Source: Benincasa hispida
Lineage: Eukaryota > Streptophyta > Magnoliopsida > Cucurbitales > Cucurbitaceae
Length of the DNA stretch: 64,000 bases
Direction of reading: 5' to 3'
Assembly (NCBI RefSeq): GCF_009727055.1
Contig: NC_052355.1
Span: forward strand, 4,408,210 to 4,472,209
In this document: positions 1-64,000 of the stretch, piece after piece
Numbering within the stretch: position 1 is the stretch's first letter
How the letters are laid out: each line of letters starts with the position of its first letter
The notes under the pieces: model-generated
Database searches by the model: none
Seen by the model: only the letters and a program-made list of their open reading frames with translations
What the model was told of the DNA's origin: nothing
Position numbers and translations under genes: made by a program

Positions 1-593
1 ACACTCAGCTAAGCGATGAGCTAAATGACCACATAGCTTTTGCTAGACGATCACATAAATTTTCCTAAACGATTAGGCATCGACCTATACGATAGGTTGT
101 TCCATCTCCCACTTGCTCAATTGTTTACACGATTGTGATTCCTCCGGTTTTCTACCTTAAACCAAGTTCACACAGAGCCCACCCTCTGGATTCTCACACC
201 GAGAATACCAAGGTAACCTTCTTGGTGGTGTCATACTCAACTCGACATTGTCGAGGTTTTGTGGAGGCCATTCGCGGTGTTCGGGGTGTTCGTGACCTTG
301 GCAATCGCTTAGTTCGAGTGTGCGGTGGTCGTGCAGTAGAGCGGTCGTGTTGGACAAACGTTCATATGTTGCTGTGTTATTGTGATTGAGCGTTCCTGAT
401 CAAGGAACTTGAAGATGAGCCTACAAAGGTTTGTTGATTCTTCCCTTGATCTGTAGTAAAGCATGCTGTAATTTCTATTTTTTGCATAACCGTTTGTTTC
501 CGTTTGTGATTGTAATTGTTAAGTTCATATACGATTGAAATTTGGAAAGATCCTTCCGCTGCTCATGGAAATCCTTGTGTTAGATTTCCTTCA
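1..593 (+). mobile_element. Copia LTR, 3' end fragment
   Basis: This stretch matches, in the same order, the last part of the complete Copia LTR at 29377-31457: short CGAT-containing motifs, then the segment around 180-220 that reads 'ctggattctcacaccgagaa', then the terminal 'tttccttca'. It ends at 593 with the family's CA end. The start lies outside the window, so it may be the right LTR of a complete element or a solo LTR. No reading frame of substance is present; the short ORFs here are chance. Confidence 0.75.
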
Positions 594-1138
594 AATCAAA
601 GGACTGCCCTCAAAGGCAGGAGTTTCCAACTCACTCAGGATTGAGGTCATGTTACCTATGGTCATCCTAGTGAAGTGAAGTCTCTGTCATGAACGATGTT
701 ATATAACGAGATTATAACATTTCGTGGTCCGGTCTTATACAAAATCCTTTCTATAGGACGCTTCCGCTTGCATGTCTCCACTTGAATGATCAGGATCAGA
801 CTATTTGTAGTAAGTCACAACATTTGTAACCATTCTAGAAAGTGGGTCGTATCCGTATTGTTACCAGGATAAGATTTCCCTCCTATATCCATGTACTATA
901 GATCATTTTGGTTATCACTTAAGGCATGATCCACCTGTATGTCACCATATACATGCTTATATTACAACGACAACCAGGGATCTTAGTTTATTAGTTTGTG
1001 GTAAAGCAGTTAAAATATTCAATATTCCATAGACAATAGTGAAGAAAAATTCATATATTATTACAACACAAGTGTTTGTTTAATATTGTGTTTACAAACT
1101 ACAGGACCCAACGAGAGTTTAGGGCATCATCCCCAACA
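594..1138 (-). mobile_element. Copia LTR, 5' start fragment, reversed
   Basis: Read on the minus strand, this begins at 1138 with 'tgttggggatgatgccc', the start of the Copia LTR family, and runs through the conserved U3 text found in the LTRs at 27862, 29377 and 44032 (for example 'gtggtccggtcttatac' on the + strand at 723-740). It stops abruptly at 594 against the end of the forward LTR. It is probably an older reversed LTR interrupted by the element whose right end is at 593. Confidence 0.75.
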
Positions 1139-2200
1139 ATGTTTGCATGCAACTATTTATTATAGATTTAAATCTATTCCATTAAACATATAACAATTAT
1201 ATTTTAATGTCATATTAAAACCTATAATTTGCATCTAATGACGTTGATCAAATATAACAATTATATTTATCTAAATAGTATCGTGCTCAATGCAAAGTTC
1301 ATTTTTATTAAAAAAAAGTATAACGCTTATATTTGTCATCCATGAAAATTAAACATACATATTCATCATTTCACATACATTATAACATTTAAAACATTAT
1401 ATGATGCATAAATATGCTTAATTAAAACATACATCAAAATAATATAATACTTATATTATGATGCATGAGCATGCTAATAAAATCATGCAATTATTAAAAA
1501 TATAACACTTATATTAAATATGATGCATGAAAAATTTTGTCCTAATATGAGATTTTAAATCTATATGACATACATTATGCAATATAAATTCATCCAATAA
1601 TTTATATATACATCAAATGCATAATAAATTAAACAGCAAATATTGGACCAAATTTTGACACCCTAAAAATTAATTAAATTAATGTAACTAATTTATATTA
1701 ATCTAATTAATAAAAATAAATGAAATTACAAAAAAAAAAAAACAAGGGAAATATGCTGCAAACACCGGAGAGAGGACTCGATCTCACGACTGCCGGGCTC
1801 TTCGCGTGCGCCTGTGAAGCTCGGAGCGTTGCAACACTGGGGGAGTAGTGTCGCAATGCTATAGATATTGTCCACGTCGAAGAGTCATGATGTTGCAGTC
1901 CAGAAACCTTCTTTCTTTAGCATTTTGCTTCGAACTTTGTCCAAAAACCTTCGTTGTTTCCCCAATTTCTTCAGCAACTCTTGCTCCTCGATCGACACGA
2001 ACTTATAGACTCAATAGAAAAATCTAAATGCCCAAAAAACAACAGGCTCTTACATTTTAATCACATTAAAATGTAAAGCTAAGTGCCAAAAAATGTAAAT
2101 ATCAAATATTGCAAACCTCACATTCAAAATGCAGATTAAAACCCACCGTCCCACACTGATTTTTGTTTAAAAAATACGAAAAAATAAAAATGCAAGTATT
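1139..2200 (-). mobile_element. Copia internal leader remnant, reversed
   Basis: This AT-rich sequence lies between a reversed LTR start (ending 1138) and the primer-binding site of a reversed LTR (2201-2215), so it is what is left of the inside of one element, only about 1.06 kb. It has no gag or pol. It carries several copies of a near-palindrome of the form TATAACRCTTATA, as at 1318-1332, 1441-1456 and 1499-1514, also seen in the leaders at 32520-32870 and 47940-48350. There is no clear polypurine tract next to 1138, so the inside is deleted at that end. Confidence 0.6.
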
Positions 2201-2215
2201 GGCTCTAATACCAAT
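2201..2215 (-). other. Primer-binding site of reversed Copia element
   Basis: The minus strand reads 'attggtattagagcc' directly after the LTR end. This is close to the plant initiator-methionine tRNA primer site (TGGTATCAGAGC) used by most plant Copia elements, with one change. Confidence 0.75.
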
Positions 2216-4026
2216 TGAAGGGAATCGAATTCCAGTGGAAGCCTGAGATTGTCTAGCATTTTGCTTTTCCATTTAATAGAAACAAAATCACAGTAGTCCA
2301 CACAAAAACAATGGGGGATAAACATCATATTCAACATGCTATAGAAGATGGAGAAAAGGGAAAACGAAACTCACCTTTGTTGAATCATGATCTTCTCATA
2401 AATTCCTCTTGTTTGTCTCACGAACACCTCCTCAACGATCTTGGACACCACTATAAGAATAACCTTGTTGTTTTCTAGGAGTCTAAGGGTTAGATGAGTG
2501 GTCTTTAACACATGGAAAAGGAAGAGGTAGAGAGAATTTGTCAAGAGAGAGTAGAGAGGAATTTGGTGGAGGCTAGGTATTTATTTTGTACAATGAAATC
2601 TTTATCCTAAATGAGCTATAAGGATTTATTTATATGGAGAAGGGTAGCATTTCCTTTTCTACCTTTAGTGCTAATTAATTAAATTACTCTTATTTAATTA
2701 ATTGGCACACTAATTAAATAATCATATATTAGATCATATTTAATATATAGTTAATTAATTAACATATAAACATCACATATTTATATGTATCTACCTCTCT
2801 AACATTACAATTAATTAATTATTCATGAATTTAATTCATTTCAATTTAATTTTGAATCTCATTCAAATATTTTTTTATTTTACATAATTTGGATTATAGA
2901 TCACAACTATAATTAACCATTATATATTAATCTCATTAATATAAAATTCTCTCAATTGATTTTAACAATTCAAATAATTCATTTTTACTATCCTTTAGCA
3001 AGCTAACAAAAAAAACCTTATGGACCTATAGATTAGAAGCTCCAATGACGCGAAATTAATTAATTAAACTCTTTAATTAAATTAATCAATATTCATTAAC
3101 TATCGATCACTCCACTAAAGACCGATAATTGTACTCTTTACATTGCAGATATATTTCTGTGTCCATGGATATAATCAATCAACAATGAGTCGACCCTTCA
3201 CAAATCACTCATAACTAACAGCTAGGTCTAATTACTATTTTACCTCTATAGTTACATCTAACTCCTTAAATGCCATTGATACTTCTAATGAACAAACAAT
3301 TTATAGTCGAACTATAAACTAACACCTCTCGGACCAATGAGAGGTTGAGACATCATTGTTCAAGACCCAAAATCAGCTATTAAGTGAGTAATTTTCTACT
3401 TTCCCTAAGATTAGGAAGGAAGTAATTCCATCTTGTGTAGTTATGTTCCTAGCTTCTTACTCGAACAAATCCCCAAAATGGTAGGAGTAAGCTAACATAG
3501 CCACTCTCACCCATACAGATTAAAGGATTTTCCTCATAAACATGAGTTCACAACTCACTCAGGATTAAGGTCAAGTCACATATGGTCATCCTAGTGAAAT
3601 GTAAGTCTCTTCTAGTAACGGTGTTATATAAAGAGACTATTCATTTCGTGGTCCGGTCTTATACAAACTCTTTATATAGAATACCTCCACTCACATGTCT
3701 CCACATGAATGATTAGGATCAGATCATTTGTAGCACTTTACATCAACTGTAACAATTACAAAGCAGACCGTATTTGTAGTGTCACCAGGATAAGGTACCC
3801 AGTTTTATCTATCCACTACAAACCATTTAGGTTATTACTTAAACATGATCGATCCATATGTCAACCACATATATGTTTTAAGTTACGTGAAATAACCTTG
3901 GATCTTAGTTTATTGGATCGAGTTAATGTAGTCTAAATGTTAATGAAATACCTCTTATTTTATTAAATATATGATTTGTATTTACAAACTACAACATAAA
4001 TGAGATTTAAGATACCAAATCCAACA
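2216..4026 (-). mobile_element. Complete Copia LTR, reversed (5' LTR)
   Basis: On the minus strand this 1,811-bp LTR starts with TGTTGG at 4026 and ends with CTTCA at 2216, directly followed by a primer site. It shares the family's conserved blocks with 27862-29376 and 29377-31457, including the region describing the transition at 3100-3200 ('cactccactaaagaccgat'). It is the 5' LTR of an internally deleted element whose opposite LTR is represented by 594-1138. Confidence 0.8.
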
Positions 4027-6658
4027 CGGAACAAATGGCACGGAAGAGTAGGACAAAAACGGATGACCACGGTAAGTTCAGACAACCGAACGAAACGGAT
4101 GATGATTTTTTAATTTTTTTAAATAAAGATAAAGTAAAAATAAAATAAATAAAACATTTTTTTAATAAAAAATATTCCCCACACACACCTCGTCATGCCA
4201 CACACATATGGAATGACCACCATATCCACATTTGCCTACCCCTCATCCCTTCCAAACCTCAATAACCACCATACTTCCCTTTTCCTTCATTAAAAAAAAT
4301 AAATTTTCACCAACAATCCATCATTTCATTCACCAAAACTCCAGTAATCTTGTCATTCTCATAATAATTATTTATGATTCCATTTTTCAACATAAATAAA
4401 AAAAACTATAGCAAGATTAAATATGGTTTTAAATTGCTGAAAAAAAAAGCAAGAAAAAAAATGTATCGACAACTAGTACTAATATAGACGTTGATAGAAC
4501 TCTATCAATGTATATTGGTATTAGAAATCTATACCTAATAGACAATGATTTAGATCAATCTCAATTCATGTCATTTTCTCTGCATATTCCTACATCTCAA
4601 TTCAGAACAAAAACCAGGAAAAAAAAAAAGAGATTAAACACATAAACAGGGAAAATATAGACCAAGTTCACTCAAAAAGATGTTTCACCTCATCTCCCTA
4701 TTTTTGTCCCTGAAATCGCTTAGAAGATGCTTCACCTCGCCTCCCTGTTGTGAGCTTATTTAAATATGCTTGTGATAAAAAAACAAACATTGAATGATGG
4801 ACGTTGACCGATTGTCCAATTGTCAATGATTGATGAAAATCGTTGATCCAACCGCTAATTGATCGATTATTCGAAATTGTGAAGATGATCAAAGATATGT
4901 AATCAGAAAATCATAAAGAAGATTGAGTCAAATTGAGCGTCAATGCTTCTGATCGATTGTCAATTCTTCAATGCTTGTGATCTATTTTTTAAATAAAAAA
5001 AAAAATCGTGCGTGAAAATATTTTAAGATACAAGATCGTGAAATAATTTGAGATGCATGTAATATTTGGATTCAAATCACTTGTGATTTTAACATATTCG
5101 AATGTCAATTAAGCTATGCTCGATTTGACGATAATTATATCACATTTTAAACTAGAAAACAATTTTTAAAAAATTATATCTTCTCTCTAAAATATTTTTA
5201 AAACGTAAGTATTTTTTAAAATTACTTAAAGGACCTTTTAAACATATTTTTAAAGGCTCCAAGACTAGTAGACAACCTAATTTAAAAAAATTTAAGGACT
5301 AAAAAAATGTATATAAAAAATCCAAGAACAAACTCGAGAACTAAAAAATATCAACACTATATTGAAGAGCATAAGCATGCAAGCAACTGACATCTTTCTT
5401 CACATTCCATAGATTTTCTTCTTCTTCTTCTTCTTCTTTTTGAAAAAATCCACATTTGCCATTTGTTTCTTGAGAATATAAATATCCGAAATTTATATAT
5501 ACTTAAATCTATATATTTAGATAATCATGTTTGAAATATTTTTAAAGATATCTAAAAATGCTTTGATGACTGTGTTTCTTTTGAACATTTATACTCAGGA
5601 ATGTCTTAGATTAATATAATATTCTAAGAATGTCCTTAACATCAGTAATTTATAATTAATTTAATATGGTTTGAACTTATATAACTAATTGTTTTGATTA
5701 GTTTGAATTTTTTTTTAATTAATATAATTTTGACTATTGGATAATTGTTTTAAATGACAACTAAAAATATTATCAAATATAGAAAAACTATCACTCTCTA
5801 TCAATGATAGAACTCATGGCAGTGATAAACACAAAAATCTATAAAACTTATATCTCAAAAAGGCATCCAAAGCTCTAGAGATGCTCTTTGTATGAGAATC
5901 TTAGGATGTCCAAGAATCTCCAGATATCTTCAGACATATTACATTATACCAAAATAAATGTGATAATTTAGATGTTCACTCTATAAAAATCTTGGATTCC
6001 CATGTGAATTAGGTGCACAGTTCGGAAAAATAAGAATGCTGCAGAAATCTGAGTGATGATAAAGAAAATTATCATTATAAATAGTTCACTTTCAAGATAT
6101 ACATATCAATAATATAAAGTTTCATGAGGTGTTCAAAATCTTCAAACACAATGAATTACGTTCATAACTAAATCATATTTTAAAACTATTTAAACCACAT
6201 GGAATACATGCAGAAACTAGTTGAACTTCGAACCACGTGCATCATATGCATAAACTGGTTGATTAAAAAGTGAGGTTACAGCCATATAGTCATGTTACAA
6301 AATACTTAGTCAAGGGTAAGCTTACCCATGGTGATTAGCCAAGACGTAACATAATCCCCTGCTGCTCCCCCACGAACAGTACACAGCTTCAGCTACAGTC
6401 TTAACCTAACTAGCTATTGGAGGAGAATTTCCATTTCTTCCCTTCCTAGTATATATGTTATCGATACAAGTTTAAATAGTTCCCAACCAACCTCCCAAGT
6501 CCCAACCCAACAAAATAAAACAACATTTACAAAACCGATAGCCCAAAAGAATTTCTTACTGTCAGAACGTTCCAAAATATATGTAGGACGGGGAAGTACT
6601 CCCTGAAATTCACAACTTCCGCTCCCGTACGAACGAAACCATCTACGGTCACAAAAGA
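4027..6658. other. Intergenic stretch without recognised gene
   Basis: About 2.6 kb of AT-rich sequence between the Copia LTR and the last exon of the glycosylase gene. I see no coding region, only short chance ORFs, several A/T runs and one (TTC)n tract. The last few hundred bases before 6659 probably contain the 3' UTR of the glycosylase gene, but I could not place a poly(A) site. Confidence 0.5.
5416..5437. repeat. (TTC)n microsatellite
   Basis: A perfect run of about seven TTC units in AT-rich intergenic DNA. Confidence 0.85.
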
Positions 6659-9600
6659 TCAGAGCAGGTGTCTGATGCTGTGGAGAAACTCCCAGTAATA
6701 ATTAAGCATGTGATCTTTAGGATCTACTTCATTCCAATATCCGGTGCAGAATATCGCATGTGCATCAGCTCCATACCTGTCTCAAATAACATCCTAAGCT
6801 CAATAATAAAACGTAAGAAACAAACCAATATCATAATATTTATAGAATAATGAGTAATACAAGAAGAATAATATAAGTAATTCAAGTAGCTAAATGTCTA
6901 CCTCGAGCTACTAAATTAAGAACTTAACATTCAAGAACTTCCTTTCTACCTCAAGCTACTAATTTAAGCCCAAAGTATCCTCAACGTGAACCAAAACAAA
7001 ACGATCTTTGCCACAATATTATAAATACTGTCTACTACTACAAGCATTCACGTTGCAGTTTATGTGAGGTGTTCCACTTTTATAGAAATCAAAATAAAAC
7101 CCAACTATATTGAAATAAAACTTCCTTTCTTGAGATCACTCTCATAGGAATGCTATTAGGATAGAAATAGGGATGCTAGTATGTATTAAGGGCATGTTAG
7201 TAATTAGTTAAGAAGTTTGGTCATAAATATCATGATTGTGAATGGAGGGTAGATATTATTTTGGTGAGTAATTTAGGGCTTGAGAGAAATTTCAAGAGAG
7301 GGAGGATCCAAGGTATCTTTCTTGTGAGACCTCCTATTCTGCATACTTATTAGGAAGAGCAGAAAAGGGGAATTCATCCCCGACAACGGGTTAGTGGAAT
7401 GTATGAATTTGTTAAGAGTTGTATGGGGTTGGGAAGGGGTTTATGTAGGGTTTTTGTGAAGGGGAGCTGATTATCAAAATTGTAGGAGTCCCTAGAAACA
7501 TCTCAAATGAATCGGGAGTTGTCCTGCTTTCAAGTTTCCTTTATATTTTACTATTTCGTTCACTTGTTGACTGTAGGAACTTGGTGAACATTTCTGAATG
7601 CAAGAAGGAGAAGATACCTAACACATTACCCGCCCCTAAAACACACCTTGTCTTCGTTCGAGGTGTCACTATACAAAGAGAATATTCAAAATTGGTTGGT
7701 TGGCATCCTATTGAAACTTAGCCCTGCAAATATAAAACCTAGCTAAGGTAGTGTGTTGATGGGCAGCAATGGATGGTGGTGGACGACAATAAGCCAACTG
7801 TCCTACCAATTGACGATGGGGTGGAGGATACGACAGACGATGGCAAGCTGCATCGATCAGGATGAAAACACAGAGGACAACAGTTGGCAAAGAGTTATAG
7901 ATGGCTTTGGACAAGTACTATTGTGGTTAGAGTTTCTTCTTGGGTAAAACAGACAAACCTGGCCCAAAGCTCAATTTTGTATAACCACCCCTTATTTTGT
8001 CTTTTTTGAAAGGAAATACAACTTTTCATTAATATAATGAAAAAGAGTCCAACACTCAAAATACAAGGAAACAAAAAGATCAAACAGAAAGCATTAACAG
8101 TACAATCTCAAGATTAACTTGCACTAGAACAATAACTAATCAGAGAAATTAAAGCACCCCAATTCAAACATATACCTTGAACAGAAAAATAACTTAGAAA
8201 GAGAACACCAAGAAAAAGCATTGATCCTTGCAACTTCAAAACAATCAAGCCAGTGGAGGGATTTATCATGAAAAACTCTTTGATTTCTCTCAAACCAAAT
8301 TTCAGCGAGTAAAGCTTTGATAGCATTAGACCATAGCAATTGAGACTTAGGCTTCACTGAAGGTCCAACAAGAACTTGAGTAAAATTTTCTTTGAAAGAC
8401 TCCAAAGGCCCGATGAAGATAAAAATTGAAAGCATTTCTTTCAACCGCCGACGAAAAATAACAATAAAAAAAACAAGTGCACAAGGCCTTCACTTGCAGT
8501 CATACAAAGTGGACAAATAAAAGGAGATAGATAGTGAGATGGAAGCTTCCTTTGGAGGATAGAGGAACAATTTAAAGTTTCAAAGATCATAGCCCCAGAG
8601 AGTACATTGATTCTCATGGGGCTATTTGACTTTCACAGTCCTTTATAAACTTCTTTATCCATGACTTTGGATGCAGCCAAGTGTTTGAATAACGATTTGA
8701 CCAAGGATCTTCCACATGTATCCCAACTCCAAACACCAGCCCCTTCTTTTGTCTTTGACATAAAAGGTGCCTTACCAATCTTTTTTGAATTCAGCCCAAG
8801 CAAGTGAACCCTATCAATTCATGAACCTTCTTTCTTCTCAGAATGGATGCCACAACAAACGACAAACTTTAAATCTACACAACTTACGTCAACGATTTAT
8901 TCATGCCTGTCCCATTCTGATCCCTTGGCATGCCTCTTCTTGAAACTTATATCAATGTCTCCACCATAACTCATTTTATCCGACCATAACAAGCTTCCCC
9001 TTTGGCCATGACTTCTATCAATCTTTTCTTCTTTAATTTTCTCCATTTTGTTATGATGGTCTGCCATTTCTATCAAACTTTGTGGCAGTTGAAGTGTCAC
9101 TCTCTCCACAACTTCACCTTTCCCCTCAAAATCATCAATGGTCAATCTCTCTTCAGACATTCGACCTTTATTGTGACATACAGCTTTCAAACTTCAATAA
9201 AGTTTAGGTTGGTGTCTCATCTCCTTTGTTTGATCTCATTCATTATCGTTTTCTGCATTAGCTTCATTTTACAACCTCGATGTTTCACGATTCTCCATCT
9301 CCATAGCCTCCGACGATCTGACAGGAGTTCGTATTCTTAGACTCAATCATCTTGTTTGTTCCTTTTCTTCCTTTGTTCCTGCGTGGACTTTCATAATGTT
9401 CTTCCTCCACAATTTGTTTAGTCTCTACTTTTTCCTCCTTTACCTCTGCAATGTCCTCTCAAATTTCCATGAATGTTTGTGCAATTGCATCTCGCATAGC
9501 ATCTTGGATAGATTGAAACATCGAATACATTGGCTCCATCAATTGATCTTTGAACCCCCTTAATTTCTTCACGTAAAAATATCACAATCTCTTCAAAAAT

Positions 9601-12600
9601 ATTTTTCATCTAACTTCATGATCAGAATCCAACGGTTTTGATACCAATTTGACAGAATGCAAAACAAAACCAAACTATATTGAAATCTAAAAGATGAATT
9701 TTCAAGATAAACAAAGTAATTTAGAGAACTTGAACCCTCTCTTATACACCCTACTATCTATAACGAACTAGCATAACCAATTCTCTTGTCAACTATTAAT
9801 CTACCCTTACAATCCTAATCATATTCCCAATCATATCCTAATACCATTCCTATCTTTCCCTCAATTCCTTCTCCATTACTGCACCATTCTCCTCCTCCTT
9901 GATAGTAACATACTCAGAATGCCAAATTGGAACGAATGAAACAAAACAATTTCAATGTAATATTTATACTGATAACAAGTACAGGATACATTCACTAGGC
10001 TAGTCTGATAAAGAGTGCTAACTTCCCTCCCACCCACACACAAAATCTAACCCACCATTCACTTGTATATTTCATAAATTTAAATTAGCATGTGTCCTCC
10101 CCTAGGCCCAAACTAATTTCCTAAGGCTATTTCTGGGGCCGAGTTCCCGCTTTTTCCTTGCCCTTTATACACTCTTACAAAGGGTGGCTTAACAGCAAGT
10201 TCTTCCACAATATGCTTGTGTGGTTAATTCCAACAATATAAGGTTGACTAAAATGTTTCCCAAAGAAGCAAAGCTAAAATTATGATGGTGCAAATGGCTA
10301 GTTTGGTTTTTGAAGAATGTCTATGTTAGTCTGTCAAGATGTGGAAAAAAAGTCATTTTGCGAGACAAAAAGGAAAGGAAACAACACTTAATGCCATCTG
10401 AGACCACTACACTCTCCCCCTTCCATGACATATTGAGCATAAGCATAGATATTTACAAGTAGCGAAACATGGTCAGTGAGAAGACGTTTGTGATTCACCA
10501 CCATCATAAGCCTTTAATGATGGACAAGTTCCTCATTTGAGTTTTGGGACATGACTAAAATAAGCACTGAAAACTGAAATAGAATAATCAACAAGAAAGT
10601 GTACAAGGATAAGCTAAATTACTTGCCAACACCAGGAAGCTGGGTGACATGGCTCCAAGTTTCTTTTAAATACATCTCAGATAAAAGTTGCATTGTTCGT
10701 GATCTTTTTCTTTGTAAACCAAGAGGTCGAATGATATCTTCTATCTGCTCTTGTGATACGTCCAAAGTAGCCTTTGGATTGGGACACAACTTAAAGAGTT
10801 TAGGTATCACTTCTTTTGCCTGCAATTTTCAAAATGACAGATCACACTTAGAGTCAAATTGGAAGTTTTCAGGAAAAAAAAAAAAAAAGAAGAAGCAAAA
10901 CCTATAGGACCAAGGGTGCATAATCAGGAAACAAAGAGATGAAATTATCAATTATGAGTTAACAAGTTGGCAAAGAAACCAGCAATGGCAAAAAGTTAAT
11001 GTAGCAATCACATTGCTCCAAGTTTTGGTTGTAATAATATCATTTGAGTTTAGTTCCCCCACCATTCATAAATACATGTAGGACCAACAAAATGATAGAT
11101 CCAACAGACTTGCACAACCATGGACCAAATACCAGGTATAGGAACCTCACTCTTTAGGGAACAAAGATGTGCATCAACGATGATATTACAGATTTTTACA
11201 TATGTATCATTTATATATATAAAAAACTTTTACCTTCTACTCACATAGAAGTAGGACCAAAATTTTTCAGATTTCCTTTTAAACACAAGACAAAGTTTTC
11301 ATTGATATTTGAACAGTCAACACTAATATAAAGAATTCCCTTTAAGAGTTTACAAGAAAGCAGGAGAATAAGAGTTCAGTTAATCACAGTTCAGTTAATC
11401 ACACTTGAAGAATGATAACAAAGATTCACTAGAAGTAGCACACATAATTGCGGTTTGACCTAATTTAGTTTCAGCCTATTATCCTCTTCAATTAATCCTT
11501 GGTTTCTGTCCCTCCAAATTCTGCAAAAGAAAAAAAAAATCTTTATAAACTGATAGACACCCAGTTCCCAAAGTGAGGGGTGGGTCTACTACTTGGTGTT
11601 GCGCGTGTATTATCGCTGGACCCAGGAAATGTGAGTTAGTTAGGTAGCTGACGGTATGTTGTGATTTGGAAAGGGAAATGAGTATATGAGAGAGTCGGCT
11701 TTACTCCATAAGTATGTTGCGGAGCAGGTTAAAATGAGATGATGCTTATCCGTTTTTCCCTGTTTATTTGGTTCAAAGATATAGTTGAACTTCATTTATG
11801 TCGTGGAGTAGCAAAACTGTAATGAAAGCAAATTGAGTTCATGTGCTATTATGAAATATAATACAATGTGAAATTAGAAATTGCATACAAGATCAAGTAA
11901 ATGGATAGCGGATTGATAAATACCTGTTGCCCAGATGTCCGGTTAAGGAGCATACATATGACTAGAACCCGCCAAGGGTCGTACGCATGATCCTGTTGGA
12001 GAAGGCGAATTCCAGAGGGAGGAGGCTTCCATGTATCGTCTGACGATTTCCTTCTATAAGCTTCCAAAGACAACTCTGCAGCAGTAAGAGTTGTCCGAGG
12101 TTTCGAAGAACTTGTTTTATCCCTTTGTTTCCTTTCATTGACTGGTTTACGGACCCTTTTCCCAGATTTGGCACGCTGATTTATCTGCTTCGTAGCCTCT
12201 CGATCCACTTCAATATTCTTTTCTGAATTTTGGAAATAGCGCGAAACAATCCGCACTCGTTTATCTGTTCCTGACTTCTGAATAGAGCGTGAAGCTTTTC
12301 CCATTGAATGTTGATTTGTTTTTGAGTTATCGGAGCTGGGGTCTACGTCTTTCCTCCTCCTTTTGCTTGATCTTTTACTTGGCTGCTCTGTGAGATTGAC
12401 ATCCTCATCCTCATCCTCATTATGTGCTACTCGTTTCTTCACCGATTTCTGAAAGTATCGTGAGACAAATCGTTCTCCTTGTTGGGTTGATTTTGAGTTT
12501 TGGAAATAACGCGAAGCCATACGGGCCCCTTCTTGAACTGGTTCTGAATTTAGGACAGAATGCGAAGTTGGTTGCGCTATTTTTTGATCAAATCCGAACT

Positions 12601-13024
12601 CTCGGTAAAAATTTAAGATCCTACGAGCTAGTGGAGGCTTTTTTGGCGGTTGAAGGGCTGGTTTTGCATTCTGAAGATCCTCTAGTGTTAATATAGGAGG
12701 CTCGTACACATCAGAAGATGGGGATGATATCGGAATCTCCTGAAAAGGGCAAATCGGAATCTCGCGGGATAAGGATTTGTTCTGATGATTCTTGGGTTCT
12801 GAAGCTTGGAGATCCTCACGAGTTGCAATTGGAGAGTGTTGGGGTATGAGAATCGTCGTGTTTTGGGTAAAATCCTGGGACGTAGGGTTTTGTTGAGATG
12901 ATTTGGAGGGGCATCTGGAACGAGAACTACCTCGAAAGGCGAATTGAGAAAACAAATCATCGGGATACGAAGAAGACGATGGAGGGGTGAGGTTTGAATT
13001 GATGCTTGCTGTTGCAGCAGTCAT
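6659..13024 (-). CDS. MBD4L: MBD4-like DNA glycosylase (HhH-GPD), three exons
   Basis: Exons on the minus strand: 13024-11924, 10819-10623 and 6776-6659 (stop TGA 6659-6661); 1,416 nt, 471 residues. Introns are GT-AG: donor CAG|GTATTT after residue 367, acceptor TTGCAG|GC; second donor GGCAA|GTAA with acceptor GACAG|GTATGG splitting the codon for Lys433. Residues 1-320 are low-complexity and polar, with a basic nuclear-localisation-like stretch KRSSKRRRK (217-225) and three copies of SRYFQ(N/K)S. The C-terminal ~145 residues are the glycosylase domain: W332 region, [17 protein letters not shown] (349-365), helix-hairpin-helix LPGVGKYGAD (428-437), and PKDHMLN, whose Asp454 aligns with the catalytic Asp of MBD4 enzymes. 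Family role: excision of uracil or thymine from G mispairs in nuclear base-excision repair. Plant members lack the methyl-CpG-binding domain, as here. The start ATG has a good context and opens the long exon. Expression was not testable. Confidence 0.9.
7624..7640 (-). other. Polypurine tract of the intronic Gypsy element
   Basis: Minus strand TTTTAGGGGCGGGTAATG-like purine-rich run immediately before the LTR start TGTTAGG at 7623. It marks the plus-strand priming site and fixes the reversed orientation of the element. Confidence 0.55.
7965..8850 (-). pseudogene. LINE reverse transcriptase, C-terminal fragment
   Basis: Minus-strand translation in two frames gives the C-terminal zinc-binding region of plant non-LTR retrotransposons. 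Around 8580-8450 is a C-P-L-C...H-L-F-F block, and 8444-8190 encodes [19 protein letters not shown] followed by a WCSLSKLF motif, typical of this family. A frameshift lies near 8190, and stops occur upstream of 8560. Only the last part of ORF2 remains, as expected of a 5'-truncated LINE. The 3' end near 7970 lacks a clean poly(A). It lies inside the decayed Gypsy element in intron 2. Confidence 0.75.
9921..10622. other. Intron 2 sequence without recognised element
   Basis: Remaining 5' part of the second intron of the glycosylase gene, between the LTR remnant and exon 2. It is AT-rich, with no coding potential seen. Confidence 0.5.
10820..11923 (-). other. Intron 1 of the MBD4-like gene
   Basis: A GT-AG intron of 1,104 bp between exons 1 and 2. 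Near 11374-11402 the 16-bp text 'agttcagttaatcaca' is repeated in tandem. No transposon was recognised within it. Confidence 0.75.
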
Positions 13025-13253
13025 GGCGGTATTCGCCGCGGAACAACAAGAAATGATCCCTTCACTACCTTCGCGCGCTTCTCCTTTGGGTTATAAATTC
13101 TTTCTACCATTTTACCGCTTTTTTTCTTTATCTTTTAGGAAAAAAAAAAAATTACAAGCAATGAGTAGTACTTTTTTTTAGGAAAAAACCGTGAAAAGAA
13201 TTACAGAGCCATCATGGGCAAATCAACGTCGAAAAACAGCAACGCGAGTTAGA
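13025..13253 (-). promoter_or_regulatory. Upstream region of the MBD4-like gene
   Basis: About 230 bp lie between the gene's start codon and the left terminal repeat of the MULE. Any 5' UTR and core promoter of the gene must be here or extend into the transposon end. A TTTATAA-like box occurs on the minus strand at about 13092-13098, some 70 bp from the ATG; that is a weak candidate only. Confidence 0.35.
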
Positions 13254-13367
13254 AAAATTATCGGGTTAATTAGATTTTTGGGTGCTTTTTAAATTTAATT
13301 AGAGAAGAAGGGGTGATTTGAAGTTATTCGGGAGAAATGGGACGATTTTTTATCCCCATTCGAATGC
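13254..13367 (+). repeat. Left terminal inverted repeat of the MULE
   Basis: Aligns by eye to the reverse complement of 22377-22490 over its full length with small gaps: shared blocks are 'gatttttggg-tgctttttaa', 'ggggtgatttgaagtta' and 'cgattttttntccccat' then 'cgaatgc'. I estimate roughly 80 percent identity. Confidence 0.8.
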
Positions 13368-14805
13368 TTTTTTTCGTGCATTAAAAAATTCACACTTGAC
13401 GCGAGTTAGAATACGTCTGTTAGACCCCAATTACATCTTCTTCCACCTCATTCTGCCTTAAAACAATTGTCTTCCCCTTCATTTTTTCATCTTCACCCAG
13501 ACCGAATTCATCTTCCCTTTTATTACCGAATTTTCATTTCATCTTCACCCAAAAGAAAATTTCATCTTCCTTTACAGACAACAAACACCCGAAAATTCCA
13601 TTCATTTCTTCCACATTCTTCCTTTATTTTTAAATACCGATCATTTTCTGCCTTCATTTCCACCTTCATATTATTAATTTGTTTCAGTGTAGTATTTTAT
13701 TTGGTAAGTTCATATATTTTTATTATTTAACAAAAAATTAAGTTTTTTTATAATCTTTACTAATTTTTTTAATGTTTATTTTGTTTACCGTGGATATTAT
13801 ATTGAAGAAAAGTTATACAAACCATTATTCAAAGTTTTTTTTTTTTGTAAGGTGTAATATTTTTCTTTAATAAGTTGATATATTTTTTTATAGTGAGTTA
13901 ATTGCTTTTGTATTGATTCTCATAATTTTTTTTTATATTGGTTTAATTTCATAGATTATCATAAGAGAGAATTACATGTGATTAACATTGTGTTATATAT
14001 GTTCGGGTTAAGTATTAAAAATATTTTATTAGAATTCCAAATGATTCTAGATTTTTTAATAACATAATAGGGTATTATTTTTGTTTATATTAAAATGATT
14101 AGCATATTTAAAGAAAAATTTTACATTTGAATTCATTAATAGGGTATTGTTTTTGTTTATATTGAAAATTTTTCTCCATACTTTTAGTAATCTTTAATTC
14201 ACATCAAATTTTTAAAAATAAAAAAAATATCTTTAATTCATGCTCAAAGAAAATTTAACGAAATCTAAAAATAGGTATTTATGTTCCTAATAGAAAAAAA
14301 TAAATCTTTTTAAATATAAAATTTATATTTAAATATTTTTTCATTTTGCCAAAATTTTAAAATTTATTAGTAGTTTTAAATGTAAAATTAAGAATATGTT
14401 TCTGATGGAAAAAATAGTGATATTCCTTTATTTTGTGGAGAAAAGAAAAAAAAAAAACTAAAACGAATTAAAGAAAGAAAATGAAATCTAAAAATAGACA
14501 TTTAAATAAAAATTTAAAGTTAATAGTCAAAGATAATTAGACAAAAAGGTAATTTACAAAAGAAAAATTTTAGACAAAGGTAAGATAATTAAACAAAAAG
14601 ACACTTTTAAAACTAGATAAATAAGATATTATTTTTATTTATATTGAAATGATTAGCTTTGAAAAAGAAAAATTTTACATTTGAAATCATTAATAATTTA
14701 TTTTTCTCTTATTTTTTAGCACCATACGTAATAGAAAATAATAGAAATCACATTTTCCATATCTTTTAGCATCCCATGTAAAATGACAGATTTTTTTTAC
14801 ATGGG
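13368..14805. other. MULE 5' subterminal region
   Basis: AT-rich sequence between the left terminal repeat and the transposase start. The 13-bp text ACGCGAGTTAGAA occurs at 13242-13254 and again at 13399-13411, bracketing the terminal repeat. It probably contains the transposase promoter and 5' UTR introns; no other gene was seen. The short ORF at 13467-13730 is pyrimidine-rich low-complexity sequence. Confidence 0.45.
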
Positions 14806-16914
14806 ATGCTAAAAGAGATAGAATATAATAGGCAACCATCTCTTCGTATAAACATGCATCGTCAAGTTGACTTCAACACATTAATCGATGGATTATGTGA
14901 TGCATTATCCATAAATAGAGATGATGGGGTAGAGGTAATATTTAGATATGGTAGTTATGTAGCGGGATCTACTTTCTATATCCCCATCTCATTACGAAAT
15001 GAGGCTGATATATGGTTCATGATGAGAAACGCTCCATACCCTCCAAAAGAAGTTGAAACTACTATTGAGTTGGAAAATCATGATGTGGAGGATGAGTACT
15101 GTGATCCAACTATTGCCACAATCGACGAAGAAGTTGAAATAGACGATGATGATATCGATCTAGATCAACTACTTGGTCAATTTTATGGCGTTCATGAAGT
15201 TCCCGAAACATTTACTGAGGTAGACCTGAACGAGATGAATATTGAACCCGATTCGACAACGGGGGAAGACAGTAATATGGGGTTTGATTCACTGCTTAAG
15301 GGGATGATATTCAATTCCAAATTGGATTTAGAAAATGTAGTAAAAAACTATTCAATCATTCGACATCAAAATTTTGAAGTCATTGAGTCGAAGAATACAA
15401 CATGGGATGTTAGGTGTAAAAGATATGGCAATGGGTACACGTGGAGACTTCGCGCTGTTCTGTAAAAAAACACGGTAAATTTGAAATTATCCAATATAAT
15501 GGCCCGCATTCCTCTGTGTGTATGCAAGACTGAGTTAGGATCACAATCAATTAGACTCAGATCTAATTGCATCTAAGGTAAGCAACATAGCGGAAAAAAA
15601 AATCCATTAGTTGACATCAAAACATTACAAGATATTATCTTGAAAAAGTATGGTTATTCCGTTAGTTATTGGAAAGTGTAGGGCGGAAGAAGAAAGGCAA
15701 TTGTGAAGATATTCAGAGATTGGATCGAATAGTACAATTTGCTGCCTAAATGGATGAATATCTTACAAATCACAAATCCCGGTACAGTCGTCTATTGAAG
15801 GCTAAATGAGGTGGATTGTGATGAAAGGATTGTAATGTTCAATAGCGTGTTATGGTCGTTTGAACTTGTTATTGAGGGTTTGAACATTGCAGGCTGCTAC
15901 TTCAAATTGACGGAACCCATTTGTATGGGAAGTATGAAGGAACATTGTTAATAGCTACCTCAGTCGATGCAAATGGTCACGTCTATCCAGTTGCATATAC
16001 TATTATACCGGAGGAAAGTGCTGACTCATAGGGCTGGTTTTTGAGAAATTTATGGGATCATGTGGTGCATAGAATGGAGGGAATGTGTCTAATTTCAGAT
16101 AAACACAAAGGCATTATATCTGCCGTTAGAAACCCTATTAACGGTTAGGTTGGAGTACACCACAGATTTTGCTTGCGACATGTGGCGAGTAATTTTAACG
16201 ATAAGTATAAAAATAGTCTATTGAAGAGTTTGGTGTTTAGTGCAGGATCAAAATTTCAAGTTCAGAAGTTTAATGACTGTATGGCCGAACTTCAAACAAC
16301 AAATCCTAATTGCTTATGATATTTTGCTTCCATAGATCCTAAGCAGTGGATACAGTCACGTGATGATGGTCATCGTTATGGATGGCTAACCACGAATATG
16401 GCCGAAATTACAAATGTTGTTTTGAAAGGAGCTAGAAAGCTACCCATTACTGCACTAGTCCAAGCAACATTTTATCGAACTATTGCTTATTTCGCTGCTC
16501 GTCGTGTAGAAATAGAGATTGCTCTTGAATCAGGAGAGTGTTTCACAAGGTAAATTATTCACATCTTAGTTACCCACATTTTTATAATGACTGTAGAGGT
16601 ATTTTAAGTAATTGTCATATTTGTCATAGGTATGTGATAAAAAAAATAACTTTGGGAACAATGTGCAACTAAACATTTTGTCAACATATTTGACCATCGA
16701 ACAGGGTTGTGTGACGTCACCACCACAATCAACCCAATAACATTAAAGGGTGGAACCACACACTGAATAAAATTAAATGAAAAAACATGCACATGCAATA
16801 AGTGGCAAAGTTTTGGAATCCCCTGTTCTCACGCTATGGCTGCGTGTAAGACCATTGGGGTAGACTACTTTTACTACATTGAAGATTATTACAAAATTCC
16901 CACTTATATGACAT

Positions 16915-16919
16915 GTTAT
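16915..16919. repeat. 5-bp target duplication GTTAT (left)
   Basis: Identical to 18594-18598 and directly flanking the solo LTR; 5 bp is the size made by plant LTR-retrotransposon integrases. Confidence 0.85.
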
Positions 16920-18593
16920 TGATAATGGGCAGAAATGCACGTTATTACAGTGCTAAGTTATTAAACAATACAAGTTTGCGTTGATAAAATATATAAGATT
17001 GCGTCCAAAAAGCATTAAGTTTGTAACATTGCAGTCGAATGCGTTCATCACATAGAAATAGTTAACTTTTGTATTTTTGTACAGAATATGCGTTGACGCA
17101 AAGCGTAAAATACGATCATAAGAAAGCAACGGTCGAGCGCAGTACCACAAGGCTTTGCGGTGATTTGTGCTCGCAAACATCTGCTCAAGAAGGATTGCCG
17201 CATAGAGTCGGCGCAACTTGGTGGGCACATCTGGATGAAAAGCATAATTAATCATAATGGGACAGAAAGCTGATGACGGTCGAGTCCGAATTAAGTTGAA
17301 AAGCCGCTAACGAACTACTGTAGCAAGTACATTCAACTTTTCAGTGACAAATATTCGATGCATCAGACAGAGAATTAATGCTATCCCATCAGTGCAATCA
17401 TGAGAGAGAAGATGCCTTTCACCCTAAAGCTCTATAAATATTGAGGGCAACCTTCAGTAAAGGAGTTCAGATAGTTAGAGAATTTTCCCTTAGATAGAAT
17501 AACCTTGTTCTTAGATTTTCTTTTATTTAAGGTGGAAGCGAGAGAAGCGAGATTGTGCCGATAGATCGTTTCGGTGAACTTAGAAGAGTGCCGGAAGTGT
17601 CGAGATCAGAGAGAAGGCCATCTCCTGCGGAAGTAGGAATATCTTTTGAACAGAATAGAGTTGACAGTGTAAAAGCCTTGGGAAGCAAGGGATTGCTACT
17701 AGGCTCTCTATTCTTATCTTCCATTGTCATTTTGTACTTAAACTTATCTATAGAAATGGAATTTATTTCTCTATATCTGTTCACTCTCTGTTTATTACGC
17801 ATAAGTAGTTAAATCTGTCGAATGTGTTGAGAAGCACTTAGCTAGTATAACTGGGGATTTTCATTCTATGCTCATCTTGTATTATGTATGCATAATTCGT
17901 CCATTAGAGATACTCGGGAGGGTAGTCTAAGGGCAGAATCTAGGCTTGAAAAAGTCAGGTTAGAATCTAGGCTCAGGAGAGTCAGATTAGAACGCATAAT
18001 CAAGAGATAGAAGCTTAGAAATAAGCACTGTTTGCTATTAATGCATCGCATGCATCCTAGAGATAGGATATGATTGTGTGCGGTCACCTTGTCTTTGTGT
18101 GCGTCTTGCATCATCGAATAGGAAAAGAGTAGAGACTTAGGAATAAGCTCTATGGACATTATTGCATTCAACACATGGGTTCTAGTACTAGGAGCACCGT
18201 ATTTTCATTGGAAAATGATTTGTTGTCACAAAAGTGTAGCATGATCACAGAGTTTGACGTATTCCTGGGAAACGCTAGATAAAGACCTTCTCAACCCGTT
18301 CCTCCGCATACTCAGTGTATCTACCGCATAATCGATCTTTTCTCAAATCCGTCGCATACATTTATTTTATACCGCAAACAAAAACCCAAACAACTATTTG
18401 ATTTACTGGTTATCGCAAGGTCTTCTTGAAAATTATCACCGCATATCATTTCCCTAGTCCCTGAGTTCGACCCTGGACTTACCAGGAAACTTAGTGGAAT
18501 TTATACTTGGATTCTGCTGAGAAAACTTATTGTTCAATGCATTTTTATCACCACATTCCTTTCCATAATTTCATCACATAAAACAACGCATCC
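16920..18593 (+). mobile_element. Solo Athila-type LTR inside the transposase
   Basis: A 1,674-bp LTR starting TGATAATGGGCAG and ending GCATCC (consensus end GCATCA, judging from the reversed copy at 48563-50254), flanked by GTTAT on both sides. No primer site, internal region or second LTR is present, so it is a solo LTR left by LTR-LTR recombination. It is closely related to the 3' LTR at 48563-50254, sharing for example the TATA region, the 'ctgagttcgacc' block near 18461 and the termini. Confidence 0.9.
17431..17441 (+). promoter_or_regulatory. TATA box of the solo LTR
   Basis: CTCTATAAATATTG is a canonical plant TATA element preceded by a conserved 'accctaaagc' block. The same arrangement appears reversed at 49727-49745 in the related LTR. 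Confidence 0.6.
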
Positions 18594-18598
18594 GTTAT
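18594..18598. repeat. 5-bp target duplication GTTAT (right)
   Basis: Matches 16915-16919; the transposase reading frame resumes here with Y-L-P-Q-F. Confidence 0.85.
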
Positions 18599-19035
18599 TT
18601 ACCCCAATTTGAGCCCATCCCCGATAAAAAATGTTGGTCTGATCCTAACTTCCCCACTATTTATCCGGACAAATCACGAGTTAGGAAAGTTGGCAAACCG
18701 TGTACTTCTCGCAAGAAAAACGAGATGGATTGGAGGGAACGTTACAAGACACAGTGCACAATTTGCAGACAAGAATGGCATAATAGACGAAATTATCCCA
18801 ATCGAGCTCGTGATGCGACTTAGTTATTTGTTTTTAATTGTCCTTATTGATTGTAACTTCTTTTACTTATTTATTCTTTATTAATTGTCATTGTATTTAA
18901 TTGATTGTATTTATTGATTATATTTATACAATGAAGGGTGTATTCTTTATTAATTATCATTGTATTTATTGATTGTAATCACATTGATTTTTGCTAAATA
19001 TTTAAGTTAAATTTAATATTGTTTTTATGGGATCA

Positions 19036-21336
19036 GATGGACGAGGATGTTACCATAGGGCCATACGACGACTCGGTTTTGTACTTACAGCGTAGTCATA
19101 GATCCGAGGTTGTTTGGGAAGACAAGCATATCGATGTTATACATTGTTGGCAAAGAGAGGCTATTATTCGAAGGCACGAGAAACCAAACCCTTGTATATT
19201 GAACTATCTATGAGCTACAGGATTCTACGGAGTCTCTTGTATAAAATTTATACAACTAGATTGGCATCTGATAACGACATTAGTGGAAGATGGTAGCAGA
19301 AGACACACACTTTCCACATGTTGCATGGAGAATGTACAATTACATTTTAAGATGTAGCTATCCAATTTGGACTCCCAATTAATGGAAGACCATTGATCAG
19401 GTCACTAAATTATGACTAGGAATAACTTTGTGCCCTTCTTTTAGGCGTAACCACGAATGATGCCGTTCTTAAGGGAGGTCGTCTAAGCTTGCCATGGTTA
19501 GCCGATCAATTTAACAACTTCTCCCATTTACCAGATAATGCAGATGAAGAGGACTTGCAACGATATGCTCGAGCATATATTCTCACATTGATTGGAGGAT
19601 TGATATTTCTCGACAAATCCAATAGCAGAGTGCACCTAATGTATCTTCCTCTCTTGGTAGATTTTGATATTGTCGGGACTTACAGTTGGGGAACTGGATG
19701 TCTTGTATGGTTATATAGGCAACTATGCAAGGGTGTAGTTATAGATAGAAAAGACATGGCAAGCCCACTTCTATTGCTGTAGACTATGAAGCACAGATAC
19801 AGATACGGGTACATGATACGGATACGATCGGATAAGGCGATTCGTCAATTTCTAAAAAACTAAGATATAGATACGTCTAAGGATACATCATTTTTTCTAT
19901 ATATTTTTTATAATATATATATTTTTAAAAAATGAAGATACTGATACGCTGAAGATACATTTTTTTTTCTTTAAGAAAATGTAGGATATAGATAAATTTA
20001 GCATACAAGTTAATAATAATAGCACAAAATAAAATACAAACACTGACATATAATAATAAAAAAAAGCAACATCTAAGATGTTGAAGTACAATAGTTAATA
20101 AAATGCAATAGAAAAAATGACTCATATTACAAAGAAGAAGAAGAAGATTAGAGGGAGAAGTATGAAGATAAACGAAGAACTTCTTCATTGAATTGTTGAA
20201 GATATCCAAATGGTTTATATTTTGGTGAACTTTGTGGGGATTCAAATGTGAAGATGGAGATTATATAATTCTAGTCTAGGGTTTAGTTCGTTATTTATTT
20301 ATTTATTTATTTTTAGTTTTGGACTTGAGTAATGAGCTTTTTGAATAGGTTGCCTAATTTTAGATTGGGAAAGATTAGATGAGTTACTTGTCTTTTTTCT
20401 TTAAAAAAAGTATGCATAGAAATAGATACGTCAAATGGCGTGTCAGATACGTATCTGTAAAGTATCTGAAAATATAGATACGTCAAATTGCATGTCAGAT
20501 ACGCATCTGGAAAGTATCTGGAAGTATCGATATCCGATACGTGTCTGATATTGATTCTTTGCCTCAATGAAGTATCTGTGCTTCATAGGCTGCAAATTTG
20601 GGCATGGGATCAATTTCCTCTTCTAGCGCCTCGACGACTCCATCGATACAAGAACAACTTAGGTGACAGGCCACTTACAGTACGGTAAGCATATTACCTC
20701 ATTATTGTTATGTTCATTATGAAATACTAATAGTTAAAATTCATTTTGTGATTGTTGTAGATGGAATGACAACTATTCTGTAATTAGAGCACCAACGCAT
20801 GTTCTAATACAGTATAGACACATACTAGATACGCATATCCCTAACCAGGTAATATTTTATTCATTCATATATCATATATTCATAATGTTTCAATCTTCTG
20901 GCTCATTCATATTTTGACACATATGCATGCAAATTATTTGGGAGCCATATAATCATCTTATCCAACTATTGCCGCCATACTGTCTCGATGGTAATGGGTT
21001 ATGGACATCCAGATGTCCACTCATATGCTTCTTCGTTGTGGAGTGGCATCATCCAGATTGTGTGATGCGTCAATTGGGATGTTGCAACAAATTCCTCAAC
21101 CTTGCAACACAAACGCCCGACTTCATTCACACGATCTAAGGGGTAGGCATGAGCGAGACTTGATTGCATATTTGGCTCCTCAAATTTCAATCTGGGAAAA
21201 TCGTCAGAGTTTGGTTATTAATGGACCTTCTATTAACAGCGGTGTAGGTACTAAGCCTGGATATATTGAATGGTATTCTACTATGAGCAGGCGGCACATA
21301 ACTAAAGTAGGAGCATTCTATCACTTGTTGGTATGA
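19036..21336 (+). pseudogene. Plant mobile domain (PMD) protein carried by the MULE, broken
   Basis: The first segment (19036-19213) matches the N-terminus usual for PMD proteins annotated as 'serine/threonine-protein phosphatase 7 long form homologs'. After a frameshift, 19213-19330 encodes ATGFYGV and LDWHLITTLVED, PMD core motifs. 19480-19780 gives PWLADQFNNF, DLQRYARAYILTLIGG and DIVGTYSWGTGCLVWLYRQLC. The frame is broken by an 805-bp transposon at 19784-20588, then continues LQIWAWDQFPLLAPRR. Intron-like GTAA and TAG boundaries occur near 20683 and 20759. Late parts (21137-21336) encode EWYSTMSRRHITKVGAFYH-type text. Stops at 19211, 19417 and others show decay. PMD proteins act in plant gene and transposon silencing when host-encoded; transposon-borne copies are known. 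What this one did for the element is unknown. Confidence 0.82.
19784..20588. mobile_element. 805-bp inverted-repeat DNA transposon in the PMD gene
   Basis: The ends are a perfect 17-bp inverted repeat: CTATGAAGCACAGATAC at 19784-19800 and its complement at 20572-20588. The flanks GCTGTAGA (19776-19783) and GCTGCAAA (20589-20596) match at 6 of 8 positions, the two differences being transitions, consistent with a decayed 8-bp target duplication. Removing the element plus one flank gives an open PMD frame (LLLLQIWAWD). Subterminal GATACG/GTATCTG motifs are repeated at both ends. There is no transposase inside, so it is non-autonomous. An 8-bp duplication suggests hAT; a Mutator relative is also possible. 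Confidence 0.8.
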
Positions 21337-21339
21337 GTT

Positions 21340-22302
21340 TATTGTTTACTAGGATTGTTTGATTTTATTTCTTCAGTGCACACCAAAATAAATTTTAAAG
21401 TCATTAACTTATTATTCAATTCTTTTTCAGGCCGAGCTTCCGAATTTGCCATTATCTGCTCAAAGAGCCTTGTGTAGACTTAGCTCTATATATCGAGTGT
21501 GATATTTCGATGGTGATGTTCCAATGGAAGAACAAGGTGAACCAGCAAGACATCAAGATGTTCCTATTCGACTTAATGTTCGGAATGAATATCCAACAAC
21601 GCCACTTGATCATTTTACACATACTTCTATGATGTCCTCTCCCTCAACATTTGAATTTTTTCCAACAACCCTCAGTACACTAAGTATGGAAGAAGAACAA
21701 ACTTCACATGTCCATTTAGATGTCCATGATCAGTATGTAACATATCTAGACAACGTAGTGAGGGTATACACTTTACAGAGGAAAGTCAACCATCAAGTGT
21801 AAGAGGGTGTGGTGATCGTGGACACTATGTGACTCAACATGATCGATCTAGGCATAATAGAGTATCTTCTTCCAGTCATGAATAAAGAACATTGTACATA
21901 TAATTAAATTTATTAATGAAATTCAATCATGAAAATACACTTACAGTCTACAACACATCCTAAAGAACCTTGAATATTATTTACAATAGTCCAAAGTTAT
22001 TATCTATATTTTTGCATAAGTTTCTAACAACTTTAAACAAAAACAATAATTTGAAATTAAAAATTAATACTGAGTATATCAAATCAATTGTAGAAATTTC
22101 TTAATCTCAAAATAACATTATTGTTTATACTGTTAAAAAACTAGTAATATTACTATCAAAATAAAAAACGAGATTAGTGAGATAGTTAATTTTAAGTAAT
22201 AATGATTTAGAATTAAATAAATGGAATATTATTAACTGTAAAAAAAATATAAGTAATGAAAGAGTTGGGTTTCAGATTATTATTATTTTTTTTTTTTAAG
22301 AT
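21340..22302. other. MULE 3' region, tail of PMD gene and AT-rich sequence
   Basis: 21430-21900 contains the decayed C-terminal end of the PMD gene (a 92-codon ORF at 21524-21802 is probably its low-complexity tail). After 21900 the sequence is AT-rich without coding potential up to the hairpins beside the right terminal repeat. Confidence 0.45.
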
Positions 22303-22386
22303 TGCGTCTCTTCAAGAGACGCATTTAGTCGGAGAAAAAATAATAAAATAATCCGAAATGCGTCTCTCGAAGAGACGCATTCGGAT
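22303..22386. repeat. Two hairpins sharing a GCGTCTCT arm
   Basis: 22303-22323 is a near-perfect palindrome with 10-bp arms TGCGTCTCTT and a single central base. 22351-22386 is a second hairpin with about 16-bp arms ATCCGAA(A)TGCGTCTCT around a 3-base loop. They lie at the inner border of the MULE right terminal repeat. The left end has a decayed equivalent, 'cgaatgc...gcatt', at 13361-13382. Confidence 0.8.
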
Positions 22387-22490
22387 GGGGACAAAAAATC
22401 GACCCCTTTCCCCTAATTAACTTCAAATCACCCCTTTTCCCTAATTAAACTTAAAAAGCACCCCAAAAATCTAACCAACCTAAAATTATC
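22377..22490 (-). repeat. Right terminal inverted repeat of the MULE
   Basis: Reverse complement aligns with 13254-13367 (see the left repeat). Confidence 0.8.
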
Positions 22491-24059
22491 CCACCAATAA
22501 TGAGACTCATCCTTCTTTACAGCCTATGGTGCTATACCATCAAACATCAAATTTTGAGTACATCTAATATAACAAAATTAGATTATTTGCTACGCTTTCA
22601 ATGATAGAATATCTTCCACCACCAATTTCACCATGGATAAAACATCTTCCTTGCCTGTCAACAATCGTACTGCTGTCACATTGCTTGATTCCACCACCAA
22701 AGGCAACTACATAGCCGCACACACTGCCCGAACCTTAATAAACAACATATCAAACGATTCTCATATAGGCTTCCCTCCTGCAATAATAATTGCACTTCCT
22801 TTGGTCTCGAAGCACCTAACCGATACCCCCTTACATTTTAATGCATCCCAAGAGGCATCACAAGACAAGGCAAGCCACTGATTAGAGGGACAACTCCACC
22901 CAACCTACTATGTCACTCGACAACCCACCTGTCACTAAAGATCGACGCCCCATGAGCACCCCTGTCTCTAATACCCGAATCGAGGCAATTAGGATCAGCA
23001 ACGAACCCTCCTCACTTTTGAACACCAAACGATTGTAGGTCTCCCAGATGTGTTACCTTTTTTACCCTCAATCTAGAATTAATTAATTAATATTTTGATG
23101 ATAATAAATCTGCTTTTTTTTTTTATCGAAAATTTGAGTTTTTGAACTATCTATTACATAAGCTCGAAACAACGATCTCAAATGCAATTTAAATAACTCA
23201 ATTCAAAGTTCAAATGAATAAGATATGACCGAAACAAGCTTAACAAGAAAATTCTTAGTTGATGAAGTGACAAAATTTTTCTCATCAAAGTGGACTAATT
23301 GAAAGATGCCACTTGGAGCAATGGAGAAGTAATACATGGTGGGCTTTTGATTTTTGGGTTGGTTTTAAAAAGAAAATGAATTTAAAAAGAAAAATGAATT
23401 TAATATATTTTATGTTTATGTCTAATGGCTAGTTTTGGACACATGGTGAACTTTTATCTTTTGTTGGGTTTTAAAAAAAATAATTTTCTCCAAGCTCTTA
23501 AATTTTTCTTTTCATTTTATTCCTGAGAGATTTATTGTATTTTGAGGATTTATTTGTTGAGTGCTCAAATTTGTAAATCTACTCTTTAAGAGAGTTTTTT
23601 TCATCTTGTTATTCATTTCTAAATCTATTCTAAAGGGTTACTCTTGAATCCATAACAAGAGTGTTGTAACATTTTGATCATTAACCATGGAAAGGATCGG
23701 GTTTGTTCTTGCGCTCGAAAAAAGAACATTGTAGCGGTTCAACTCTAAGCAGTGGAAAGAGTCAAGTTCATATTGACATACCCAAGAGGAGTTTGGGAGG
23801 TGGATGTAGGTCGGGTTGTGTCGAACCACTATAAATTTACCGATGTCAATTTCTCTATCATTTTCTATTTAATTTTACAATTAATTTGTTAATATATTTC
23901 ATTGCATAGAATTAGTTGCTACAATTTTTTCTTGAACTTGTTGATGCCAATTTATTGATCTTTTTGAAGTAAATGTATTTGCATAAAATTCTTGTTTAAA
24001 TTACTTGTTAACAAAAAGTTTGTTAATTTGTTTAATTGAACCTATTCCATTAATTTTAA
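22491..24059. other. Spacer without recognised gene
   Basis: No convincing coding region. An 82-codon ORF at 22633-22881 has no recognised motif and no context. The section 23040-23960 is AT-rich and has the look of an old LTR (U5-like text with '-aagagagtttttttcatcttg-' near 23586), but I cannot show two ends or a primer site. Confidence 0.4.
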
Positions 24060-24610
24060 TAAACCATATTCACCCACTTCTAAGATTTACATACCGATCC
24101 TACAAGATGCACCACAACACCACAACAAAAGTCACTGACAACTCCGGCCTACCTTGCTCACAAACCCACCTGAAGTGATTAAGCACCGACCAGGAATTCA
24201 TGCCACACATAAACAAAACAATATTAGCTAGTAAAAGTGAGTCCATATAGCCTTGGCCACACGGCATTTCCAAAATAAGTGTGTTGTTGTCTCCGGATCA
24301 CCGTAACACAAAGAACATCCATGATCAAGGTCAATATCCTTGGTAACCAAATTCGTCCTCGTGGGAATAATGTCATTTAGAATTTCTAAACAACAAATTT
24401 GAACAATTGACACTGCCATAAACTTTTTCACAAAGACACCACCGAGTCAACACTAGAGGATGATCCCAAGCTCACTGAATTTAAAGTGAGCCCCAAGTTA
24501 TATGCTCTCTTGATCGTGAAAATCCTCTTTTTCTCATAAGTCCAATACACCTCATCATCCATTCTCAAAGATTAAGAGGAATATCTAAAATTAACTCACA
24601 TCAACGGCTA
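24060..24610 (-). pseudogene. LINE reverse transcriptase zinc-binding fragment
   Basis: The minus strand encodes, in more than one frame, the region following the reverse transcriptase of plant non-LTR elements: EILNDIIPTRTNLV then DHGCSLCYGDPETTTHLFWKC (24380-24250), a C-x2-C...H-x4-C zinc-binding pattern. Upstream 24590-24480 gives DDEVYWTYEKKRIFTIKRAY, the usual lead-in. Frameshifted and truncated on both sides. Confidence 0.75.
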
Positions 24611-25169
24611 AAAAATAATTAGTACTTTTAGGTTAATAATTAAGTATAACTATCATTGATAGACCCCTATTAATGATATTATCCATGGTTGAATGACCTT
24701 GGGGTTTGATCTAAATCTTGTAATATCTACATTTTTTTTTGCATTGTACTATGTCTGCTAATATTTTAGGCCCACTTTCTATATTTGCAACTGCCTCTTT
24801 TTTATTAGGAAAAGTTGCATGTTTGTCAAAAAAGAATATTGAAATTAACTCCATATTCTAAATATATGGACTTTGTAGAAATGGCAAAATAACAAGTTCC
24901 AATTGAAATAGTCAGATGACCGAAATGCCCTTGCAGTTAAAAATGCTTGGCTGCATTTGATTATTATTTGATTGCCATCTGACTACCATATGATTGTCAA
25001 TGATATTAATTGCTATCTAATTGTTGTCTGATTACTAGTTGATATTAATAATTATCTTATACTGATTGCTAATGATATTGATTTACTATCTGATAGTTGT
25101 TAAATTGATATGTAATATTGATTGTGAAGGGATTGAATCCCAACGGAAGAGTGTGAATGTCGTGCCATT
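24611..25169. other. AT-rich spacer with degenerate TTGATTGCTATCTGAT repeats
   Basis: 24950-25130 contains several imperfect copies of a motif like 'attgctatctgattgt' mixed with 'gatattaat'. No gene seen. Confidence 0.45.
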
Positions 25170-26290
25170 AAATCTATGGGTCTTTAGTGGCGTGTACCCA
25201 CAGTTAACAAATATTGTTTAATTTGGTTAATGAGTTTAGCCAATTAATCTCATATCGTTGGAACTTCTAATCTGTAAGTCTAAGAGGTCCCCTTCCTAGC
25301 TCGTAAAAGGAATTGAATGATTTGAATGGAGTTTGAAATGTTCATATTCACTTAGGGAAATAATATTATGTATAATGATATGTTAAATATAAATTTAATT
25401 TTAGATATGATTCAAAATTAATTTATGAGAGAATTTTAAAGGAGTTCAAATATTAATTAATTGGATTCATAATAAAATTAATGTGTAATTGATGCACATT
25501 AAAACTATAGGTTATAAGAGAAATACAATTGAATATCATTCAAATGTAAGCCAAATTAAATATTTGGAAATAATTTAATTGGAGAATAAATAATTATTTG
25601 ATTTAATTTGATTTAATTAAATGAATTGAATTAAAATTATAAAATATGTGAGAGATCTTTCATTTGATATGATTTAAATGTAATCATTAATTAAGTTAGA
25701 TTTAATTAGTGATTGGTTAATTATTTATTAATTAATAATTAATTTAATTAACTAATTAGATAACTCCCACCCAGGGGAGTATCTAAAAATGTGGGTGATT
25801 CCACATTTCTCTCATTCTCTATCTCGATTGATAAAAAAAATGGTTTGATCATAGAGGAGAAAAGAGTTTTTGACACACAACAGTTATGTATTTTTCTACT
25901 TTTCTAAAAGAAAAATTCTCCTTCTTCCTTTTTCCAATTGAATTGGTTCCCACAAACTAATTACCAAAGATTTCTCAGAGAATAGGAAGGTTGCTCTCTT
26001 GGTGGTGTTCTCAAATCCCAATTGGAGAATTGGATTCTCGCTTGGTTCTAAAAAGGTAAAGGCTTCGTATACATTTTCTATGAATTTACTTTTTTTAGCA
26101 TGTTTAACCTAGATTTTAATTTTACAGTAAGCTAAATTTTGTTTTTCTTTGGTCTTTGTATCATTTATGAATTTCCCAGTGTATGAGTATTTTAGAAATC
26201 CTAAATTAATAATAGTTTTGGTTCGGTTTTTTCTGTTGTGCTAGGCTTTCATCCCTATACCTTTATCCTGGGGAATTATCAAACAACTCC
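25170..26290 (+). mobile_element. Diverged Copia LTR fragment
   Basis: Shares with the complete LTR at 29377-31457, in order, the 'ggtctttagtgg...acagttaac' block (25190-25210), 'ggaacttctaatctgtaagtc..aggtcccctt' (25260-25295), the long AT-rich middle, and U5 text near 26000-26120. The start of the LTR is missing and the right end is indistinct. More diverged than its neighbours, so probably older. Confidence 0.6.
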
Positions 26291-27861
26291 CCCATAATAC
26301 CTGATTTAAAAAATGATTTTTAATTTAGTTATATATATATATGGCTATATCTAATATAACACATAATTTATAGTTTATATTATATTATATATAATATAAC
26401 CTATAGTTTATTATCTCTCATTTAACCTATATTATTTAATATGAATATGTTCATACGAGGTGCTTGACTCTGAATTGAATGAATGTGCTTGACTTGAAGA
26501 AGAAGGGCACCGAACGTTTTTGAAGTAGGAGTCTTTGTGTCTTCAAGGATCTTATGTCTTCAAGGAGCTTCAGAAGTCTCAAAAGTCTTTGGTGAATTCT
26601 CTCTGGGCTCTCTGAATGTAGAATTGTTAACCCCTTGGAACGAGAAGAGCTCCTTTAGCTCTCTGATGGGCTTCATGGTATTGGGCCTAGTTGGCCCATG
26701 GGCCTAATTGGCCCATGGGCCTAATTAATTGGACTTAGGCTTGACCTTGGCATTTTTAGGCCCAAATTAAACCCATATTTGGGCATAACTGGACAACGCC
26801 CAAATTATAACATCAAATTATAACATCAAATTGGGCGAAATTAATTTTACTCAACCCAACGCTTGTGACAAAAACACGTGACGTCATCAAAATTTGTCTT
26901 TAATTTCAATTTAGAACACATGTCAACTCTTAACTGGTCCCAAATTTTATGATTTTGGCATTTTGTCATTAATTTAATAAATGACGGGGCGACCCGTGAT
27001 TGGTCCGAATTTCTCCTCCAACAAATGCCCCTTTTCGAGATTTGTGCATAGATGTGGGTGGATGAATCTCAAAAAGATAAAGTTGACATCGAGATGCAAG
27101 TAATGTCTTGACTTCGATGCTCCCAATTTAATTAAACCGCGAATTTAGTGCACAAGTTTAACTAACATTTGTAATAGAGGACGACCAAACTTTTAATTTA
27201 AGAAAAATCTCAACCTTTATCTCAAACTTAATTTTATTTGGAGAGATAAAATGCTGAAATTCTCAAATTTTTAAAAAAATAAATTTAGGTTTCATCCAAA
27301 ATTAATTTGATTTGGAGACAAAACTTAAAAAATCAGAATTTAAAATGAAAATTGAAGTTTCATCCCTAATTTAATTTGATTTGGAGATTAAAACATAAAA
27401 ACTTTGTTCAAAGAAAGAAATTTGGGATATGGCCAAATTTACAAAAACTTTGAGCATTGTCCCCAATTTAATACGATTTTAGAGATAAAAGTAAAAATTT
27501 TTGAACTTAAATGAAAATTCAAGTTCCATCCCTAATTTAATTTGATTTGGAGATAAAACTAAAAAATTTGGAATTAAAAAACGAAAATTCAAGTTTCACC
27601 CCAGTTTAATTTGATTTGGAGATGAAAACTTCATAATTTTTTATTAAAATGAAAATTCAAGTTTCATCCTCAATTTAATTTGATTTGGAGATAAAACTTA
27701 ATTACTAAAAAAGGTTTGGTACGTGGCCAACAATTTTAAAAAAAGGAGGGGAAGAAAAATAATCAAAGATAAAAATTTGGGGCATGAACTAAATAGAAAA
27801 TCTAAAGTTAACAAAATCATGGATTTTCTGATTTGATTCTGGATTCAGTGAAGCCCCTAAT
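26291..27861. other. Spacer with short duplications and a tandem repeat
   Basis: Contains tandem 'ggcctaattggcccatg' duplications (26680-26730), 'aattataacatca' twice at 26804-26832, and the tandem repeat annotated at 27210-27715. No coding region was seen. Confidence 0.5.
27210..27715. repeat. Tandem repeat, period about 68 bp, about 7 units
   Basis: Each unit contains 'aagtttcatccctaattta' followed by 'atttgatttggagataaaa' and an A-rich tail ending 'aaatgaaaattca'. Units begin near 27208, 27285, 27354, 27450, 27519, 27590 and 27660; one is lengthened by about 30 bp. Confidence 0.8.
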
Positions 27862-29376
27862 GTTGGGAATGATGTCCTAAATCTCCTTGTAATCTCGTAG
27901 TTTGTAAACTCTGTATAAACATATTGTTATTAATAAAATAAGTCTTATCTTATAAGCATATACTCAATCCAATAAACTAAGATCCAGAGTTATTTCATGT
28001 AATTTAAACAAGTATGTAGAGACATACAAGTGGATCTTGTTTAAATAATAACCTAAATATTTTGTAGTAGATGGATAAGGCTGGGTACCTTATCCTGGTG
28101 ACACTACAGATATGACCCGTTTTGTAGGTATTACAAGTATTGTAAAGTGCTACAAATGATATGATCCTGATTATTCATGTGGAGACATGCGAGCGGGGTA
28201 TCCTATACAAAGAGTTTGTATAATTCTGGACCATGAAATGATTAGTTTTTTTATATAATGCCGTTAATAATAGAGACTTACATTTCACTAGGATGACCAT
28301 AGGTGACATGACCTGAATCCTGAATGAGTTGTGAACTCCTGCTCATGAAGATGGTTATTAGCTTTGTATGGGTGAGAATGGCCAGATTGCCAACTCAACA
28401 AGTCTACCATTTTGGGGATTTGTCTGACTGGGGAGCTGAGAACTCAACTACATAAGATGAAATTCACTATTTTTCTGATCCAGGGGAAAGTAGATAAATT
28501 GCTCCCTTAAAGGCTGATTCTGGGTCTTGAACATAGTGGACACACCCTCTCCTGGCCTAAGAGGACTTGGTCATAGTGGGACTATGACTTATTGTTCATT
28601 AGAGAAATCAGTGATACTTAACGAGTTAGATGTAACTACAGGGGAAAAATAGTTTTTTGGCCCAGCTGTACTTACGAGCAATTTGTGAATGGTCATCACA
28701 CTGTTGATTAGTTATATCAAATGGACACAGAAATATATCTGTAGTGCGAAGAGTGTAGCTGTCGATCTTTAGTACAGTAACCGACAGTTAACATATGTTG
28801 GGTAATTTAATTATCCGAATACCATTAAAACTTCAATCTACAGGTCCATAAGGTCCCCTCTGGAGCTCAACAGGGATTCAATCTTTGGATTAATTTGAAG
28901 TGTTCAAATTAATTAAGGGAATTAAGTATATATAATATAATTAATTATAATGTATTTGATACATTATGAGAGGAATTTGAATATGATTCAAACACTAATT
29001 ATATGAATGAGATTCATGTAATTAAATATAAATATGATTTATATTGAGAGGAATAAAATATTTGAATATGATCCAAATATTATTTATATGAATGAGATCC
29101 ATACAAGTGGATTTAATATAAATGTGATTTATATTAAATGCCATGTATAGTTGAGAGATAATAAAAACTATAGTTTATGTTGTATTTGATGCAATATAAA
29201 ACTATAGACTATATGTTATATTTGATATAACATATAGTGTATATATATAACAAAGTAGTTATTATATATTCTATTTTATTAATTTTGAAATTAATAAAAA
29301 GGAAGGAGTTATAACTCACTCCCCTCATTTTCTCAATAACTAACTTGTGATAAAAGAAGTTGAGAGATTATCTTCT
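27862..29376 (+). mobile_element. Copia LTR, 3'-truncated
   Basis: Starts with TGTTGGGAATGATGTCC and follows the family LTR for 1.5 kb, then is cut by the start of the next LTR at 29377. Most likely the second element inserted into this one, or the two lie in a recombination product. The expected last 500 bp of this LTR was not found directly to the right of the second element. Confidence 0.75.
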
Positions 29377-31457
29377 TGTTGGGATTAGTGTCCTAATTCT
29401 CCCGAAGTCTCATAGTTTGTAAACAGTACACATTGTTATGAATAAAATAAGAATTATTTTATTTGGCATTTACTCATATCCAATAAACAAAGCTCAATGG
29501 TTATTGTATGTAAACTTAAGCATGTATATGAGATATACAAGTGGATCATGCCTTATGTGATAGCCTTAAAAGGTATGTAGTATAAGAATTAAGGAGGGAT
29601 ACTTGATCCTGGTGATACTACAGATACGACCCGTTTTGTAGAGGTTTACAAGTGTTGTGAACTACTACAGATGGTAGATCATGACCATTCATGTGGAGAC
29701 ATGTGAGCGGGGGTGACCTATACAAAGAGTTTGTATAAGACCGGACCATGAGATGAATAGTCTCTTTATATAATGCCGTTGATACTTGAGACTTACATCT
29801 CACCTAAACCACCATAAGTGACATGACCTTAATCCTGAGTGTTCTGGCAACTCCTACCTTTGAGGGTAGTCCTTTGATTAGTATGGGTGAGAGTAGCCAG
29901 ATTGCCAACTCAACAAGCCTACCTTTTTGGGGATTTGTCTGATTTGGGAGTTGGGAAGTCAGTTACACGAGATGAAATTCACTCCTTACCCGAAGCAAGG
30001 GTAAGTAGATAGATTACTCCCTTAACGGCTGATTCCGGGTCTTGAACATAATGGCCACAACTTCTCTTTGGAAGAGAGGACTCAGTCATAGTAGGACTAT
30101 GATTTATGTTCATTAGAGGAATCAGTGGTACTTAAGAAGTTAGATGTAACTACAGGGGCATAACAATAAATTGACTCAGCTGTACTTAGGAGCGATCTGT
30201 GAACAGTTATCACACTGTTGATTTGTTGATATGGACCAAAATATATCTATAGTAAGGAGAGTGCAACTGTCGGTCTTTAGTGGAGTGCTCGGTAGTTAAC
30301 GGATGTCCCGTGACTAAAGAGTTTATTTATTATTCACGTACCATTGGAGCTTCAAGCTACAGGTCCATGAGGTCCCCTTGATAGCTCAATGGATTCAAGT
30401 TGAGAATCAGTTCTTGTTGTTGATTTGGAATGTTCAAATTGACAAGAGGAAATACGATTATATATGATATAATCGGTGTGATATACAAGATACATCAAGT
30501 GGAGGATTAATGTAAATGTGATTTACATTAAGTACCATAAAATAAAAAAAGAGCTATAGTTTATATGTTCATGAGATGAAATATTAAAACTATAGGCTAT
30601 AAATATAATATGGTAAGCTGGTTATCATATTTATTTATAATAATATTAATTATTGGATAATTATCTATTTTTCTCTAATAACCAATTGAGTGAGACGTTA
30701 TTGGTAGTTTTATGGTAACTGTGAGATAAAAGGAAAAAGGTTTCCCTAAATTTAGAGAGTTGCTTAATTCGGAAAGGAACTCACAGATTTTTGTCAAGTG
30801 AAATGGTTTCATTAAACGATAGTAAGTAAAGAGACTAAGCGATCGTGGAGTGTTACTATACGATAGTTCACTAGCTGGTCGTAGCTAAACAATCGCAAGG
30901 TATTGTCTATACGATAGGCTGCATTCTTCTACACAATTGAGCATTCGTCTATATGATAGACTATTCTCATCTCCCACTTGCTCAATCATCTACATGATTT
31001 TTGTTCCTCTAGTCTCTTCCTCTAACAAAGTCCACACAGAGTCCACACTTCTGGATTCTCACACCGAGAATACCAAGGTAACACTTGTGGTGGTGTCCTC
31101 ACTCAACTCGACTGAGTTCAAGATTTTGGAGGCCGTTCGTTGGGTTCGTGATTTTGGAGATCGTTGAGTTCGTGTTTGTTATTGATCGTGCTGTGTTGCG
31201 TGTGTTGTGTTCGAGCATTCATGTATTACTGTCTTGGAGACTGATCGAGCATTCGTGATCAAGGGAGTTTGAAGAACGAGTCTTCAAAGGTATGATACTC
31301 TATCCCTTGATCTTATCTAAAAGTATGCTGTAATTTCGTATTTGGCATGACCTGTTAGTTTTTGTTTCTTGATTGTAATTATGTATGTTCAATTCTGAAT
31401 GGAATTTGGAACGATCATTCCGCAGCTCATGAAAATCTTCATGTCTGATTTCCTTCA
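29377..31457 (+). mobile_element. Copia 5' LTR, complete
   Basis: A 2,081-bp LTR from TGTTGGGATTAGTGTCC to TTTCCTTCA, immediately followed by a primer site. It is the reference copy for the family pieces at 1-593, 594-1138, 2216-4026, 25170-26290, 27862-29376, 37219-37968 and 42543-44032. Positions 30826-30960 contain several CGAT(C/A)G motifs also found in the leader. Confidence 0.85.
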
Positions 31458-31458
31458 A

Positions 31459-31474
31459 TTGGTATCAGAGTTAG
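31459..31474 (+). other. Primer-binding site of the Copia element
   Basis: 'ttggtatcagagtta' two bases after the LTR end matches the initiator-methionine tRNA 3' end at TGGTATCAGAG. Confidence 0.8.
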
Positions 31475-34050
31475 GCTGTTCTGATATTCCAAATTTCACT
31501 TTTGTTCTAAACTTCTTTTATAGTCGTGGTGGGTTTTCTGCATTTCATTTAAGTGTTAAATGCGTTTGTGGATGGATGTTGATGAATGTTTACTGGTTAA
31601 TTGCCTTTGTTTAAAGCTTTCTTTTGATTACAAAGTGTTAATTTGTAAAGGCCACTGTGTTTTTAGGCATAATTAACAAGCAATCAAGTTTGTATTCAAA
31701 GTGTTTGAGTTTGTCTAGTCGTTTGTGATGAATTTTCGAAGCATGGAGATGCGATTCTCAGTGAGGAAGAAGAGCAAGAGTTGGTTGTATCGTGTAGCCT
31801 CAAGTAAATGATCGTAGGGATTTGGCTAAACGATCGTCTAGATTTTTCTACGCGATCGTGTAATATTTTCTAAACGTATGCTAAACAATGGGGTAAAGGG
31901 TTTGCTCTATCGCATAGTGTTGGTTGCCCGATCGTGTGGATGTTGAAGGTAAACGATTGAGTGGGAGCATATGATGCTCATCATTCAATAAAATTCGCGC
32001 GCACTAAACGATCGTGTAGTTAACATGCCTCATCGCATAGTCAATGACTACACGATCACACAGTATACGATACTTCGGCGCTCGCTCAACGATCATTTTG
32101 ACGATTGTGCTTCATTGGATCATTGTTGTGTAGACGATCGTTTAAGGTTTGCATTATGTGTTGCACGCTGCACGATCGCGTACCTCACGCTTCATCGCAT
32201 AGTAAAAGGTACACGATCATTGCTAAACGTATGTTTAGCTCAGGAAGCATTGGTAAACAATTGAGTAAAGCATTTACTCTTTCGTGTAGACGATCGCAAG
32301 GAAGTTGGTATATGATAAGTGAAGACGCGGACTTTGATCGGACGGTTCAAGACCCGGTTCGCCTGTTTGAACCGGAGACTCTTTGCTTTTTTAATAGTTA
32401 GCTTTTGTTTTTTTGGAATTGAGGCTAAATATTTCGGTTCATTAACTTTTGTTTAATATACATGAGATGTATGTGGTTTATATGGCATAGTGTATGACAT
32501 GTAGATTTGAAACCCACCTTAGGTTGTGCAATTATTCATGCCTCATGTATTATAAGTGTTATAATATGACATGATGAAATTACAAGAGAGCATGCACATA
32601 CATCGAGTTATATTTATGCATGCAGTAAGCATATTCATGCATCATCTTTATATTATAAGCGTTATAGTATAAGGGTGTATGGAAGCATGTGTGCTTGGTT
32701 TGTTGCTTATTTGTATAAGAGTTATATAAAAGTAACAATGAATGAACAATGCATGAAGCATGACACTTAGACTAATTTATAAGCGTTATGAATGCCTTAC
32801 ATGTGTTTGCTTTGCGTTGTGAATGGTTTTGGTTGTTTCTGTTATAAGCGTTATAATAGAAATTAGAACTAAAACCGATAAGAAAGAGTTGCATGTGGAC
32901 TTAGGTGAACTTATGTTTTAAAAGGGTTTTAAAATTTGATTGAGATAGACCTAAGTTCAAGGTTCTAATGGGATTAGTAACATAGTTCAATCTTTTTAAA
33001 TCGGTTTAATAGGATTAAATTAATTGGCATAAAAGATTAAAATTGTATTAAATCTATCTATAAGGGATCTTTTGTCTAAGGCGGGTTTTGTCTAGGGCGG
33101 GGTACTTAAGTTGACGGAAACGGAACACCCCTACCTGGGAACCTACCTGGAAAGGTGAATTAGATAGATTTTCTGCAAGCATGCGATAGATGGTCAAAGA
33201 CTCCGATAAAGAGTTCAATAGACGATGATCAAAAGTTGTTCAAATATCCAAGGTAAAAGTTACTCTTGGGCAAACCTAAAAAGTCACTTATTTAAAATTC
33301 TCAGTTGTGTTTTTTCTAAGTAAACTAAACCTTGGGTTATAAAATACTCAGTGGGAGGAATAGATATATATGGTATGTCAATGATTCCACTCATGTTTCT
33401 CCTTGAATGTTCACGCCGTGAGATTCATGCTTGGCCTCGTGGTGCCCTGGAAACATCCCCCTTTAGATGGTGTTTGCATGAGTCAATATCAAGGTGGACA
33501 GATAGAGTATTTATAGTAAGTGGGTGAAGGGTGTGTGTCAACACATCCTACGGTCTCCTTCATTGGTTCGCACCGTGAGATTATTCTTGCACTCCTCGTG
33601 GCTCCCTGGGAGCATCCCCCTTTGGATGGGTTTTGTGCAGCTGGTCAATATCAAGGTGAACTCCAAAAATGGATAGGGTCACTTTAGTTTTTTCCACAAT
33701 TGGAGTTTTTCCCCTTTGGATTGGCTGCTTGGGGCGAAACTCTAGGGCCTATAATGACGGAACTTACGGGAAATTGTTAAGTAAGTGAATGATTTCTTGA
33801 CCATGGCTACTCGTTATAGGAGAAAAATTTGTTCTGGTATTAATAGCTGGTTGAGTATGTCTCAATTCAGAGGGATAAATTGACCACCCTTCGGCAACTT
33901 TTGTCCTAAACCTTTGGAGCGTCATTGTGAAACTAGATGTCACACGGGGTTCATGTTAGTTTTGCTAAACCATATTGGATGTTGTATTTCTTTTCAACGA
34001 GTATTTGCTTAAAACCTAATGTAGGTCAATGTGTTTTTGTTTTCAGCGAC
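31475..34050 (+). mobile_element. Copia untranslated leader with repeated motifs
   Basis: About 2.6 kb between primer site and gag, unusually long. 31795-32310 has about 20 copies of CGATCG-type motifs. 32550-32860 has five TATAAGCGTTATA near-palindromes. 33395-33520 and 33550-33665 are a direct repeat with the shared text 'caccgtgagatt' and 'catcccccttt(a/g)gatgg'. 33075-33190 ('gtacttaagttgac') is also found at 48185-48235, confirming family membership of that leader. Short ORFs here are not gag. Confidence 0.7.
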
Positions 34051-37000
34051 ATGTTTGATATTCCATTAAATGCCTTTAGTTTGACCGATTTCATACAGTG
34101 GAAAGAGTCCATTAAAACGTATTTCATGGTAAACGACCTCGAATTTGTCATAGAGCAGGAATGTCCTCAAGTCTCGACCCTAGATGCACCGCGAAGTGTT
34201 CGTAATGCATATGAGGGGTAGATGAAGGCTAATTCATTGGCCCGATTTCACATTTTGGCTAGCATACCTGATGCTTTGGCCAAAAAGGTTGAGAGCATGG
34301 TCATTGCACGTGAGATCATGGGCTCATTGCAAGAATTGTTTGAATGTCATTTCTTACTTTTTGAGCACAAAGGGAAGGATGACAATACCCGTAGTGTCAG
34401 TTCCCAAGTTAAACTCCAGGAAGAGAAAGCAAGTGTTGCTGACTCTGTTGAAGTTCATCGTCGAGAAGTGTTCTCTGATATTGAACTTGGAGCTTATTTA
34501 GGTTCTAATACTGATTCCAATACTCTCCTAAAGAGGAGAAAGTCTAAAGACAATAAATATGATTTATTGGTCTTAGAGATATGTTTGGAAAGAATGATGA
34601 TTCTGCATGGATCCTTGATTCGAGTGCTACTAACCACGTTAGTTCCTCTTATCAAGGATTTAGTTCCTGGCAAATGTTGCCATAGGGAGAGATGACTCTT
34701 CGAGTCGATACTGGTGAGGTTGTTTCAGCTATTGTTGTAGGCAGGCTGAAGTTATTTTTGGACAAGAAACGTTATCTGTTACTGGATAATGTTTTTGTAG
34801 TTCCTCATATCAAGAGGAACTTAATCTCGGTTTCTTGTCTCATTGAACAAGGTTATACCGTCTCCTTTTCTGAGAGTAAAGTGTTTATTTTCAAGAATGA
34901 GATGGAGATTGGTTTTGGATCAATGGAGAATAACTTGTATGTACTAAGGCCGTTAGTCATAAAAGCCTTATTTAATACTTAAATGTTCAGTACGTCGACA
35001 ACAGCTAAAAGACCAAAGGTTTCTCCTAAGGAAAACATCCATCTTTGGCATTTAAGGTTAGGTCACATCAACCTTAATAGGATTGAGCAGTTGGTGAAAT
35101 GTAGACTTCTAAAGAGTTTAGAAGAAAACTCCTTGCCGGTGTGTGAATCATGCCTCAAAGGCAAGATGACAAATGACCTTTTACAGAGCCAAGGAAGCCT
35201 TAGAGCTTATACATTATACCTCTATGGTTCGATGAATGTTAAGGCTCGAGGTGGGTATGAATATTTCATCTCTTTCGTAGATTATTATTCAAGGTATGGG
35301 TATCTCTATCTAATGCAACGTAAGTCTGAAACCCTCGACAAGTTCAAGGAGTATAAGGCTGAAGTTGAAAACTTGTTAGGTAAGAAGATAAGAACACTAC
35401 GATCTGATCATGGTGGAGAGTATATGGACCTCCAATTCTAGAACTATATGATAGAAATGGAATTATGTCCTAACTCTTGGCCCCAGGTCAGCAGAATGGT
35501 GTATTAGAAAGAAGAATTAGAACCTTGTTGGACATAGTTCGGTCTATGATGAGTTTTGCTCATCTTCCACACTTGTTTTTGGGTTTTGCAGTAGAGACTG
35601 CATGTCATATTCTGAACAACATTCTCTCGAAAAATGTTTCTGAAACACCTTTTGAGTTGTGGAGAGGCCGTAAAGGTAGTTTATGCTACTTCAGAATTTG
35701 AGGGTGTTCGGCCCACGTGCTTGTGACTAACCCGAAGAAGTTGGAACTGTGTTCGAAAGTTTGCCTCTTTGTAGGCTACCCTAGGGAAATGAGGGGTGGA
35801 TACTTCTATGATCCGAGTGAGAACAAAGTGTTTGTTTCTACAAATTCTATCTTCTTGGAAGAAGACCACATCAGGGATCATAAGCCACGAATTAAGCTTG
35901 TTTTACGTGAGACTTTTAGTGAGACTACTGAGGGTTCAACAAGAGTTATTGAACAGACTGTCAGATCAACAAGAGTTGTTGAGGTCGGTTCATCTAGTCA
36001 ACCAGCTTAAGAGTTGAGACTACCTCGACGTAATGGGAGGGTTATGAACCCACCGGAACGCTACATGGGTTTGACTGAAGCCTATAACATCATTTCTAAT
36101 GATGGGGTTGAGGATCCATTGTCTTTTAAGCAAGCAATGGAGGATGTTGACAAAAATGAGTGGATTAGGGCCATGAACCAAGAAATGGAATCTATGTACT
36201 TCAATTACATCTTGGAGCTTGTGGATCAGCCTGATGGGGTAAAACCTATAGGGTGTAAGAGGATTTACAAGTGAAAACGAGGTGTAGTTGGAAAGGTGCA
36301 AACCTTTAATGCTAGACTCGTGGCAAAGGGTTATACCCAGGTCGAGGGAGTGGGCTATGAGGAAAATTTCTTGCCTGTTGTCATGTTAAAGTTTATCAGG
36401 ATACTTCTATCTATAGCCACATTTTATGATTATGAGATATGGCAAATGGATGTCAAGACTGCCTTTTTTAATGGTAATCTTTAGAAGACTATCTACATGC
36501 CTTAATCAGAGGGGTTCATCATTCCAGATCAAGAGCAAAGAGTTTGCAAGCTTAATAGGTCCATTTATGGACTAAAACAAGCGTCTTGATCGTGGAACAT
36601 TAGATTTGACAGTGCGATCAAATCGTTTGGCTTTGATCAGAACGTTGATGAGCCTTGTGTTTACAAGAAGATCATTAACAACCCAATAGCTTTCTTGATA
36701 CTATGTGTGGATGATATCCTACTCATGGGGAATGATGTAAGGTTTTTGACTGACATTACAAAGTGGCTAGCCGCCTAATTCCAAATGAAAGATTTGGGTG
36801 AGGCATAGTATGTTCTAGGGATCCAGATCATTTGGGATCGTAAGAACAAGAGATTAGCCTTGTCCCAAGCATTATACATCGATAAATGTTGAACAGATAC
36901 AGGATGCAGGATTTCAAGAGGGGTTTGTTACTCTTCAGGCATGGAATTGTATTGTCTAAGGATCAATTTCCGAAGACACCTTAAGAGGTTGAGGAGATGA

Positions 37001-37218
37001 GACAGATTCCCTATGCTTCAGCTATTGGAAGCTTAATGTATGCAATGTTGTGTACCCGACCCGTCATTTGTTATGCAGTGGTGATTGTCAGTCATTAGCC
37101 TAATCTAGGATTAGATCACTAGACAACATCTAAGACGATCCTCAGGTATCTTCAGAGAACGAGGGACTACATGCTCGTGTATCGAGATAAGGATTTGATC
37201 CTTACAGGATACACAGAC
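34051..37218 (+). pseudogene. Copia gag-pol, broken
   Basis: Starts at an ATG beginning MFDIPL. gag (34051-34500) has a W-x-x-S-I...N-D-L block; the zinc knuckle is missing. The protease motif DSGAT is changed to DSSAT at about 34618-34632. Integrase: the H-H-C-C finger LWHLRLGHIN...CESCLKG (35040-35165), then the core with FVDYYSRYG and RSDHGGEY. Reverse transcriptase: WIRAMNQEM (36150), MDVKTAFFNG (36450) and LCVDDILLMGND (36700). RNase H starts at 37195 and breaks off after a few residues where LTR sequence begins. There are more than a dozen in-frame stops and several frameshifts. The domain order PR-IN-RT-RH is diagnostic of Copia (Pseudoviridae). Confidence 0.9.
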
Positions 37219-37766
37219 TTTGACCCGAGTAATTTGTGAAGGGTCATTGTACTGTTGATTGGTTATATTCATTGGACACAGAAATATATCTATAATGCGA
37301 AGAGTGCAGTTGTCGGTCTTTAATGGAGTGCTCGGCAGTTAACGTATGGTGAATAATGTAATTAAAGAGTTTAGTTAATTATTCATGTACCATTGGAGCT
37401 TCAAGCTACAGGTCCATGAGGTCCCCTTGGTATCTCAATAGGATTAGTTGAGAATCAACTTTTGGATTTAACTATATATGATATAATTAAGTTGATTCAA
37501 TTATATGTGATATAATTGTCATAACGTATTTGATAATTGTAACTTAATGGGAGGAAATAAATATTTGAGTGAGATTCAAATATAGTTTCTATGAATTGGA
37601 TTCATAGTTGTTAAATTTAATATAAATATGATTTATACTAAATGCCATATAAAAGAGAAAAGAAACTATAGTTTATATTGTATGTGATACAATATTAAAA
37701 CTATAGGTTACATGTTATATTTGATATAACATACATACATATATATATACATACATATATATATAT

Positions 37767-37799
<33 letters not shown>

Positions 37800-37968
37800 A
37801 TAAGTTAGTTATCATATTTATATTCACATTATTATTATTATTTAATAATAAGGAAGGGAGTTACAACTCCCTTCCCATTCTTTTCTCTCCACCCACGTAA
37901 GTGGGTGGTGGTTATTTTTGGCAAGAAGAATAAAAGAAAAATAATTCTTCTTCTTTTTGTTGCATGCT
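37219..37968 (+). mobile_element. Copia LTR middle fragment
   Basis: From 'gagtaatttgtgaag' it follows the central part of the family LTR (compare 28676-29376 and 30185-30640) including 'ggagtgctcggcagttaac' and 'gtccatgaggtcccctt'. Both ends are missing. It is joined directly to a truncated RNase H, so the 3' end of the element has been lost by deletion. Confidence 0.75.
37730..37798. repeat. (TA)n / (CATA)n microsatellite
   Basis: A run of TA and CATA units within the LTR fragment; the other copies have much shorter TA tracts here, so it expanded in this copy. Confidence 0.85.
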
Positions 37969-39857
37969 TGATGCTGACATGCAGAAATGCATGTCATCTT
38001 AGGCCTTTTACTTAGAATTATGAGGGCTGTTAAGCAGAATATACGGCAATTATGTTAGGAATTTATGAGAAAATGAGCTTGCGTCGTTCAGCATGAAGAA
38101 TCTCGACTAACCCATTATTATGCGTTAAGTGGTCTATTTTTGTAGCTAACACAGGAAGTGGACGCAAACGTGAAAACCGAACTATCGCATAGACGACCGC
38201 ATGTGGAGAAACTCTCCATCGCAAAGGCGAACGCATTCGATCAATGCATAGATGTTGTGGTAATCAGCCGCATGCGTCCATCGCATAGGAGTTGCGCTCG
38301 TTAAGTGATTGCGGTCATCATGTAGAGTTGTGATATTAAGTGAATGCGGTCACTAAATGATTGCAGCTACACGATAACGCATGATAAAGGGATCAACACA
38401 AGGTTGCATCTACCTTGGGAAAAGCAAAAGATGATGTTGACATTTCACCTACCACGCGGTTGGCAGCAGAGATTCAGAAAGGACTAACGCACTGCGAATG
38501 TTAGAATAAGAGCAGTCCATTAATGCTGTCGGCAATCCAGGCTCTATATAAAGAAGCCGATGAGCAGAATTCCAACTTGTTCGGGGATTATCCCTGCAAC
38601 CCAGGGTTCATCCCTGCGATCTAGACAAATGCGTGAGAAGAAGCTCGAGAGTTCTTCACCTTCTTCCTCCATTCCGAGTGATGGCCGAAGCCTTCGACCA
38701 GAGCGAGATCTCAAGAGAGTCAGCTCCTCTGCCCATCCATGGCACCACCGGCAGCCTTGATGCACATTCGCTGGAATCAAGTCATTGCTTTCAGCCGGTA
38801 ATTTCATTTTCTCTTCTTTTCTTATATTGTATTGTATACATTTTGTGATTAAGAAATTAATACATTTTGTGTTCAATACATTTCTATGTGTCCTTCAATT
38901 TTGTCTCCATCTTCTTTACTTAGCATCCTTAACTTTCATTGCATCACTTAGTGAGATTTCTAGAGTATCACCTACTTAGTCATGTGGATTAGAGATATGA
39001 AGCATGTAGCAAACCACCGAGAGGTGTGCATTGTGTGAGTGTGTGAGAAAACCTTATTTGCTTAGTGTGAAGCTGTAGCAATGCCTGTCTATAAGTGGAC
39101 GCAACACTTGTCTATGAGTAAAGTCAACAACAATTAACTGCCTGAGAAGATAAGTGGTTGGTCGCATTAAGCAATGTAAGCTATTGTTCATTAGAGATAG
39201 GAATAATCTTATGTCAGCAAAGTTCATGTAGTTACCTTATCCTATCAGCGCATCATTCATCATTTAGGCTTACTCGAGAGAGTAGTCTAAAACCTAAATC
39301 TAAGACTCGAGAGAGCGGTTTGGAACGCATAGGCAAGAATGGGGAACTTAGAGATAAGCTCCATTTGCTTTCACACAGCATATGCACCTTATGGATAGGA
39401 TATTACATGCGTCCACGAAGTAGGACATGGTGGTTGTATACGGTCATCTCGACAGTTATGCATACCCAATGCATACGTCTTAGATTTAGGCTTTTAGTGT
39501 GTGTAGCATGATCGCATGGCTTGCGTTGACTAAAGTTGCCCTTGTGGTCACTTTTAAGGGTTGCAATGAAATCGTCTCCACATTCTATCTATTTTCCCAT
39601 TCATTTGTTTCATTTCATGAGTTGTCGTGTATCTACCTCTCTTTCATATTCTCATTACGTTGTCTGTGAGCTAGGAGTAGGAGTAGTGTTAGCTTAGCAA
39701 CCTCCCATCAATTCTTTTATTCAACTGCTGCATGCACATTACCGCATTCATCAAGCTACAAGTCCCTGAGTTCGACCTTGGATCACCCGAGAAACTTGCA
39801 TTCGCGTTATACTTGGCGTGAGCGCAAGAAAACTTGTGACAGGACGCATGGTCATCA
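37969..39857 (+). mobile_element. Athila-type LTR, forward
   Basis: Starts TGATGCTGACATGCAG and probably ends GGTCATCA at 39857; a TATA box is near 38545. It resembles the 16920 and 48563 LTRs at the termini and in blocks such as 'ctgagttcgacc' (39767), but is a different subfamily. The section 38685-39700 is repeated closely at 62918-64000 and, reversed, at 41357-42027. The exact right end is uncertain because the following 140 bp look like the start of a reversed LTR. No gene lies here; ORFs such as 38560-38760 are chance. Confidence 0.65.
38545..38552 (+). promoter_or_regulatory. TATA box of the Athila-type LTR
   Basis: 'gctctatataaagaagcc' matches a strong plant TATA box in the expected middle part of the LTR. 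Confidence 0.55.
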
Positions 39858-39998
39858 CATACATTTGTTAACGCATAGTCATTCCAACGCATGACCATTG
39901 AAACATGACAATCAATGCATACCTTAAGCACATGCATCGCATATTGCGTCCATGGAATTTTAGTTGTTGAGAAAATCACATGTAATTTCCCGTCATCA
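39858..39998 (-). mobile_element. Start of a reversed Athila-type LTR
   Basis: On the minus strand it starts TGATGACGGGAAATTACATG at 39998, similar in plan to TGATAAAGGGCAGAAATGCACG at 50254, and is preceded by a purine-rich tract (40020-40009). It is short, and the boundary to the forward LTR is approximate. Confidence 0.5.
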
Positions 39999-41356
39999 AG
40001 TTTTTGACACCCCCAAACTTAAAATCATGCTTGTCCTCAAGCATGCGTTATACTCAAGAAATTCTAACTCACCTTCCGGCTTTCCTTTGCGATGACCAGC
40101 TTCTCAGAATATAATTTACTCATGCCTCTAACCATCACCGCAATGCTCTCCTCCACTTTGACTGCTTCTTCAAAAAGATCTTTTCTAAGTTTTGATCCGG
40201 CAAGCCTTTGCTAAAATTTTTTTTATTCATTCATCGCAACTTTGCGTTTAGCTTTTGAGAATGCATTCATTCAAAACACTTCAAAAATTTGTGATGACTT
40301 ATTCAAATGCAGCGTTGAACTTGGTTACGCTCTTCGTTTTGGCTTACCCCCACGTATGTCATGCGGGCATCCAACTTCGGCCGCGTTTCATATTCAACTC
40401 AACTCTTGTCTCGTTTGATTTGGCTTGCGCCGGACAGAGGAGTTTCACTTATGCGTTGATTCTGGCGACTTACCTTCATTTTGGCTTGCCTCCACGTGTG
40501 TCATGCGAACATCCAACTATGGGTAAGTGCCTTTCACAACTTAACTCTTATCAACATGGGTTTCCCCATTGCGTCGACAATGGAGTTATTATTCTGAAAA
40601 AATTATTTTCGCTTTTTTTTTTCTTCAAATGATCGCAATGAAATGAACACAATTCTTTAAGACCGCTGCCACCCCAAAGTTAGAGGTTGGCAGTGTTCTC
40701 ACCACAAAGCTAAAAGCAAAATTACAGGAATGCGGTAACAAACGTTTGAGCAAAGGTTTACACAAAATTAAATTTAAGACTTTCAAAATTTGAAGAAGCT
40801 AATAAAAGTAAGAAATGCCTTGCGATGATTAATTAGAAGATGCAGTGAATTATACGTACCATCATAGAAACATCGCAAAACAATGCAATTGAGAAAAATA
40901 GAATTTCAAAAGAATAATGCATACAGGATATCAAGGAAAGAACCTTAGATGGAACAACGCATGCGATTATGTGTTGGAATCCACGCGATCGAAGCCATGC
41001 GTTGAAGGATGAAAGGAATTCTTCTGTCGTACAACGTACTGAGGAGACTGATTGTCGCACCTGCAAGGAACAATCGCACCACAACAAGGAAGCAGCCATA
41101 TATACAAAATAACAATAAAAATAACCTATACTAGGAAAGCAAGATAAAGATAGAGTAGAAGACATCCCTGGAAAAGTAGGAGTGTTGTCACCGCAAGGAG
41201 TCTTCCATGTAGGAGATTACTCTCAATTGCTTGGGTCAAGGAGCTGGTCCTGACCATTGGAACTTCTGGCAATTGTTGGGCGCATGTTGGCCACCATGTG
41301 CTTAGAATTACCTTCAGCACTTTTGCGACTGATTGCCCTTCTACCTTGGGGTCAAT
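39999..41356 (-). mobile_element. 3' internal region of reversed Athila element
   Basis: Homologous over its length with 50255-51400: the purine tract 'aagtttgggggtg' (minus strand, 40021-40009), then 'cttgaggacaagcatg', then two copies of a motif of about 45 bp (40336-40377 and 40476-40522). It is noncoding 3' sequence after pol. The right part (41170-41356) is also Athila-like, then breaks to LTR. Confidence 0.65.
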
Positions 41357-42027
41357 GTGATCATGCTACAGACACTAAAAGCCTAAATCTAGGACGTATG
41401 CGGTGGGTATGCATAAGTGTCAAGATGACCACATACAACCACCATATCCTACTTCTTGGACGCATGAAATATCCTATCCGTAGGGTGCATACGCTATGTG
41501 AAAGCAAACATAGCTTATCTCTAAGTTCCCCATTCTTGCCTATGCGTTCCAAACCGCTCTCTCGAGTCTTAGATTTAGGTTTTAGACTACTCTCTCGAGT
41601 AAGCCTAAATGATGAATGATGCGCTGATAGGATAAGGTAACTACATGAACCTGTCTCTTATACACATCTAGATGTGTATAAGAGACAGATGCTAAGTAAA
41701 GAAGATGAAGACAAAATTGAAGGACACATAGAAATGTATTGAACACAAAATGTATTAATTTCTTAATCACAAAATGTATACAATACAATATAAGAAAAGA
41801 AGAGAAAATTAAATGACCGACTGGAAGCAATGACTTGCTTCCAGCGGATGTGCGCCAAGGCTGCTGGTGGTACCATGGATGGGTGGAAGAGCTGACTCTC
41901 TCGAGATCTAGCTCCGGTCGAAGGCTTCGGTTGTCACTCAAAATGGAGGAAGGAGGTGAAGAACTCTCAAACTTCTTCTCATGCATTTGTCTGGATCGCA
42001 AGGATGAACCCTGGGTTGCAGGGAAAG
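41357..42027 (-). mobile_element. Athila-type LTR fragment, reversed, with adapter inside
   Basis: Reverse complement of the section 38590-39500 of the forward LTR, but cut at both ends and lacking the 295 bp corresponding to 38927-39221. The gap is filled by the 38-bp adapter at 41651-41688. A long ORF across it (41582-42103, minus) is spurious. Confidence 0.85.
41651..41688. other. Tn5 mosaic-end palindrome (Nextera mate-pair junction adapter)
   Basis: CTGTCTCTTATACACATCT (41651-41669) is directly followed by its reverse complement (41670-41688), 38 bp with no mismatch. This is the 19-bp hyperactive Tn5 mosaic end in head-to-head form, identical to the circularisation junction of the Nextera mate-pair library kit. 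It is not plant sequence. Translated on the minus strand it gives VSYTHLDVYKRQ, a well-known contaminant peptide in protein databases. Confidence 0.97.
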
Positions 42028-42542
42028 GACAACCTCTACCCCATAAATGAGAGAGTACAATGTGACTCTTGTAAGGGTACGATGAATGGTGTGATAAGCC
42101 CATAACGCTTCACCAATCTTTTCGTGCTAATCTCTTTTCGACTTAGAGACAATTTTCTTCAGCACGTTGCACAACGTCTTGTTGAATGCCTTTGCCAACC
42201 CATTTGCGGCGGCGTTATACATGGATGACTTGTACTACTTGAATTTGAATTTCTCACACAACCTGTCTATCAAGCTATTGGATTGTCTCCCATTATCTGT
42301 CACGATTCGATGGGGGATACCAAACCGATAGATGATGTGAGTGTGGATAAAGTCCACCACATTCTCTTTCTTAGCTTCCCTTAAAGGGATAGTCTCAACC
42401 CATCTTGAAAAGTAATCAGTGGCTGCGAGGATATAAGAATGCTCTGCTGATGACTTAGGTGTTATAGGGCCAACTAGATCAAGCCCCCATGCTTCAAAAG
42501 GCCATGAGGCTATAGTCAGGTGCAGAGGTTCGGTAGCAACGA
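42028..42542 (-). pseudogene. Tat-lineage Gypsy integrase, fragment
   Basis: The minus strand encodes FEAWGLDLVGPI, an ILAATDYFSRWVE block, IPHRIVTDNGRQ and, after a stop, NAAANGLAKAFN, the D-D-(E) core of integrase; the catalytic Glu region is changed (usually NGQAEA). Downstream (42180-42028) it gives the C-terminal LKKIVSKSKRD...IGEALWAYHT block. Two frameshifts or stops. It continues the element whose upstream part is at 44131-47084, separated by a Copia piece. It breaks at 42028 against the Athila LTR fragment. Confidence 0.85.
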
Positions 42543-44032
42543 TTAGCTGAGTAACTATCGTATAGTCAACTCTTAAACGATCATTTAGTCTCTCAACGAC
42601 TATCGCTTAGTAAAAACAATTTTCACTTGATAGCCCTTTTTTGTGAGTAATTTCCGAATGGATCAACTACTAATTTTGGAAACCACTTTTCCTTTTATCT
42701 CACGCTACCATAAAACTTCCAATAACCTCCCACTCAATTAGTTATTAGAGAAAAAGAATTAATTATCATATAATTAATATATTACAAATAAATATGATAA
42801 CCAACTTATAAATTATATTTATAACCTATAGTTTTAATAGTTTATCGTATGAAACATATAAAATATAGTTCTTTTTCTATTTTATGGTACTTAATATAAA
42901 TCATATTTATATTAAATTCTCCAATTAATGTATCTAATACATCACCACAATTATATCATATATAATTGAATTTCCTCTTGTTAATTTGAACACTTCAAAC
43001 TAACCCAAAATTTGATTCTCAACTTGAACCCATTGAGCTACCAAAGGCACCTTATGGACCTGTGGCTTGAAGCTCCAACGGTATGTGAATAGCTGACTAA
43101 ACTCTTTAGTTACGAGATCCACCATCCGTTAACTGCCAGGCACTCCACTAAAGACTGATAATTACACTCTTTTCACTACAGATATATTTTTGTGTCCATA
43201 TAACCAATCAACAGTGCAATAACCCTTCACAAATTGCTTGTAAGTACACCTAGGCCAATTTACCATTTTGCCCCTATAGTTACATCTAACTTCTTAAGTA
43301 CCACTGATTCCTCTAATGAACAATAAGTCATAGTCCTACTATGACTGAGTCCTCTCTTCCAAAGAGTGGGTGTGGGGAATCAGCCCTTAAGGGAGCAATT
43401 TATCTACTTACTCCTACTTCGGGGAAAGAGTAAATCCATCTTATGTAACTGCGTTCCTAGCTCCCCAATCAGAAAAATCCCTAAAAAGGTAGGCTTGTTG
43501 AGTTGGCAATTTGGCCATTCTCATACTAATCAAAGGACCGTACTCATAGGTAGGAGTTCCCAAAACAGTCAGGATTAAGGTCGTGTCACCTATGGTCATT
43601 TTAGTGAAATGTAAGTCTCAATTATCAACGACGTTATATAAAGAGACTAATCATCTCGTGGTCCGGTCTTATACAAACTCTTTGTATAGGACATCTCCAC
43701 TCGCATGTCTCCATATGAATGGTCAGGATCAGACCATCTGTAGCACTTTAAAACACTTGTAAATATCTACAAAGCGGGCCGTATATGTAGTGTCACCAGG
43801 ATAAGGTATCCCTCCTTTATCCTTATACTACAGACCATTTAGGTTATTACTTAAGGCATGATCCACATGTATGTCTCACATACATGCTTAAGTTTACATG
43901 AAATAACCATAGATCTTAGTTTATTGGATATGAGTAAATGCAAATAAAATAACACTTATTTTATTAATAACAATGTGTACAAACTGTTACAAACTACAAG
44001 ATTCTGGAAAAATTAGGACACAAATCCCAACA
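42543..44032 (-). mobile_element. Copia 3' LTR, truncated, reversed
   Basis: Minus strand starts TGTTGGGATTTGTGTCC at 44032 and follows the family LTR to about 42543, including the CGAT-motif zone (42545-42615). The last several hundred bp of the LTR are missing. Confidence 0.8.
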
Positions 44033-44046
44033 ATCTCCCACTTGTC
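44033..44046 (-). other. Polypurine tract of the Copia piece
   Basis: Minus strand 'ggacaagtgggagatt' immediately before TGTTGGG, the typical Copia plus-strand primer; it shows the LTR here is a 3' LTR. Confidence 0.75.
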
Positions 44047-44130
44047 CTAATGCCTTGAGAGACTAATGTACAATGCATAAAACAGTACAATATACAATAA
44101 ACTAGGGCATACTCTATACCCTAATATCAG
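44047..44130 (-). mobile_element. Copia 3' untranslated remnant
   Basis: About 85 bp of noncoding sequence upstream of the polypurine tract; beyond 44130 the Tat RNase H frame begins. Confidence 0.5.
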
Positions 44131-47084
44131 CATGTAGTGTCTCAACTTATCTATAGCGAAGAAGAGTGCGAGGCACGTTTCCTCAATAGGAGAATAGTTG
44201 ATCTCAACTTCGTTTAAGGTCCTACTTAGGTAATAGAGAGCACGCTCTTTTCCCTTCTCTCATTCTTGTGTCAACAATGCCTCCAACAATCTTTCTTGTG
44301 CTGCGATGTACAATATCAATGGCTTACCTGCTACTGGGGCTCCTAAGACAGGAGGACTAAGCAAGTACCTCTTTATGCTATCAAAGGAATTTTGACAGGC
44401 CTCATCCCATCCGAATTTTTCTTCCTTTCTCATAAGTCTTTGAAAGAATTGACATCGCCCCGCCAGGTTAGAAATAAACCTCTAGATGTAGGCTAAGCGT
44501 CTTTGCAGACTTCTTAACTCATGCAGATTCCTTGGCCTTGGCATCTTCTAGATGATATCGATCTTGGATTGATCTATCTCTATCCCTCAATATCTTACAA
44601 TGAAGCCCAGAAACTTCCCTGAGGTCACACCGAACGCGCATTTGAGAGGGTTCATCTTTAATTGGTACTTTCGTAGGTGATTGAACACAGTTCTTAGATC
44701 TTTCAAATGGTCTTGTTGTCATTTGGTCTTGACTACAAGGTTATCCACATAGCATTCTACGTGTTCATGAAACATATCGTCAAACACCTTCTACATGGCA
44801 CGTTGATAAGTGGCACCGGAGTTCTTCAATCTGAAAGGAATTACTTTGTAGAAATATATCCCTTTTGAGGTTCGAAATGCTGTCATTATCTCATCCACAA
44901 GAGCCATTCATATCTGGTTATGCCCAGACGATCCGTCCATAAAGAATAGAGCCTCATTTCCTGTTGTCCCATTAACCATGATCTCTGCAATGGGCAATGG
45001 AAAATCATCTTTCAGGCATGCACTATTTAGGTCACGAAAGTCCATGCAGACAAGAAGTTGTCCATTTTTTGTCTAATCGGGAAAATGTTGGCTATCCACG
45101 TTGGGTATTTGACTTCGTGGATGAACCCTACTTCAATCAACTTATTGACTTGAGCCTCAATTTGGGTGATAAGTTCCAATCGAAAGCGTCACTGAGCTTG
45201 CTTAACGGGTCGACACATTTGTTTGATTGCGAGATGGTAGACTGCTATCTTTGGATCCCGTCCCGACATCTATTTGTATGACCAAGCGAAAATATGCCTA
45301 TATTCGGTGAGCAAACTCATGTATTTGCCCCCTTCCTCTTTCGAGAGGGATGCACTATTGAAATTCGGACGCGTCTCCTCTACTGTGCCTAGATTCACCT
45401 CTTTAAGCTCGTCCACTGTGGATTGACCACTATCCTCCAGACCTTATGGTGCATCCTTGTCTTTAAGGTCGAGGCATCAGACAATTGATGCCCGGGGTAT
45501 CAGCCCCTTCTTTCTTATAGTCATATTGGGGGCACCATTGCAGGATTTTCCTTTCCCCTTTGTCTCACTAGAGACATGTTCGCCGAGGCGATCTTCAACC
45601 CTCTCGCGCTTCAGGCGATAAAAAATGGGGGTGCGGGGTTTTCCTTCACTCTCCTTTGGAACTGCGCCTAATCTCTCAAAGGATGAAGGTCACGCCACTT
45701 CCGGCAGTTGACAGATGATTTCCTCCTTTCTTTCACTAGGCAGAGTCAACCTTTGAAAGGCTAAGTGTCGAGTAGCTCCGAGAATCATATGTGGACTTCC
45801 CCTTTCTGCTTCTGTCATACTAAATCTCTTGAAGACCAAACCGCGTGTGGTAGACAGCCTAATATGGTCGAAGGCGAAGGCTCTTTTATCTTTTCCCTCC
45901 TTTTCCCCTGCATCCTCTACTTCTTCTGTAGTGATATGATTGCTGTTGGCTACCTTTTCTTGCCTTTCTGGTTTTACGAATCGGCTCCAATTATTTATAT
46001 CCGAGTCTCGTCCTCGACGTAGGTGCAGTGTGTCCCTCTTACAAAAGCTTCTTTTGGGTCGACAAGAGTATGGGTTGCTCATAAATCTTCAAGCTCTTGA
46101 ATTCAGTGTGAGTTGTGAAGTGATAACCTGCCTTCGCCAACAGTTTGTAAGCCTTGGGGTCGAATTCATCTTTAGTTTTCTTCTCGAGCAGATTTAACTA
46201 TGTCAGGTCCGCCTTCAGCTTGTGGACTTCCTGCTTCGTTATTGGTGTGAGAGGTGTGACGAAAATCTCCTTTAGGATTTCTATATCACCGACCTGTAAA
46301 CCTCTTGTGCATTCCATAAAAGGAGACTCCCTCTTCTTCCATCTCGACAAAGAGACATAGAGTAGAATCGGAGGTCCTGTGGCCTTTTCATCCCTCACCA
46401 CAAGTGTCTCTCCAACGCTGGCGAAGGTCCCACTCTCTTTTGGGCTGGAAGCCTGTGCTTTGCTACCCATTTCCTTCTTTGTACCAATTTGTGACCTTGA
46501 TCGAGATCTACATGCTTTTGTTTCTAATGAGGTCTCTGGGGAATTGTTTCACTAGAATTCTCATCCTTCAAGTAAAATTTCACATCTGCGAAGTGAGATT
46601 CGGTCTCTGAAAATGGGTTAGAGTCTGCTTGAACCTTTTTAATCCCATCCTGGTAGAACCTAAAACATTGATGTAGCGTGGACGTAATCACACAATTCCC
46701 ATGAATCCAAAGGTGCCCCAGTAGTAGCCTATAGGTGGTCTTTGAGTCTATAATGTGAAACAACGCATCAGCCTTCAGGTCGTAGATGAGAAGCTCTAAG
46801 CGTATCATGCCTATTGCCCTTTGGTTGCCTTGATTGAACCCCTGAATCACCAACTTGTTATTTGACAGCTCTTCCACGAGGATGCCTAATTGTTTCATAG
46901 TTGCTTCAGGCATTATATTGATAGCAGATCCATTATCCATGAGAATTCGATCGAGTTTTTGTTCCTGAATGTATCCGGAGACGTATAAAGGCCTGTTGAG
47001 AAGATCTCTTGGTGGTTCACGGTTGATTTGGAGCTGAATTGGAGTGAAGGACAGCTTGGAATTTGAAGAATTCAGCAAAATGTA
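44131..47084 (-). pseudogene. Tat-lineage Gypsy protease and reverse transcriptase region, broken
   Basis: Read on the minus strand from 47084. Retropepsin: ILMDNGSAINIMP with the DNGSA active site (46950-46910). A spacer with ORFs 46470-46198 and 46082-45690 is characteristic of Tat/Ogre elements, with a HLAFQRLTLP-type repeat motif. Reverse transcriptase at 44960-44700 has FRTSKGIYFYKVIPF and YVDNLVVK, where the second Asp of the usual YVDDLVV is Asn. Then RNase H with EALLTQE, RALYYLSRTLNEVE and LALFFAIDKLRHYM, ending at the Copia junction near 44131. Multiple stops and frameshifts. The gag end is cut at 47084. Confidence 0.87.
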
Positions 47085-48562
47085 TTTATCTTGAAACCCA
47101 TTTTTGAAATTGTGTTTTGCATGCTTTGGAACTCAAATTAAATGTAATTAGACTGCTTATTGATTCTGTTTGCTTTCGTTGCATGCTTGTGTATCCTTTT
47201 AATTGGTATCAGAGCTCTATTTAAGCACTCAATTAATGTTAATTTGAGTTTTGGTGGGTGAATTTCTGAAGATGCATGTTTGAACTGATATGTGTGGTTT
47301 TTTCAGTTTTGGCATTAGATTCCTCTATGAATTCCAAGTTAAATATGTAATTGGCTCTTGATTGATGAGCTTATTGTGTGCTCTAGAGTCTGTAATTTAT
47401 TCAGAGTCATTAGGGTCTGTTTTAAGCTATTATTTGGAGATTGAAGCAAGTAAGGTCGTGAGAAATCTGCTGCAGAATTACCCACTGCCCAAGCAGCGTT
47501 GCAACATTGCGTCCAAGTGTTGCAATGCTGTTCTTGGTGAAGACCGCAACGTTGGAACGCTGGGATGAGCGTTGCGACGCTACTCATCCCAGCTGTGCAA
47601 TGCATGGTTCAAGCTTGTTTGTGCGGGAGACTTCTGGTTTGATCGGTTCGTCTTGGTTCAACCCTATTTGGATCGGTCAACACATTTTGATGATTTTGAG
47701 GTCTGGTTCAAGCGGTTCGGGTTCGATTTAGGCAGTTCTATACCAAATTGAAGCTATTTTGGACCTTTTTTTTTTTTTTTAATAATTTAGTTATTATGCT
47801 TGCTTAGGATGCCAAAGTTGAACCATATCAGTGTTTATTTAAACAATTATGCATGTGATGTATGTTGTGTTTAAATTTAAACATGTTTGTGCATATAGTA
47901 TGCCATTTAGATTTAAAAACCCACCATAGGAAGCATGTTACATGCATTGAGTATATGTTATAAATTGTTATAATGTGTAGAATGCATGTTTAGGGTTTCT
48001 GTTTTTTTTTTATAATTGTTATATTAAATTAAATACCATTGATCATGTTATGGATGTATATAACAAAGATAAGCTACATGCTCATGTAAGTTAATCACCC
48101 ATTTTAAATAAGTTAAAAATAGGTCGACATCTTGTAAAACGCGGTTAAAAACTCAACCGATATATAATCCTGTCTAAGACTAGGGGTACTTAAGTTGACA
48201 GTCTACGGAACACCTCCTAACTGGGGATTATGGTTGAATAAATGAGTGTTGTTAACCGGTTTTATAAGCGTACATGAGCGGTGTGAGGTAATAAAATGGT
48301 TTATCACCTAGGCATTATAGGTTAAAATCCATTTATAAGCGTTATATTTGGATAAACCACATAGACTTAGGGTAGTTTATTTAGCCAAAATGAACCGAAG
48401 TATAGTATTACCCTAATTAATAGAACACTTCAATGGGAGTTTAAATAACTTATATATGATAAAGTTAATAGAACACTTTAGTGGGAGAGTAATTACATAT
48501 ATGATACATTATTTTTAGCTCTCACATCCCTAAGAGTTCACAATAAGGATTTAAGCGGTACT
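47085..48562 (+). mobile_element. Copia LTR end, primer site and leader
   Basis: 47085-47195 is the last part of a forward Copia LTR ending near 'gtatccttttaa', followed by a primer site 'ttggtatcagagc' (47197-47209). The leader carries TATAAATTGTTATAAT and TTTATAAGCGTTATAT near-palindromes (47960, 48010, 48334) and the 'gtacttaagttgac' block shared with 33100. It is cut at 48562 by the Athila LTR. No gag. Confidence 0.7.
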
Positions 48563-50254
48563 TGATGCATTATTTTATGCGATGAAATAATGGTAAGGAT
48601 TGCGTTGGTGGAAAATGCATTGAGCATGCAAGTTTTCTCAGTAAGATCCAAGTATAAATCCTACTGAGTTTCCTGGTAAGCCCAGGGTTGAACTCAAGGA
48701 CTAAGGAAAACACTATGCGATGGTAATTTATAGATCACTGTGCAGTAACAAATAAATCAAAGAGTTGGTTGGTTTGTTGTTTACAGTATAAAATGTATGC
48801 GGCAGAGTTAAGAAAAGAGTTAATATTACGAAAGATGCGATGAATATGTGGGGGAATGGGTTGAGAAGGGGTTTAGCTAACACTTCCTAGGATTTTGTTC
48901 ATGTTATGCGATCATGCTACACACATACAACAACAAATCATCTCTCAATGCAAATGCTACGACTTCTAGTTTTAGAACGCATGTGATGATGTCTATAGGA
49001 CTTACATCTAAGCCTCTATTCTTGTCTATGCGATGATGAATGACATACACACATACAAGCCAACCGCATATTACCATAATCTATCTCTAGGGTGCATGCG
49101 ATGCATGTTGGCAAACATAGCTTATCTCTAAGTCCCTATCTCTTGCTTATGCAGATCTAATCTTGCTTTCTTGAGTCTACATTCTAACCTAGCTCTCTCA
49201 AGACTTAGGTTCTTTCTTTAGACTCTCTCTCAAGTAGCTCTAAAGGGTGTTGGGCGCAACATAAGACAAGATGATTGCATGCAATGAAGATCCTAGGTCA
49301 TATTAGCTAAGTACTTCTCAACCCATTCGGTAGATTTAGCTACTCATACGTGTTTTAAAGAGAGTGAAAAAATGTAGATAAGAAAATTCCATTTTATAAA
49401 TATATAATCGAAGTACAGAATGACAATGCGGAATAAGAATAAAGAGCCTGGTGGCAATTTCTTGCTTCCCAAGGCTTTTACACTATTCTTCGCTACTCTG
49501 CTCAAAAGATAATCTTGCTATCGCAAGAGTCGACCCTCTCTCTATTTTTCCACGCTCCCTAGCACTCTCTCGAGTTGACCAGGATGATCTTCCGGCGTCT
49601 CTTCCCTTCTCTCGCTTCCACCTTCTAAGTATAAGAAACTAAGAACAAGGCTAAGTATCGTCTAAATGGTGAACTCTAGAAACTGGGCGAATTGAACGAA
49701 CTCTTTCACTGAAGCTGGCCTTTGGTATTTATAGAGCTTTAGGGTGAAAAGCTTCTTCTCTCTTATGATTGTACTGATGGGATGACATTAATTCTCTATC
49801 TGATGCGCCGAATAATTGTCACCGAAAAGTTGAGTGTACTTGCTACAGTAGGTTGTTAACGACTTGTCAACTTAATTTGGAATCGACCATCATCAGCTTT
49901 TTGTCCCATCATGATTTGTTAAGCTTTCACCCAGATGCACCCACCTTGATGTGCCGGCTCTACGCAGCCACCTTCTTGAGTAGATATTCGCGAGCGCAAA
50001 TGATCGCATAGCCTTGCGGTCACAATCTCTTAATGCACTCAGACGTTAATTTCTTCGGATCGCATTTTCGCCTTGCGTCAATGCATTTTCTGCATGAGAA
50101 TACATAAGTTAGCCGTTTTAATGCGATGGACGTATGCGATCGCAATGTTGTGAACTTGATGCTTTTGGACGCAATATTGTATATTTTTACCATCACAATC
50201 CTGCATTGTTTTATAACTTTGCACTGTAATAACGTGCATTTCTGCCCTTTATCA
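48563..50254 (-). mobile_element. Athila 3' LTR, reversed
   Basis: A 1,692-bp LTR on the minus strand from TGATAAAGGGCAG (50254) to GCATCA (48563), next to a purine tract at 50267-50255 ('aatttgggggtg'). It is the same subfamily as the solo LTR at 16920-18593. A TATA box lies at 49727-49734 on the minus strand. Confidence 0.88.
49727..49734 (-). promoter_or_regulatory. TATA box of the Athila 3' LTR
   Basis: Minus strand CTCTATAAATACC, the same place and context as 17431 in the solo LTR. Confidence 0.55.
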
Positions 50255-51450
50255 CACCCCCAAATTTAAACAATGCTTGTCCTCAAGCATAAACTAAAGA
50301 TTTCCTTTAGAAAGTCGACCACCTTCTCTTTCCTAGATTTCTCAAGGATACCTTATTCAAATCCTATGCACCAAAATCTCCTTAATTTTTATCTAGGTCT
50401 CTTTTTAAACTATTTCTAAAATTTAGGTACCGCAACTTTAACCTTCAAAAATACTTTACCAAATTCCAGGGCATCGCATGATTTATTTCATAAAAAAAAA
50501 CTTTTTCACTGGGGTATTGTCAAATGATTTTTATCCTTGCGTATTTTAGACATATTTTTTTTTCTATGACCTTGCGCTGATCCAAGTGCCTAGCCTTCAT
50601 TTTGGCTTGCCCCCATGTGTGTCATGCGTACATCCAACTACGAGCAAGGCACTCTTTCTCAGTCTAAACTCATGCCTATTTGGTAGTGGAGTTTCGATTA
50701 TTTATTTATGCATTGATCAAGATTCCTACCTTTGTTTTGGCTTGCCCCCATAGGTGTCATGCGGACATCCAACTACGAGTAGAATCCGATCGCAACGTTA
50801 TGATGATTTTTTTTGTAAGCTAAAAATAGCAAGGTCGAAAATGAATACTGCACCCTCAAATTTAAAATGCGGCAATGTTCTCATTACTAAAAGATTGAAA
50901 GAAGTCATGTGATGCTCTTAAGAAGTTTAGTAAATGGTCAGTTTGAAAGAAAGCTAGCAGACCACTAACTTCTAGAAATATTTCATGAGGTGACTGTACT
51001 AAAATTAAGTTGACTCTAGTATATACGAAAAAATAGAAGCATGTGTTTCATCATTGAAATCATAATTGGCAAAGAGAAATCATGCGATGACTTACTAAAT
51101 TAATCAATATTAAATGATTGCACCGACTAAAGAGGATGCGATGATAAAATTTTTAGAGTTAAAATTCGATGCGATAGTGCAAAATTTGGAAATAACGAAG
51201 TCAAGGAAAGACCAAATTTGCACTGTCGCCCGCATTATTTGTGGACGCATCCTGCTTTGCGGCGAACTGCTTTCTTTGATTGCAGTGACGAAATAAAGTA
51301 GTTGCTGTCTTCGTTCTGTGTAGCGCCTCCGCAATCGTTCACCTCTGATTCATTGCAAGGAAAACATTGAGATGGTCAAAATAATAATAAACAAAATTAA
51401 CAAACTCCATTTTTTTGTTTTTTTTAAACAACAGATAGCGAATGACAATA
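50255..51450 (-). mobile_element. Athila 3' internal noncoding region
   Basis: Noncoding sequence between pol and the 3' LTR, homologous with 39999-41356. It starts with the purine tract and a 'cttgaggacaagcat' block, and contains two copies of a motif of about 45 bp at 50596-50645 and 50731-50780. Confidence 0.7.
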
Positions 51451-54142
51451 CTAAAAGAGGATAGAAGATAAGTTCATGAATTTAGGATTTCAACGGATAC
51501 TTCACAAAACTTGCGTCCCTGATGAATTTGAATAGCCATGATTGCGTAGGGACCACCTACTTCTTTTTCATTCAGAGTTTCTCAAGTGTACGGAGGTGAC
51601 TTTGCGATTGCCAGTCTTCTCCACGATATATTTTCACTTGTTGCGCATGAACTTTTGAATATGGTTTGTTCTGTCGTCATTGGATAACTCCGACCCGCCA
51701 TAACGAGAATACCTACTCTGACTATGAAGGGTCCAGATTAATGTGACTTTAATTTCTCAAGGAAAGTCATAGCCATGAATTAAATAGTAAGACCTTTTGC
51801 CTGACTTGGAGATTCTTTTCCGCATAATTGTTTTGCGCGCTCTTTGTAGATATTTGTGTTTCTCGTATGCGTGAGTTCTTTTATTCCTCCAACTCGACCA
51901 ATTGAAGTTTCCTTGCTTCCTCTGCGGCGCATAAAGTCAAAGTTTAGCTTTTTCACTCGCCACAGTGCTTTTATGCTCCAGCTCGAGTGGTAAATGACAT
52001 GCTTTCCAATACCAACGCATACGGGGATATGCCTATAGGTGTCTTATAGGCGCGTCCAGCTTTGTCCAGCTTTGTCCATTCTACATCGTCCAGCTTTTTG
52101 CTCAATCTTTTCGTGAAGGCTTCCCCACCTTCTCTAGTATCAACTTGATCTCCCGATTTGACACTTCAACTTGACCATTTGTCTGTGGATGGTATGCGGT
52201 GACCACTTTATGGAGAATATTATATTTGCGCAGCAATTCTTTGACAGTGTGATTGATAAAGTGGGAGCCTTCGTCACTTATGATGGCATGTGGGGTGCCA
52301 AAATGAGTGAAAATATTTTTCTTTAGGAATTTGGAGACTACCGCTGCATTGCTTGCAGCGCATGCTATCACTTCTATCCACTTGGAAACATAGTCGACGG
52401 CTAACAAAATATATTTATGACATTCGATGGTGGGAATGGTCCCATGAAATCAATGCCCCAGAAGTCGAACAATTCCAGTTCTAAAATGATGTTCATGGGC
52501 ATCGCATGTTTCAATGAAATATTACCTGTGCGTTGGCATCGGTTACACTTCATCGCGTAGTCTCTTCCTTGAATAGTGTTGGCCAATAATACCCACTTTG
52601 TAATACTTTTGCTGCTGTGCACTGGCCTCCAAAGTGCCCTCCATAAGGCGAGTCATGACACTGTGATAATATGCGTTGGTGAGCAGCATTTGGAACACAC
52701 AGGCGCAGAATCTTGTCTGACCCCCTCTTATAAAGATTTGGCTCATCCCAATAATATGATCTGTATTCATGTCTGAGCTGCCTCTTTTGGTGGTCGGTAT
52801 AATATTTGGGAAATTGCTCGCAAACTAGATAATTTACCACGTATGCATACCATGGAAATTCTTCAATCTTAAATAGCTGCTTGTTTGGGAACGTTGCGCT
52901 CACTTTTGATTGATTGCGGTGAACCTCTGGATTTTCTAATCTAGATAAATGGTTCGCAACTTGGTTCTCCGTCCCTTTACGATCAATTATTTCCATATTG
53001 AATTCCTAGAGGAGGAGAACCCATCTAATCAATCTTGGCTTTGCATCTTTCTTTGTCATCAAATATTTTATCGTTGAGTGATCAGTGTGGATGAGCACTT
53101 TAGTTCCCAGCAAATAAGCTTTGAATTTCTCCAACACAAATATCACCGCAAGCAATTCTTTTTCTGTGGTGCTGTAGTTTGTTTGATCAGGATTCAAGGT
53201 TTTACTCGCATATGCGATGGGATGTAGAATTGTTTTTCTCTTCTGTGCCAGCATTTGTCCCATTGCATAACCGCTTGCATCGCACATTAATTCAAAGGGC
53301 AGTGTCCAGTCTGGTGCAATCAACACAGGTGCGGTCGTTAATGCCTACTTCAAAATTATGAATGCGTTAAGGCATTGGTCATTGAAGTCAAACTTTCTAT
53401 CTACCTCCATCAACGCACTCAGTGGTCGTGCAATCTTTAAAAAGTCTTTGACAAAACATCTATAAAAGCCAGCATGTCCCAAGAAGCTCCTGACAACCTT
53501 TACATTCATTGGAGGTGGGAACTTTTCAATCGTTTCAATTTTTGCCTTGTCCACCTCCAACTCGTCCCTGGAGACCTTGTGCCCAAGCACAATGCCTTCC
53601 TTCACCATGAAATGGTATTTCTCCAATTAAGCACGAGGTTCGTCTCCTCACATATTTTCAATATCTTCTCAAAGTTGTTAAGATAGACTTCGTACGTTTG
53701 CCCATACACAGAGAAGTCGTCCATTAATATTTCTACAGAGTTTTCGAGATATTCCGAAAAGATGGCCATCATACACCTTTGGAAAGTGCTCGGCACATTG
53801 CAGAGGCCGAACGGCATGCACTGAAACGCAAATGTTCCATACGGGCAGGTGAATGTGGTTTTTTCTTGATCTTCAGGAGCGATCATGATCTAGTTATAAC
53901 TGGCATACCTATCCAAGAAGTAGTAGAAGTCATTTCTAGCTAGGCGATCCAGCATTTAGTCAATAAAAGGTAAAGGGAAATGATCCTTCTTTGTTGCCAC
54001 ATTTAATTTGCGGTAGTCCATACAAATCCGCCATCCGGTGATGGTCCTTTGTGGTATTAGTTCATTATTTGCATTAGGGACTACCGTCATCCCTCCTTTC
54101 TTCGGCACGCATTGCACAGGGCTAACCCACGTGCTGTCAGCT
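51451..54142 (-). pseudogene. Athila-lineage Gypsy pol, truncated and broken
   Basis: Order on the minus strand from 54142: the start of reverse transcriptase with STWVSPVQCVPKKGG, WRICMDYRKLN and, at 53886-53700, DQEKTTFTCPYG, MPFGLCN and LMDDFSVYG. RNase H at 53326-53010 with [22 protein letters not shown] and [10 protein letters not shown]. Integrase zinc finger at 52730-52530 (H-x-H...CNRCQRTG). Integrase core at 52407-52110 with [16 protein letters not shown] and [11 protein letters not shown]. The C-terminal part to 51480 is very decayed. All residues expected at the D-D-E integrase site are visible. Several stops and frameshifts. The reverse transcriptase is cut at 54142 by the chromovirus LTR remnant, so protease and gag are gone. 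Confidence 0.9.
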
Positions 54143-54349
54143 ATCTAGTGTTGTAATGACTCTAAATATGTTATGTTTCTGAATTAATAAATTTTTGTCT
54201 AAAGACATTCCGCTGTATATAGTTTATATTTTGGTATCAGAGTTATTCCACAAGTGTTATTAGGCAGTAAGTGTCAGCTAAAGGGTTGATAACTACTACT
54301 GTCACGCCTTTTCTCAGGCTTAGAGGTTAGTTTAGGGTGGGGTGTGACA
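54143..54349 (+). mobile_element. Tekay-type chromovirus 5' LTR, last 207 bp
   Basis: Matches 61972-62178 of the 3' LTR, starting 'atctagtgttg' and ending GGGTGTGACA. The first ~2.7 kb of this LTR is missing. Confidence 0.85.
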
Positions 54350-54368
54350 GCTTGGTATCAAAGTAAAT
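54350..54368 (+). other. Primer-binding site of the chromovirus
   Basis: 'gcttggtatcaaagtaaat' just after the LTR end resembles the initiator-methionine tRNA site TGGTATCAGAGC with changes. Similar text repeats at 54420-54437. Confidence 0.6.
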
Positions 54369-54574
54369 GTTTACGTAAAACCTGGGAGAAGGTTGAGTAT
54401 AAAGTTTGGGTTGATACCAACTTGGTATCAAAGCAAAGGTATACGTAAACTTGGGAAATGTTTTAGATAGTTTAGTATTAAAGCATAAAGGTATTGGGTG
54501 AAAGAGAGAGTTCATGCATTAGATTAAGTCCCATAGATAAGTCCCTAACATGTGTACTTAATAATTAGGCAAAG

Positions 54575-57500
54575 ATGCTGAGGAGAAGTGGCAAGCGGAG
54601 CAAGCAGACTGAGGAGAGGAATGTTGACCTTACCAGCAGAGGTCCTGAAGTTAGACGAGACCCAGATCCGAAGGGGAAAAAAGTTAGAGACTCAGTAGAG
54701 TAGGAAGTGACTTCTGCAAATGAGTCGAGTACACCAAGGGTAGATATAGAACCCGAGATGGAGGATCGAGTATTTGATAGAATCACTCAAAGATTGGCGG
54801 CGAGTGTAGGATAAATTTAGAATGATCAAGAAAAGAAATTCGGCATCAAGAGGCTGAAAGCTTTAGGAGCCACGACGTGCGATGGAGCCACAGATCCAGT
54901 AGTTACTGAGATCTGGTTGGATTTGATTGAGAAATTTTAAGGTTATGAGGTGCCCTGAGGATCGTAAGGTCGAGTTAGCGGCATTCTTACTGCAGAAAGG
55001 GGCTGAGAAGTGGTGGAAAGTAATAGAGGCTAGAAGGAATAGTTCGGAAACTATGACTTGGTCTGAGTTCAGACAAGTATTTGAGGATAAATACTACCCG
55101 TTCTTTTAAAGAAGCAAAGAGGGTGGAATTCCTTAGGCTAACTCAGGGAGTAATATGGTTGCTGAGTATGAGCAAAGATTTACTAAGTTATCTCAGTATG
55201 CCCTTCCAATCATCGTGGAAGAGAAGGAGAGGTGTAGAAGATTTGAGAATGGCCTAAGAAGAAAAATACGTACACCTATTACCTCTACATCCAATTGGGT
55301 GAATTTCACTCAGTTAGTTGAGACCGCTATCTGAGTAGAGCAGAGTGTAGCGATGGAAGATGTAATCCAGCCAGGTGAAAGATAGTTTAAGATGCCTGGA
55401 GAAACGAGAAGTAAGAGATTTAGACCCTCGTTCTCTAGATAGTCAGGTATGAGGAATTTTGGAGGCACGAGCCAACAAAGTTCAGGTTGAAAGAGGTCAA
55501 AACCTGCAGCTTGAACAAGTGGTAGATCGGTATCAGGTCGTGCTAGCGAGTCAATAGCTAGTATAGGGAGGAAACCACTTTGTGTAAACTGTGGTAGACC
55601 CCATACAGGAGTATGTTAGGGAAACAGGAATGTGTGCTTCTAGTGCGGACAAATGGGGCATTTCAAGAGAGATTGTCCTCAACTAGGTCATTGAGCACAG
55701 AGTGAGCAAAGATGAGTTACGCATCCTAGAGTGATTGGAACTAGAGGTGAGGGATCTGGTGTAGCTAAGCAGAAAGGGGTAGCTGGACGATCCGAACAGC
55801 AATAGCAACAGTAGCAGCAACAGGGTAGAGTATACGCTATGACACACTAGGAAGCGGAAGAGGTTCCAGATGTCGTAACTGGTACGATAACATAATGTAA
55901 TCAATCCACTTATGCATTATCTGATCCTGGTGCTACGTATTCATTCATATCTAGCATGTGTGCATTACATATAGATAGGGTGCCTGAGCATATGAATGGG
56001 GATTTGTTTATCTCTATGCCTGTAGGAGATACTCTAGTTGTACATGAGTATTACAAGAATTGTGAAGTAATTCTTGGAAATCAGAGTTTTTGGGTTGACT
56101 TAATTCCATTAGAATTACTAGAGTTTGATGTTATCTTAGGTATGGATTTTCTAAGTAAACACTATGCTGCTATGGATTGTTTTAAAAGAGAAATAGTGTT
56201 TAGGAAACGAGGTGAAAAAGAAATAACCCTGGTGGGAAGTAAAAGAATACTTCCAGGGAGTTTAATATCAGCAGTAAAGGCTAGGAAATTGTTGAGTAAA
56301 GGATGTGAAGCCTATTTAGCATATGTAACAGTTTCACAGGATAAGAAACTGAGACCTGAGGATGTACCTGTGGTACAAGAACTCTTAGATGTATTCATTG
56401 AAGAGTTACCAGGCTTACCACCTGACAGGGAAATAGAGTTTACTATTGAGTTAGTTCTGGGTACAACACCTATATCCCAGGCACCATATAGGATGACACC
56501 AATAGAACTGAAGGAGTTAAAAGTTCAGTTACAGGAACTTGTAGATAAGGGGTACATTAGACCCAGTGTATTGCCTTGGGGAGCGCCAGTCTTGTTTGTT
56601 AAGAAGACAGACAGTACTCTTAGATTATGCATAGACTATAGACAGTTAAATAAGGTGACCATTAAGAATAAGTACCCATTACCTCGTATAGATGATCTTT
56701 TCAATCAGTTAAAGGGAGCCACAGTGTTCTCTAAGATAGATTTGAGATCGGGTTATCACCAGTTGAAGGTGAAAGACACTGATGTTCCAAAGACTGCATT
56801 CAGAACTAGGTATGGACATTATGAGTTCCTAGTAATGCCGTTTGGATTGACAAATGCTCCTGCGGTATTTATGGACTTAATGAATAGGATATTTCATCAT
56901 TATTTTGATTTTTTTATGATAGTTTTCATAGATGATATACTAGTGTATTCTAGTAGCGTAGAGAAGCACAAAGAACATCTTACAAATTATAAGGGAAAAG
57001 GTGTTATATGCCAAATTTAGTAAGTGTGATTTTTGGTTAAATCAAGTCATATTCCTTGGGTATATAGTTTTAGCTGATGGGGTTAGCGTTGATTCCCAGA
57101 AGATAGAAACAATAGTTAACTGGGAACGACCCCTGAATGTAACTGAAGTACGGAGTTTTTTGGGTTTAGCAGGTTATTATAGGAGATTCGTGGAGGGTTT
57201 TTCTAAGATAGCTCTACCATTGACAAACTTGACCAGAAAAGATGCGAAGTTTGAATGGCCGCCAGAATGCAAGCATAGTTTTCAGGTATTGAAACAAAGG
57301 GTAGTGTCAGCACCATATTAACTCTACCTACACCAGGTTAAGAGTTTGAGGTTTATTGTGATGCATCTCGACAAGGGTTAGGATGTATGCTGATGCAAGA
57401 GGGAAAGGTAGTAGCTTATGCTTCTCGACAATTAAAGAAGCATGAATGTAACTACCATACACATGATTTGGAGTTAGCGGCAGTTGTGTTAGCTCTAAAG

Positions 57501-59318
57501 TTGTGGAGATATTACCTGTTTGGTGAGCGGTGTCATATATTTATGGATCATAAAAGTCTAAAGCATATCTTTGATCAGAAGGAACTAAACTTGAGACAGA
57601 GAAGATGGCTCGAGTTGATCAAAGACTATGACTGTACCATTGACTATCACCCAGGTAAAGCAAATGTAGTAGCTGATGCTTTAAGTCGAAAAACCAGATC
57701 AACTAGAGCTAGTATCATTTCAGTGAAGGGTACACTGATTCATGAGTTGTATAATGCTTGGGCAGCATTATCAATCAGTCAAAAAGGAGGATTAGTAGCT
57801 TCATTTCAAGTGCGTCCTACGCTCATAGAAGATATTCTACGTGAGCAATTAAAGGATTCTGATTTTCAGAAGTTAACTGAAGAAGTAGATAAAGGATTGA
57901 GGACGGACTACCAATTAAGAGCTGACAGAGTGTTATTGAAAGAAGGTAGGATATGCGTACCTAAGAACTTAACACTTAAACAAGCTATTCTAGAAGAGGC
58001 ACATAGTTTGGCCTATGCTATGCATTCAGGCAGTATGAAGATGTACAGAGCATTAAAGAGATCGTACTGGTGGCCTGGTATGAAAAGAGAAATAGCAGAG
58101 TATGTTGACAGGTGCCTAATATGTCAACAAGTTAAACCAGAAAGACAGAGGTCAACAGGATTACTTAATCCACTCCCAGTACCAGAGTGGAAATGGGGGC
58201 ATATTACGATGGATTTCCTATTTGGATTACCTAAGACATCAGCGAGCTATGATGGTATATGGGTAACTGTGGATAGATTGACAAAAACAGTTAAGTTTTT
58301 ACCTGTTAAAGTTACTTATACCCTAGACCAATTAGCTAAGCTGTATGTTGATCGAGTTGTGAGTCAGTTTGGAGCTCTAGTTTCAATTGTATCAGATCGA
58401 GACTCTAGATTTACATCGAAATTTTGGCCTAGTTTCCAGAAAGCTATGGAAATTAAGTTAAATTTTAGTATCGCTTTTCATCCACAGACGGATGGTCAGT
58501 CTGAGCGGACAATCCAAACATTAGAGGACATGCTGAGAGCATGTATATTGCAATTTAAAGGCAGTTGGGATACGCATCTGTCATTAATCGAATGTGCGTA
58601 TAACAACAGTTACCATTCGAGTATCGGGATGGCACCGTATGAGGCACTATACAGTAGGCCATGTAGGACTCCAATATGCTGGAATGAAGTTGGTGAAAGG
58701 AAATTACTAGGCCCAGAACTTGTGCAACAGACATAAGACAGCGTTAAGATTATAAGAGATAATCTTAAGACGACTCGAGATTGGCAAAAGAGTTACGCTG
58801 ATAAGCAGAGAAGAGAATTAGACTTTGAAGTTGGTGATAAAGTATTTCTTAAGTTATCTCCATGGAAAGGAATACTCAGGTTTGGTAGGAAAGGGAAATT
58901 AAGCCCAAGATATATTGGACCTTACGAGATAGTAGAAAGAGTTGGCCCGATGGCATATCGATTGGATTTACCTCCAGAATTATCTTGTATTCATGATGTG
59001 TTTCATGTGGCAATGCTTAGAAAGTATGTGCCAGATCCTACCCATGTGTTACCTGAGCAACCATAACAGTTGAAAGAGAATTTGTCTTATGAAGAGGAAC
59101 TAGTGAAGATTTTTGACAGGAAGGAACAAGTTTTAAGGAATAATACAATCCCGTTGGTAAAGGTACTATGGCAAAACCATAGCATGGAAGAAGCAACGTG
59201 GGAAGCCGAAGAGCAAATAAAAAACAAGTATCCGCAGTTGTTTAATTTCAGACTTGTAGCGAAATTTCGAGGACGAAATTTTCATAAGAGGGAGGAAAAT
59301 GTGAACCCCAAATCCTAA
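54575..59318 (+). pseudogene. Tekay-type chromovirus gag-pol with chromodomain, broken
   Basis: gag from the ATG at 54575 with PEDRKVELAAFLLQKGAEKWW (54950) and a C-x2-C-x4-H-x4-C knuckle (55640-55680) whose first Cys pair is followed by a stop. Protease at 55905-55955 with an [11 protein letters not shown] motif in place of the usual D-S/T-G. A 354-codon ORF (55956-57020) carries reverse transcriptase with [28 protein letters not shown] and FIDDILVYS; a frameshift near 56990 leads to 57001-57321. RNase H and integrase lie in the 449-codon ORF 57387-58736 ([10 protein letters not shown], then H-H-C-C at 57990-58130, D-D-E core with VSDRDSRF and [10 protein letters not shown]). After one stop come the integrase C-terminal GPY motif and a chromodomain at 59110-59250 (VLWQNHSMEEATWEAEEQI), which in chromoviruses guides insertion to chromatin. 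About a dozen stops, most in gag. Confidence 0.93.
59286..59299 (+). other. Polypurine tract of the chromovirus
   Basis: 'aagagggaggaaaa' directly before the 3' LTR start TGTGAACCCC. Confidence 0.8.
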
Positions 59319-59584
59319 TTTCTCTACTTGAGTTTGTTCCCTACTAAGACTAGTGTGATGAGTAGGTTGATGTGCAAACTAGTGTGGAATGGTATAGGAA
59401 AGAGTGGGGATTTGAAGAAAAGAGGAAATTTGGAAGCTTAACTTTTGGGGCAAAATTTGGAAATTTGGCTAAGTATAAATTTTGTGTGTTGATGCGTTGG
59501 AAGGGTGGTGTTGATGCATTGAAAGAGTGGTTGGGGATGGTATGCGGCTGAAGGAAGAAAGATGGAGGTGATGCATTGGAAGAC

Positions 59585-60110
59585 AACGCCATGTGTTGAG
59601 CAGCCTCGGCCAGCACCCTGCCATGCGTCGAGCAGCCTTGGCCCAGCGCCCATAGCATGCATTGGGCAAGCCTCTGACCCAGATGCCTGCCCATGCCATC
59701 GAGTAGCTCGACCAGACGCCGCTTCCAATGCGTCTAGCGGGCAATGCCCATGCGTTGAACGCCTTGCGAGTAGCCATGTCGTTGTGTCGAGGTGCCCTGC
59801 CATGCAGCCAAGCGCGCAGCCCATGCGGCCAAGCAATGCCCATGTGGCAAGCGATGGCCCAGCATACGCCACCGCCCATGCGTCAAAATTGCATGCTATG
59901 CGCCGAAGCACCCAACCAAGCATCAAGGTGCCGCGGCAGCCTAAAGCAGCCAAGCACGCCCAATGCATCGAGCGGCTAGCACGCCCCAATGCATCGACGC
60001 CTAGCACGCCCATGCATCGAGCGACCAGCCTATGCAGCGCGCCTATGCGTTGGTGGCCAGCACCAGCGCCCATGCCAAAGCAAGCCGTACGATGCTACCT
60101 AGTGAGCCAT
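59585..60110. repeat. GC-rich degenerate minisatellite in the LTR
   Basis: Irregular copies of a unit around 'gcccatgcgtcgagcggcca' with many CpG, in an LTR and window that are otherwise AT-rich. It produces overlapping open frames on both strands (up to 221 codons) without known motifs. Confidence 0.7.
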
Positions 60111-60515
60111 GCCATCGAGGATGGATGTGTCACCATATGGTGTTTAGTGATGGTTAGCTCTTGCGTATGTCTAAGTTTGAATTTGATGGTAGTGATTTGG
60201 CTGCGTATGCGTTTGACGATAGGCTAGGGCATTGAGTATGGACCATGCGTTGAACATGCCAAGAGTGATGTAATACAAAGAATGAGATAATCAGGAGAAC
60301 ATTATCAAAACATCGTGTCTTTCTTGGGAGGAAACGCTTAAGCCTTAAAGAATTTGAAGGTTGGTGTATCAGGATTGGAGGCTCCATGAGTTTGGCAATG
60401 TGGGAGGAAGACACTTAGCTTGCGATGATCACAGCATTGCGTTGATGGGGTGAGAAGGAGACACTTGGCCATGCAACCAAGTAGGTGGTGTCAGCTCTGA
60501 AGAAGGTTTGGACGC

Positions 60516-60525
60516 CTATAAATAG
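60516..60525 (+). promoter_or_regulatory. TATA box of the chromovirus LTR
   Basis: 'gcctataaatagggcc' is a strong plant TATA box, 1.2 kb into the LTR. Transcription would be expected to start about 30 bp downstream. Confidence 0.65.
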
Positions 60526-61372
60526 GGCCAAAAGACTTCATTTTTAGATCAAAATTCAGAAATATCGTAAAAAGAGTGGGAGAGTTGAGCAAACCTTAAG
60601 TTGGAGCCAAATCCATGCGTTAGTCATAGAGGACGCATTGGACAGTGAGGTCTGAAGAGGATGCATCAACTTGGGATGAGAAGTTCTCCTAATTTACTTG
60701 TGTGTTTGGAGTGATTCCAAAACCACTTGAAATCTCTGAGAGTCTAGTTTTCAGAGTAGGGCTTCTGGAAGAAAAGCTCAAAGGGATTGGGCTGGAAACT
60801 GAGAAGAACACAAAAAGGTCAGGCTATCAGATAAGCTTGGGCCCATTTGAAGATTCTGTGATTTCGGCCAAACCATGAAGATTTATGAGTTCAACTTTTA
60901 GGGTAAGCTTCCTGAGACATTTTAGAATATGTTTGTAGAAGGAAGTATCTCAAAATAAGGTCCTGAATTACTAGAAATCTAAGCTGCAGGTTGAATCTGG
61001 ATTTTAAGGTGAAAAGGGAGCCCGTGGTAGAAAAGGGAGCTACTAGAGTGAAATGCTCCTAAGTAATCAAGGTGAGTGGCTAAAACGTTTAGACCAAAAC
61101 ATTTTCTTAAAATTTTTTATTACAACGTGTTATAGAAAGCATGTTTTAAAGAAGATTATTCTCATGCCAGCTAGTTTACAAAGTAATTTCCAAGCAAACC
61201 ATGAGTTATGATTTAAACGCATGCATGTGTGAGAAATTGTTGAAAAGCGATTTATATATGTTAAATATACTCAGAATGCATTACTACCTTTAAAGCCATG
61301 TATTTATATGTCTTATACTTTACATGCTTTAAAGAGAAAGTCATTTATGACTAGTTTTACTTAAAACGCGAT

Positions 61373-61466
61373 ACCGAAGGACATTTGAGAAGGTATCCGC
61401 CCAACTAGATACTGAAGGACATTTGAGAAGGTATCTATTGGTACTGAAGGACGTTTGAGAAGGTAT
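61373..61466 (+). repeat. Direct repeats 'gatactgaaggacatttgag'
   Basis: Three copies of about 30 bp, each '(g)ataccgaaggac(a/g)tttgag' then 'aaggtatc', spaced 30-37 bp apart within the U5 side of the chromovirus LTR. Confidence 0.8.
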
Positions 61467-62178
61467 CTGAACAGAAGTACCTAAGGTATGACAGTACTTA
61501 GTATGGCCACGTGCACGTAGGTATTTAGAGTCAGAGATTGAGCAAAAAGGGTTCTCTCTTGACTAGTAGTTGGTGTTGGGATTGTTTTATCCACAGTAAG
61601 TATTATTCTCAACTGAGAAATATTTATACTGTTTTATGATTAAAACAACTTTATTTGTTTTATGCTTGGAAAATGTTTATACTACATTACAAGTACTGTA
61701 GAAGCTTATATTTCAGTTAAACTCTTTATTGAGATTTTGCATGAGAATCAATTACCTTTATTAAGTCACTCACTAGGTGCAAGCTCACCTCGTTTTCAAA
61801 TGTTCCCCCCCCACAGGTAGCAGTCAAATCCTTTGAAGATAGCTCTGCATCTGCTCTGCCACTAAAGGATAAAGAGATTTGTAACCCGTCTGTCTAGGTG
61901 GCTATTGTTAATATTGTACACATGTTACTGTTGTTCATATAGGGATTGGGGTTTGTGGGTTTTGGGACTTGTGAATCTAGTGTTGCAATGACTCTAAATA
62001 TGTAATGTTTTTGAATTAATAAATTTTGGCATAGACATTTCGCTGTATATTGTTTATATTTTGGTATTAGAGGTATTCCACAAGAGTTATTAGGCATTAA
62101 GTGTCGCCAAAGGGTTGATAACTGCTGCACTCACGCCCTTTCTTAGGCTTAGAGGTTAGTCTGGGGCGGGGTGTGACA

Positions 62179-62917
62179 CGCTTCTTGCTGATACACTCGA
62201 ACACCACAAATCAGTCATAGACATGAATCCGAAGGAACATGAATCAGTCATAGTGTGTAACCCCAAGGCCCACAAATTAGTCATAATGTACACATATACA
62301 GTCTTGTGTGTACACCTGCCCTGATGAGAAAAGCTAACCGAAACCCTATAACTTAGCATGCATCAATTTCCATATAACTCATGTGTTATATTTTACAGTC
62401 GTTTATCTTAGGGGTAAAATTTCCAGTATATCCTAAGTCAATAGTGTATTCATCATGGTCAAAATAGTCCAATCAATCTAAAATAGATAGTCCAATCAGT
62501 CTAAAATTAACAGTTCAATCAGTCTAGTTTAAATAGTCCAATCAATCCAAATTAAACAATCAAATTAGTCTAAAATAAACGGTCTCATCAGTTTAAATAA
62601 AAAGTCCAATCCAGTCAGTCAATGCTATAAATCATGCAGTTCAATCAATCATAAGTTATCAGCCCAAGAAATCTTAAGCAAGTAGTCCAAGTAATCAACT
62701 AAACAATCCAAGGGGTAGGGACGACTTGTCTGAAGGAAAACCAGTAGAAGGACACTTACATCAAATTGCAAGTCCAAATATTATTCTCCAAGCAAACAAT
62801 CGGTAACTGACTAAAGAATGTTGAATAGAACCAACAATACAAAACCAAAAATCTAAACTAATCCAAAAGAGCCCTAAATTTAATTCATCAATTCCTACGA
62901 ACACTCCAAATAACTTA
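62179..62917. other. Spacer with short degenerate repeats
   Basis: No gene seen. 62200-62290 has three 'aatcagtcata' type motifs; 62466-62700 is annotated separately. Confidence 0.5.
62466..62700. repeat. Degenerate tandem repeat, about 25-bp unit
   Basis: Around nine imperfect copies of 'atagtccaatcagtctaaa' with variable spacing, including clear ones at 62467, 62487, 62510, 62537 and 62610. Confidence 0.7.
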
Positions 62918-64000
62918 CTGAAGCCTTCGACCGGAGCTAGATTTCGAGAGAGTCAGCTCCTCCGCCCATCCATGGCACCACCGGCAGCCTTGACGCACAT
63001 CCGCTGGAAGTAAGTCTTTGCTTCCAGCTGGTCATTTCATTTTCTCTTCTTTTCTTATATTGTATTGTATTACATTTTGTGATTAAGGAATTAATACATT
63101 ATGTGTTCAATGCATTTCTGTGTTTCCTTCGATTCCATCTCCACCTTTCTTTACTTAGCGTCCATAACTTCTTTGCATCACTTAGTGAGATTGCTAGAGT
63201 ATCGCATACTTAGTCATATGGATTAGGGATATAAAGCATGTAGGAAACCACTGAGAGGTGTGCGTTGCGTGAGTGTGTGAGTAAACCTTATTTGCTTAAT
63301 GTGAAGCTTTAGCAACGCCTTTCTATAGGCGGATGCAATGCTTGTCTATGAGTAAAGTCAGCAACAACTAACTGCCCGAGAGGGTAAGTGGTTGGTTGCA
63401 ATAAGCAATGTAAGTTATTGTTCACTAGAGATAGGAATAATCTTATGTCAGCAAAGTTCATGCATTTACCTTATCTTATGAGCGCTTCATTCATCATTTA
63501 GGCATACTTGAGATAGTAGTCTAAAATCCAAATCTAAGACTCGAGAGAGCAGATTCGAACGCATAAGCAAGAATGAGGAACTTAGAGATAAGCTCCATTT
63601 TCTATCACACAGCATATGCACCCTACGGATAAGATATTGCATGCATTCAGGAAGTAGGATACGGTGGTATGAGGCTAGCACGCTCATGCGGCGAAAGCAC
63701 GTGAGCGGGTTATGGAGGTTTAGGCAGGCATAGGCTTCTCGACAATATCACAGATACATCGCATACGTCCTAGAGTAAGGCTCAAGTGTGTGTAGTATGA
63801 TTGCATGGCTTGCGTTGACTAAGGTTGCCCTTGCGGTCACTCTTAAGGGTTGCAATGAAGACATCTCCACACTTTATCTATTTTTCCATCCATTTACTTC
63901 CTGTCAATAGTTGTCGTGTCTCTACCTCTCATTCTCATTCTCATTATGTTGTCTGTTAGTTAGGAGTAGTGTTAGCTTAACAACCCCTCCAATGCACATT
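62918..64000 (+). mobile_element. Athila-type LTR fragment, runs off the window
   Basis: From 'tgaagccttcgaccggagc' it follows the forward LTR at 38685-39720 closely, starting mid-LTR. A 63-bp stretch at 63668-63742 is different, so a local insertion or replacement lies there. It contains the 295 bp that are missing at the adapter in 41357-42027. No gene. Confidence 0.8.

What the first reader, a model, noticed from the sequence alone, without database searches (positions are those of the whole stretch)
41651..41688. Laboratory adapter left in the assembly: Tn5 mosaic ends head to head
Nineteen bases of the hyperactive Tn5 mosaic end are followed at once by their exact reverse complement, 38 bp without a mismatch. 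This exact 38-mer is the junction adapter of Nextera mate-pair libraries. It does not belong to a plant genome, so the contig is chimeric or wrongly gap-filled here. Any conclusion crossing 41650/41689, including adjacency of the elements on each side, should be held back.
Basis: partly seen in the sequence, partly recalled or inferred. Interest (0 to 1): 0.92.

Follow-up and report, generated by a model that had tools for sequence, protein, structure and literature searches.

The report
Sequencing adapter left in an assembly
A 38-base piece of laboratory sequencing adapter was built into this genome assembly inside a repeated element, where it stands in for about 295 missing bases; it is a technical error, not biology.

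Summary
The 19-base Tn5 mosaic end and its reverse complement lie back to back at 41651-41688, and nothing else in the window comes within 3 mismatches. This is a mate-pair junction adapter, most likely Nextera. The same 38-mer is in at least 120 stretches from 19 bacterial assemblies of diverse groups, with no match in 20,395 E. coli genome records or 50,697 phage records.

The flanks are not unrelated DNA. They are collinear halves of one dispersed repeat (copy A, 41355-42024). Two other copies in the window (38591-39517 and 62917-63668) keep about 295 bases where A has the adapter. The adapter also sits inside a patch (41512-41809) that differs from copy B at 1 of 260 positions, while the rest of A differs at 46 of 372. 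I infer that a gap in A was closed with adapter-bearing reads from B or a near-identical copy, joined through the palindromic adapter.

So 41512-41809 should be treated as unknown sequence. Larger-scale adjacency is probably sound but unproven without reads. This is an ordinary assembly artefact.

The parts
41651..41669 (+). Tn5 mosaic end, 19 bases (first half of the junction adapter)
   Evidence: exact match
41670..41688 (-). Tn5 mosaic end, 19 bases, reverse complement (second half of the junction adapter)
   Evidence: exact match; inverted pair I2
41512..41650 (.). left part of the borrowed-looking patch: 139 bases identical to copy B
   Evidence: 0 mismatches with 39222-39360 (reverse strand); copies B and C differ at 15 of these 139
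41689..41809 (.). right part of the borrowed-looking patch: 121 bases, 1 mismatch with copy B (at 41708)
   Evidence: copies B and C differ at 10 of 119 aligned bases there
41355..42024 (.). copy A of a dispersed repeat, interrupted by the adapter
   Evidence: inverted pairs I1 and I2; blastn
38591..39517 (.). copy B of the repeat, opposite orientation, without the adapter
   Evidence: 93.6% (296 bases) and 91.7% (337 bases) identity to the two halves of A
38927..39221 (.). 295 bases kept in copy B that are absent from copy A at the adapter
62917..63668 (.). copy C of the repeat (its match with B runs on to 63985), also keeping about 294 bases at the place of the adapter
41582..42109 (-). spurious open frame that reads through the adapter as VSYTHLDVYKRQ
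   Evidence: stop-to-stop list

Best explanation
Mate-pair junction adapter (most likely Nextera) incorporated during assembly. In the library, transposase puts a 19-base mosaic end on each fragment end, and circularisation joins two of them into a 38-base palindrome (published). Inferred here: copy A of a dispersed repeat had a gap. Untrimmed mate-pair reads from copy B, or a near-identical copy, extended both edges of the gap until they ran into the adapter. The adapter is its own reverse complement, so the two adapter ends overlapped and the gap was closed through it. That dropped about 295 bases and left roughly 139 and 121 bases of borrowed sequence beside it. Shown: the 38-mer, the collinear flanks, the missing segment and the borrowed-looking patch. 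Inferred: the gap-closing step and the source of the reads. The confidence given is for the adapter artefact; the detailed route, with reads borrowed from B, I hold at about 0.8.
For: Exact 38-mer, alone in the window. A paper prints this 38-mer as the biotin-labelled ring adapter that circularises sonicated fragments (PMC7357533, passages). NextClip describes the Nextera 19-base adaptor joined in pairs, the 38-base search and misleading unclipped reads in scaffolding (PMC3928519, part 1 of 2 of the text). The 19-mer is the Tn5MErev oligo (PMC4248319, passages). Of 147 sites in the 120 genome-contig loci, 35 repeat the start of the right flank in the left flank, against 2 of 2000 random places. 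N-runs lie within 400 bases of 32 of the 147, a modest excess over 642 of 5000 random places. Flanks collinear with copies B and C, with 295 and about 294 bases missing. The longest A-B run with at most 1 mismatch is 260 columns and spans the adapter; 0 of 20,000 permutations reach it.
Against: No reads were available, so the joining step is not observed. The organism and its sequencing method are unknown. Six requests to search the window's own genome did not complete, so I could not see whether the assembly holds more copies. The window site is not of the repeated-flank kind seen at 35 of 147 bacterial sites. The A-B homogeneous patch could in principle be gene conversion, and its one mismatch (41708) means that B itself need not be the source.
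Confidence: 0.97

Rival explanations
1. True chimera: the adapter joins two DNA pieces from different genomic places, through ligation of two different fragments or a false contig join.
For: NextClip counts chimeric inserts among the faults of mate-pair libraries (PMC3928519). The flanks are repetitive, so a join between two different copies of the same repeat cannot be excluded.
Against: Both flanks continue one repeat in the same order and orientation, with only about 295 bases missing. The outer flanks are about equally far from copy B, 19 of 157 and 27 of 215, as one copy would be. A single circularised fragment would give the flanks in swapped order (inference from the protocol), which is not seen.
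Confidence: 0.15
2. A real insertion in the organism: a Tn5-type element with nothing between its ends, from a transposon-mutagenised line.
For: The ends face outward as in a real insertion.
Against: The 9 bases on either side differ (TACATGAAC and ATGCTAAGT), whereas Tn5 makes a 9-base duplication (PMC4248319). There is no cargo, and the same paper says the intervening DNA must be long enough to bring the ends together. About 295 bases of the host repeat are missing. The mosaic end replaced the wild-type ends in vitro.
Confidence: 0.01
3. The B-identical patch around the adapter is a real gene-conversion tract between the inverted copies A and B, and the adapter merely fell inside it.
For: A and B are inverted copies about 1.8 kb apart, an arrangement in which conversion is plausible (general knowledge).
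Against: The patch spans the adapter with 139 bases on one side and 121 on the other, as read-length extension from both edges would give; an independent tract would have to coincide with it.
Confidence: 0.1

Closest known systems
Nextera mate-pair junction adapter left in assemblies
   Same: A 19-base mosaic end and its reverse complement, 38 bases. The identical 38-mer lies in the contigs and scaffolds of 19 bacterial assemblies.
   Different: Here the flanks show a missing segment; 35 of 147 bacterial sites instead show a repeated flank, and the other 112 were not examined for missing sequence.
Biotin-labelled ring adapter of another mate-pair protocol (PMC7357533)
   Same: The same 38 letters.
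   Different: There it is used to circularise sonicated fragments, with ligase; which protocol made this assembly is unknown.
Tn5 / IS50 transposon ends
   Same: The mosaic end is a 19-base substitute for the Tn5 end sequences (PMC4248319); that it is a hybrid of the outside and inside ends is recalled.
   Different: Engineered sequence, no cargo, no 9-base target duplication here.

Membership tests
Nextera mate-pair junction adapter | 19-base mosaic end, exact | tested here: met
   oligo sequence in PMC4248319
Nextera mate-pair junction adapter | two copies, forward and reverse complement, joined as 38 bases | tested here: met
   structure described in PMC3928519 without letters in the part read; the letters are printed in PMC7357533 for another mate-pair protocol
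Nextera mate-pair junction adapter | found in assemblies of diverse organisms, as a reagent would be | tested here: met
   no match
Nextera mate-pair junction adapter | present in mate-pair reads only, absent from reads of other libraries | not testable with these tools
   no reads held
genomic Tn5-type insertion | 9-base target duplication | tested here: not met
   TACATGAAC and ATGCTAAGT flank the 38-mer
genomic Tn5-type insertion | DNA between the two ends | tested here: not met
   0 bases between the arms

The most novel reading that the evidence does not exclude
Apart from the adapter, the inverted copies A and B recently exchanged sequence, so that part of the B-identical tract 41512-41809 is a real gene-conversion tract.
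Probability: 0.08. Interest if true: 0.15.

Novelty: not a real feature. Interest (0 to 1): 0.06.

Why it matters
It matters only for curation. The 38 bases should be masked, 41512-41809 treated as a gap of unknown length, and frames read through the adapter (VSYTHLDVYKRQ) not taken as protein. It also shows a way to judge such sites without reads: comparing the flanks with other copies of the same repeat helps to tell a local false gap closure from a true chimera, and suggests how far the borrowed sequence reaches.

Tried and rejected
Natural transposon insertion: rejected for lack of target duplication and cargo. Simple read-through of one circularised fragment: rejected because the flanks are in genomic order with a gap, not swapped, and the right flank's start is not repeated in the 400 bases to the left. 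Chance: rejected. Other adapter, linker or primer strings in the window: none but the 8-base Hi-C motif, which is too short to mean anything. The first flank classification probably counted runs of N as repeats (137 of 2000 random places); it was redone without N, and I use only the window's own row. The N-run count first had no control; one search gave one and the excess is only modest (32 of 147 against 642 of 5000), so it weighs little. The hypergeometric value used boundaries chosen after looking; the permutation replaces it. Paper searches for the peptide read from the adapter (0 papers), and for adapter contamination and gap filling (listings only), gave nothing that I used; the listings served to pick the papers read.

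Full report
Observation. The 38 bases at 41651-41688 are CTGTCTCTTATACACATCT followed directly by its reverse complement. Allowing up to 3 mismatches, the 19-mer has 2 matches in the 64,000 bases, both here; shuffles give 0.02 on average. There is no N in the window.

Identity. The 19-mer is the Tn5 mosaic-end oligo Tn5MErev (PMC4248319, passages). NextClip describes the Nextera mate-pair adaptor as 19 bases put on both fragment ends by transposase, joined at circularisation and searched for as a 38-base pair, one forward and one reverse complement (PMC3928519, part 1 of 2 of the text); that part does not print the letters, and that these exact 38 bases are the Nextera junction adapter is recalled. 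The exact 38-mer is printed in PMC7357533, the only paper that a search of the held library found with it, as a biotin-labelled ring adapter for circularising sonicated fragments of about 4 kb (passages). So the reagent is certain, and Nextera is the likelier of at least two protocols. Skewer also says that trimming of these adapters is essential (PMC4074385, passages).

Spread. By their titles they come from 19 assemblies of diverse bacteria, such as Scytonema, Ideonella, Enterococcus, Streptomyces and Collinsella (counted by eye; two are Enterococcus and two Streptomyces). It is in 7 stretches of viral contigs, on 6 contigs, and in 5 of 72,556 plasmid records, with no match in 20,395 E. coli genome records or 50,697 phage records (megablast, which needs 28 exact bases). 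That pattern follows sequencing practice, not descent. Of 147 sites in the 120 genome-contig loci, 35 repeat the start of the right flank within the 400 bases to the left, where 2 of 2000 random places do; 1 of 147 has an exact 9-base duplication. N-runs lie within 400 bases of 32 of 147 sites and of 642 of 5000 random places, a modest excess. The repeated flanks fit junction reads of short circles; some may reflect clusters of adapters.

What happened in this window. The flanks are two halves of one repeat. The left half, 41355-41650, matches 39222-39517 reversed (93.6%), and the right half, 41688-42024, matches 38591-38927 reversed (91.7%). A third copy at 62917-63668 matches parts of both halves, at 86.9 and 89.4%. 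Copies B and C keep 295 and about 294 bases between the two halves, which A lacks. The order and orientation are those of one continuous element. A single circularised fragment would give the reverse order, so I infer that two adapter-bearing ends met.

The patch. Mismatches between A and B are not spread evenly. In the 139 bases left of the adapter there are none, and in the 121 bases to the right there is 1; outside, there are 19 in 157 and 27 in 215. A run of 260 columns with at most 1 mismatch was reached in 0 of 20,000 permutations. These stretches are not simply conserved: B and C differ at 15 of the left 139 bases and at 10 of 119 aligned bases on the right. The simplest reading is that reads from B, or from an almost identical copy elsewhere, were used to extend both edges of a gap in A, and that the palindromic adapter closed it. 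Gene conversion between A and B is possible but would have to coincide with the adapter. The similar distance of the two outer flanks from B (19 of 157 and 27 of 215) fits one copy A on both sides, so adjacency beyond the repeat is probably right, though only reads can show it.

Context. The neighbourhood holds retroelement remains: an integrase core domain at 42235-42603 on the minus strand and a retroviral SH3-like domain at 35702-36007; 3 of the 5 frames scanned had no Pfam match. The organism was not identified. Requests to search the window's own genome did not complete.

Verdict. A known kind of laboratory artefact.

Noticed in passing
41582-42109 (-): A 175-residue stop-to-stop frame reads through the adapter as VSYTHLDVYKRQ; such adapter peptides could enter protein predictions.
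   Followed up: partly
38591-39517 and 41355-42024: Two copies of one repeat in opposite orientation with about 1.8 kb between them; with copy C (62917-63985) at least three copies in this window, kind of element not determined.
   Followed up: partly
41469-41545 and 49076-49152: A short direct match (77%) on either side of the retroelement remains that begin near 42.2 kb; possibly old long terminal repeats.
   Followed up: no
27274-27401 and 27460-27698: Tandem arrays with a period of 69 bases.
   Followed up: no
L048, L082, L092, L100, L112 (bacterial assemblies): Several junction adapters in single 8-kb stretches of Enterococcus sp. 10A9_DIV0425 and Scytonema tolypothrichoides, in each of these five with at least one pair less than 150 bases apart; these public assemblies seem heavily affected.
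   Followed up: partly
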